Of a stretch of 64,000 nt of DNA, positions 1 through 64,000 are shown one piece after another. Both the position numbers and the translations under genes were made by a program. The stretch spans positions 44,573,876 through 44,637,875 of the forward strand of contig NW_023601433.1 in the NCBI RefSeq assembly GCF_014898055.3. Direction: 5' to 3'. Position 1 is the first letter of the stretch. Each line of letters opens with the position of its first letter. Source of the DNA: Talpa occidentalis. Its lineage: Eukaryota > Chordata > Mammalia > Eulipotyphla > Talpidae. The notes under the pieces are model-generated. The model was not told the DNA's origin and did not search any database. It saw only the letters and a list, made by a program, of their open reading frames with translations.

Positions 1-1208
1 TCATTTTGCTAATTACAGACACAAATGTGTGGTGTGCAGAATCTCTTGCTTAGACATTCATTGTTGAGAATTACTTCCCTATTGTGATTTCAATAAAAAT
101 AATTGAACCTTTTTTAGTCTGTTAGATAAAATTAAACTGACAAACTGGGGAATGCCTGGGAATACCACTGAGTTTGCTCTTGACAGCTGCAAGGCCAGGG
201 TGCACACCATACATGGGCTGGATACAGCTCACGTTTCCAGAACGAAAACACCCCCCAAGTATGCCACAGCATCAAGATACATGTGCATTACATAAATAGT
301 ATGCTAGGTCAACTAAGTAATTGTTCCATTCTTCATCAGACCAGTGTTCTTGCAAAAGCAAGCTGAAGGGAAATCTGAATGGTATCCTGGGAAAGAATAA
401 AGGAAACTATTTTTAGGGAAGCTTTGTGGAAAGAGTTTTTTCCTGTTGTATGCTTTGGTACTGGAGAGACTGGATTAAAGTACGTTTGTTAAAAATAGAA
501 CTTTAAATGTAAATATTTTCTTTCATAATCCCTTCTTTTAGCACACTGGGCCACTTTCTTTGTGTGGTGGACATTGGACTTCTGGTCAGTTTTGTCCTGA
601 TGTATGGCAACGTATATTAAACTCACAGATCGTTCTTCCTTTTCCCTTCTTTTCTGGTTTACTCTGATAACTGCATTAAAATAATTTTAGCACTTGTTAA
701 CATTTACCTGTCAAGATAAAATTTAAAGTAGATTGTGCTCATTTTTGGCCCTTAGTAACCATCCTGTTGGGTAAACAAATATTTTCTTAGAGAGGAAGTT
801 GAAACTTATGTGGGAAGATTTATACATCAATCTGGCCCCTTTGACAGGTGATAAACTTCCAAAGTCAGGGCTCCTGCCTGTTAGATCTTTCATTTCTTAC
901 AGGAAGCCTTGCCAGTTAGTAAATGCTTACTGAGTGCTTGAATGAGTGAATGGGTCACCGATTATCAGAAGTTTGATTTTGTTGATGTCAAACTGTGCTA
1001 TCTGTTCTTAATCAGAAATTTGTTTTTGGTTGGTCCTAGTGAATATAGAAGTGTGTTTGTACTCTGGAAATTTATCGGCTGAAAATGAAGATAGGAAGTA
1101 GTCACAGACAGCAGAAAAGGTCAGTTTTTAAAATGAGATGTATACAGGAGGTTAGACTTACATATTTGGTAAGAGGAGAGCAATATTAAATAGACGCTGG
1201 GGAAGGAA
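1..1208. other. Unique AT-rich intronic sequence
   Basis: No gene, repeat or motif that I can support. There are short A/T runs and no long open frame. Confidence 0.6.
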
Positions 1209-1769
1209 GTGAGTATAAATTTAGGTAGTGGTAGAGCAACTCTGCTGAATCCTGGGCTGCTCCTTCCCCACGGGCAGTTTGTCTATAACCTGATCTTGAC
1301 TATGCCAGAGGCCCATGGCGTGCAGGCTTTGTTGGTGCTGAGGTTTGTTGCCCCAACCCACTGCCTGTGGGTGTTCCCTCTTTCCCCAGCCCTCAGTGAT
1401 ATCCCCTTGGGCAGCAGCTGGGAGTTTCCCTGCCAGCTTCCCAAGCACTGCCTGAGGGCCAGCTGGCTCAGGCCACTCCAAAAACAGCAGAAGCAGTGAG
1501 CATTCCACCACCTGCCAACCTCAGTGTGAGCAGCCTTGCTGGGGCTCAGGCTGCTGGTATCCAGTGGTGATGGTCCCCTGGCCATGCTGCCCCAGGGCGT
1601 GGGCTGCAGTGACCAGAACAAGCTCCAGCAGCAGAGGCAAATCCAAGTCCCCTGGTTCAGGGCTGTGACAAAGAGTGTTGGGCCTGCCGGGGCAGCTCCC
1701 TGGAGCCACAGGCTGAAAGGCCCACAAAGTGCCCCATGTCCTAGAGCTGCTGTGGGCTCTTATTTTCAT

Positions 1770-1872
1770 TGGGCAGTGGCCATAAAACAGTGCTTAAAAC
1801 AGTAACAAAGACAGTGCCAATGCGGGGAACAGGTCACTGTCTATGGGTTCTCACCTGTGCAAGACCACTCAG
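1770..1872 (-). repeat. Inverted-repeat arm paired with 3286-3375
   Basis: The reverse complement matches 3286-3375 closely, with a 13-bp gap and scattered mismatches. It shares the core GTGAGAACCCATAGACAGTG. The arms lie about 1.4 kb apart within the LTR-like composite. Confidence 0.75.
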
Positions 1873-2536
1873 AGGTATATTTTCATTGTTATACCGCCCC
1901 ACTGAAAGGGCACCAGATCCTACTGGCCCCACTGATACTGACTCCAGCCATGGCTCCTTGGAGCCCACCAGCTCATGAACCTACCCCGACCTCAGAGCAG
2001 GTTGGGTCTGTGCAGGTGCTGGGATTTTTTCCCTTTTGTACTTGGTACCTGGATTGTAAATGCACCGATCAGGTTCAAGCTCAGTTTGTGAGTTAATTAT
2101 TCAGACTGAAAAATGGAAGTGAATTGATTGGTGCTCACTGGCACTAATCAGATGCTTGGGACTGAAAACGGTTCCATCAGGCTTGTAAGGGTGGGACCCT
2201 GAAAGAGGGTATAAGGCAGAGCAAGGGCCAGCTTGAATTCATTCTGCTCTCAGCCTCTGAAGAAAGAGGGTATCAGCAGCCGGACTCTAAGAGAAGAAGC
2301 ACTGAGAAGATGACCTTGGTGGAATTCAGCAGATCTGCAGACCTTTGCAGACCTCTGTAGAACTTTACAGACCTCTGCAGCCCCAGATGCTGTACCTGCC
2401 TCTAGCTCTGTTTCTAACACTGCCTGCAAGAAGCACTGTCTAGTGTCTAAAAAAATAGCTGACTGCTATTGACTTATGCCAGTAGTTCACAAAGAGCTGT
2501 TTGTTGTTGGTATAGGCCAATAACTTGGAGAGCTCT

Positions 2537-2817
2537 GGGCCTCCTCTGGTGGCACAAGCGTTTGAACACAGCGCTGTGCAGCTATCTGCAGCATCGGCAG
2601 CACTGGTTCGATCCCGGCCGGCCAGCGAGGGTCCCACATGGTGCAGCAGACCTCTCCTGTCTCACCTACTGCTCCCTTTAGCAGTGTATTTTGTCAGTCT
2701 GCCTGTTCTGTTCCCCGCTCTATCTCTAGTGAATCCTCTCACCCTCTCACCCTTATAAGCGCATCTGTCCTGTACCCTGGTTCTTGTATAAATAAATAAA
2801 TAAATCTTAAAAAAAAA
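2537..2817 (+). mobile_element. tRNA-derived SINE, older subfamily
   Basis: Head GGGCCTCCTCTGGTGGCAC with an A-box-like and a B-box motif (GGTTCGATCCC), a body with the GCAGACCTCTCCTGTCTCAC segment, and a tail of AAATAAATAAATAAATCTT plus oligo-A. Flanking target duplications TTGGAGAGCTCT (2525-2536) and TTGGAGAGTTCT (2818-2829) differ by one base, so it is an older insertion. Confidence 0.85.
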
Positions 2818-3285
2818 TTGGAGAGTTCTAACACTGGTGCCTCTGATACCACCTCGTGGTGACCAGCACCACTGACAAATGCTAACCAGCTCTGTTGATG
2901 AGTGACTGGCACTGTGTGTCCATCTACCTGTGGGAGCTGTCCCCTCCTCTGGTCATCTGGCACCACATCCCGGTGCTGTTGTCTCCGCTGCTGTCTGGTT
3001 GAGTGTCTGGTGCTGTCCAGCCAAGCCTTTGGATTGGTGCTGTGGGCTGCTGTGGCACCGCTTCAGTGGTGAACATCGCCAGCTGCTACTGTGAGTTGGA
3101 CCTAGTGCACTGCTGACCGGTGTGCCCTTGTTAATGGGATGGTGCCATCTTACAGGGGAGACCTGTAAGCGGACGTGCAGCACTATATCTGTGGTGAGGC
3201 AGCCAGCCACTTGTGACCTTGGAAACGCTTTGTTTCCTCAATCTCCTGTTTGTTAAAGAATACCCATTTTAATTGTACTCTGAGC

Positions 3286-3375
3286 CTGAGTGGTCTTGCA
3301 AGGTGAGAACCCATAGACAGTGACCTGTCCCCCACCTTGCCACTGCCTTTGCCACTGTTTTATGGCCGCTGCCCA
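3286..3375 (+). repeat. Inverted-repeat arm paired with 1770-1872
   Basis: Partner of the arm at 1770-1872. It carries the same core GTGAGAACCCATAGACAGTG and ends near GGCCGCTGCCCA, against GGCCACTGCCCA in the other arm. Confidence 0.75.
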
Positions 3376-4339
3376 TGCATAGCTGGACCTGAGACAAGGA
3401 CTTGCACAGTACTGAATGTTGAGTACGGGAATTTGCTTTTCATCCCATTGGTCCTGGGTTTTCTGGTTTTTGAGCAACTTTGTTCTTGCCTTAACACTGT
3501 CTGCATTTGCTCTGCATCCCTTAACTTTTAGCAGGTACTCTTAATTACCGATTTCATCTCAAGCACCAGTTCCCTACTTCGGTGAGAGCCATACATTTCA
3601 ACTGTACTCCAAGAGTCAGGAGAAACATAACCTCATATATAAAAAAGGATATGGTTGTTACTTATCATCATGAAAACTCACATTTAACCACTGCCTACTC
3701 AGTGTTAAACACTGGGCTAAATACATCATGTAAATTAAATCCCTTTCTGACTTCAAAACTTCTTCCTTTCAAGAGAAAGTTAAAATTCCTTGGGTTAGTT
3801 TTTAATGCTTGCCACTTCAGCTAATGAGCTCATCTTTCCAGCTTTAGCTTTGACTTCACGAAAATGAATCATTTGGTCTGGACGTGTCCATTTATCCATC
3901 CTCCTCAGGTTTGCACACACAGCCAGGAGTGCTCTGCCCTTTCTCTTTCTTTGAAGACAGAGTAAAACCGTTCTTTGAAGCATGCTCCCATTGTTCCTAC
4001 TCCCACTGGGACCTTTTTCTCTTTCCTGCAGCCTTGCTGTGAGTCCTGCTTCATTCTCACTCTGGCATACTGCCTTGCATTTTCATTGACTTCTCAGATG
4101 GTCTCAGCTCATCCTCAGTCCCTTTGTTACCCGCCCCCAGGACAGCACCTGCAGCGGGCACCCACACTCAGCCTTCCTCACAGTCTCCCAATGTTAGAGT
4201 TGTAAAGAACCTTAAATTATGTGGTTTTTAGATCTAATCTTTCCATCTTATAGGTGGAGAAAGAATTGGTTGTGGGTTAGAAAATAAAAACAGAACTTAT
4301 TTTAGAGGAAAATGGGAAGTGATAATTTTGTGTTTGTGT

Positions 4340-4500
4340 TTTTGGGGTGTCAGATCTCAAACACACGCATCATATCATTTCATCTTCCTGCAATCCCACC
4401 GTAGCCTTCACTATCCCTTTACGGATGAGAATGCACTTTCAAAGGTGCAGGGTAACTTGTTCACGACACCAGCTAATAAGGGGAGGGAAGGGGACACTCA
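4340..4500 (+). mobile_element. MIR-like relic
   Basis: It retains the order typical of MIR: CATCTTCCTGCAATCCC, TTTACGGATGAGAATG, then GGTAACTTGTTCACGACACC. Heavily diverged. Confidence 0.45.
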
Positions 4501-4794
4501 CTCTGGTTTGTTTGACTCGAAAGCTCTCTTTTCACTCGTCTCTGCTTGTCTTCTAACCCCTGGTTTTAGTTTAGTTGTTCCTCTGGTACACCTGCTACTT
4601 GAGACCAGTACTCAGTGAACTTATTTAGCCTTTTCCCTCATTTGCCTTTTTTTTTTCCTATTCAAAATATTAGTTAAATAACATCTAGAAATCGGGTTTT
4701 TTGTGCTTATCTGTTTTAACCCACAGAGCTCTCAAGTCGCCTTGCTGTTTCGCTTCCCCTGGTGGAGAGCTTCCCCAGCTTTAGGTTGTATTGT

Positions 4795-4990
4795 CTGCAT
4801 TATGAAGATGGTGGCCGCATTAGATGCCTTAAAATACAACTGGCCTGGCTGCTGCTACTTGTGATTTTGATCTTAGCAGCAGCAACAATAGCCACAATTA
4901 TTAATGCATGGAACGGCAGAACCAGCTGTTTTGCCTAATGTTTTGCTGATTTGTGTAATACTACTTAACTGCTTTTCTGGTTGAAAATAC
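4795..4990. promoter_or_regulatory. Candidate conserved non-coding element
   Basis: A non-repetitive block with an AAGATGGTGGCCG stretch (4804-4816; one base from the YY1 core) followed by GCAGCAACAATAGCC and ATTATTAATGCAT, which resemble SOX- and homeodomain-type sites. Function and conservation are inferred from appearance only. Confidence 0.25.
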
Positions 4991-7900
4991 TGCTGCTGTC
5001 AGGATTGTTTCTTGTCTAAATGAAGGTGTTATATAGTCTTGTGATTGGCAGTCCCATTTGCTTAACTTACAACTACCCTTGTAATGTATTTTCTGCATTG
5101 TTTAAAAGTATAGAAGATAAGAATACCAAAAGAAAAAAAAAAGCATAGTAATTAAGTCTAACTTGTGGTCAATGGCTGGATAAGAACGTTCATCTTTAAA
5201 ATACTGAGAAATGTAAATATTTGACTTGCTGTAATGTGACCATACATTCTTCACTGGATCGTGATTATTTAAACCTTCTGTCGAGCTCTTAGACAGATGG
5301 TCTTTGGAGTAATGAACACTCCTTTGAATACAGCAAGATGGCATTTGGTAAAATGATGAAGTGGCATTATTAATAACAATCTTATGCAACGAAAAAAGCC
5401 AGAGTGAGAATGACTAGCTGCAGGTTAGAAAAATTCTAAACCCCATCTGAGGGTTAGGAAGGTAAAACCTTCTCAGGCCTTCAGACAGCTGGTCTCCAGG
5501 TCTGCGCAGGAGTGAAAGCAGAGACCGTCACTGTTACTACCATTGGACTGTTTATGAAGGGGCCTCTGCCTTTGTGTGACTGGCTTTGGAGTGACTAAGA
5601 GTCTTTCCTCTGCCCGACTCATTATAATAATCTACGGCACCAGTGATGTGGTGAATTAGGGAAGCACAGGAACAAAATTAACTGATAAAGAAGAGAAAGA
5701 ATATTGGCCACGATTTTTGTATATTTAACCTTGAAAATAAATTGTATCACACATTTTCAGCAAAAAAAGGAAAACAGTTTATTTTCCTCCCATATTTGTG
5801 CCTCAAGCTCCTTGGTTTAATCCCCCAGAATTTTAGGCACATACAATTGTAGCTTATTGATTTATAGTCATTAGGAACAAAGTGTCCCACTGAAGTAACT
5901 TTCTAAGACTTCTCACACCAGCCTGGCTTCTTCAGTTCTCAGGAATCCCCTGCTGACTCCTGTGACCGAAGGCGGTCAGCCTGATCCTGTGTACTTTACA
6001 CACAGGCGAGCAGCTTACTTTCAGGTCTTTCGTTTGGGGAATAATTACAGAAAGACCTTGGGCAGAATGAAGAGTAGGTTAAAGAGGATGACTGTGTAAG
6101 ACGAGAAGTATTTGCAGTGGAGCCTGAAATGGGAGAGGAGAGTCAAGGAGTGGTCCTAGGTCAGCAGGAAGGAGGAAGCTATGAAGCGTGGGAGGTAGAC
6201 AGGAAATGGGCTTTGGACTGGGGTTTTAACTGACTGCTCTTGTCACTTCTGCTTGATTGGGGGTAGGTTGTGTGGCTACTATCACTTCCGGGGGGTGACC
6301 ATGGACGGCATGAAGTGAAGGAGGCTGGAGTGAAGGGTGCTGGCAGTACAAGCCCAGTGCTGTCCAGGCCTCCCACTCTGTTTGGCGTGCACATCCTGCC
6401 TAGTGAGAGAAAACAACTTCCGTTTCTCATATTCTTGCTTGAAGAAGACCCTTAGGTGAGTGGTATTCAATTATCTATGAGTTCTGTTTGTCTCTCGTGC
6501 CAGCTGTATGTAGGCTCCTTGGCATCTCCAGGGGCTCCTGCTCCTCATGGGGCTGATGCATCTCTCCACTGTTCTGCTTCATCTGCCACACATTTCTTCT
6601 CCAGTCCTGTTGTGACTTTGCATAGGCTGCTGCTTCTCACCTGGCCCAGGTGACTGGCCTCCCCACCAGGACTGGGCAGGAATGCCATCCCTTGTGATGT
6701 GTGCTCCATCCAGACAGCTGGCCTGGGATCCTGTAGGACTGTGTAAGTTTACATTCTTGCCAGACTGTGGGAGGCCTGTCTCTATCCCTCTCCTACGGTA
6801 CTCAATAGGTGCACAGTGCATGTCTGTTGAAATAACAAATGAAGTGTATTTATTAAATTTGTCATTGTTTGGGGTTATAAAACAAATGTTTTGTCTTCTA
6901 TGTGTCTTAATATTGTGGGAAAGTTACCAGCAAACAATACTTATATTCTGGGTTTCACACTAATTATGGATTAAGGAAAGGATATATGGGGATAGGAAGT
7001 AAACTAAGGTGGTGAATGAGGTGTTTGTAGTCGCTGAGAATGTACCTCATGGGGGCGGGTGGCTCTTCAGCTGTGTTTGCTTATCATACCAAGCCTAAAT
7101 CTTGTGAGCCTGCTAATAAGGCAGCCACATCGCTGCAGGAGGAAGCAATCCAGTTCTCACTCTGTGATCTCTCGATCCATTTTTAACCCTTGGCATTTGG
7201 GCTCTGCCTTCGCATATGCATGATTATGCTAGTAATATTCATACTAACTTTCATTTTTCTTTTGCTAGAGTAATTACTCTGTAAAAAAGCTTGTCTGTAG
7301 AAAGTGGATTATGTAATTGCTTCTCTAGAAAATTGACTTTATACTTTGTTAGGATTAGTGTTTGAGAAGAATGGGAATCACATTTTGGGCTAGCCAGTCA
7401 TGTGTCAGAGCCTGTTCTAGGTTTTTCTACATGGCCTTTGGCCAGCACAGATCTTAAACCAACCATAGGGGCAGAGTTGCCTTTGGCCTTTGTCAAGGCC
7501 ATCATAGTTAGCCATGGCTGCAGGAAAGGGGTCCCTCCCAGGTCTTCAGTATTTTGGAGAAAACTACATGAAAACAGAAATTTTGAAACAAAGTAAATTC
7601 TGGATCAGATATCATTGGTTCACTTATCAATAAGGATTTTTCAGTAACCGCTGTAGAGTGCCTCAAAGAAAGTTCCTGAATAATAAGGGATTTGGATAGT
7701 GGCAATGCTGGGATTCTTTCTAGATCGACTGTTTTCAGAGTTTTTAGTTTTTGTCATTTGGTCAGCCCTTTTCTACCAGAGTGACCTTAGAACATACTTT
7801 GAAAACCATGAAAAAGATGTATTTCTAGAAATATATATGCATAGAATGAGACCTGTGATTCTGTCACTGGGGATTTCCTTATTGCCACAGGTGACCACCT

Positions 7901-8904
7901 TGCCCAAAAAGGGCGTTCAGCTCACTAGGCTGTGCTCCATATCCTCGTGCTTCCCTGCAAATACTGATCTCCTTCCTGCTGTTTATTCCAGGTGTGTGTC
8001 TTGTACAGAAAAATCTTTCTTTTTTCTTTTTTTTTTTTTTTTTTTTTTGAGATTGGAAGGATTGGCAGAAGAGTTTGCTTTGTTATTTATTTAAGATTTT
8101 TTTTTACTTGGAGAAATATGTTCATGTGGCCCAAAAGTATATTTGGTAAAAAGTTTCACCCCCACCTTGTGTCCCATTGTGAACTTTTCCTTCCTTATAG
8201 AATACAGTGCTGTTTATGTCTGTGTACTCTTCTGGAAATGTGTTATGCATATTCAAGCAGATACTTACTGATGTTCTCTTATTTCTAGGCCAAAAATGGT
8301 AGCATGTATACAGTGTTCTCTGTCTCTAAGTGCAATGGGAATGCTCCTTGGCTTCTTTAGCTTTACATGGAAAGTAAGTTGATTTGGAAAATGTCATCTG
8401 TTACCTTGTACTTAACAAGATTAGGGAGAAGCCAGATGAATCGGGGTGGGAGAGGCTTATTGCTTGGCAGAACACCCCTTTCTCCTTCGATGGGTAAAGA
8501 TAATCTTGGTCCCTGCTATTGGGGTCCCATTTGCAGTTCCTTCTGTGAACCAAACTCTCAAGGCTTTTGGTTTCCAGTCACAGCGCAACAGTCCCCCAAA
8601 ACAAACAAGCAAAGGAACAAAAATCCCTCAAGTCCTGGCAACCTTTCTTGACTATTGACAATTCTTACTTTCTTTCTCCATTTCTGAAGAAATGGTGAGA
8701 CCCTCTTGTGAACTGGTAGAAAGTTCCAGACTGGTATTTTCTCTTGCCCTTGCTTCTCCCAGCACCTCCCACCTAGGAGTCCTTACCTGTATGCTGGCTG
8801 CTCACTCATTCTCTGACCTGTCTGACTCCATCCTGACTCTGTGGGTTTAAACCTTCCATGGCCTGCTATTGTTACGTAACTCTTCACAGATGAAGTGTGA
8901 GCTT

Positions 8905-8950
8905 AAAATTACCCTTTAAGGGTAATTACCCTTTAAGGTAGGGTAATTTT
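8905..8950. repeat. Nested palindrome
   Basis: The outer arms AAAATTACCCT (8905-8915) and AGGGTAATTTT (8940-8950) are perfect reverse complements. Between them the TTACCCTTTAAGG motif occurs twice, so the block is both palindromic and tandemly repeated. Confidence 0.9.
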
Positions 8951-9230
8951 AGCAGTACATTAGTGAATCTACATTGAATGATAGGTGTTTGAATTCTGGT
9001 TGCCTATCTCTAACTTCCTAGTGATGGCTCTTCCTGGGTATTTCTCAGGTACTTTGTTCCACTTCTCTACCCCCTGCTCCATAATCCCTCCTAACTTCTG
9101 GCAGCCATCTCTCTCCTGAGGTACTTAAGTCGATTGTTTTTGTTTCCTTGTCTCTGGGTTCTCCTATCTTATTCTTCCCTTCACACAGCCACACATACAT
9201 TCATTTGTTCAATAATAGTGCAGACTCCCT

Positions 9231-9800
9231 GTGATGGTTAGTTTTAGGTGTCCACTTGACTAGGTTGTAATGCCCAGTCGCCCTGTCAAGCACACTAATT
9301 CAGTTGCTGTTGAGTAGGTATAGTCATGCCTCACTTAACCACTAGATTCATTCTGAGAAGCTTATCGTTAGGCTGTTTCATCACTGTGTGAACTTCACAG
9401 AGTGTACTTACACAACCCTAGACAGCCCCGCCTCCTACACACCTGGGCTACATAGAAGGGCCACCATCATAAGGGGGCAGGTTGTTGACTGAGACACTAT
9501 TGGGCAGCTTGTTGCATTTTGTAGATACGACTAACTTCAGTTGACTTCAAATAAAGGAGATAATCTGAATAGGCCTCATCTAATCAGTTGACTTTAAATA
9601 AAGGAGCTAAACTGGGTGGGCCTCATCTAATCAGTTGACTTTAAATAAAGGAGATTATTTGTGTGTGCCTTGTCCTGTCATTTGAAAGGCTTCAAAAACT
9701 TATATTTCCCTTGGTGGAAGAAATTCTTCTGAGGCTTTGGAGTACAGTCTCAGTACTTGAATTTCAAACTTGGCTACCCCCTCCCCCGTTGTGTTAACCA
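9231..9800 (+). mobile_element. MLT2-like (ERVL) LTR relic with nested insertion
   Basis: It starts TGATGGTTAGTTTTAGGTG and TCCACTTGACTAGG, close to MLT2-family LTR starts. The later GGGCCTCATCTAATCAGTTG piece also fits. The two parts are separated at about 9312-9535 by unrelated sequence reminiscent of an old DNA-transposon or repeat fragment (GTCATGCCTCACTTAACC...). Ends are approximate. Confidence 0.5.
9538..9669 (+). repeat. 47-bp tandem repeat, 2.8 copies
   Basis: Copies at 9538-9584, 9585-9631 and a partial one at 9632-9669. Each begins CAGTTGACTT and contains AAATAAAGGAG; the two full copies end GGCCTCATCTAAT. It lies within the LTR relic, so it is a local expansion of LTR sequence. 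Confidence 0.9.
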
Positions 9801-10009
9801 ACACCTTTCCCTCCTCCTTCTAGACTCTCCCCCTCTCCCTTCCTGTACACTACTGGCTCTGGGCTCTGGTGCGATCCTGGCTGATGTCTCTCTAGAGACA
9901 ACATTTTAGGCAATAGCCAGTTTCACTAAAATATCCAGTCTCTGTTAATTCCCCAATTATCTGTAAAATCTCATAGCACTAACATGAAATATAGGGTCTA
10001 AAATCATTT

Positions 10010-10430
10010 GGCATTATACTTCCTTTCCATCTTCATGCGCTTCTTTCTCTTTGTAACCCTGGTTCTCTGTGTTGTAGTCATCACACACCCCTAGATATTT
10101 CCTTGCACTCTTATCAGGCCTTAATTTTATCAGCTGCTGCTTCTACCCAGAATGTTTTTCCTCCTCCTCTCTACCAGACAGACCTCCTGCTCATCCACCT
10201 TGGGTTTCATACCATCCCGCCTCTCACAAGTTGGCTGTTTCCTTTATGAGGCTCTTGTAGTGCTGTGTAGATCTCCTCCCATAATATCTTCATCAGTGCA
10301 GCTCAGTCATTTGCATGCCTCTCTGCCTTACTGGACTACGTACTATTCTCAGGAACTGAGTTCTTGTCTTCAGGAATGCCCACTGCCTCATACAGTTCCT
10401 GAAACAGTAAACATCAGGAAATGAGTGAAA
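10010..10430 (+). mobile_element. L2-like LINE 3' relic
   Basis: The pyrimidine-rich sequence (CTACCCAGAATGTTTTTCC, then CACCTTGGGTTTC, then TTGTCTTCAGGAATGCC and AACATCAGG) follows the order of the 3' part of L2 elements. No open frame of interest. Confidence 0.45.
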
Positions 10431-12426
10431 TTGAACTGTGTTCACTAGTGTACTATGTTCAGCTGTGTTCACTGTGTCTACTTGTGAGGCTGTGCTCCGT
10501 TCTGCCACGCAGAGGGGTTAAAGTGCTGGCCCCTCCACTCAGTCAAGTGCTGTGTGGTCTGGTGCGGAGTGATCTCAGTCAGTGTCATTCATTGCCTGGT
10601 CCGGCAAGGTCTTCCTGTTAAATCTTCTACTTGATTAAATGGGAAGTTTGTAAAGTGTATTGACTCTCACAGGGGAGGAGTGGTCATAAAAACCTTTTTA
10701 TAAAATAGGTGAAAATAATGTCAAAGAGGGTGAAAGGCACCTAAGCAGAGTGGCCTTTTAGACTTTTTTCTCCCCTCTCTGCTCAGGGCAGTAGAAGGGT
10801 CCTTTGGGAAGAGCTGCAATGGTTGTGGAGGTGAAAGGGACAGCTTTTCACGCACAAGTGAGGTCCTCTGTAGATCCTACTGGCTGCTTAAATCCTAGGA
10901 ATTACAAAATGCTCTTTTCTCTTCTTAAGAGAGGTCATCTTTTGTGTCTCAATCACTCTGGCCTCCTTCAGCCTCGAGATTTAAACAGGCTACAGGTTGG
11001 CTTGAAGATAGAAGTGACTTTTTCAGTTTCATGTTCTGAATATTCCTAATACAGAATTTTCAGTATAATGACAGCCTGGATGCTGATTGTGCTTATCTCA
11101 GTGATAGCAGAGGGAAAAAAGAAGACTGAATCTTCTGCCCAGTCAGTCAATAATGTACATTCTGAAACATTGTCCAGCAGTTTCATATTGTAATTTTTCT
11201 TAAAGGCAGCCAAGTATGACTTACAAAAGGGACTATTATTTATTGGGAGGGAAAGAGGCACTGGGAGATGAATATTAAAAAAGAGGTTGTAGTATAATGT
11301 ATTTATAGTATGACATAATCCCATTACTGATGTAGTATAGACATTTAATTATATGTGTGTTATGATTAAAGGAAGGCTCTATATACCCCAGACTCTTTAT
11401 AATAGTTAAGAAGAGCTTTACCTTCTCTTGGACATTTTGATTTTACTTTTTTAGACAATTATCATGCTTTATCAGTTAAAAAGTCATTAGTGATTTTCAA
11501 ATTTTTTTTTTTTAAGTGGGGAAAACAATCCAAGAACAAGAGGTTAGGAGAAATGGGCAGAAAGCACAGCTTCTGAAAGGTGATAAAATAATGTATGATT
11601 ACTTATTTTTCTTTTCTTTTTCCATTTTTTAAGGTTTCTAGGTTATTTTTTGTTAAAAATAGAAGTGAATTAGGGTTCTTCTAGGGCACTTAGCTCCCAC
11701 ACAGAGCCTGTTAGATATTTGAGTGAAGTGCCTTAATTTAAAATTTCAAGTTGTATACCAACAGCACGTAAGAAACATGGATAAGAAGCTTGAATACAGA
11801 TCGTCAACAGGTGTACTGTGTGGACCAAGTGTAAGTGTATATGAAGTTGTGTTGAATCCTTTCAATATTATTTGCAGGGGATGTGGTGGCTGTTTGATAT
11901 TTAATGAATTGCTGAGGACTCTGGACAAAAGCATCAGGCTTAAAAGTTGCTGTCAGACTTCTTGTAATTAGCACTTCCTTGCAAATGGAAATGCTGTAAC
12001 TTAATAGGTAGTTGGCTGCATTGGTACTTCTTAAGCCATCTACAGACTTGACTAATTTTTTCTCAGGAAGGAAAAGTATGAAAAAGAAGCAAACAGTCTT
12101 GTGGCTTGGCTTGTCCTGTTTACAAATGTGTAAACCCTGATAATTCCTGTAAGAGTTCATGAGCTCAGTTCTGAGTATTGTAGGCCTCATGCCCACATGG
12201 AGCCCCTGCCTTAGAGAAAGAGGGGTGTTTGGGAGTTTGTTTTTTGTTTTTGTTTTTGTTTTTTTGCTTGAGATAAGAACATCATGAGAACATTCGAGGC
12301 ACTCTGGTGCTTAGTTTTCTTTTCCTGTAGGCAGACTTGACATTCTTAACTCTGGACACCAGGTACCTTTTACTTGATAGTAAAATAAGTGATTGACGGT
12401 GTAGGGAGGGTGTTCCCAGAGGTCTT

Positions 12427-12697
12427 TTTTTTTTTAAGATTTATTTGTTTATTTATACAAGTACCAGGGTATGGGCCAGATGTGAGGGAGCGTGAAGGAT
12501 TCACCAGAGACAGAATGGGGAACAGAACAGGCAGACTGACGAAATACACTGCTGAGGGGAGCAGCGGGCGAGACATAAGTCTGCCACTCCATGTGGGATC
12601 CTTACCAGCTGGCCAGTCTGGATTGAACCCACGTTGCAGAGGCTGCAGACAGTCTCACAGTGCTGCGCCCAACTGCCTGCGCCACCAGGGGAGGCAC
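12427..12697 (-). mobile_element. tRNA-derived SINE, older subfamily
   Basis: Inverted copy of the same family: oligo-T and AAGATTTATT at the left end, GCCACCAGGGGAGGC at the right. Target duplications CCCAGAGGTCTT lie at 12415-12426 and 12698-12709 and are perfect. It lies 198 bp from the opposite-strand copy at 12896. Confidence 0.88.
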
Positions 12698-12895
12698 CCC
12701 AGAGGTCTTGTTTACCAGTTTCTTCCTTTCCACCATCACATTCTTAACTACTTTGCCAAAGTTGTGTCATGTATGTGAAGGTTTGACAAGTTTAAGTCAT
12801 TACTGTTACTTCTTTTAGAAAGTCTTTACAACTATTATATCCCCTAAAATGTTTTCTATATCCCAAGATTTTACATTAGAAAAAGGGAAAACTTG

Positions 12896-13164
12896 GGGCC
12901 TCCCTGGTGGCACAAGTTGTTAAGCACTGCACTAAGAAGCAATCCGCAGCCTCTGCAACACAAGTTCGATCCCTGGCCGGCCAGGGAGCAACCCACATGG
13001 CGAGGCAGACCTTTCCTGTCTTGCCCGCTGCTCCCCTCAGCAGTGTATTTCAGTCAGTCTGCCTGTTCTGTTCTCCACTCTGTCTCTGGTGAATCCTCTC
13101 ACCCCCCAATCTCTGGCCCGTACCCCAGCTCTTGTGTGCATAAATAAATAAATCTTTTTTTTTT
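12896..13164 (+). mobile_element. tRNA-derived SINE, older subfamily
   Basis: Head GGGCCTCCCTGGTGGCACAA, B box AGTTCGATCCC, tail AAATAAATAAATCTT followed by T and A runs. Target duplications AAAAGGGAAAACTTG (12881-12895) and AAAAGGGAATACTTG (13165-13179) differ by one base. Confidence 0.88.
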
Positions 13165-13884
13165 AAAAGGGAATACTTGTTGTGGGGAGGGCTACATAAA
13201 TACATGCATATGCCTGTCTGTGTATCTGTATGTGTGTGCCCAAAATTCTTGTTATGAAAATGTTAATGGAAGTGTTAGATATTCCAGTCTTCTGTTTTTT
13301 AGCATAACAATGACAAAAAACGTTCAGTTAGTCATGCAAATTGTGTTTGTATATGATACTTTTGTCTATTGCTTACTAGATAGACCTCAGGAGAAAGGAG
13401 AGGAGGGTTTTTTGGTTTGCTCTGTGTTGCTCTATTCCAGTCACGTGGCTGCATAACCTCGGCCTTTCCTTTGGAAGACAAAGGGGTGGTCAGCTCCTAT
13501 TGCATAGAAAGAGATATTACTAGTTCAGAGTAAATTTCCTGGAACACACATTCATAAAATTTATTTACAGTTGCTTCTTGAAGAATCTTAGAAAATATAG
13601 TTGTTTCTGTAGCACAGAAGGAATTAGTAAGTGGCAGATCCTGACCTTTGTCCTGTGCAAATACCAGTGTGTACACATAGGCAGTTCTGTTTGTGCCCCA
13701 GGCTATTTGCTTAGACTTGGGAGGAGTGTATTCCAGCCCAGGAAATGGGCTCTTCCTCCTTGAGCTCAGATGCCTTCCTGAAGAGTTGAGGGACCCAGAC
13801 TGCTGGTACTTGCTTGATCTTTCTAGTCACTGAACTTATTAGCACTTCCCCCCAGCTGATCAGAGTCTGTTTCTTCCCCTGTAG

Positions 13885-13975
13885 CTATGATGTTCATTCT
13901 TACATAAGGGTAAGGGATTATTATGGGAATTAAATGAGATAATGTAAATGCAAACACCTTGTCAGTGCCTTGTTT
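13885..13975 (-). mobile_element. MIR-like relic
   Basis: GGGAATTAAATGAGATAATG followed by CAGTGCCTTG matches the antisense MIR core. Confidence 0.45.
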
Positions 13976-14276
13976 ACAACAGACCTGAACTATTTCCTTT
14001 TTCAGTCTCTCTGTTCCTTTGGTCTCTGGCTTCTTGGACATTGCGTAATGAGATGGGTTGTGGTCAGGTCGTGGAGGCACCAAAAACTAGGCTGGAAATT
14101 TCATTTTATTCTGGGGACACACCCAAGGTTTTTGAAGGTTATGAAGGATTGGAGATGATCAGATATCTACTTCATGGAGGTCATTTCAGTACTGTGCTTA
14201 AGGTTAGAACCAGATGCATTTTAGAGCTTTATGACAAAATAATTATGCACTATATATAAAGATTTCTTTATGGGTA

Positions 14277-14558
14277 TACTTTTTTAAAAATATTTATTTA
14301 TTTATTTATACATACAAGAACTGGGGTACAGGCAGAGAGGTGTGTGGAGGGGGCAGTGAGAGGATTTACCAGAGACAGAGTGGGGAGCAGAAAAGGCAGG
14401 ACGTCTGAAATACACTGCTGAGGGGAGCAGCGGGCAAATCTGGAGAGGTCTGCTGAACCATGTGGGTACCTCCCTGGCTGGGGATGGAACTCGCACGGCA
14501 GTGGCTGCGGACAGCCTCATAGGCTGAGTCCCAACCCTTTGTGCCACCAGGGATGCCC
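14277..14558 (-). mobile_element. tRNA-derived SINE, older subfamily
   Basis: Inverted copy with A/T tail (TTATTTATTTATTTATAC), CACTGCTGAGGGGAGCAG body and head complement GCCACCAGGGATGCCC. Imperfect target duplications TCTTTATGGGTA (14265-14276) and TCTTTATAGGTA (14559-14570). Confidence 0.82.
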
Positions 14559-15548
14559 TCTTTATAGGTACATTTGCATGCAGTGAGTCATATGATTAGA
14601 TCTACTGGGTTTGAATGATTCCTGATAGATCAAATGCCTGTATTTTTAAGCCTGGCACAGCTGCAGCTCCGCTGTTGGCAGGCGCTTGAATTAGATAACT
14701 GCAATATCTCTATACTGAATATCTTTAATGATTTTTATTGCAGATTAAGCAATTATAAGATGAAATTTGCCCTTTTCAGGCAGTAGAGAAATTACTGTAT
14801 AGTAAAGAGAGACTTTCCCAGGTTACTTAAGTAGGGGGTAGACAGTCCAATAGTATTTGTATTTATAAAAACATTAAATGATTGCATCCTTAACTGCAAG
14901 TGCTAAATATTCAGAGGACATTCTTCTATATCATGTATGGCTATATTTACATAATTGGGTTTGGGTAGATATTTTGAGAAATAAGTATATGTGTGTGTAT
15001 ACACACTCATATTTATATGTGGGGGCATATTTAAGACTCAGCTGAAAACATAACATTCTTCTCTATCCCATTTGGTTTTTATATTTGTAGGATGAGACCA
15101 TTCTTGCCTCTAGGTTCCCTGCCCATGCCCTAACTTGATGGAGAATGTTCTTGTACGTAGTTTGTTTGTGGAGGTAAACTGAAAACTGAGTGTCTGAAAG
15201 TGTTAATCCAGTTTCCTTCCACAGTTTACTCTTCTGTTAAAGTATCAATAAGAAGTATCAAATGAGCAGATAAAAAATTATTGGGTGAATAAAGTCCAAA
15301 CTTAACTGAACACTTTGTGTGGGAGATATTACATCATGTTGACTTACCTTAATTCATAAATGCAGAGAATGGCAAGAAAATAATTTGGGAATTGTTCAGT
15401 GTCAATAAAGATGAAGTTTTAGAGGAAGAAAAATTAATATTCTTTCTCATGTATTAAAGAAAACCTTATTGGCACCTGGGTTGTGGAATACTGGAAACCC
15501 AGTACTTCCTGTTAAGGATTTTATATCCACCTTGTTTTCCTGTTTTCC

Positions 15549-15566
15549 ATATATATATATAGAGAG

Positions 15567-15623
<57 letters not shown>

Positions 15624-15690
15624 TCTATATATATGAAAAGATATATATATATCTGAAAAGATATATATAAAAATATATGTATACACATAT
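15549..15690. repeat. Compound AT / AGAT microsatellite
   Basis: A short (AT)n is followed by an uninterrupted AGAT tract at 15567-15623 (57 bp, about 14 units). After it come imperfect (AT)n stretches with two ATGAAAAGATATATAT / CTGAAAAGATATATAT-like copies. Likely length-variable. Confidence 0.95.
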
Positions 15691-15694
15691 ATAT

Positions 15695-15950
15695 TTAAGA
15701 TTTACTTATACAAGAACTGGAGTACAGTCAGAGGCAAGGGAGGATGAGAGAATTCACCAGAGACAGAGCAGGGAGCAGAACAGGCAGACTGACCTAAAAA
15801 CACTGCTGAGGGGAGCAACAGGCAAGGCAAGAGAGGTCTGCTGCGCCATGTGGGAATCTCCCTGGCTGGCTGGGAATTGAACCCGTGCAGCAGAAGCTGT
15901 GGCCAGTTTTATAGCGCGGGCCCCAACTTGCTGCACCACCAGGGAGGCCC
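15695..15950 (-). mobile_element. tRNA-derived SINE, older subfamily
   Basis: Inverted copy with AAGATTTACTTATACAAGAA tail complement, CACTGCTGAGGGGAGCAA body and CACCAGGGAGGCCC head complement. Its tail end adjoins the AT/AGAT microsatellite at 15549-15690, so the target duplication is hard to define. Confidence 0.82.
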
Positions 15951-18239
15951 AGGTATATTTTTGTTAAGGTAGCAAGTCCAGAGTTAAATTCTTCAGAACC
16001 TGATCTAATGTCTAACATGATGAATGCTCCTGAGGCTAGTGGCAAGGTCCCTGACTAAAGTCATGACTGTTGCTAATAATGTTCTGGTCATATTTTAAAT
16101 TGTATCATCTTACTACATCAAATGAATCCCTGTCCTTCTAACTTCTTTTTCTCCATGCGTAGTTTCTCTTGCATTTTCCTTTTTGTTTTTTTCCCCCCAG
16201 CATTGCTTGACCATCTATTTTTTTGTTTTCTTCTCTTTTTGCTGTCCTCTCCCCATTCATACATTTGTAAATTACCAGGGACACCTCTGGCTGACTGTTG
16301 ACCTCACATTATTTTTCCTAACTTACTCCCTTGCCTCCCTGTCCCTGGGTTCTGTCCTCAGCGAGCAAGCTTGATGCACAGGAAGCAGAAGGTGAGGTGG
16401 AGAAGCTTCACAAAAGAAGAGGTGCAAAGAGCCTTAGGGAAGTTAAACTCTAGTTTGAAGGTGCCATGTCATTGCTAAGCTTTTATCACCAGTGCTTTTA
16501 ATTTTACCTTGTGACTTTTCATATGTATTGATAGTGTAATGATCCTGAATCAACAAGACCGTATTTATACGTCTTGACATTGTAATGACTCTGACTGATT
16601 GGAAGGTGTGGGCAGCTGAGATAGAACATCTTAAGCCCTCAGTTAAAAAGTCACCCCAAGTTTATGTAGACACTTATAAACAGACTTGGGGAAGTCAAGG
16701 CCATTAAAAACCTGGCTCCTAGATCAAAATTAACAGGTAGTTTGGATAATATGCTTCTGAAAAGCAGTATAAGTATAGGCTCTGAATTTGAGGCAATTTG
16801 AGATGCCTGTGGATTACACACCCAGAGTCCTGAGGCCATCTCCGCAGTTTGGCGGGAACTGCTGGAGAGTTACCTGTGAAGTGCTCACTTCCCCACTTCA
16901 GGTACATGACTACCAGGAGCACTCAGGACCTAGTCCTGCCCACTCTGCTTGCCAGTCCCCCAAACTTAGCCAAGAGGTTCATTTCCTTCATCCCCTTTTT
17001 GTTGTCAGTTGAACTGTAAAGTGGATTCCTCCCAGTAAATTCAGGTTGTGGTTATAGACATCTGGCTATGTGAGTGAAACCTTGCTCTGTGGATGTCAGC
17101 ATTCTAGAGATCCCAAACCTGATAAACCAAGCTGCTTACGGGAGAAAGAGCCTGAACCAGGCCTAGGTCTTGGCTTCTGGATGCTGCAGAAGCTTCTCCC
17201 ATAAGTAAGTGCCTGCAAATGTGCAGATTGGACACAGAACTTCTGTTTTTGTTTGGAGCGTCTTGTCTGTACTGGGCCTTCCTGCCTCTACATAATTCAT
17301 TAATTATACAATGACTGAAAAAAACCCAGTAGAATCAAGGTCACAGTTGCTACTTTTGAGTTGCCAAAGTCACTGGGGCCTTCTGATGCAAGAGCACCAT
17401 TTGCAAGTTCCTAGTGGTCAGAGGGTGAGTCCCATGGTGGAGTCCTGACTTACCAGGCTTTGCTTCTAGAAGACTGGGGGTAGGATAGGGGCAGAGCGAG
17501 CAAAGAACTGTCAGTCTTTTGAGCACATTGTACAAATGGAATGAGATCCCTCTGCTGCTGGTGATGGGTTAGGGGCAGCACCATAGCTGGATCCATAGCT
17601 CCTCTGTGGTAGGAGTAAAGAATGCACAGAAAAGTTCTTTCCTAAAAGATACAGAAGGGGAAATCACTCTTTAAGTCTCCACCTATCCTTGTAAAAGTGA
17701 TTTTGAGTTGTAGTTGCTCAATTTAACTTTATGAAAACTAAATTCCACTGTATAAAATAAGGAAGTTAAAACTAAGTAATTTTAGAATATTCTGGTCAGA
17801 CCTTTGATTGGGTCATAAGTCTTGAGATTTCTCACACTTGGAGCTACTGGGAAGTACTCATTCGTATGTACTCTTTAATGCCTTGCCTAAGGAGTCACCA
17901 AGAACCTTAGGTAAGACTCAGCAATAAGACTGCATTGGTCATATTAGCCTGAGGAATTCAGCTGCTTATTCTAGTGATACTTGTAGTTTACGTGGAAGAG
18001 GGCTAGACTGGAAATTGAAGATATAAATAAATAGACTTCCTGCTTATTTGAAGGAAAAGACCTGAAGTTCCATAATCTACGTAATCATTAACTGTATCAG
18101 TTATCAAAACAGTTTTAGGGTGCATTGAAACTAAGGTAGAGAAAACTTTTTACTGGAATACTTGACTTCTGATCTGAATTGGTCACAAAAAATAGGAAAA
18201 AGAACATAGGAAAAAGATATTATGGGTGAAGGCGATGCA

Positions 18240-18540
18240 AAGGTAAAAAATAACAATTATAAAAGTTAGGTGGATATAATATAACCCATGGTGATTACAG
18301 TTAATACTACTTATTGTGTATTCAAAAGCTTCTAAGAAAGATCTTAAGAGTTTTCATTACAAGGAAAATATTTTTGTAACTATGGTGGTGGGTTTTAAGT
18401 AAACTTATTATAGTAATCATGTTACATACAAATCATTATATTGTATATTTAGAATTATTATATATGTGTATATAGAATCATTATATTGTACTCCTGAAAC
18501 CAGTGTTACATGTCAATTATACCTCAATTAAAAATACTAT
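18240..18540 (+). mobile_element. L1 3'-end fragment
   Basis: The order GTGATTACAGTTAATACTAC, TTATTATAGTAATCATG, TCATTATATTGTAC and GTCAATTATACCTCAATTAA is characteristic of laurasiatherian L1 3' UTRs, ending in an A-rich tail. Confidence 0.65.
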
Positions 18541-20224
18541 ATACATTTGCAGATTTAGATGCCAAGGTCAAATTTTGTTTTTCTTATTACTGGTGAGTCA
18601 GCCCGCCTACCATCACTTTCTTGGTGGACTAGTTCTGTAAGTGTGGGGAGAATCTGAGCTCTCTACTCCAAATTTAGGTAGCACCTTTATACATACTTAT
18701 AGCCACAAAGATATAGAAATAATTTTTTTTATCTTCTCAATTATTTGTATGTGTTGTGTGTGTGTGTATATGTATGTATGCACGTACTATTTGGGAGTTT
18801 GTGTGGTAACAAAACAGTAAACATAGGAGATTTCAAGACAATGCACAGTATAAATTAGCAATATAAAAGCTCTTAAATATGACACCATTCTCTATAGTGA
18901 TTCTTTTTCAGAGAGCTTAAAACTAGAAAGATTAGAAAATTAAATTTGCTATTTGAGCACCAATGGTAAAAAAGTTTTAATGAAAGTGCTTGTGGGCTTT
19001 CTGGGAAAGAAGTCAGTGCCTCACACAGTGAGTGCCCTTGTGTAGAAAGAGGCTTTGAAAGAATCAGATATGGTTGTACATCTAGCATTCTTTTACTAAA
19101 GAATCTTTCTACAAATATGACCCCTTACTGAACGTCTGTTATAGCCCTCTGCCCTGTTTAAGGAAGGCAATGTGTATTCTTAGGTTTGAGATCTTGGTAA
19201 ACTGTCCTAACCTACAACTGCATTAGAAATGCCCCAGGATTCTGCTAGGTGCCCCCACTCCTGTCTAACATGCTGGGGTCCTTCCTGTTCACGCCATCAG
19301 TGGAAAGTATGCTGCTGAGCCTCATATCAGTAGCAACCCTTTCCGTCTGACTGGTGATTGGCCAATACTTGAATGGGGGGGTATTTGAGCTTTGTTCTGC
19401 TAACCTTTAAGCTGTGGAGACTTTTTTGGTGTTAATATTTAATAAATGTTAATGAGAGTTTTAATCCAAATTAGATCACTGACAGGGATAGAGAACTTTT
19501 CTGGGAGATTGTCACAGTTGACTTTAATGACACTTATTACATACAGTGTTATACCCAGAATATTTTGTCATTCTGGATGACTTTAATGAATATGCAATGG
19601 ATAAGCTTCAAATATCTTAATTAAATGTCGAAATGCTACATAGTAGGCAGGTGTAAAGATCATGAGGACATTATAATAGCTACTGAACTCAATGCATAGG
19701 GGAGCATTGTTCTAATCTTGACCTGCGTTTCCTGGCCTTTGACTCTAACTGAGCAGCAGAGATCTTTTCACCAGGCTTTCCAGCATATCCCCAGCAGCTC
19801 TGCCCAGGCAGTGTGTGCATGCCCTTGCCCTTGGCCACTCTCAGATGCTCAGATGTGACTGGCAGAAAATTCTCTCCTGCTTTAGCTACAGAACTTACCG
19901 CTAAGGAGAAAGTCACTTGAGATTCCAACTTTTACAACTTTGACTTTATGTGGAGTATGACTCCTTTGTTCTTGTTTTAATATGTATAAAATTAGTAGCC
20001 CTGATAAAAGATGACAAATAAAATTTTGGGATATTGTTGCTTTCACATTTATCATGCACATCATAAAGTGACTTACGAACAGAAATATAATAATGACATG
20101 GTGCAGAGTTCTTTCCTGCTAGATAGATAGCATTCCTTATTGGTTGAGCTGAAGAACTAATGATTGGCATTCGGCTGTTACCAGGCGAAGGGTCTAAATA
20201 TTCACTGGATCAGAACATCTCTTA

Positions 20225-20487
20225 CCAGATCTGGGTTTGGACACTTGTCAAAAAAAAATGCAGACAAAAAGGTGTACAGCAGCATAAAATAAAAACAATT
20301 TATTTTAACTAAAGGGCAGGAGAGAGGTTAATTAGCAGGGATAAAGGGAGATGGGGAAGGTGCAGCTGTCAACTGATGAAACAAAGTAGAACTTCAACTA
20401 TAGAGACCTGTTCCATGCAGGGTGCGGCAAGGGCTGCCATGTGTAACTGGGGTCTGTGGTTCTCCAGGGCAAAGTCTTTCCAAAGTC

Positions 20488-20544
<57 letters not shown>

Positions 20545-20960
20545 AGTCACCACCCATCCCCAACCAGAACCCTGGCAGTGAGGTCTGCTATCAGCCCACC
20601 CTGCAGGGTCACTGCCTTCTGCAGCGATCACAGTGATGGTGCAAACCCATGTCAATCAGTCCCTTTTTAAAGGTCATCACAATGGCTGCTCTGCTTTGTC
20701 CCCTTCCCAGTAGCCCCTTTGCTCAGAATATCTGAGGTAAGAGTCCGCTCTTTCTCCTGGCAGGAAATGCAGTGTGGTCTGCACCCAGCTCAGGAGGCTG
20801 AGCTGCTACCCCTCAGGCCCCAGGGCTACTGTGCTCAGTGGCTCAGGGCGGCTCCAGCACATCTTGACAGTTTCATGGTACATGTCCATATTCAAGAGGC
20901 AGAGTTAAATATGATGTCTTTAGCTGGATGGACATTAATATTAACCTAGCAGAAGTCTAT
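20225..20960 (-). mobile_element. Candidate solo LTR containing the CTG tract
   Basis: Read on the minus strand, it has a CTTTAAAAAGGGACTG promoter-like motif, then the CAG tract, then an AAAATAAATTGTTTTTATTT polyadenylation-like region and a U5-like tail. GC content exceeds the flanks. The family is not identified, and boundaries are approximate. Confidence 0.35.
20491..20541. repeat. Pure (CTG)17 / (CAG)17 trinucleotide tract
   Basis: Seventeen uninterrupted CTG units on the + strand, with TTG on both sides. Minus-strand frames through it read poly-Gln (19 Gln with flanking CAA codons), but no gene context supports translation. In the sense orientation of SIPA1L2 the transcript would carry CUG repeats. 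Confidence 0.98.
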
Positions 20961-21959
20961 TTTTTTGAGAACTGGAGGAAATTTGTAGTGAAGAATTTTC
21001 TACAGAATTTTATTTTTCACTTTGCTTAAGCTTATTTCTAGACATTTGACTTGCAGAGAGCTACAATTTTGGTTTTGTAGTAAAACCATTTTGCCAGTGA
21101 AAAACATGAAAATTCAGACTTCTTGTGTCACATTTCAAACTAAAGGCATGTTATAATCAAACCAGGAAAATGTGAAAATAGAGATTTACAATGGAAATGT
21201 TGATTCAATTTGAGCTGAAGCCAAACATTCATGAGGGAAAATTAGATTAAACAGTAGATGTTTAGAGAGACTTTAAATTATGACAGCTTTAAAAAAACAT
21301 ATGTTGTGGATGTTTCCCATGCTTTGCGCGTGTTCTCCCTGGCAGACTTGGAACCTAGCTCCTCGATGTTTGAGCCGTTTATTAAATTTTCCTTTATCTT
21401 TCTTTGGACTAGTGGACACAAAACTTATAACTTGGAGTCTGGTGATTGGGAACTGTATCTTACACATTACTGTGCGATCAAAACCTGATGCTGTCAGTGG
21501 AAATAATTCCTTTCTATCAGACTGTATTATGTTTATGAGCATGCATTGCCATTTCAGACAGTAGCATAAAGCTACCAGTTACAACTGATTTATTCCATTT
21601 GTTAAAGGCCAGCAGATATTCTATGCAACTAGTTTATTTTCAAATTACTATTCAAATAGAAGGGAAAGTACTTGAAGTTGTGAGAAACTGGAATCTGTGT
21701 ATTAGGGGAATAAGGTAATGGGATGATTCATTGAGTGAGTGGATATAATTGCTAGAATGGTGAGTCTTCTTAAAGATCCAGAACCTTCAACATTGCCTTG
21801 CTGGAACCAGCAAGACCTCTCCTTGGTGGTAATAGCTGAGTCTAATGATGGCATCTAGAGTCAGCAGGAATGCTTTGTACTATTGGAGATAATGTGACTT
21901 AGAAACACTTTCTCCCTTTCCATGGATTACCTTTTTGCATCGCACTTTTGATAGTGTCT

Positions 21960-22560
21960 TGTGATGCACAAATGTTTTTGTCATTGATAGAGTTCATCTT
22001 GCCTTATGCATTTTTGCTTTTGTCACTATGTCCCAAAAAGTTTTGCTATCCAGTGTCATGAAGCTTTTGCTCTGTATTTTCTTCTGCGTTTTAGCTCTAC
22101 ATTTAAGTCTTTGATCCATTTAATTTTTGTATCTGGTATAATACATACATCACATTCTTTTTGTTTGTGGATACCCTGATGGCACAGCTCCATTTATTGA
22201 GAAGACTGTTTTTTATCACTTGAATTGACTTGGTGCTCTTTTCATAGATTGTTTGATCTCATACATGGTGGCTTATTTCTGGTCTTTCTAGTCTGTTGAT
22301 CTTATATGGCTGTCTTTATACCAGTACCCTACCATTTTGATTGTTTAGCTTTGCAAAGTTTTGAAATCAGAACAATAAGAGACCTCCAACTTTCTTCTTT
22401 TTTTTTTTAAGAGATTTAGCTTTTCTATATTCCATGAATTTTAGGATTTTCTAAGTACACCATTGTGCTTATATCCTATCTGTAGTCACTTTGGGTAGAA
22501 CAGAAATCTTAGTAATAAATTCTAATTCATGAAGATGGAATATCTTTCCATTTATTTGAG
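21960..22560 (-). mobile_element. Antisense L1 ORF2 fragment
   Basis: The + strand reads as the complement of the L1 ORF2 3' region: CATTTAAGTCTTTGATCCAT, TGGCACAGCTCCATTTATTG, CTTTATACCAGTACC and TTTTGAAATCAGAACAA occur in the expected order. Frames are broken. Confidence 0.65.
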
Positions 22561-22589
22561 TCTAGTACTTTTTAATATATTTTATTTCA

Positions 22590-22740
22590 TGGCAAGAGTA
22601 CAGATTCAGCTGTAGTCAGGCAGACCTATTGGATTCTTGCTCATCTACTTAACACATTGCTCAGTATTAGATGAGTCTCTTAGGTGTCGCATGCACTTCT
22701 TTAACTGTGTGAATATTATATATTGTGTATCAAGGGCTCA
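22590..22740 (-). mobile_element. MIR-like relic
   Basis: GTACAGATTCAGCTGTAGTC, AGGCAGACCTATTGG and GATGAGTCTCTTAGG follow antisense MIR order. Strongly diverged. Confidence 0.35.
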
Positions 22741-23194
22741 ACAGTATGACATCTTCTTCCCTTTGTGACTTTCTGCTTTCCTAGGACATCTGTTTGTGCA
22801 CCAGCTTTGTTCTCTGTGGTTTAACAACACTTAACCTGTTATCTCTCATTTTTAGTCTGAATTCCAACACTCTGACTTCAAACCTTATTTATCTTCATTC
22901 TTTCATTGTTTCCCCATCTCAGATTCTGACTCCAACTTCAGGCCAGTGGTGACTGCACTCCAGAGCTTTGTAGGTAGGGACCATTGCCCTGTTCTTCAGT
23001 CTCACTACTGGACCACCTGGGATCCAGCACTGAGAGAAGCATGGCCGTAGATGGATGTAGTCATAGGGCCATAGGAGAGGGGGTTTGGGGGTGGTTTAAA
23101 AAAGGGCAAACACTAGCATTGCTCTGGAAGTAATGGTTTAATTACACCATCTGTTTGTATAGTGTTTTATGTTTTCCAAAGTGCTTTCCTACCC

Positions 23195-23355
23195 CATGGA
23201 TCTCAGGGATGAATCAACACCAGAAACACCTGAGGAACTTGTTAAAAACAGTCTGGGGGCCCCACGCCCAAGCTCATGAGTCAGAATTTCTAAGAGAGTA
23301 GCTATGGAATTTGTATTTTTAACTAACATTTCTCAGCCAATTTTCTGGCAACAGG
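23195..23355 (+). mobile_element. MER5-like DNA-transposon relic
   Basis: CACCTGAGGAACTTGTTAAA, GGGGCCCCACGCCCA, GAGTCAGAATTTCT and TTTGTATTTTTAACTAAC appear in the order of MER5-type hAT MITEs. Confidence 0.55.
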
Positions 23356-24109
23356 CCTAGTATTACCCATATACAGAATATCCCCCTGACCCATCCCCCC
23401 TGCCAGTTCAGGAATCTTCTATTCAAAATCCAGTAGGACATACCTAGACAAAGCTAATGACAGATTAGAACAGTGCACCACGAAAGGCAGAGTTGGACTT
23501 GCCAGAGTCGTCATCCCGCTGTTTCCTTCTCTGGGAACCTTAGTCCCAAAGTTCTTCATAACATTTCTCCTACAAATGAAAACAGGAGTCCCATCACTCT
23601 TATCCCTCAGGGTTTTTAACATGGATATGAAGTCTGGGTTCTATTTTTTTTTTTTGTTTTGTTTTTTCCTGTATGAGTTTGGATATTTGTTCAGATTGGG
23701 TCATAGGAAAGCTAAGCCTTAGAATCTTTTTCCAAAGTATAAATTCCAGTTCCCCAGACATTTAAACCAGTATTATGGGATGTGCTTTATTACCTTCAAG
23801 AAGTGTGTAAACAATTTTGGAAACTACTCCTTTATTTTCACCACTCCTCCCATCCCTCCCACCCCCTATCCAAAACAGCTCAGAGAATGCAAGGCGAGTT
23901 ACAAGTTATGTCTAAAAGAGTTGAACACATAACTGAGTTTGAAGTTAGGAGGATTCAAGGTTTGACATAGAATGATGATGACAACAAAAACAGTTACTAG
24001 TATTGATCAGATTCTTAGTATGTTCAGGCATGTGCTAAACATGTTTCCTACATGATTGTCTGACAATAAAAGACCTCGTCCTCCTATGGTGTTCTCCCTC
24101 TTAATAAAG

Positions 24110-24830
24110 GTCACCTTCCTCCTTCCTGAAAAAGGAAGTAATCCTTGGTCACATCCTTGACTTTTCTTGTTCTCTCATCTTGCTCAACTCAATCTTTAGC
24201 TGACACTGCTAATTCTTCCTTCTCACCAGAATTTAGATTCTCACATTCCCTCACATCCAGAGCCTCCTTCCACTCTCACCATCTCACTGCTGCCAAGGAA
24301 TTCAAGCCCCAGTCGCCCTCTCGGGCCTTCCTTTTGCCTTCCTTGTTCCTTTGCTCATTAGAGCCTATTCTCATTGCAGCAAACAAACTTACTGTTAAAA
24401 CCTGAGTCAGATCTTGTCACCCCCCATTTCCCAGTGTCTTTGCTGTTCTTTGAGCAAGCAAGTCAGGCTTGCTGCCAAATTCAGTCTGTTGTCTTCCCCG
24501 ATAGCAGCTCCTGTCCTGTCCCTCTTCCTGCAAAGCTCAGCTGTGTGGCTCTGTCCTCAGCCTCTCTCCAGGTTTTCTCCTTTGCCACCTTACCCTTCTC
24601 TTAGCATCCACACCCACGCTTAAACACCCCCCAACATTTTTTATCTCATTCCTTTATGGCACCGACCCTTGACAAGTTCTGTGTTTATTTGTCCTTCTTT
24701 GTTCTATTATGCCTTCTACCAGAATGCCAAAATCTTGGCGATCATGGGTTTTCTACTTTGTTCATTACTGTATTCTCAGTCCTAGAGTACAAAGCAGGCC
24801 CTGGATGAATCTGTTAAGCACGTACATTAA
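24110..24830 (+). mobile_element. L2-like LINE 3' relic
   Basis: A long pyrimidine-rich stretch with CTGAGTCAGATCTTGTCACC, TTTATTTGTCCTTC, TCATTACTGTATTCTCAGTC and AAAGCAGGCCCTGGATGAAT in L2 order. No open frame of note. Confidence 0.5.
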
Positions 24831-24834
24831 ACAT

Positions 24835-24960
24835 CTTTTACAGATGATGAAATGGAGATTCCAGGGGTTTAAGAAATTTGCCCAGGGGAAGCAGTGAAGA
24901 AATGACTAAGCCAAGATTTGAACTTAGGTCTGACATCAATGTCTGTTCTTAATATCACAG
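24835..24960 (+). mobile_element. MIR relic
   Basis: TTTTACAGATGATGAAATGG, TTAAGAAATTTGCCCAGG, CCAAGATTTGAACTTAGGTC and GTCTGTTCTTAATATCAC match the 3' half of MIR well. Confidence 0.65.
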
Positions 24961-25704
24961 AGGAGTTGTAATTAGGGAATGGAAAATACATTCAGGGGAT
25001 AGAACTCCAAGAAGAAAGTCACCAAGGTGGGAAGGGTCTGGTGTATTTGGGAGACAATAAGATTTTCAGGGTGGTCTTGGTGGAATGGAACTAAATTTGG
25101 AAAGGGTCTTAAATTAGCTGTATTGTAGTTGTACTTTACTATTATTCAGGAACTCAGACCTGTGCTTGAAAAAAAAATCTGTAGCTAAAGTAGGGAAGGG
25201 GCTGTTTATGCTAGTAGAATAAATGGAAAGATCTCCTTCCTACAGATGCTATGAGAGTTCTGGTTAAACCGGACGAATACAGGAAAAACAGGTCTTCTCA
25301 CCTTTAGTGACAAAAGGGTCAGAAGGAGTTCTGCTTTAATCACCTGTGAGACTCATACTGAAGTCTGGGAACCAGTGCTTCTCCCCAGATCACCAGAGTT
25401 GGTGGTGAAATGAGCTTCATGTTGCCTGTAACACCTGCCCTGCATTGGGCAGGGCCAGCCCTCAGCAGTCTCTTATGGACCTCATATCTTCCCTTGGCCA
25501 AAGTTGGCAACACCTATTTTTCCCCATGAGAAAAAAGTAAAATTTATAATTCTTTGTTCTTTGTAACTGAGGAAAGAGAAAGGGCATTGGGGTTCCTTAT
25601 TCACCCTTCATAGTAACCTTTCCTGTTCCCCTCCAGTTTTATAGATGTATGGGTCTTGAATCTAAGCAATTAGAATATAGAAGGTAAATTGCATAACTCT
25701 AGAC

Positions 25705-25791
25705 TTTTTTTTTCTGTTCCCCACTCTGACTCTGGTGAATCTTCTCACCCCTGTACCTCTGGCCTGTACCCCAGTTCTTGTATGCATAAAT
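25705..25791 (+). mobile_element. 5'-truncated tRNA-derived SINE
   Basis: Only the 3' third is present, from CTGTTCCCCACTCTGACTC to the tail TTGTATGCATAAATAAA. Similar flanking AACTCTAGAC and AACTCTGGAC suggest a truncated insertion rather than later decay. Confidence 0.65.
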
Positions 25792-26344
25792 AAACTCTGG
25801 ACATTATTTCAGCTACTCTGATTAAAGAGCAATGGGAGGGAAGCCTTAATAGGATGTTCTTTCGGCTGATCTGCACTCTGGCACCCCAAGCCCTTACTCA
25901 TCAAGTTTGCTTTATCTGCATACTTTTATTGTTTTCCTCCAAATGCCAAAAAAAAAAAAAAAAAAAAGCCTTGTCTTTGTCCCTCCTTCTGTGCCTAACT
26001 TTTCACCTACTAGGTAGATGGGTGCATGAATGAATGAACTATACACTGTGATGTAATAAAAGAACAGAAAGTAATTTCCAGGTAAAGTGTTAGGGTAAAA
26101 GAGTGAGTTGGGTGGGAAAGTCATAGTGGTGTTTTTTAATGCACTCAATTTTGTCAGTTGTAGTATAAATTGATAGATTTTTTTCTCAGTAAGGGGAATG
26201 TATAAACAAAAATATAGCAGTGGGAGTGGTGGTCAGTGCATCTCTTTTCAGCCATACTGGGATTTGTGTGAACCCATTTTTATCATTTTTGTTAATACCA
26301 TATTCAAATAAAAACAAGAATGGTGACTAGCAGTGAGTCCTTTG

Positions 26345-26470
26345 GAATTCCAGTTAGGAAATCCATTTTGCCCGTAAGTAGTCGTGCAACCTTAGGTGAA
26401 TCACTTAATTTCTGGGTTTATAAGGTGAGGTTGTCTGAATAGTTTTACCTGTCCCTTAAGATCTAATATC
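26345..26470 (-). mobile_element. MIR relic
   Basis: CGTGCAACCTTAGGTGAATC, ACTTAATTTCTGGG and TATAAGGTGAGG follow antisense MIR order. Confidence 0.5.
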
Positions 26471-26639
26471 ATGCTTGTGATTAATACTCAAAACACTAGA
26501 CAGTGCTCTTTTGGCATGAGGGAAGAAAGACGGTTTCTGGGAAGTAAAAATGCAATGATGAGTAGTGGTGTAGGAGCTTGGATGTCATTTTTTGGTGGTA
26601 TGATGGCTGGGACCATGTCCAGTCTGTTCTGCCAATAAA

Positions 26640-27083
26640 ATGAGTTTGAGATTCCTTTGGGGGTATTTTTTAATTAACGGGAGCCCCCTGGTATTAACTT
26701 ACCATATAATGATGAACTGGGCCCATGCAAAGGTCTCTCAGGTAAGACTGTGCTGGAGGGGTGGTTCCCTTCTTCAAGACCCAAATCCTATTAACCCTCA
26801 ATCTGTTCCTAAGAAGGGCAGAGAAGAGGGCCACCCACCAGATGAAAGAGGAGCCCCACACAGAGTCGGAGAGAAGTGCCACACGTGGATGTCCAAGCCT
26901 TTCATGCCCAGGGACCCTGCTCACTGCTCAGGATCACCGTCTGACCGGAAGGAAGGACAGATCCAAAAGCATCCGCTCTCTGAAGCCCTCCTTCCTCCCT
27001 CGGCTGTGTGCTCAGCTGCTCTCCTCCAGCACCATTCCTTAAGCCCCCAAACTGTGGAGCTAGGAGTTTTTCTTTTTAGTTGA
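26640..27083 (+). other. GC-rich 147-codon open frame, unrecognised
   Basis: An ATG-initiated frame of 147 codons (begins MSLRFLWGYF) in a locally GC-rich block. It has no signal peptide, no domain I recognise, and no splice or promoter context. Composition (Pro, Ser, Glu, Arg) is as expected for a chance frame in GC-rich repeat-derived DNA. Probably not coding. Confidence 0.15.
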
Positions 27084-28449
27084 AGTTAACACATTTGGAT
27101 TAAGGTGACATCTTTTGGACAAAGTCAGTAACTTGCTTCGTTTCCTTCTTACCCCTCATTTTGAAAGGCCATATATGAATTTTAGGAGCTACCAGAAATA
27201 TCGAAGCAACCTGGGTTCGAGTTCTGATTCTCTTGCTTCGTAGTCCTAGATGGTGGGCAGATGGCTTACTGCATAGCCCTAAAACTTCCTTTATTAGTGA
27301 GTGGTGAGAGCAGTCTCGTTTCATCAGAGGTTTTCCTAGGATGGAATAAACATAAAGGTGTTTTGAAAGGGTAAATCCCTAACTATATAACTAATGTTAA
27401 TATTTTATAGTGGAGGATACATTATTAATCAAACAAATTCTTTGGGTCAACCTGAAGCTGATGGTGACACAGATGATTTACTTACTTGCTGGAGTGACTA
27501 ATTAGTTTTTCCTATTTTGTGTTCTTTTTCTGTCTTAAGACAGGTAGAGATCAACACTGCAATTTCTGCTTCTCTCTCTTATTCATTAACCTAGAATTTC
27601 AAAGAAAATCATGATGTCCTATAACTATAATCTTTATAAAGAACTAGGTTTCTTAGTGTGTGTTTGGTTTTTGAAAAATTATTATAAAATATATATGGTG
27701 GTCACGCTTTTGTTTCCTTCAAGTGAAGATCTTTGGTGTTACTCAACTTTAAAAAATAATCAAGCCAAATTAATTAATATGTATCTGTAATTGAAAGTGG
27801 TTTAACTTTCCTTTCATAGTCAGCATTCAGTTCATATGTTTAAAATTCCAAATAAATTATGTGGAGGAAGAATTTCCACCTCAGTGCACTGGAATTCATT
27901 CTCTGTGACTAGTGAAATGAAAATGTATCCCCCTGGAAGGAAATGCCTTATTAAATGAATATATTATGGGAAAAAGTTCCTTAAGGATTCATGCTAACAT
28001 TACACCTAAATTTGAGTTTTCAGGAAATTTTATTTTCAAGTACTGGGTGAGCTTACCTTACAGCTAGCCAACAGAACTAGGACAATTATGGGTAAGATCA
28101 TGCAATTAAATACTTGAAGATCCTGTGTTTTTTTTCTTTTCTCCATTTAACTGACCTCGGTATCTCTGTGGAAATTTTCCTGTTGTCTCATAGGACAGGT
28201 TTTTAGGACTTACAGGTTTCTTAGGACAGACAGAGGCAGAGAATTCGAGCTGGATACTGTGGAAGCTATTAAATCGGATATTTAGAGTGTTTCCCCTCAC
28301 CCATTAGTCATTGGTTTATTGGTGGTCTGGTCTTCTGGACGGGGTTGTGTGCATAGCATGAGGTACCCATCCTCATGAGCATGGAAAGTGCAAAAGTAGT
28401 AGGTGCTCGGATCTCAGGTGCTCATCAGAAGTCATATCCTAACATTTTT

Positions 28450-28600
28450 CTGTTACTTGTTATACATAGGCATGTCTTAGTCAGTTAGACTTCATGAAGA
28501 TTAGGAAGCTCTCATTCATCTTTAATGCCTCCACCCTGGCATCCAGTACAGGGTCTAATAGCACTGATTACTTAGTTAATAAAGTAACAAAAGGATCTTC
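28450..28600 (+). mobile_element. L2-like 3'-end relic
   Basis: TTTAATGCCTCCACCCTGGC, ATCCAGTACAGGGTC and a decayed GTTAATAAAGTAAC end resemble the L2 3' terminus. Confidence 0.35.
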
Positions 28601-29690
28601 ATGTCAGATAATAAACCTCACAAAACTATTCAGTCAGCTCAGTATCCTATAGTTCAAATAAACATGAGAACAATCCGAAGGTGGCTTTGAGTATGTGTGA
28701 TAAATGGAGTTTGTTGTATATTTGCTGCTAAAATTACTTTTTTTTAAAAATCAAGTACTCTAGTCTATTGTGTATATCATTGGGGTTTCTTTCCATGCTT
28801 TTTGGGCTGCATTGAAAGGGACCATCTTCAGATTTGATGGCTTTTATAGTTTACTTGTTAGGTTTTAACAAAGCCTACTTGAAGGTAGCTGCTTTGTTTG
28901 TTTGGTTCTGTTTTCAATAGAATTGATTGATTTTAGTTTTGTTGAGCAAGGTGAGACAAATTCTTTGTGCTGGCAACAGTTTTTACTGTTGTTTCAATGA
29001 AAAATAGCATGTTTGAGAAGAGAGGAGAGGATTGCTTCTTTTTGAGGTAAACAATAGGAAGGATCCCTAATATTTTTTAAAGCTTCACTTCAGCAGGTTT
29101 TTATTTTAAAAAAAATGCTCAGCTTCCCTTCTTTGCCATTCAATGTCACTTAAAATTTTATTTAAAGAATAGAATAGATTGTTTTCTGTGACTTTTGAAT
29201 GAAAACAACAGAAGAACAGTTTAAATCAGTTGGCACCAAATAGAAATTCTTTTTTTCTTTTGCTGTGTTTTCCTGTGACATAAATGCCTCTGCTTAAATT
29301 ATTAATTGGAACCTCTCATTTCCTACTGTGTCATCTGTAACTCAGGGGCCACTTTGCTGAATAAAATGTATTAACTAATAACCTCCTGAGGGAAGGAGGT
29401 GCAGGGCTATCTCTTTTTATCTCTTTCTGATCTAAAAGTTAATGGGAAAAAGTCAATACCCACAGCTGTTCTTCTGTCTTCTTGAAAAAATTCTATCATC
29501 AAAATATTCCATTTAATAAAATGGCTCTTTGTTCATTCTGCTTTTGACAGAGAGAGAAGGGAGAGGTGAAAACAGCTGTGGGCCAGGAATTGGTTCCTGT
29601 TTGTTGTTTTAATTTATTTATTGATACAACAAAAGTTCAGAACACCAGAATATTCTCATTATAGTACAATGAAGTCTCTAAAAATATTTT

Positions 29691-29951
29691 TTATTAGATT
29701 TATTTATTTATCTATATAAGCACTGGGTACAGTCAGAAGCGCGGGAGGGTGAGAGAATTCACCAGAGCCAGAGCGGGGAACAGAACAGGCAGACTGACGA
29801 ATTACACTGCTGAGGGGAGCAGCGGGTGGCAGGAGAGGTCTGTGCGCCATGTGGGACCCTTGCCGGAGGCCGGGGATCGAACCGGCGCTGCAGAGGCTGC
29901 AGGCAGCTTCGCAGCCCAGCGCTCAACCTCTGCGCCACCAGGAACGCCCCC
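29691..29951 (-). mobile_element. tRNA-derived SINE, younger subfamily
   Basis: Inverted copy carrying the younger-type body (AAGCGCGGGAGGGTGAGAG complement, CCAGAGCGGGGAACAG) and preserved CpGs. The head complement is GCGCCACCAGGAACGCCC. AT-rich flanks TAAAAATATTTT and TAAAATAATTTT look like a decayed target duplication. Confidence 0.8.
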
Positions 29952-30170
29952 CTAAAATAATTTTAAAGTGAAGTTGTAGTTGGGAAAAGAGTAATACCAG
30001 ACTGGAGATTGTTTGGGCATTTCTCTCATCTTCAAAAAACTTCTCTTTGCCTCCTGGAAAATCAGCTTAACTATTGCAAGTCAGTTACTACTTTGAATTT
30101 TTATTATTCTTTGTACATGAATCAATTAGCAGTTATTGTGTTATATTTTGAGACCATGACTGCTCCTTGT

Positions 30171-30399
30171 TACTGAATTATGGTCCATGGTGAATAAAAA
30201 GTCAAATCAAAGGTCTGTTAAGAGGAGCTGTAAGTGCTATGAGAGGAAGTTCCCGGCTTATTCAATTCACCACTTACACTTTCCATTCCTAGAGTTTGAG
30301 CCACTCATGATTAACTTACATCCATGGTTGCAAACCACAGTACCCCAAAGTACTGAGTTAACATATTATCAGAACCCATTCATGGAACCCACTGATTCT
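30171..30399 (+). repeat. Left arm of a 229-bp perfect inverted repeat
   Basis: From TACTGAATTATGGTCCATGG to GAACCCACTGATTCT. Every base matches the reverse complement of 31509-31737, and identity stops abruptly at both ends. The arm carries a 72-codon open frame (30187-30405) that is repeated identically on the minus strand of the other arm. The product is unrecognised and probably not real. Confidence 0.98.
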
Positions 30400-30519
30400 A
30401 GTTAGTTATATATCTTATTTATATGTTAATTACTCTAAGTCAGTTAGTTTATCAATAAATATTCATTCATGGATAAATCAATTTTTTCAAGTCATATTTT
30501 TCGAACTTTCAATACAGGT

Positions 30520-30690
30520 AACATGGTAATAAGTACTTTGTATCTAGACATCATTGAATCTTTAGACTAGTCCTTTGAAATATATGTATTTCCCCCCATT
30601 TTATAGATGGGAAGCCAAGGCTCAGAGGGAAGTAATTTTGCTGTATTCTCAGGTCACTTGTGCTAGAGTCTGGATGCGTGCTGAGTGCCC
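30520..30690 (+). mobile_element. MIR relic in the inverted-repeat spacer
   Basis: CCCCATTTTATAGATGGGAA, CAAGGCTCAGAGGGAAG and AGGTCACTTGTGCTAGAGTC match the MIR core order. Confidence 0.5.
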
Positions 30691-31508
30691 AGGGACAAAC
30701 CATGTCTGTTCCATCATGATGGAGTTTAGAGGAAAATAGTGACCAGTAAATAGGCTGATAAAATAGTGGTGTGTTTATAATAAAAAAGGTGCAGATGCCA
30801 TGGGGCCCCAAATTAAGATAACAGAGAACCAATGTTAAGATTTGACAAGGCCTATGGAGAACCCAATAGATGAACTGAGGTGTGTCTAATGACACACCTG
30901 TTAGCAAGCGAGGGACAACCAAGGTCTGTGGGCACAGGTAACAGGCTGTGCAGAGCCCCTGGCATGAAAGGAATTGGAAGTGACCTGTGCTTCCTTGAAG
31001 TTATCAGACTTTATTCTTTATTCTGAAGTTATCAGACTTCATTCAGCACTGTTGAAAGGTTCTTGATAATCCAGAAAAAGGAAGGTAATCGTTCTGCAGT
31101 GGTGGCAGTTGATAGCAGGATCAGCAAGGATATGTGAAGCATTCCAAAAGCAAAACTGAAGGGTCTTGGCTTGGATACAGACTTTGGTGGGTTAAGGGGG
31201 TAGGATGAGTACTAGGTGTTGGGCTTAGGCGACAGGTAGATGGTGGTACCCCTCCTGAGCTGGCCAGAGAAGAAACAGGTGTGCCAAGGGTGTGGGTATG
31301 AGGACATGAGCTCTCATCATTCAACGTGGCAGTATTGAATCTGAGACATCTTTGGGCTTGTTGGATAGAGATTTCAGCATCAAGAGTGAAACAACTAGAA
31401 TTGCACAAGGAAATGTGCAGAATTGAAAGAGAAAGAAGCTTCAAATAACCCCAAGTAGCATCATCATTTAAAGAAGACCAGAGAGCAGCCAGCAAAGAAT
31501 CCAGATGA

Positions 31509-31737
31509 AGAATCAGTGGGTTCCATGAATGGGTTCTGATAATATGTTAACTCAGTACTTTGGGGTACTGTGGTTTGCAACCATGGATGTAAGTTAATCA
31601 TGAGTGGCTCAAACTCTAGGAATGGAAAGTGTAAGTGGTGAATTGAATAAGCCGGGAACTTCCTCTCATAGCACTTACAGCTCCTCTTAACAGACCTTTG
31701 ATTTGACTTTTTATTCACCATGGACCATAATTCAGTA
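31509..31737 (-). repeat. Right arm of a 229-bp perfect inverted repeat
   Basis: Exact reverse complement of 30171-30399. The spacer between the arms is 30400-31508 (1,109 bp). A minus-strand open frame runs through the arm (31464-31721, 85 codons), sharing its first 72 residues with the left-arm frame. Confidence 0.98.
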
Positions 31738-33284
31738 TAGAGTCATAGTACAGGGTTCCAGTGGAGACCCAATCCTTCAGTCACTTTTTTCCAGGGGCCC
31801 CTGCTTTACTCTGATGAAAAAAATCTTCACACCAAGGGGGATCAATTTTCCCCGAGGACATCACTTGAGCAATTCCTCCAAATAACCAGCTAGACTATTT
31901 CAAAAAATTCTCCAACATCAATGTAACCATTCCACAAAGAAAAGATGTTACTCTCCTTCACAAACCATAGGTTGACACCTATGCAATAAAAACCCAAAGA
32001 GGAGGATTTTGCTTTTTTTGTATATTGTCATGCTCTCAGATATTTCTTTTTGGTGCCACTCCAATGTTTAATTCAAGATAAATACCTAAGAAATAATTTT
32101 CATGTTCAGATCTACCAAAAACTTAGTCATCAAAAATGTATTTATTATTGAACATCTATATCCATTTGTAATCATTATTATTTCATAATAATAGCCCATT
32201 TTTCAAGTTTTCAAGTCTCATATCCCTGATGTTAGCAGTCTGCTATCACACACATTTGAGTTAATGGATTGCTCAACAGCTATTTAGTCCTAACTTCACC
32301 TCATGCCAGGCTGAGTGTACCTGAACTTGGTGATGTGAAGATGAGAGCTGGCGTGTGAGCACACCTCTGCTCTTTATGGTCTTCTGGCCACAGAGAGGGT
32401 CCAAGTGAGGACAGTTTGTTCCTCTTTTTATTCCCTCCCCAATTATGCATGTTAGCATTAGAGCTGATGTTACATGAGTATGAAAAATAAGCATTTTTAT
32501 GGTCATTAGACTTTTATTATATATCAGTCATATAATTTTAACCATTTTTTTTCCTTGAATGAGGCTCCTAATTTGTGCATTTTGTGGTTTTCAATCCATT
32601 TGCTGCAGCTGCAATCCTGATAAGTGCCTCAATTATGACTATAATATTGGTCTTTAAGACTCACTGATATCTCATGGAAAACTTTGAAAAACATCCTATT
32701 TAAAGACAATTATGCTTAAATATCACATCTTCTCCATTTTTGTTCTAGCCTTTAAAAATTATTACCAGCACCGTTAACATGAGATCAGAATATTCTTTTG
32801 AACTCTCAATTCTTTCATTTCTCTTCAAGTCGTCAGTTTCTACTTCCCCTAACCCTTTCTCACTCAAGATGCCCCACTACCTGTGAGGTCACACAGGTTC
32901 TCATGTCATTTTTTAGTGTCCAGAGTACTGGAGACAAGTTTTAGTACTCCAGAGTACTGGAGACAATTTTTACTTTTTACCAAGGGAGCAAAAATCATAG
33001 AATTGAATGCAATGTAAAAATAATTGGAAATTATGGGGAGGGGAAATGTCTTTGACATTAAAAATGAAATTAAAGAATGGAAAAAAACTGTAGAAACACA
33101 CTAGAGATCCATTTTAATTAATGATCATCTGAAAATGAATCCTACTTCTTCACCCTCCCGGCAAGTGGTCAGTGTCTTAAGACAGAGGATTTGCCTGGAG
33201 AGCATGCTGATTAGAGCTATCTCAGATTATTTGTAATTCTCTTTTTTAATTAAAAAAAATTCCTGGTGAATGGCATTTTTACTT

Positions 33285-33690
33285 CTTTCTTTTTTGAGAT
33301 TGAATTGATATTATGTTAGTTTCAGATGTGCAATATAATTTAATATTTGCATAGATTGTGAAATGATCACAGTAGGTCTAGTTAACATCCAGCACCTCAC
33401 AGTTACAACTTTTTTCTTGTGATGAGAACTTTTAAAATCTCTCTTAGCAACTTTCAAGTGTTAATTATACTCAACATGCTGTTCATTACAGCTCTAGAAT
33501 TATTTTGTAAGTAGAAGCTTGTACTCTTGCCCATCTTCACCCATTTCAGCCTTTACCCCCCACCGCTGGAATTACCAGTCTGTTCTCTGTATCTATGAGT
33601 GCTTGTTTCCAGATTCCTTGTATAAGTGAGAACATGTGGTATTTGTCTTTCTATGTTGCTGTAGTATAAAGTAGTTTATTTTCTTTAAAG
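33285..33690 (-). mobile_element. Antisense L1 3'-end fragment
   Basis: TTTGAGATTGAATTGATATT, GTTAGTTTCAGATGTGCAAT, GTGAAATGATCACAG, GTCTAGTTAACATCCAG and TCTGTTCTCTGTATCTATGA are the complement of a laurasiatherian-type L1 3' UTR. It is the opposite orientation of the copy at 18240. Confidence 0.75.
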
Positions 33691-34839
33691 TTCTCAAGGA
33701 AGTAATAATGTTACCTTCTATTTTCTTTGGTGTTTAGTTTTTTTAAATCAAACCAAGTTAAATCACATTCATTTAGCCATTAATTTAGGAATGCCATAAG
33801 TTTAAGGTACTCTTAATTAAAATGAAGACAGGAGGAAGCACATGGTAAAGGTGGTCCCCATAATATGCACATATGAAAATCCCTCTATTTTGCTCCTTAA
33901 TAGTTCACAAAATAGCACTTTTGCTTTGTGAAAAAAAATACAATCTTTTCGTTTGAGAACTCTGCATTTGTCAGTTTAAAACTATCGTAACCGGTTTCTT
34001 ATAATCTGTTTGAATGATTAAATGATTCAGAATCACAGAGAGAAAGGACAGGAGCAGATTCTTAGCTGTTGTTAAAAAGATGTTGTGTGGAAGCTGAGGT
34101 TCCTTGTCTTCGACTTGGACAGGAGACCCTTTTGACCCAGTCCTTTGATTATATAGGGTTTCCACTTGCCATCCTGTTTTTTGGAATGCCACCACTTGTG
34201 GGCATCCATCCAGATCCCCAGGAAGCTGGCACAGAGCCACCTAAAAGAAAAATGGAGCTCTGCAAACAATCAGCTGCCTTGCCCCACTCAGAACAGGACA
34301 AAGACTGATGACAGAATTGGCCATTTAGCCCATCTTATTTCTCATCATGTTTGGGAATGCGCCTTTTGCCTAATAGATGCTGCTGCTGAGATGATTAGAA
34401 GATGAAATATGAATTCTTTGTAAACTGCTAGAAGACCTGTCTGTAATCACCTCATTTGGCTGTTACAGAGTGGGGTTAGAAACTCTCTTTTCAGAGTGGA
34501 GTAGTTATTGAATATTATGTTCAGTGTAACCCATTGTAAGGATTTGCGTATGCCTTGGGGTAAAGCGTGTCCTGCAAAGAGTTAAGAGCTGTCCATGTTT
34601 ATTTGACTTTCTGTAATAAACACATTTCTGCAAAACTATTAAACTTCTATGATTACAGTATATTCTATAAGTATAGGAACTTGCCATCTAAATGTTAAAC
34701 ATTTTGTGTTATAAAGGTATTGCCTAACATTTTTTTGTTAATTAACATATTAATTAAATAATATTTATAGAACAGCATCTACATACTGGAAACTGTGCCA
34801 GGCAGGGCAGGTGATGTGAAGAAAAATACTGTAACTATT

Positions 34840-35330
34840 TTCTTGAGTGCTTAGAGAGTCTCCAGGAGAAACAGGAAGTCATCATAAGATCCTCTACTGG
34901 GAAGTAGAGGCCACCATGGGGTGTGTTTTGGGGATGCCCCAAGGGGATGTGAATAGTGAGCTGGGAAGTTGATATCCCCGTTAGAGGCAGCAGCTCCAGC
35001 TCTGACAGAAGCCCATAAGTGGCCTGTTCAAACACTTGGAAGGCTGTCAGTGTCTGTGATATAGTACAGAGAACCAGGGAAGAGAACCATGAGACATGAG
35101 GTTGGAGATTGAATAGGAAAGATTAAGGAGAGTCTTGTAAACCATTGTTTGCATTTTAATCTTAAGACAGGTGGTGGGTCTTCAACAGTGGTTAACTAAC
35201 AGGTGTCACGAAAGGATGATTTCAGAAGTGGGTAAATTTGTTAAGCTATAGCAAAGGTCAAATGTTGAAGCTGCAATATTTTCCGAGAGACGGGGCAGGA
35301 GGTATGAGGAGCTGGAGAAGACCTTTTAAA
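34840..35330. mobile_element. Old interspersed repeat, family not named
   Basis: GAGATTGAATAGGAAAG, AGTCTTGTAAACCATTG, GCATTTTAATCTTAAG and ATGATTTCAGAAGTGG run in the same order as a similar stretch at about 61200-61450 (CCTTGAATGCTAGGC, AGGAGTTTGCACTTG, GGATATGATCAGAAA). Both look like copies of one ancient mammalian repeat. Confidence 0.35.
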
Positions 35331-35979
35331 TGGCTGCTCTGAGGAAGGGAGAGGAGATGATGAAAACAGGACTAATTAGGATAATTGGCTTAGGGTTTTT
35401 GTATTAGCCTCACAACTCACCAAAGACCCTAAATGACTTTGAAGATAATTATGTGCTCTAGGGATTACATTTTTCTCTTTTCTGTGAGGATGCCCACCTG
35501 TTATTATTGTGCACTCTTTTGTTTGGGAGCCAATCAAAGTCCTCTGATTTCTAGAGGCTGCCATTTGTGACTCTTTTCTGAGATGTCATCCTTTTCCTAT
35601 CCCTTCCATCAGCTTGATATCCATTAGCCCCTGTCAGGGTATCCATCACACACTACCTTGGCCTTAGGATCCATGGTGGATTTAACCACAGAGGATGTGC
35701 AAGTAACTGACAAGTACAAAGAACAGGTTTAGAGACAAGTGCATGAGGGATGCTTTCTAGATCATACCTTCATTACTTTCATGTACAAGAGTGCAGATCT
35801 ATGCAAAACTTCTCAATTAAAAACTGCATGGAAACAGCAAAGGACAAAGGCTGGAAACTAAAGGTGAAGATATAGAGGGTCTTCTGTTCCAGGGTACTGT
35901 TATGCAAGCATATTGCCCCACATCCCAGCTTTTCATCTTTACACAGCAAACATGATTCCTTGGCATAGGGATGGGTTTT

Positions 35980-35981
<2 letters not shown>

Positions 35982-36014
<33 letters not shown>
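35982..36014. repeat. (GT)16 microsatellite
   Basis: An uninterrupted GT/TG run of 33 bp, a potential Z-DNA-forming and length-variable tract. Confidence 0.97.
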
Positions 36015-36015
<1 letters not shown>

Positions 36016-36344
36016 ATGGAAGCACTCATGCTCACATGCACACAGGTCTCTCTCCCTTTCATTCAAAGCCATACTTATTTGCAGCAGTCACTCCAGTTTA
36101 TGTTTGAAATTTTCATCCCCTCTGCTATTTTCTCTTCTACTTTTTCCCCCATTTAGTACCTATACTATACTTCTGTAATACGTACTTTTTGAAGACTTTG
36201 ATTTTAATTCTTTCCCATGTGCTATATATAACATTGTTAAAATTGCATGATGTCAAAATTTTAAATTATCTTACTTAAAAACAAATGCTGTAATTGTTTG
36301 GAAGTGTTTCATTTTTATCACAATTTTAAAAGTATATGAGTATT

Positions 36345-36618
36345 GGGCCTCCCCGGTGGCGCAGCGGTTGAGCGCTAGGTTGCGAAGCTGCCTGCAGCCT
36401 CTGCGGCGCTGGTTCGATTCCCGGCTGCTCCCCGGCCACCAGAGGAGGGTCCCACATGGCGCGCAGACCTCTCCTGCTACGCCCGCTGCTCCCCTCAGCA
36501 GTGTACTTCGGTCCTTCTGCCTGCTCTGCTCCCCGCTCTGGCTCTGGTGAATTCTCTCACCCTCCCGCGCTTCTGACTGTACCCAGTGCTTGTATAAATA
36601 AATAAATCTTAAAAAAAA
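36345..36618 (+). mobile_element. tRNA-derived SINE, younger subfamily, perfect 17-bp TSD
   Basis: Head GGGCCTCCCCGGTGGCGCAG, B box GGTTCGATTCC, CpG-rich body (CTCTGCTCCCCGCTCTGGCT), tail TATAAATAAATAAATCTT plus A12. The target duplication AAAAGTATATGAGTATT is identical at 36328-36344 and 36619-36635, which marks a recent insertion. Confidence 0.95.
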
Positions 36619-38761
36619 AAAAGTATATGAGTATTTAGAAATGTTTCAAAGGAAGGGACTATCTGTAATCCTTTTATTGTTACTAATATTGTCTCTAAAG
36701 GAAGTATTGTCTCTAATTCTGTCATTAGAGAGATTTGCTTTAGATAGCTCTGGCAAGCTGAAAAATGTGGCTAGCTGTATAAGTTTCACAGAAAAGAATC
36801 TGCAACTTGAAGTTACAACTTGAAGTTAAATTTGTTAGTCAGCTGCTACATCAAGAACTTTTAAATTTGAACACTTAGAATTGTTAGTGGCATGCTAACA
36901 GAAATTTAGTAAAGGTTTGTAATTATGGTATTGGAGCAGGGATCTATTCCAGAAGGCTTAGGTTTTGATACTGAATTTAAGTGTCAGAACTGTAATTTTT
37001 CCTTCCTTCCTTCCTCTCCCCGGCAGTCTATGCAGCTCTCAGTACAGAGTAATTCTGGTCATTGAATCACAATCTCTGGTCTTTAATTAAGTGTAAACAT
37101 GGTTCTTTGAACATTTAAAATTGCTCTGTACTGTCCAACAATCAAACTCAAAATGAATAAAGCAAAAAATGAATATGGCTCAAGGAGCTACAAAATTTCT
37201 GGAGTAGAACAGGTCCCAGGCCTAGTCGAAATCAAGAGCAGCTCTAGCCTTTCAAGTCCTTCTGTCTTGCACTTCACTCTGCTTGTTTGCTACTGTTCCT
37301 GTTCTTAATCACACGAGCAAGGCGAGCCCCCTCCCCTATAGCTCCATATTTATGTTCTGCCACTTGAACAGCAGTAAAGGATTGGCACATCCACGATGGT
37401 GAATCCCTTCCTGGGAGGGCTGTCATTGGCCTGCCTAGCTTCCCAGGCTCATCCTGGATCCAGTTCCTCACTGTGATCAGGACTTTCATTGGTCAAACTT
37501 GGGTAATGCTAGCCCACATAAATTAAATGGTTTTGAGTTGTGCTTCCCCAAAGGAATTCAGAAGAGACCAGAAGAAAGGAGAGACTAAGTCCTAGACAGG
37601 AATAATCAGTAGTTGCTTCCTTGAACTAATCTTGCTGTACACAGGACATTTAAAAGTTATAGCTGAAGGGATGTTCTCAGAAGATTTCTTTGAGAAAGGG
37701 TTTTACGACTTGCATCAGTTTTGGGAATTTGTTTCACTAGGAAATCAGTTTCAAATGCATTTTCAAATTTGGTGCCATAGAATTGCTTGTGTTATGTAGA
37801 TTTTATGCTTGTTTTTATTTCATCTCTTCTATGTGTGTGTTCATGGCTCCTTTTTCATTTCCAAATTTCTATAATATTTTTCCCTTTTTTATGCTTGGAA
37901 AGGAGTATCTATTTTATGCTTTTAAAAAAATGCTTTTGGATTTGTCCTCTAATTTCTGCCATATTCCATTTCAGTCATTATCTTTATTACTTTTTTTGTT
38001 GGTTTCTTTTGGTATATTTTTTTATTTTATGACTTTTTAAGGTGATGAATACTTAGTTCCTGATTATATTTCTGGAAACCGTACAATTCAGAAGTTTGGG
38101 ACTAAGACCTGGTTGGACTTGCTTCTTCTGTAATAGGACACTTGCATATTGATAGTATATAACTGAAAATAATGTAATTAATGCCTATTGAGAATTTTTC
38201 TAGTCCTGTATCAGCCATTAGAAATACTTCTTGAGATTTTGTTGAGTGATCTGTAAGCAGCAGAATTATCAATAGAATTTATGGATTATGTAGAATCCTA
38301 GTACAGTAAATCAAATGCATTTCAGCAGAGAGTATTAGGCAAGAAGTTCTTTTCTCTCCTGTCTCAGTTGTCATTTTACCATTTTCCAGGAAAGGATTTG
38401 ATAAGTCTAAATTGTGTAGGAAATGATTATAATTCAGATTATCTGTGATCCTTTAAACACAATAATTCTAAGTGAGATAGATCAGAAGCAGTCATCTCTT
38501 CCTCTGTGAGAACACTGGTGTGTTCTGTGCTGAGAGTATCTGATTGCTCATTCCCTCTTTGTCTGCCACATCCTAAAATACTGTATTTCCTCAATTATAA
38601 AGCTGCCCTGGGAATAGACAGCATGTTGTCTGCCCTGACTGACTTTTTCCAATGAGAGCTGGGTTTGGACGGGTGGGAGAGCAAACTGCCATCATAAGAA
38701 AATATCTGCTATTCTGAGAGATCCACATGTTCACCTCAAAGCCATTAAGAATCCACTGACT

Positions 38762-39078
38762 GGGCCTCCCCGGTGGCGCAGCGGTTGAGCGCTGGGTTGC
38801 GAAGCTGCCCGCGGCCTCTGCGGCGCCGGTTCGATTCCCGGCTGCTCCCCGGCCACCGGAGGAGGGTCCCACATGGCGCGCAGACCTCTCCTGCCGCCCA
38901 CTGCTCCCCTCAGCAGTGTACTTCGGTCCTTCTGCCTGCTCTGCTCCCCGCTCTGGCTCTGGTGAATTCTCTCACCCTCCCGTGCTTCTGACTGTACCCA
39001 GTGCATGTATAAACAAAACAAACAAACAAATAAATAAATAAATAAATAAAACATGCCTCTATTTAAAAAAAAAAAAAA
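38762..39078 (+). mobile_element. tRNA-derived SINE, youngest subfamily, perfect TSD
   Basis: Nearly identical to the copy at 36345 in head and body, with intact CpGs. Its tail is longer, with a CAAACAAACAAATAAATAAA stretch and a second A-run. The target duplication AAGAATCCACTGAC is identical at 38747-38760 and 39079-39092. Confidence 0.95.
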
Positions 39079-40136
39079 AAGAATCCACTGACAAATGTCC
39101 TTATACTGGTCATTTCACTAGCTGCAGTTTGAAATTTTTTAACAGAATTGCAGGTTTTTTTGTGCTTTGGTGAAAGCTGAGGGAAATAGGCTGTATTATA
39201 CCTTTATTATCATCAGCAACATCATTTTGAGATGAAGCAGAGTCATCCCTTCATTCTTATGCATATAACTTAGATTCCCAGATTACCATGCATTGGGAAA
39301 ATATGATGCCTGGAAAATATTTTTATGTCTTTGAAGAAAGAATTAAAGAGATAAAAAATTATTTGTAATTGAAGAGTTGGTTAGGTCATTTCTACCAACC
39401 ACCAAAGGAAATTATTATGTTTATAATATCTCTGTGCTTTAATTTTTCACTGCACATTTATCAGGTTGTTAGTGCCGTAATAAACTAGAAAGTTGTACCT
39501 GTTCAGACAGCAAATTCTTGAGGCCTCCTCCCACCTTGAGGGGGATCTCTGAGTTTCTGTTTGATTATAAGAGAGCATTCTGAAAACTCATTTGTGATTG
39601 TCTGCTATTGAACTTCTTGATGCTGAGTAATTTGAATTTTACTATTTTGAAAGAAGGAATCATAGCAAACAATTACCTGACTCTTATGTTATTCTTGCAA
39701 CTAACTGAAATGTTATTTGATTACCTGATTTAGCCCAGACTGTATTTATAAATAATGTTGATGACAAGATGGAAGCCATAGTTCTTGATTTAGAGGAGCC
39801 TGACCTTAGCCAGAAGAGACTCATCAGTGAACCCGCAATTAAGATTATAAGGGGAAGAACTGTGACAGATGTGGGTGTGGAGGTGATGGCTAGGGTGACA
39901 CAGAAAGGTTTCTTTGCTCAGATGTGAGGTAAGGGTGGGAGATGTACTGGGAGTTTCCTGGGGTGGGTATTGCTTGATTCTGTGGTATAAATTCTTGTCA
40001 GTCGAGTAGAATAGGAAGGCCAGGTATTCAGAGAAGAAGAGCAATATGAACAAGGAGGAGTCATGAAACTTTATGACAATTTGGGGGAACTGGAGATGAG
40101 CAGAGGTAGGAGAGGATAGATGAGATATAGGCAATA

Positions 40137-40405
40137 GGGCCTCCCTGTTGGCTCAGGCGGTTGAGCGCTGCACTGTGAAGCTGTTGGCAACGCAGCCTCT
40201 GCAATGTGGGTTCAATCCCAGCTGGCCGGTAAGAATCCCACATGGCGCAGCAGACCTCTCCTGTCTCACCCGCTGCTCCCCTCAGCAGTGTATTTTGTCA
40301 GTCTGCCTGTTCTGTTCCCTGCTCTGTCTCTGGTGAATCCTCTGACCTTCCCACACATCTGGTCTGTACCCCAGCTCTTATATAAATAAAATAAATTTAA
40401 AAAAA
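40137..40405 (+). mobile_element. tRNA-derived SINE just upstream of the SIPA1L2 acceptor
   Basis: Older-type copy: head GGGCCTCCCTGTTGGCTCAG, B box GGTTCAATCCC, tail TATAAATAAAATAAATTT. Target duplications AGATATAGGCAATA (40123-40136) and AGATATAGACAATA (40406-40419). The right duplication ends 54 bp before the exon start at 40474 and about 22 bp before the branch-point match. Confidence 0.92.
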
Positions 40406-40440
40406 AGATATAGACAATATTTAGAATGTACAGAACTTGA

Positions 40441-40473
40441 CTGCTAATGGCTATTTTCTGTCTTTTAATTCAG
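40441..40473 (+). promoter_or_regulatory. SIPA1L2: Splice acceptor and branch point of the first coding exon
   Basis: A good branch-point match (TGCTAAT, 40442-40448) is followed by a pyrimidine-rich stretch and TTTTAATTCAG ending at 40473. This is why I treat the upstream 40 kb as intron and expect a non-coding first exon outside the window. The bases just after the AG are GTGAAGTAAGT, which themselves resemble a donor. Confidence 0.8.
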
Positions 40474-40732
40474 GTGAAGTAAGTGCTGATGACCGGATGT
40501 CTTAAGGAATGCTCTTGAAAAGGTCGGAGTTTACAAAATTATAACAACTGAGAAGCAAATTGGTTTTGGAGAAATCATACTCCGACAATGTTGTTTGCTT
40601 TTGGTTGAAGAGAGAAAATCGAACTATAAAAGAAGCCTTTATCTTTGCATTTAAGATAGCATTATAAATAACGATGTAATTACATTTATATCAGTCTTCT
40701 TGTGAGACAAGGAGTTTCTTGCCTGGATAGAC
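40474..40732 (+). promoter_or_regulatory. SIPA1L2: 5'-UTR portion of the first coding exon, with five uORFs
   Basis: Sequence between the acceptor at 40472-40473 and the start codon. It contains five upstream ATGs, all closed before the main start: 40489-40518 (9 codons plus stop), 40497-40505 (Met-Ser-stop), 40509-40544 (11 codons), 40588-40608 (6 codons) and 40674-40679 (a minimal ATG-TAA start-stop). The first three overlap in different frames. Such uORFs usually lower or condition translation of the main frame; that effect is inferred here, not shown. Confidence 0.8.
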
Positions 40733-42209
40733 ATGAGTGACCCCAGGCAATCACAGGAAGAGAAGCACAAACTTGGCAGAGCCTCGACAAAGTTCAAGGA
40801 CTCTCCCAGAATCATGCAATCTGATGATTACTTTGCTCGAAAATTTAAAGCCATGAATGGCAACATGGGACCCCCCACTTCTTTAAATGCCTCAAATTCT
40901 AGTGAGAGTGGGGGCCCAGCTAATGGTACCCCAGCAGTACCCAAGATGGGTGTGAGAGCTAGAGTGTCAGAGTGGCCTCCCAAAAAGGACTGCTCCAAGG
41001 AGCTAAGCTGCAAGGCACTATGGGAAAGCCGGTCTCAGACCAGCTATGAAAGTGTCGCCTCCATCATGCACAATGGGCAGAATGACCAGAACGATGGGCA
41101 GCAGGAGGAGCCACTGGACCTGGACTTTGTGGAGGCTAAGTACACAATTGGAGACATCTTTGTTCACTCTCCTCAAAGAGGACTTCACCCCATAAGACAG
41201 AGAAGTAATAGTGATGTCACCATCAGTGACATCGATGCTGAAGATGTCTTAGACCAAAATGCAGTGAACCCCAATACTGGGGCTGCTCTGCACAGGGAGT
41301 ATGGAAGCACATCTTCCATAGACCGGCAAGGCTTATCTGGTGAAAACTTTTTTGCTATGCTCAGAGGGTACCGCGTTGAGAATTATGACCACAAAGCAAT
41401 GGCCCCGTTTGGGTTCCCTGAGTTTTTTCCCTGTGATCCTACCATCTCCCCCAGCCTTCACGCGGCAGCACAGATTTCTAGAGGAGAATTCGTCCGCATC
41501 TCAGGATTAGACTACATGGACAGTGCCCTCCTGATGGGGAGAGACAGGGACAAGCCTTTCAAGCGGAGGTTAAAGTCAGAGTCGGTGGAAACCTCCCTCT
41601 TCCGAAAGCTGCGAACGGTTAAAAGTGAACATGAAACTTTCAAGTTCACATCTGATCTGGAAGATGGTCGTCTTGAGAGGGGCATTCGCCCTTGGAATTG
41701 CCAGCGATGTTTTGCACATTATGATGTCCAGAGTATTTTGTTTAACATCAATGAAGCTATGGCCACACGGGCTAATGTGGGGAAAAGGAAGAACATAACC
41801 ACAGGGGCTTCAGCGGCCTCCCAGACTCAGATGCCAGCGGGCCAGGCGGGCACCTGTGAGTCCCCATTGGGGAGCAAGGAGGATCTCAACTCTAAAGAGA
41901 ACCTGGATGCTGATGAGGGTGATGGGAAAAGTAATGACCTTGTCCTAAGTTGTCCCTACTTTCGAAATGAGACCGGGGGGGAAGGAGACAGAAGGATTGC
42001 TCTGTCTAGGGCCAACTCCTCATCTTTCAGTTCGGGGGAAAGTTGCTCCTTTGAATCTTCTCTCAGCTCTCACTGCACAAATGCGGGCGTCTCTGTCTTG
42101 GAAGTGCCCAGAGAAAACCAGCCTATTCACAGGGAGAAAGTGAAGCGCTATATCATAGAGCACATCGACCTTGGGGCCTACTATTACCGCAAATTCTTCT
42201 ATGGAAAAG
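40733..42209 (+). CDS. SIPA1L2: SIPA1L2 first coding exon (residues 1-492 plus first base of codon 493)
   Basis: Encodes the N-terminal third of SIPA1L2, a SPAR-family Rap GTPase-activating protein of the neuronal synapse and cytoskeleton. I recognise it by near-continuous agreement with the mammalian SIPA1L2 N-terminus as I know it (begins MSDPRQSQEEKHKLGRAS); the paralogue SIPA1L1 starts quite differently. Visible landmarks: the SPAR-family motif VPKMGVRARVSEWPPKK at residues 69-85; a basophilic phosphosite-like RQRSNSDVTISD at 155-166; REYGSTSSIDRQGLSGENFF at 188-207; a CxxC pair (C323, C326) inside a conserved block at 317-342; a conserved SCPYFRNE block at 406-413; and the start of the region preceding the Rap-GAP fold (KRYIIEHIDLGAYYYRKFF, 471-489). 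Much of 1-310 is Ser/Asn/Gln-rich and probably disordered. The ATG has G at -3, and an in-frame TGA lies at 40703-40705. The exon ends AAAG|GTAAGG after one base of codon 493. Unspliced read-through would add five residues and a stop at 42226. Confidence 0.97.
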
Positions 42210-42399
42210 GTAAGGAGGAGCGTTGAGCATGGATGTGTGCATGGGCATCATTTCTTCAGGGCAAATTGCTTTGTGTCACCGTATCCAGGACCATAGTCTA
42301 CTGGACTTAAGCTTGTTCTCTGTCATGGACCCTTGTTTCTGCCAGACTAATCCCTTCTTTAGAAATCCCCCAATTTCCGGCCCTTGCTGATTTGTAATC

Positions 42400-42600
42400 C
42401 CCTATGTGGAAATGCCTCCTTTCTTTCTCTCTGCCAATTTGTGAGCATCACAGATGTCATATGTGATTTAGATTTAGCCCTTTCAAGATGTCTTCCCTAA
42501 TGAACTCTGTCCCTCTCCCATTCCTCTGAATAATCTCTTGTTTTGTTGACAATGGATCATTCTGTGGGGCTACCCGCTCCACTCACCCTGCCTTGTCTTT
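42400..42600 (+). mobile_element. L2-like relic
   Basis: CAAGATGTCTTCCCTAATGA followed by CTCTGTCCCTCTCCCATTCC resembles the L2 3' region. Heavily decayed. Confidence 0.3.
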
Positions 42601-44104
42601 TCTGTACTTTCGCTTACATCTTTTCAATTGTATGTCTGCACAGCTCCGACTGCATTGTTGGAGGTATTGGAAGTGTGAAATGAATCTTGGTTGAAAGCAT
42701 TAGCATGGTAGACAAATTTAGTTTTCTTGCAATGCTGCAAATGGACTTAAACATTAAGATACAAATAATTCTTTAGTGTTGTGGTCTTAGAAAAGCTTTA
42801 ATCATATGGGAGATAAATTATATTTACTTTTATTAATCTCTTCAGACTGGGAAGGCACCTTCACCAGAAGTCACGCGGTTGAATCCTCAGTCTTTAAATA
42901 AATCCTCAATTATTCCAGGGGTCTGAGAATTCACTCTGCTAGGAGACCTACAGAGAAAGGCTCCACACACATGACAGTAACCCAAGCCAAGCGAAAACTC
43001 TCAGGGTAGCCTCTCACTGCCTCCTTATTGGGGACAACTTATCTCCTTTCCTCCAAACTTAGGACTACAGACTTTTCAGGACTGTATTTTTCTATCTTCA
43101 GTTCCATCTGCCATCCCTTCAGCCTATTCCAAGTATCATTTCCTCAGGTACCTAACCAAGTGGAGGGGGATACAGTCAGTCCCAGGGTACTTCTCCTGTC
43201 CTTAAATGATTCTGCCACTTCTGTGGATAATTGTGAGCAGGCTGAGCTTTGAATTTATTTAGTTTGGATTTTTATTCTCAGAATGCTTACTTGTAACCTT
43301 CAACTCCAGTTGTTTCTTTACTGTGGTGGTTTGAGGTCACTCTAGCCACTCTCAGTACCTAGAAACTTTTTATTGATTTTCTATGGACTACAGGCTTATA
43401 AGAATGTGTTACAAATAAGTTACTTAAGTTACAAATGCTAAATTAAAAATTTGGATTTTGCTCCATTTTTGCATCAATCCAGATTTAAAACAGTTGTCCA
43501 TAATTATAATATTATGAAATTATATAAGTCAGTGGAAAACGATTATGATGTTGGATAAGCAGTAGGCTAAATAAACAGGCACTTGCATTGCAACCGGTCA
43601 CGTAGTTTCACTTGCCTTCCTGTTCCCATACTGATAACATAATGGAACTGAATTAATTTTGTCAACAGGTCTTGGTTTCCAAGCTGTGCTTCCCCTGTCC
43701 CGAGTCTCACTCCTGGCTTCTGGTGAGCATCGGTATTACCATTGTGAGCTCTAGCCTTCTAGCCAAGGAGCTCCAAGAATCTCAGACTTTCTTTTTAGTC
43801 TACGTTGTAAAACAACTCATAACCCTCGTGGCTGTTCATGCAGGGGGAGCACATGATAAAATGCTGCCCAAAGATGCTCTCTAAGTATAAGCTAGTTATT
43901 TTTGGAAGGGAGACCATGGAGAAACACACTTCTTAATTAAGATTTTTTTTTTAATTGATGAAGCCATAAATGTCAGTGAGAACAGTGAAATCCTCTCTTA
44001 GAATTCTACCCTGAAATCCTCAAGCAGTGAGTCATGCTGACTGAGTTTTGTAAACAGTCTGAGATTTACCCTTTCAAATACAAGGAGATAAAAATGACAT
44101 GTGC

Positions 44105-44128
44105 GTGTGTGTGTGTGTGTGTGTGTGT
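44105..44128. repeat. (GT)12 microsatellite
   Basis: A GT run after GTGC in the intron following the first coding exon. Confidence 0.95.
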
Positions 44129-47098
44129 TTACATGCATAACATGTAGAGATTTACGTCTACATTCAAGTGTATATGAAACAACAGCCTGGTGTTTTCTGC
44201 ACCAAGGGTTGCCACCACTTGATCCTTTAATATTCTTAGGGTTTGTTGTATGAAATGATTTTAGGTCACTCGATTCTGTTCTCTTCACTGCTTTTTGTGT
44301 TTTTTCTTGAACTCTTTTAACTTTTACTTCCTGATAATGTTAAAGAGTTGTCTGTGCAGGGTTTATAGCTTCCACTTATCCTAATTTGCTACTTAGAATT
44401 TTCTAGGGCATTGGAAATGACATCATCAAATGTGTATGATTTGACTGTGAAATAAAAATAAAAAAGCTCCAAAGAAGATTCAGAGAGCAGATGCCCCAGG
44501 GCTAAAATGTGCAGAGATATAGACATACAATTTGTCAGTACAAGGATGTGGGCTCCGTGTCTGGTTCTGGGCTTTGTTGTGGATCTGCATGTGGAATTCA
44601 GACAGCTGAATTCCACACTACATTGCAGAGCCTGCAAAAGGAAGGTGTGAGGCAGTGATCTCCAGGGTCGCTTTGTTGCTCTTGTTCTGTGATTCTCTGC
44701 TATGGAAGATGTGTTGTGCCAGCTGATAGGAGTGGCCAAGTGGAGCTAGAATAAGACAGAGTCCCAGCCCCTCCTTTTTCTCTGCAATCATGAATTGTGC
44801 CTGCTTCTCCTATATTTAGCTCTTCCCCTTTGGGCCTGTGTGACTTAAATGCACTTGGCCACAATAGCATCTGCTGCTGCTCAGGCTGGCCTCTTTGTAG
44901 AGGCTAAAGGCAGAGGGGGTGGCAGCCCAGAATCCCTATGGCCAGGCCTCCTATAGTGTGGAGCTGCAAACTCACACCCTGGCTTCACCCACTGGGCCTT
45001 TCATTTTCAAACACATCCCAAGTTGCAGGAACATTGTGTTTAAAGAGAGGCTCTGGTAATGGCACAGAGATGGTGTTTTTGCTGGTGGCTTTTTTTCTTC
45101 TCCTTTTTCTCTTTTTCTATCATTCAATTTTACTCTTTGGAAACAGGCTTTTAGGGATCTTTTGATACTTTCTAGAGTGCTTTCCTCCCCCGCCCCCCAT
45201 CATTCTGCACTGTTCAGTGTGAAACTTCATTTTCAAAGGATTCATATGGCTCCCAATAGCTGGGAAAGGTTTAAAATAAAGAGTTTTAATAATGTGGTTT
45301 ACTCTTTATTGGGTAGTTAACATGAAATGACTGTTCTTTATGCCGAGGTGTATTCCTATGACACATAGTCATTGGAAAGCTTTTAATAACTTCGCAAAAG
45401 CACATATGCAGGGGAGTGGCTTACCGCAGTCAACTGTGTAGCAACTTCACTTGTCTAGGCAAATCCTTCTGTGGCCTTCACTGAAACAGCTTTTGAAAGG
45501 ACAGTGGACGGTGCTTAAGTGGTCGATGCTCCACAGTGTTGCTTACTTCCCTGGTGATGAACAAGAACAGAGGAACTCCTAACAAAATTGCGATTTCCCT
45601 TTTCCCTGAGCTTTCGGTTTGTGAGCCAGGCTGTGAAGAAGGGTCTCATACAGAGTTTCCATTGCACTGCAGAAGGCAAGGGCTTTGCCTTCTTCAGGCC
45701 TCACTGGCACTAGGACTGCTGGCCCCTGCCGTTTGTCCATGCATGGCCAGAGCCAGTACTGACTGGATCAGCAGAGCAACACTGTGGGTTCTTGCCTGGT
45801 GATAAGAGCTTGTACTTCTTAAGAAGTTATGCACTAGAGGGCTCTTCAAGAGTTCAAAAAGTGTTTTATGCCTTACTTAAGGTCACATAGATGAGAATAG
45901 CTCTTAGAAGGCTAAGTTAGTCTTTTTTGGGTAAAGATCGGTCAAACTAGGAAAGATAAAGCTGGGCCTCTTTGGTGACTCACAAGCGAAATGAAGTGGC
46001 TGCATTGTTATCTGGGCCTTTGGGAACAAAAACCATTCTGGTATTGTGGGAAAATATGTTCCTCTGAATGCAGGGGGAGAGTACTCAGATTGATGATGAT
46101 ATGCCCTTTTTATTGTTTAGAGTTTTTAAATGGCTTATAGGTGTTATATGATCATTAAAGGAAAATAAGAAAGGGTAGAGAAGAAGCAACAACAACAAAA
46201 AGAAATAAAATCATCCCTATCCAGAAGAGACAATCACCCGAAACTTTCATCTTTATCCTTGTAGGCTTTTTCTGATGCAAATAAATTTATGTAAATGGCA
46301 CCTACTCTTGCCATGGGTTGCTTTGGATGACCATCCTTCCATGTCATTATGTATAGAGCTGCATCAGCATTTTAAGAGCCATTGTCAATTATCATTATCT
46401 GCTGTGGTGCATGGGGCGATGCCACATATTTACCAACCATGATCTGGACAGACGAGTTAATCATTACATTTGCTTTATAAAGAGAAAAACCTATCAATGT
46501 GATAGAAGCACTGTGATGAGGGGCCATGTGTTTCTTGTGCTCTTAGATGTAGTACTCCTAAAAAGCCACTCATGTCAATGAATGTCATTTTAATAAATAC
46601 TGACTTGATGTTATATATATAATTTTTAATTGCATAAAAGTTAGAACATTGTAAAAGCTTGAGTTACAGTCTCCCCCTTCACTTGAATGTGGTCTGTGCT
46701 GAAGTGACTCACTTGCAAAGGAATGACTATGGAAAGAGAGGGGGCAAATAATTCTGCAGTTGAGGATGTTGGCAAACACTCCACCAGCCTGGTGATCAAG
46801 GTCAACATAACAGCGATAGGTCATATGGATAATTATTATTCTCAGTATAATGGGAATGGGATTTCTGGGGTCTTCCTCACCAAACCCAGAACCTCCACCT
46901 GATTTAGGGGAAAACACTAAACAAATGCCAGCTGAGTGGCATCCCACAGCATCCCTGCCCAGTACTCCTCCAAACCAGCCTGGTCCTCACAGACAGAGGA
47001 AGTCTGAGGACCTGTCACAGCCTAGAAGATTCTAAAGAGATGGAGAGTAAATGTTATCTCTTGTCCTGGATGGGATCCTGGCAGAAGACAAAGGGCAT

Positions 47099-47155
47099 TA
47101 GTTTAAAAACTAAGGAAATCTGAATGATTTCCTTAGTTTAAAAACTAAGGAAATC
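47099..47155. repeat. Palindromic micro-duplication
   Basis: The 14-mer AAACTAAGGAAATC occurs at 47107-47120 (+), 47126-47139 (inverted) and 47142-47155 (+). The outer copies are part of a 22-bp direct repeat with period 35. Confidence 0.95.
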
Positions 47156-48619
47156 CATGAAGTATGGACTTTAGTTGATAATAAATATCAAAGTTGGTTC
47201 ATTATTTGAACAATGTGCCAAAGCAAAATATGGTAACAACTAAGAAGACTGGGTAAGAGGGCATAGAGAACCCTACTATCTTTGCAGCTTTTCTATAAAC
47301 TAAAAGTATATTTAAATAGTTTCTTTAACATTTTTAAAAGTACTTAACATTTTTAAAAGATTTCTCATATCTTTAATCCTTAAAATAAGAAAAAAATAAT
47401 TGATACACAATTCTTGAAACAAGTCTACCAAAACAAACCATAGGACTCCTATAAGCATTAAGCTATGTTTCAAATATAACAAAACTGACAAATGTCAGTT
47501 CCCATAGCCCTTCTCGGTGAGGATTTTTCTCAAACTTATCGTGAGGAAGCTTGGCATTGTGAAGCTTTACAATTTATTCTTCTTTTCTATCTTTGTTGAA
47601 ATGCACAAAGACATCCCCTTTAAAATCTCCCTGAAATTTGCACGCTAAGATGAGGTAACTGAGAAGCACTTTGGATGTCCTTGGTCCTCTGGCTCCCAAA
47701 TCTCTGCTGAACTGTCGAAAGAAGGTCTTTATGTCCCGCTCATTTCTTCTTGGGATTTTCTATAACAAGTCCAAGAAAAGAAACCTGTCATTGAGAAAAT
47801 CTTTGTAGAGGAACTGAATTGGTTTTGTGGGGTAGATTACGGAGCGTATTTGAAAAGACTGTCTCAGTTCACTCCCCTCTGGCCTGATGCTTTAGGGGCG
47901 CTGATGTTTGCGGTTCTATTATGTGCCTGTGATTTTCTTTCCTCTCTGTATCTTATAAAAAGAATACGCCAGAGAGAACTTCTTTGATTCCTTCTTCCCA
48001 TCATAGTTTCAACAAGACTTCTGGGGTACGGGCAGATGCTTAATCTTTTCAAAAAGATTGGGACATCCCACAAAATAGTTTTTAGTGGCTTCTGAGTAGA
48101 TGAGGTCTTCAACAAAAGCCATATCCCAAATGTAAGGGTGTTTCGAGCCTGCCCTTTCCAAAGTCTATTTCTGCCCCCAAATCCCAGCCCTTTCACTTTG
48201 AAGCCCCTTGTGTCTGTGTCCCCTCTCCCATGCTCTACCCATAAAGAAATTCCTCTGTGGGATCTACAGCATCTCCTGTTCTCTCAAAGGCCTCCTTTCT
48301 GTGAGAATCTTCAAGTTCACTATTTAATTAACCACTGTCTTACCAGGTCTATGTAGATTTTCACCCTTCTCAAACAGTAAGCTTTGTGATTAGTCTTTTA
48401 ACTGAAGAATAGTATCTGCACATATATCTGCTAAATGAATAATAATAAAAAAAAGATTCTTGTAGAATTTGTGTAATGGCCCTCTAGCTTCATGATATTG
48501 CTATTTGTGGCTGGGAGCTTATTTGTCTGCCTGTGGGGAGAAGTGTCTATCCATTCTGATTACAGTTTTTGGTGACTAGTGAGTGTGAGCATAATTTCAG
48601 GCAAAGGACCCAGGCCACT

Positions 48620-48800
48620 CTGAAGCAAGGTTTCTAGGTTTATCTCCCAACTCAGTTTTGGGCCAAGTCCTTGAACTTCTTTTTGTCTTTATGAATCCAC
48701 AATAAAAATGGGATAATAACACAACTATCTCCCATAAAAGGTGAGCACTGCCTGTCACATAGCATGCACCACTACCCAAGTATTCAGAAATAAATGTATA
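48620..48800 (-). mobile_element. MIR relic
   Basis: GGGCCAAGTCCTTGAACTTC, TTTGTCTTTATGAATCC, AAAATGGGATAATAACAC and TGTCACATAGCATGC match antisense MIR order. Confidence 0.6.
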
Positions 48801-50149
48801 AGACATTTTGGTCTCAAAAGAAACGGCTGGGCACACCACTGGAACAGCATTTAAAAGGTAGCACTTAATTTTTATGGTTAAAAGATGAAGAGAGGAAAAA
48901 GTAGAGTGAACCATATGGTAGGGCAAGCCCCAGAGAAGGTGTCTGGTGAAGTCTGCCACTCTGTTCCAAACACAGCCACTTAGGTTTCACTAATGTGGCA
49001 GTTGTGGGTGGGCGTGTACCCTTACATATCAAATGAACCCGCTGCTGGGCCATGCATGGCTGCATTTGCTTTGAATTTCATGCCTGGTGGCTTCTTTTTT
49101 TTAGCCCCCCTGGGTTTATACAGTCACTGAAGAAAATTAATAGGGAACTGGACACTATTAAATTCATACGGGTGAACTGAGTACAACCTAACAATAGTAC
49201 TATTCTGAGATACAAATTCCTCCCTCTGTGGACATAATCGACACTGTTCTTAACCCCTCCGCCCCACCAGTATGGCCCCCAAAGACAGAGCTCCCATTGA
49301 GGTACAGGGGCTTCTAGCAGGAGAAATTACCCAGCTGCACATGAACTCAGCCTTGTTGCTTCTCGCAGTGTGGATTCCATGGAGCTGAGGGTGGAAAATG
49401 CTCAGGCTCATTCTCTCTTGTACAGTTGCCCCAAAGGGGAGGTCACAGTTCCCATCTACTACAGTGTTTTAGGAACTTGTAGGAGACTGTTTGCTACTTC
49501 ATCCTGTTGACCCTTTGGCCCCAAAAGTCTTCAATTAGCTCTGGAGGAAGAGGAACTAATGCTCTGTTATTCCCTAGGAGGAAGAATTAATATTAATTAG
49601 AAATTAATTCATTAGAAACAGTGTAATACTTCTCTACTGCTTGACTGATGTCGCAGTTAATTGGGCAGACTTCCTTGCACTTTGCTACTGGTTCAGTAAG
49701 TAGGAAAGCAAGAGTGTTTGGAAGCTTAGTAAAACCTACCTACTTGTCTTGGATTTTTGCAGTTCCAAAATTTATTTCAGTTTGTCCTGCTTAACAAATA
49801 AATGACAGCTTGACAACCATGCTCCCTGCTCCTCCCTCCCTCTAGTGACTTCAGCTTTTGTGCACTGCGACCTTTCTTGGTCTCATAGTGTTTTCTTCCT
49901 TCTTCCCATTTTGTAGCGAACAGTACTAAAAATTATGGATTATTAAGGGAAGCCTTTGATGGGTACCTTACTTCTCCAGGCTTCTATTTTCTATACAGGG
50001 TCTCTCAAAATAATGTCTTTGAAGAGACCGTCTTTTTTATGTTCAGGACAAATGCGTTGTCTCATCTTCAACTCATGTCATTTTACCATGCATTGAGTTT
50101 TGTAATTTAAACCTTTACAAGAACTCCCCTTGAGTTGTTTTGCATAAGA

Positions 50150-50310
50150 GCACGCCAGCCCGACAGCCTAGCTGTGCATCCTAACTCTGTCACAACACAT
50201 TGTGACTTTAGGTCATTCAGGTTCTAAATGGCAGTAGCACCGTCTACAAAGTGGGGATGATAATAGCACTGCTGCCTCATAGGTAGGGAGAATAAAATGA
50301 GTGAATTTAG
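50150..50310 (-). mobile_element. MIR relic
   Basis: CCTAACTCTGTCACAACACA, TGTGACTTTAGGTCATTCAG, AAAGTGGGGATGATAATAGC and GAGAATAAAATGAG match antisense MIR. Confidence 0.6.
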
Positions 50311-50897
50311 GGAGGAATGTTTAACATGGTTCTTTTCATGCAATGCTTCCAGTTTTTCAAGCTTAGTTAATACTTGGTTAAATTTTGGTCAGAGGAGTCT
50401 TGGACAAAAATGCATCGTTTTCCTCATTGTGGTAATTTAGTAATTTAATCCATGAAATATTAACAGACCCTTTTAGGTTTCCTGAGGTTATCTCATGACT
50501 GTTTACATTATTGTCTATAAAAGGTGGTCCTATTGTTTTATTCTTCCATTCATTCATCCAGTATCCTTGCTCACTTTTTCTTTATAACTCTGAGAGCTAT
50601 GAACAGGGAAGGTGACTTAAAATGCAGATGCGTAATTGTTTGGGGTGGAGGGCATTTGTGAGGTGAAAACAGATGCATCACAGGTGGGCGTTTAGTGAGC
50701 ATTTTTTGTGAAACTGAAGTTATTTTTTTGGAGATGTGTTGGGTTCAGAGAGTGGGGTCCTAGGGTTCACTGGGAAAATTTTCGCCAGAGCTCCCCTTTC
50801 ATTAACACTGGTGAGTTTCTCAGGTGAGTTTCTCCACAAAACAGATGTTAATTATCCAAAAGGGCAGGTTTATTATAGAAAGGGAGAGAAAATGACA

Positions 50898-51260
50898 CCT
50901 GCATAGACACAAGTGGGCAGAAAGAGCTGCCCTGAAAGGGACAGGTTTGCTAAGAGAGAGGCCTGCATGGTCACAGGTGGGCAGCCTTGGGAGGGGAGCA
51001 GTCTCTGCTGAGGGAGGTCAGTGAAGAGAAGCCCCACCTTGGACACACGTCTCAGGGGCCAGGAAGGCTGTTACCCTGCAAAGGGAGAGAGTTGGCATCG
51101 AGAAGCACCTCCATAGGCACAGGCGGGTGGAAGAACCGCTGCTTCTGCTCTACAAAAGGAGAAGATTGGTGAAAAGCAGCAACCTGCATAGTCACAGGTG
51201 GGCACAACTGCTGTCCCGTGCCAGTGCAGAGACTGCACTGATAAGAGTCTTTCTTCTCCC
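50898..51260. repeat. Degenerate 64-75 bp minisatellite-like array
   Basis: About five diverged units start at 50898, 50962, 51037, 51108 and 51183 with variants of CCTGCATAGTCACAGGTGGG. They continue with GC-rich, purine-rich sequence containing CTGC and AGAGAG stretches. Spacing is 64, 75, 71 and 75 bp. It may be the internal repeat of an old LTR or a decayed VNTR. Confidence 0.7.
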
Positions 51261-53099
51261 AAAGAGGAGAAGAATCATTCCTTTGTAGAGTGGTTCATTT
51301 TTGTTAATTTTGAATAACTGCATCCATAGAATTTGAAAAGGACCAGAGATTCTACAATGGCCCTCAATCTCCACATTCTCACCATGGTCTGCGCCCAGTG
51401 ACAGCCACTCTCTACAGCAGTCTAACACTTGCTGAAGATCTGCGCCTTTGTGCCTAAGGATTTTTCATTTTTGTAGCTGTCTTAAGGACTATGTTAATTA
51501 CTTCTACCCCCTCCTCCAGCTCTCACCATTGTGTGAGCCAAGTTCCTGGTCTTGTGGTGCCTCCTTTCCAAGTTTTTTACTCTTAACCTCCATAAAAACT
51601 GAAACCATAGAGACATCCCTTAGAAAACAGCTAGGAGGCCTCATTGCTGGTAATTCCAAGGGTGTAATGCTTGCAAGTCGCAGGCCCATCATCTCTCTGC
51701 TTGTGTTCAGGAAGTATATGTCTGTGAGATGGAGGAAGAATTAGAAATGAGTCAGGGCATAGGTTGGAGAGATAGTAATAAAAATAAATGTTATTCATTA
51801 ATTTGCCTGCCATCTTTGATAAAAAGGATAACATACAAATTTTAGGTTCCCCCCCCACCACTTTTAAAACAATAGTTCCTGAGAGAAATTATTCAAACAA
51901 AACGTATGTGCTAATACTTTAAACAACCATGAATGTGATGTATCCTCTTGAGATGATTATAGATCAGCAGTTTGAGATTAAGAATGAATCACTTTCAGGT
52001 TAACTCAAACTGCAGGACTATTGGACTCAAATCAAGATGCCCCAGTAATGCTGTTTATTTTGTTTACTCCTTTTTTTTTGTTTGTTTTTTATTTAGTTTT
52101 TTGTCAGTAACATACCCGAATTCAACTTTAATGTCTCACTTTTCTTAGTGATAATAAGTACATTTATATATATGTATATATGTTATCTATATTATATATA
52201 TTATATGGGGGTGGGGAAGTGAGATGCTGAGGTTTAAAAAAGATTATATCACTAGCCAAAGGTTCAGCAGATGAAAAGTAGTAAAGACCAGATTCAAAAC
52301 CAATCATCAGACTTACTGGAATTAAGATATTTAAGAATAAATGAATTTGGGGTTGCTAATTAAATGTTGCCTATTGAAGACACATGCCATCTCTCCCCCT
52401 TCTAAAACACCACTAAAAAAGACAGTGATAGAATAAAACTGGGGCATAAAGCCCCACAGGAAGAGAACTAGAGAGAAGCAATATAAGGCAAGATATGCCA
52501 AAGTAGATAGAAGAGCAAGACCAGTTTGCAGGTTAGAGAATGCTACCCCTCCCTGGCACTAGTGAGTGGTGTGCAGTGGGAGCAGGTCTTCTGGAAGCTA
52601 ATCAGTTCATGCCTGAGCACCAAACAGGAGGGCTCACAGAGGTGAGAACAGGGGACGGGTTCGGTGTTTTTAAAATACTAGATTTTCTTGCCTGTCCCTT
52701 AGAACTTGTCCCTGGCCCAACCAGAAAATGGGAGATTTATTCTAGAAAAGTTGAACAACAGTGCTGCAAAAGACAGGGCTCTACAGGGGATTAAGTGAAA
52801 GTCAGCAGAGTCAGATGCCCAACCTTGCCCCTTTATTTGGGCTAAATACCTTCCAGACAGAAGAATGGACCAAACTTTCCTGGAAGCACTGGCCAACTCA
52901 AGAAGAAAAGACCTGCCTGCCTGAGAGCTGGAGTTCCCTCAAGCAAAATAGTTGAGTCTGAATCAATCTAATATGAAGTAGATTTATAGATAAAGAGACA
53001 TTCTGTGATGAAAGACTCAATTCCCTAAATTGGTAGCACCAGAAAACATAGCTTTAAAATAGGGATGGTAAAGGCTGACCAAACTAAAAGGAAAAGCAA

Positions 53100-53290
53100 T
53101 CAGATCTGCAATCTTAATTATCTGTATACTAGAAACATGCAAATAGGAGTGAAAACATTTTAAAGAGACTGTTTACATTATCATACAATGTCAAGCACCC
53201 TGGGACTAAATCTAAAGAGTGAGATGAATGACCACTACAGAAAACTCCAACAGAATGCCAAAAACAATTAAAACTCTGAGTAAATGGAAG
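53100..53290 (+). mobile_element. Possible old L1 ORF2 fragment
   Basis: CCTGGGACTAAATCTAAAG, GACCACTACAGAAAACTCC and CTGAGTAAATGGAAG resemble a decayed L1 ORF2 passage. Weak evidence. Confidence 0.3.
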
Positions 53291-53954
53291 GGGCACATTG
53301 AAGTCACGGGCTAGAGTGCTACATACGTGAAAAGAATTCAAAAAATTGTGCTAACAGATTCAGAATGAGGAGAGCTGCTTTGTTTGAAGTCTAGATGAAG
53401 TTTGCTTTTTAAAACTATGTATTTACATTTTGGGGTTTTTTTTGCATGTAATTTTATATATATTTTTCTTTTTTTTCCACATGCAATTGTTGTTTTTTTT
53501 TTTTCATTTTATTTTGTATATATTTTACATCATTCTTCCTTTTTGTACAATGTATGCTTCTCCTCTCAGGTGTAGTCCCTGTAAAATTCCCACCACCATT
53601 TCACCCGTGCACCATCACCACAGTCCCTTATGTACGAACACATCCCCTCCCCTGTTTTGATTACCCTCCCTGCATTTCTGTGTTAAAATAGAGTACATGG
53701 GCTTTGTGACATTTGCTTTCGATGGTGGCTATGGCATTTCTCTTCATGATACTTGAGTCTATCTGGACTATTAGTGGTGCTTCCATGGTACCCCATGCTT
53801 ATGTCTATCACAGTTTCCTGCACTATCACCCCACAGAACTAAGACATTTTGAAGCAGGCAATACATTTTCTTTGATGTTGTTGCCCTAGTGTTTATCAGT
53901 TTCCAGCACATGATTGAGATATAGCTCATACTTAGTGTTTGAATAAATGAGTTG

Positions 53955-54475
53955 AAATCGATTGTGAATACTTGTCCCAAAAATATCCTGGTCCTCATCC
54001 CTGGAACCTGTCATGATACCTTGTATGGCAAAAGCAGCCTGGCTGATGTGGTCATGTTAAGAATTTTGATATGGAGATGATGCCAGATAACCCAAGTATG
54101 ACCTAAATGTGATGCGATAGTAAGTGTCCATAGAAGAGCTACACTGAGGGGTAGGGGGGGCTGGGCTTTGACAAGAAAGAATGCAGTGCGACCACTGAAG
54201 CAAGAGCAAGATCCAGGGCTGACTTTGAAGATAGAGGAAGGGGCCCCTTGAGTCAAGAATTTACAGAATGCAGCTTTAGAAGCTGGGAAAGGCAAGGAAG
54301 CAGATTGCCCCATGGAGCCTGCCAAGGGAGTACAGCCCTGCCAGACCTTGAGTTTGGCCCTGTTGAAACTGACTTTGGACTTCTAACCTCCAGAACTGTG
54401 AGACTATAAATGGGTGTTGTTTTAAACCCTCAAGTTGGTAACTTGGGTAGCAGCGATAGGAAACTGCTATCATTT
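53955..54475 (+). mobile_element. MLT1-type (ERVL-MaLR) solo LTR
   Basis: TCCTCATCCCTGGAACCTGT, GCAGCCTGGCTGATGTGGTC, TGCAGTGCGACCACTGAAGC, GAGCCTGCCAAGGGAGTACA, GACTTCTAACCTCCAGAACT, GTGAGACTATAAATGGGTGT and AGCGATAGGAAACTGC appear in full MLT1 LTR order. No internal retroviral sequence is attached. Confidence 0.75.
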
Positions 54476-56461
54476 ATGACTTCAAATAGATATGTGAGTT
54501 TTCAATTTTTTTTAATATTTCAATATTTCATATTGCCCCTCTCATTGAGGGCAGTGCCCATGTATTTCTGGGCCCCAAGATCATTCACACATTCTTGTCC
54601 ATTTCCCAGCATGAAATGAACTGCCTCTTTGCTTTTATTTTGATTGAAGTTCATAAGGCCTTTACTTGTGAGCAATACAAAGGGAGTTATTTAGTTCAGT
54701 AATTCAAGAGCAACATATTAGTACCTATCACTTAGGAGGCTCTTTAATACTAGGACTTAAGGATGTAAAAGTTGAAGGACATAACTTCATCTAGATGTGA
54801 GGACAATCTTTCTAGTAGAATTGATGTTTGGACTGCATCTTGAACGATAAGTGCAATGTAAAGTTAAAAAATAGGGCAGGCAGAAGACAAATGTTTAGGA
54901 GTTAGGAGATGGATGAGAGAAAAGCCTGGAGAGAGTTTGGGATGATATCATTGAGGAATTTAAAGGAAAAGATGGGTGAATGGATGGAAATTAGATATTC
55001 AGACAGATAAGTAAAATTGACTCTTAAACAGCCCAGGTTGGAAGGGTGTAGCTCCCCTTGTATATGAATTTTTTTCAACCCCTTCTTTGACTCCTCCTCA
55101 GCCTACTCAATGTGAAGACGAAAGGGATGGAGACCCTTTTGGTGATCCTCTTAGATTTTCTTAACATTTTTTCTTTTTCTTTCTTTATTCTAAGAGTGCA
55201 GTATCTGATACATATAACATAAGGTGTATGTTAATTAGCTGTTTGTGGTATCAGTAAGGCTGCTGATCAACCATAGGCCATTAGTTAAGTTTTAGGGGAG
55301 TTAAAATTTATGGGGAGATTGTTGAACAGACAGTACCCCACACCCCTCATTGATGGAGCCTTGAACACTGTAGTCCTCACAGCCCCTACCGAGTACGAGA
55401 GCAGCATGCCTATTAAAATTTTTAGTGGTCAGGGATTAAAATTAATGGTTTGTTTGCTTAATCTGCATTCTTCAATTTTATCATCAAAAGTTTTGTTTCT
55501 TTTTTTCTCCCTAAAAAAAGTGAAACTTTTGATTCATGTTTGGGGTTCATCAGATACCTAATAGGGAATGATTGAGCATTTTTTCAAGTCATTTCTTACA
55601 AGGGGTTCTGAGAAGGAAGCTTACAGATGACTGGTTGTGCTTTTGCGTACTTCTGAATGCATCCAGCTTGTGATAAACAACTCATCGAGGTAAAAATGAA
55701 TGTTAGGACAGTTACTAATTGCAACTAAGAAAACCCCATACTCATGTAGTTTAAGCTGAAATAGGCATTTTTCACAACATCTAGTGTAATGCTCATTATA
55801 GTATAGTTCTAATAATCACTAGCAATGACTAAAAGAAACAATAAAATGGTAATGTATCTTGCAATCTGAAGTAGACAATTAGCTTGCAGTCTCTGTTTTC
55901 ATGACTATTTTTAAACTGTTGATTAAAACCATAAATGACTGCCTCCATTTTCCTAAATGTATGTTTAATTGAACCGCATTTGTTCATGTTTGTTACTGTT
56001 AACCTGACTGTTATCAGTACTTACTCTACCCAAGAGAGTAGTTGCTATGAAAAACAAAGGCTTGTTTCCTGTTGTGTAAAGACAGGGTTATCCTTAGTCA
56101 ATAATTCACCTTTCAGCCCTAAGATAGTTGACTTGCGGCTTCTCATCCTGACTGGCTCTGAAGGGGAGTAATGTCAGCGTCCATTCATTTGGTTGCAAGA
56201 AGTAAAGAAATCAGTGATGTGCCTTTTCAATAGTCCTCAGTGGCTGTAGGTGATATTTGCTCCTTCTGATGCATGCACTTTTTCTCCTTTGTGCCTAACA
56301 TTTCTTATCTCTTCAGAAATTACTGGGGCAAACATTGTTAGCGAAACCCAAAGCCTTTGGAATTCCTTTGTTTTCTTCAAACTTATAACTGTTTGCTTAA
56401 TTATGTTTCTTTTTAACTAAAAACTAAGGGTTAGGAAGGATTGGTCAAAAAGTGTAAGGTG

Positions 56462-56717
56462 GGCCTCCCCGGTGGCGCAGCAGTTAAGCACTTTGTTGCG
56501 AAGCTGCCCGCAGCTTCTGCAGCACCGGTTCCATCCCCGGCCGCTGGTGAGGGTCCCACATGGCCAGACCTCCCCTGCCGCCCACTGCTCCCCTCGGCAG
56601 TGTACTTCGTCAGTCTGCCTGTTCTATTCCCTGCTCTGGCTCTGGTGAATCCTCTCACCCTCCTGTGCCTCTGACTGTACCCTGTGCTTGTATAAATAAA
56701 TAAATAAATCTTAAAAA
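56462..56717 (+). mobile_element. tRNA-derived SINE, younger subfamily, perfect TSD
   Basis: Head GGGCCTCCCCGGTGGCGCAG, decayed B box GGTTCCATCCC, tail TATAAATAAATAAATAAATC. The target duplication AAAAAGTGTAAGGT is identical at 56448-56461 and 56718-56731. Confidence 0.93.
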
Positions 56718-57089
56718 AAAAAGTGTAAGGTGACATTCAAAAGGGAGAGATGGCCTTTTGCATGCAAGGGGAAAAACTCTGATTTTGCAAGCATGCATAT
56801 TGACGAAGTGGTGTGGCAGCTGTCCATTAAAAAACGAGGGACCAACACCTGGGGTTTGGCATTACACCTGGTCTGCTTGGATCATCAGTGTGATAGGCTG
56901 CTAAAAATAGATAAGCTAGAGTAGATGTTTGGGTAAGGGTTTCCTCTATTTTATATAGGCTGGACCACATCCAATTGTTTTTTTCAGTTGCAGTCCTTTC
57001 AGAAGACAAAGCTTAGAAAGTTTGATGGTGGTGACGAAACCTAGTCCTGTTGTCCAGAAGGGGTTGCTTGTAAAACAGTGAGCTTCTGG

Positions 57090-57361
57090 GGGCCTCCCTG
57101 GTGGTGCAAGGGGTTAAGACTCAGCACTGTGAAGCTATCCGCAGCCACTGCAGCACGTGTTTGATCCCGGGCCAGGGAGGTGAACCATATGGTGTAGCAG
57201 ACCGCTCCTGTCTCACCGGCTGCTCCCCTCAGCAGTGTATTTCAGTGGATCTGCCTGTTCTGCTCCCCACTCTGTCTCTCATGAATCCTCTCACACCGGC
57301 TGCCCGGTATCTCTGGCCTGCACCCCAGTTCTTGTATGCATAAAATAATAAATCTTAAAAT
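57090..57361 (+). mobile_element. tRNA-derived SINE, older subfamily
   Basis: Head GGGCCTCCCTGGTGGTGCAA, divergent B box GTTTGATCCC, tail GCATAAAATAATAAATCTT. The target duplication AAACAGTGAGCTTC is identical at 57073-57086 and 57362-57375. Confidence 0.9.
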
Positions 57362-58231
57362 AAACAGTGAGCTTCCATCGTGGGCAGCATTCAGGTTAGA
57401 ACTCTGAGGGGGGCTTTTCCTGAACTGTGCTCCAGCTGCTGAAACAGTGCCTGGGACATGGTGTTAAGTGTAAGAACGAGACTGGTAACCATCTCTTAAA
57501 AGAGTGTTTTCTGGGATTCGTGTGCAGGATGAACAAGACTATTTCAAAGGTCCATTCCTACAGTGGGATTGTGTACATTTGGGTCACTCTAGGACCAGTA
57601 GTTTTATGCAAAAGAAACGAACTGAGAGCATAATCAAACTCAGTAATAGTATTAATCTGGACAGTTTGACCTCAGCAACTGACTGACCTTTTACATATGG
57701 TTTGTCTATTGCTCAGCATTGTTTTAGGTCGTTAGGTGATTTTGGTGACATGGTGATGAAAGGGTGATCTGTGCCACCGGTGGGTTGCCAAGATTAATCT
57801 GACAAGTCTAAGTGGCTGGTCAGCTCCCCTCTTGAGCCTGCAGTTCGTGAGGGAAGGTGACCTTCCCACCTGGAAGAAACTGCTCAGGGATGGTTCTACA
57901 AGCAATTTGGTTCCTCTCCTGCCAGTTATTCAGGGTGATGACACCCTCTTTCCAATGGCCTATTCACATAATGTCCAAATTGCAACTTTTGGGACAGCAG
58001 AGTGTCCTGCTGCTCATGAAATAGTGAAAATCACAGTGAGAGGAAGGAGTAACCGAAGTTAAATGCTAATTTGGAACATCTAATTGGGAAACAAAAGTTT
58101 GACTAAACACATTTGGGGGAACCATGTATCCAGAGCCATGTGATATTTCTTGAGAGATTAGATACACAAGCTAAAAGATACCCATCCTCTTGCTTTGTTC
58201 TCTTTTTTGATGTCACGGCTTTATTCCTTAG

Positions 58232-58365
58232 AGCACCAGAACTACTTTGGAATAGATGAAAACCTGGGTCCAGTGGCAGTTAGCATCCGGAGAGAGAAGG
58301 TGGAAGACGCCAAGGAGAAAGAAGGGTCCCAGTTCAACTACCGGGTGGCTTTCAGGACAAGTGAG
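58232..58365 (+). CDS. SIPA1L2: SIPA1L2 second coding exon (residues 493-537)
   Basis: This internal exon of 134 bp continues the SIPA1L2 frame. The acceptor is a pyrimidine-rich tract ending CCTTAG at 58231, and the first two bases (AG) complete the Glu codon started by the G at 42209. The peptide begins [20 protein letters not shown] and ends at FRTSE. The block [13 protein letters not shown] is highly conserved across SIPA1 family members and belongs to the segment just N-terminal to the catalytic Rap-GAP domain. The donor is GAG|GTAAGG, so the exon leaves phase 0. Upstream and downstream introns are 16,022 and 1,929 bp. The frame extends past the donor to a stop at 58401, but that extension is intronic. 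Confidence 0.96.
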
Positions 58366-60294
58366 GTAAGGAGCTGCCTATGTCCTTCCATGTGGGATTG
58401 ACGCCTTAGACTTTACTGCACTGGGTTGTTTTTGTGTAAAGTATTGCATTTATTTTTAATACTAATGATTGCAACACTTATGATCATTTACAGTATTTTA
58501 TTGCAAATAAAAGCTTGAAAACCTGTCATGGATGTTCAGTGGCAAGGCTTTCCCTGCTGCCTTACGTGATAGAAGGAATGAAGTGATAAGCACGCAAGGT
58601 TGTGGGGGCTGAGACAGAGAAGCCTGAAGTATACAATTCATGTCAGAATTTAGGAAGGACTTTACAAATCTAACACACAAAATCGGACAGCTCGTGGTGG
58701 AGTGACGACTGGCTTTGTGTTTTTGCTAGGAGAGTAGGTTTGTCTGTCCAGACTTTATTGCAGGGGGTACCTAGATGTAATCCTTGCTTATCTTGCTTTG
58801 AGTGAAAAGTGAGATAGTGAGATCATTGCATAAATGGCACAATATGTGTCACCAAATACATGGAGATGTTGATTTACATAAAGAGTTAGATTTGGTCTTG
58901 CACTTTAGGTTTCATTCTCTTGACTCATTTTAATTAAAGGGGGGTATAGTTGGTGATTGCAGTTGACCCTTGAACAACATGGGGATTCATGTGGCCAACA
59001 CCTTGTGCAGTTGAAAATCTGAGCATAATATACTCAGCCTCTGTGTCTCAGGTTCTGCTTCTGTGGATTTAATGAAGTGATATCAATGGCTGGTTGAATT
59101 TGTGAATGCTGAACCTACTAATAGAAAAAAAATCCATTTATAAATGGATACACACACTTCAAATGGGTGTTGTTCAAGGGTCACCTGTGGTTCAGAATGG
59201 TATTTTGGTTCATTACCTCCAGGTCAGAGAAAGAGCGCATTGCTGACCACCTTCCATGTGTACGAGCCTGTGCCCGCTGTGCCTGCTGCCTGGTGCTTAG
59301 GTGCTCTGGCCATCTGGGCACATGCTGCAGAAGCTTGAGAGAAAGCTTCTGTCATGAAGGGGCATATTTTAAGTTATACACCTGAATAATCTGATTCATA
59401 GCCACATGTGGTTATTTAAATTTAAAATAATTAAATAAAGTTTAAAATGTAATTCCTCAATTGGACTAGTCACAGGTCCAGGGATAAATAGCCACCTGGC
59501 TTGTGCGTTAGTGTGAAGAGAGATGCTCATCCTGCAGAAAGTTCTGCGAGGCTGTGGTGTCCCAGAGCAGTGTGCAAACTCTAGGCCCCAAGTGTTACCC
59601 CCATCATCACCATAATCCTCTGTTATTACTCTTAAAATTCTCAAGAGTTAGAGGGGACAGAATTAGAACAGGTCTCTTGATTTGCAGTGCTGGGCTTTCC
59701 TCTTTCATCGTATTAGATTTGAGACATGTGTCAGAAGAGTAATCCATGCATTTATCAGATGTTTGAGAATGTATCAGTATAACAAACCATGAGACCAGAT
59801 TCTGTGGTGGGCTTCTCAGTCCTGCATCAGCCTTCCCAGGGTCTCTCCATTCAGATTCAGGAATTGTCAGCAAGGAGAGAAAAAAAATAAGACATAGAGA
59901 ACTACAAAAAAGGAAAAGGGAAAACAGAATGACAGGAGGAATGTGATTAGGCAGACCCAGCCTCATGAGTCCACTTTCTCCTGTGCATCCTTGTCCCATT
60001 GGCTCTGGGAGTTGTAGGCCTGTCTCTTCCCCAAAGCAGGGCCATGCTTGTTCCTTCCCCTCCTCTACACACACATCTAATTAGTCTATCCCCGCCTGGC
60101 TTGCTCCTGATCCCCCTGTGTTGTCTAAACACTAGCTGTGTTGATCTCATATCATCAAATTGAGAACCTTAGTCTCTTTTTCCCCATTCAGAAAAGAGAC
60201 TTACCTTTCTTTATTTATGGCCATTAAAAAAATTATGATTCAGAGAGGTAATCAGGAGTAAATAGTAACTGAAGTCTTACTGTTGTCCTTGCAG
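58366..60294 (+). other. SIPA1L2: SIPA1L2 intron between coding exons 2 and 3
   Basis: This 1,929-bp phase-0 intron runs from GTAAGG to TTGCAG. It contains a short Tigger-like terminal-inverted-repeat element at 58960-59187. A 155-codon open frame on the minus strand (59607-60074) shows no recognisable domain and is probably chance. Confidence 0.9.
58960..59187. mobile_element. Short Tigger-like element with terminal inverted repeats
   Basis: The left end CAGTTGACCCTTGAACAAC (58960-58978) and the right end GTTGTTCAAGGGTCACCTG (59169-59187) are inverted repeats matching at 18 of 19 positions. The interior is 190 bp with no coding capacity, which fits a non-autonomous mariner/Tigger-class relic. 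No clear TA duplication is left. Confidence 0.75.
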
Positions 60295-60483
60295 CTTACA
60301 ACACTGAGAGGAGCAATTTTGGAAGATGCTATCCCTTCTACCGCCAGACATGGTACTGCCCGAGGACTACCTCTCAAAGAAGTGCTGGAATATGTCATTC
60401 CAGAGCTGAGCATTCAGTGCCTGAGACAGGCTTCGAACTCACCCAAGGTTTCGGAGCAACTGCTCAAGCTTGATGAACAAGGG
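60295..60483 (+). CDS. SIPA1L2: SIPA1L2 third coding exon (residues 538-600)
   Basis: This 189-bp phase 0/0 exon (63 codons) starts directly after TTGTCCTTGCAG. It encodes [20 protein letters not shown] and continues through [19 protein letters not shown] to KLDEQG. The sequence is the conserved run that leads into the Rap-GAP catalytic domain; by the human numbering I recall, that domain begins near residue 595, so only its first residues are in this window. The catalytic Asn-bearing segment lies on exons beyond 64000. The donor is GGG|GTGTGTATA, a GT site with G at +5 but T instead of A at +4, weaker than the two preceding donors. The following intron runs past the end of the window. Confidence 0.95.
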
Positions 60484-60938
60484 GTGTGTATAATATATGA
60501 AACTGTGCTTTTATACATGTGTAGCTATGTTTCTAAATGTTTAGAGTTTTTCCATCCACCTCTCTTTTAGGATGATTTATTTATAATGCCTTGAAGCATT
60601 TTTCTCTTTTAATTTTCCCCCCAAATGCTTTCATACTAGTTTAGAAACATCATGTATTTATAGTGTGATATACTTCCCGCTCAGTTATATTGTTTTTACT
60701 AGGGCTATAGTATGACCCAGCTAGCAAGAGCACATCTGATTCATGATTATTAGAGGTTCATGGTATTTTTTCCCAGGGTTTAAAAAAAACTCATGTTGAG
60801 TGGCCCTCTCCCTCAGCTAGCACTTATTCCAGTTAACCATGTGCAAAACATCATGCTAATTGATGGCAGTGAGCAGCATGCATCAGGAAGATTGGAAGCT
60901 AAAACCTAGTTCCCAACCCATGGGCTAGAAAGACCAAG

Positions 60939-60982
60939 AGTACAAAGACTTCTGCAAGGCAGTACAAAGACTTCTGCAAGGC
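60939..60982. repeat. 22-bp perfect tandem duplication
   Basis: Two identical adjacent 22-mers starting AGTACAAAGACTTCTGC and ending AAGGC, at 60939-60960 and 60961-60982. Confidence 0.97.
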
Positions 60983-61189
60983 CTCGGTGCAGTGAGTGCT
61001 TTGCAAAAAGAAGAAATAACCTGCAGCAGGGCAGTTCTTCTGAAGGAGGTAGTATTGTACTGGGCCATTAGACTTGGGTAGAATTCCAAGAGGGAGATTG
61101 AGCACGTGTCTTTTTGAAGAACTCTGACTGGTTTCTTCACAAAACTTTTTTTTAACTTAGAAGTTAAAAAAAACAAAACAACTAGCAAA

Positions 61190-61450
61190 GTATGCTAAGT
61201 GTAGGGCAAATAGGACCTTGAATGCTAGGCTAAGGAGTTTGCACTTGATTGATTCAGCTGACAGTAGGGAACCATTGAAGATATTCTAGTAGGATATGAT
61301 CAGAAAAAACTATTTTGGAAAGGTTATCCTGGGAAAAAGGAATTGGATAAGCTGTTGAAGACAGAGATTGTTGGTGGCCTGGAGCACGGTTATGTGACTG
61401 TTGATATTGTCCAGGAAAGAATTTTGATGGATATGACTGGGATGATGATC
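61190..61450. mobile_element. Old interspersed repeat, second copy of the 34840 type
   Basis: Shares its order of motifs with the segment at about 34840-35330. Diverged, and the family is not named. Confidence 0.35.
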
Positions 61451-61849
61451 ACAAGATGAAAAGCATCCTTTAAGTTTCATGTGTAAGCTAATTTGTAGGG
61501 CAAACTGAGAGGTAGGTCCCCAAGAATAAGGAATTTATTTTAAATGAGTGGATTTTTAAAAATTTTCTCAAGGAAAAATTATTTTGCATGTTTTAGTGAG
61601 AGTGTGAGGTATTTTCTTGGTTGACCAGTCATATTCATTGTGGTATACTGGAATATTTGATACTCAGGTAACTGGAATTCTAAAATTGATGAAATTATAA
61701 TCAGTCTTTCCAATAAGTTAACACTGCATTATTAGCCAAAGGAAGCAGAGGAATAACCCTAGATTTCTTTTTTTCAAGATATCTGACATTAAAAGCAACT
61801 AAACCAAACCAGAATTCTAAACTTGAGCAGCTGACTTCTAAAAGCGTAC

Positions 61850-62260
61850 GATACACAGAATAGTTTTACCCTGGTTGGTGCGTGTGGTGGCAGGATGGCA
61901 CAGGGCAGATCTCTATGATCAGGCAGATGGGCGAAGGAGAAGTCCTGGAGCCCTAGATAGTTTTTTCAGGCTTTTATCGAGTTTACCAGGTACACAGCAG
62001 GCAGGGGTGCCGTGTGGTGAGGGGCGGGAGGCTGGCAGGCCTCCCAGCTCCTGGCGAGTGTTCACTCTTTCTGGGCTCTCTGGCATGTGCCTTGTGGCTT
62101 CTGCTTCTCTGCTTGTTCTCCCTCTGGTGGTCTGTTCCTTTCGCTCTGCTGGCATCCCCGTGACATCGCCCTTATAAGCTCAGTCTTAGCCCAGGTGTAT
62201 CCCACCTACGTATGCCCACACCCTACTCCAGGTGTCTGCATCAGGCATGCATTCAGGATC
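61850..62260 (-). mobile_element. Candidate solo LTR
   Basis: This block is GC-rich. Read on the minus strand it has a TATA-like CTTATAAGGGCGATG, a purine-rich leader, and GATAAAAGCCTGAAAAAAC about 200 bp downstream, consistent with U3-R-U5 order. No internal sequence; the family is unknown. Confidence 0.3.
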
Positions 62261-63009
62261 GCAGGGTTCCATCATTAATCCTAAAGGCAGGAGGGCAGAA
62301 AAGCCTGACCATCATTTACCCTACAGTGCTGGTCAGTGTGTGGCATGTACAGAATGCCTTGGAAGCAGCTGAGGACACTGTGTTACCGTGGAGGATAGAG
62401 AGGATTAGCTGGAGCAAGTCCCAGTACTCTACATTCAAGCGGGCTCGACAAGAGCAGCGTTCATTTCCGTGTTGGTCACGAAGAGTGGGTAAAGACAACT
62501 TGCTTCCCCTGGGGTAGTTTCTTGTCTCCTTATGTTTCTAGTATACATAAAATATATCACTGGGTCTTCTTATAGCAGGTACCTAGTAGATTGAGTGTAT
62601 TTGGTCCCTTCAAGCTCCTGTGAAAATTTCATAGTTAGCCCGTTTTTCCCAAGTCTGAAATTGGTAGTTTCCCCCAAGAGATATTATGGCAGCTATGGCT
62701 CATCATCTCCTCACAAAATGAAGAAGATCTAGACAGTATGCTGGGCAAGTTTTTTAAATTAAAAAAAAAAAAAACACATTAGATTAAACACCTTTAAACA
62801 CTTTTAATGAACACAAATTTAAAATCTGATGTTAAGCAATTAATTTTGAAAATTGGGTTCTGCTTTTAAGCAAACCAATGCTTTGTCCAGATCCAATTGT
62901 ATTTCACAGTTTTTTTTTTCCTTTCTTTTGAGATTATATTTGTTTGCCTTTGGTATATTTTCTTAGTAGTAGACAATATGACATTTTAACTGCCCATAAC
63001 TTTTTTTTC

Positions 63010-63080
63010 TTTCCTGGGATATAAATTGACATAGTAGTTTCAGGTGCACAGCATAATAATTCAACCATGGTATGTAATGG
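63010..63080 (-). mobile_element. Short antisense L1 3'-end fragment
   Basis: GGGATATAAATTGACATAGT, AGTTTCAGGTGCACAGCATA and ATAATTCAACC match the same L1 3'-UTR region seen at 33285. Confidence 0.5.
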
Positions 63081-64000
63081 TATCTTATTCCCATGTTACA
63101 TGAAGAGGAGCTGCTATTTATTTTCATCTCTAGGGAAGATTGGGATAGCTTTTGTAACCTCCCAGTTACTAAGGGAACCTTAGAAATTGCCACTAGCCTA
63201 TTAGGATGGTTGAGGGACTTTTCTGGGTAGTGCTATATTTATTTCCTTTCCTAATAGTAAATCTGCCCAGTGAGGAGATGAGCCATTTTTATGTTATGAT
63301 TCTTAAAGATTTTTTTAATGTTGAAAAATATTTAAAGACTATCTTGTCAATTTCTGCTTTCACGGTAATCCTTCTTGATTTGACACAGTCACTGAGTATG
63401 TCACCTGTATAAAAGATATATTTTAGCAGTTAGCAATTCAGCAGATACTAGCTAATGCATTCCATTCTTAAAGTTTGGTGAGATGTTAGGAGGACACCCC
63501 AGGACTGTGGAACAGGCTGTAATTCACATCAGACCAGGTAAATAAATGTCATTGGAGTGAGTGATTAAGCTCAGCCTGAGGTTCAGAAGGCTTAGAAACA
63601 AAACTGTTCAGAGAGAACTGGGAATTTTGGTACACAGGAAGCTCGAATTTCTGCTTGTCTTTATATCACGATCAGGCAGAAAAGTGTCTTGCCAGCTTCC
63701 TGATATATCCCTGGAGGAGGAGCTGTATTATGTTTTGGTGTTTTCATGAGGTTGACAAGAGACTCAGGTGAGCGATGATGTCTTCACTGAATGCTGAATT
63801 CTGTTAGGTTTCTATGCAGCTGCAGCCAACATAGTAGACAAGCCACAGTTGTTTATTCGAAGTCACTGGAGATAATTTTATCTGTAGCAAACCTTTAATA
63901 TAGCCTCTGAGCAAGATTTCTGCTCTCAACAGTTATTTGGCCTTTATGTTAATGAGAGCCCACAAGAAATGCCATGGAATGGTGAGTGCTGGCACTGTAG

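Follow-up and report, generated by a model that had tools for sequence, protein, structure and literature searches.

The window, by which we mean the whole stretch of 64,000 nucleotides of Talpa occidentalis DNA that was analyzed, carries coding exons of SIPA1L2. An open frame of 506 codons (40706-42226) matches signal-induced proliferation-associated 1-like protein 2. In total, 347 proteins matched this frame at E up to 0.001; the names were taken from the best 120 of the 347, the top eight being unnamed. The Pteropus alecto entry P0009, 83% identical, is matched in three exons (Table 1). For the SIPA1L2 exon neither a Pfam family nor a PDB chain was returned, and the Rfam and tRNA scans gave no family at gathering score and no tRNA, respectively. 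The CpG-island scan revealed a single 500-bp stretch (38601-39100) overlapping a SINE; it gave no other promoter-like island, and no SIPA1L2 promoter was located by it. The inverted pair that is the subject of this study is found some 9 kb upstream of the earliest SIPA1L2 coding exon matched. The initial annotation had considered a position within a SIPA1L2 intron. Named homologues and exon matches bear out the gene, whereas the placement is conditional: the pair sits in a 5' intron of SIPA1L2 only if a non-coding first exon is located further upstream, and would otherwise be in DNA preceding the gene.

The window is also populated by other repeats. About twelve copies (one of them fragmentary) of one SINE-like repeat, which we read as tRNA type, occur between 2529 and 57369 in both orientations and are 70-93% alike; examples are found at 29679-29967, 36325-36640 and 38760-39043, with tails such as AATAAATAAATCTTAAAAA. 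A pure TGC (CTG) trinucleotide run of 17.7 copies with 100% matches occupies 20489-20541, and a tandem array with a 47-bp unit (9537-9677) consists of three copies, of which the second and third share 87% and 74% identity, respectively, with the first one. Downstream of the third SIPA1L2 coding exon match, an exact tandem duplication of 22 bp is present (60939-60982). Another inverted pair, 1795-1872 with 3286-3362 (78 bp, 90% alike, 1.4 kb apart), was initially taken for an older counterpart of the pair described below. The genome search gave at least 40 matches to it, which makes it a dispersed repeat present by chance in both orientations, and it is not used as support here.

Table 1. Coordinates of the inverted pair, its interior and the SIPA1L2 exon matches (positions in the window).
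Feature	Position	Strand	Description
Left arm	30171-30399	+	229 bp, exact reverse complement of 31509-31737; one of two genome matches
Spacer between the arms	30400-31508		1,109 bp; single place returned in its own assembly
MIR SINE remnant, inside the spacer	30525-30682	-	nhmmer E 8.1e-6 with a MIR consensus
Right arm	31509-31737	-	229 bp, exact reverse complement of 30171-30399; one of two genome matches
First SIPA1L2 coding exon matched	40733-42208	+	Named homologues; residues 1-492 of P0009 (Pteropus alecto) matched by tblastn
Further SIPA1L2 coding exon match	58219-58368	+	P0009, Pteropus alecto
Third SIPA1L2 coding exon match	60307-60516	+	P0009, Pteropus alecto

The arms are reverse complements of each other at 229 of 229 positions. 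The adjoining bases differ both outside and inside, so that the limits of 229 bp are exact. The description as a base-perfect inverted repeat with abrupt ends and a spacer of about 1.1 kb could thereby be confirmed (0/229 mismatches, 1,109 bases in between). No other exact inverted repeat in the 64-kb window is longer, the runner-up measuring 62 bases and connecting two SINEs. The pair is far beyond chance, since exact inverted repeats grew to no more than 15-18 bases when the window was shuffled ten times by mononucleotides. For a base rate, 200 kb of a single contig was surveyed as 20 stretches of 10 kb each (N excluded), in which 19 exact local inverted repeats of at least 20 bp were found, the longest with 42 bp. 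Because none of at least 50 bp occurred among the 200 kb sampled, pairs of such size are not everywhere in the genome, 200 kb being too little for a useful rate. In the sequence at hand the inverted pair is thus real, and it is ordinary in kind.

Perfect identity is also the expected product of an assembly artefact, in which a gap-filling or chimeric-read error would have inserted an inverted copy of a neighboring piece. Whole-genome amplification is described as a source of artificial palindromic sequences (PMC6218980), and eight runs of N with 70-192 bases, either gaps or withheld stretches, were encountered within the 200 kb of sampled genome (L013, L016, L020, L024, L032). The window itself, however, is without any N. 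A simple fold-back read should, by our reasoning, produce either a palindrome whose spacer is minimal or missing, or arms that extend to a break. Further, the flanks of the two sides are unrelated, and the search with the right flank plus 38 bases of the arm found this flank once, joined to its arm, besides a hit of the 38 arm bases on the left arm. An artefact is considered unlikely, though its probability is not negligible.

The window's own assembly was searched (2,075,315,378 bases, i.e. 2.08 Gb, in 2,034 contigs). The arm query returned two places, which are the two arms, and the spacer query returned one. A control query with a dispersed repeat from the window gave at least 40 matches, that is, all those scored of 151 candidates; the search therefore does find dispersed repeats. 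Since it scores the best candidates only and skips very common words, the figure of two carries much weight without being final. Within the window, a sensitive self-comparison (E up to 0.05) revealed no further copies of arm, spacer or flanks, with the weak exception of an 81-base junction piece that gave a 37-base match at E 0.026. A 28-base arm pattern had no match in either viral_contigs or genome_contigs, both collections not meant for mammals, and spurious reading frames crossing the inner and outer junctions of the right arm had no candidate in the protein collection. Due to the two places for the arms and one for the spacer, as against 40 for the control, a repeat family or a mobile element is very unlikely. 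Membership of the arms in a repeat family, which the initial annotation had named as a refutation, was rejected on this copy number, no arm-like sequence elsewhere having been returned from the 2.08-Gb assembly. Two properties of a small local inverted duplication are present: the segment is otherwise unique and no mobile element (two arm places vs. at least 40 for the control), and the inverted copy lies within about 2 kb (229-bp arms, 1,109-bp spacer).

The same counts bear on the idea that the arms are terminal inverted repeats of a DNA transposon or MITE. Tc1/mariner elements target TA, and the outermost dinucleotide of the arms is TA on both sides, an observation that carries little weight. 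No other genome copies exist among the places returned for arms and spacer. Because a MIR SINE remnant sits inside it, the spacer is old mammalian host DNA, and its interior is not the cargo of a young element. Around the whole unit no direct target duplication was detected by a scan for matches of at least 3 bases at offsets up to 6, a 2-base TA duplication being below its reach. The absence of an obvious target duplication reported earlier thus holds for the whole unit; at the level of single arms, short matches do occur, at chance level. Close to the ends of the left arm lies a 4-base GTTA match, and half of 300 random intervals have one at least as long; the right arm has 3-base matches that are equalled or exceeded by 89% of random intervals. 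On copy number, the MIR in the spacer and the missing target duplication, a DNA transposon was rejected; copy number comes close to refuting it, and we consider it barely credible.

The sequence beyond the arms was compared in six shoulder comparisons against 200 shuffles each. Five of them were unremarkable, with scores reached by 60 to 142 of the shuffles, while for the inner 50 bp 6/200 shuffles scored as high, which is not notable given six tests. No residual homology past the arm limits stood out in these comparisons. A rival reading is that the inverted repeat is older and that its arms stay identical through gene conversion or through template switching at quasipalindromes. For the palindromes of sex chromosomes, such conversion from arm to arm has been reported (PMC3723533, PMC8981503). 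Here, however, the arms are short and no diverged shoulders extend past 229 bp, so that such an origin is improbable. Since the ends are abrupt and diverged shoulders absent, a single copying event would fit the sequence better than a conversion tract in an older, longer repeat.

Taken together, a small local inverted duplication, recent and made by replication template switching, is the best explanation, to which we assign a probability of about two in three. Counting against it are the minority share of inverted copies among human duplications, the shorter range of the template switches studied in great apes, a distance that may exceed the range used in the human study (see below), and the lack of pairs of 50 bp or more in the 200 kb sampled. 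The choice between recent inverted duplication, gene conversion and artefact, as initially proposed, proved adequate as a menu, with recent duplication as the preferred option. We infer the mechanism and the direction of copying as follows. In replication or break repair, the nascent strand would have switched to a template on the opposite strand at a distance of about 1.1-1.3 kb and, after copying 229 bases there, returned to its own, corresponding to template switching of the FoSTeS/MMBIR type. This would leave an inverted copy of one arm within otherwise unchanged old host DNA, with the source of the copy 1.1-1.3 kb from the insertion point. An identical final layout is predicted by a staggered-break inversion, in which the 1.1-kb spacer was flipped after staggered nicks around one arm and this arm was retained at both ends. 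Staggered breaks are a known route to inversions with inverted duplications at their ends, and the sequence offers no counter-evidence, the same anatomy being predicted. We regard this route as distinctly unlikely.

For the proposed template-switch duplication we also infer an age. With 0/229 differences and assuming no gene conversion, the 95% upper bounds are 6.5, 3.0, 2.2 and 1.5 million years at substitution rates of 1, 2.2, 3 and 4.5e-9 per site per year, respectively. Our main estimate of about 3 million years uses the rate of 2.2e-9. At 7% divergence, a value near that between the two SINE copies most alike in the window (92.6% identical), the probability of finding no difference over the arm is 6e-8. 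The pair would be recent, provided that no gene conversion has acted on its arms.

The RNA of 30171-31737 is predicted to fold with all 229 arm-to-arm pairs at a minimum free energy of about -739 kcal/mol, in agreement with the perfect 229-bp duplex that had been anticipated. If transcribed, this duplex could act as a substrate of ADAR or Dicer, and it is possible that the arms promote inversion of the spacer. Because diverged inverted SINE pairs are already present in the region, such as 12436-12698 with 12895-13156 (78% alike, about 200 bases apart), foldback as such is not unusual here; the perfection of the 229-bp pair is. That a lineage-specific hairpin in the SIPA1L2 pre-mRNA is edited or diced in its 229-bp duplex, with arms kept identical for regulatory use, is highly improbable. 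Most likely, the inverted pair is without function. Its importance would grow only if transcription and processing of the hairpin, or flipping of the spacer between individuals, were demonstrated. Its value lies in being a single, well-resolved example of a familiar type of mutation from beyond the human genomes used to count the class.

The 1000 Genomes structural-variation paper is reported to contain many short inverted duplications close to their source. A long-read study of 1,019 human genomes found inverted duplications to be the commonest inversion class outside mobile-element events (277/733), with a median size of 284 bp (PMC12350158). According to the authors, only 8.8% have homology at their breakpoints and most have microhomology of 1-15 bp, from which they infer a replicative origin (PMC12350158). 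Inverted copies are a minority of human duplications there, since 15,295 of the 17,029 duplications called as insertions are tandem (PMC12350158). The Talpa pair is similar to this class in arm size (229 vs. a median of 284 bp), locality and orientation, whereas the class was counted in another species and the Talpa pair is known from one assembly. With 1.1-1.3 kb it falls inside the 2-kb range of the human study if this means 2 kb on each side, and just outside if it means 1 kb. The inverted duplications described in a human study of 2019 are much larger and as such have no bearing on the size of 229 bp (PMC6467913).

Near-identical inverted arms around a spacer are shared with sex-chromosome palindromes; in contrast to the Talpa pair, these are large, and their arms are reported to be kept alike by gene conversion (PMC3723533). 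The short-range template switches of great apes, according to the respective study, often yield perfect inverted repeats of local sequence, as observed here (PMC7954356). These were sought over tens to hundreds of nucleotides, compared with arms of 229 bp and a spacer of 1,109 bp in Talpa. The MMBIR model is drawn largely from bigger, complex and disease-associated changes, unlike the Talpa pair, but it permits a switch into inverted orientation and then a second switch back, both of which it shares with the scenario proposed for this pair (PMC2621351).
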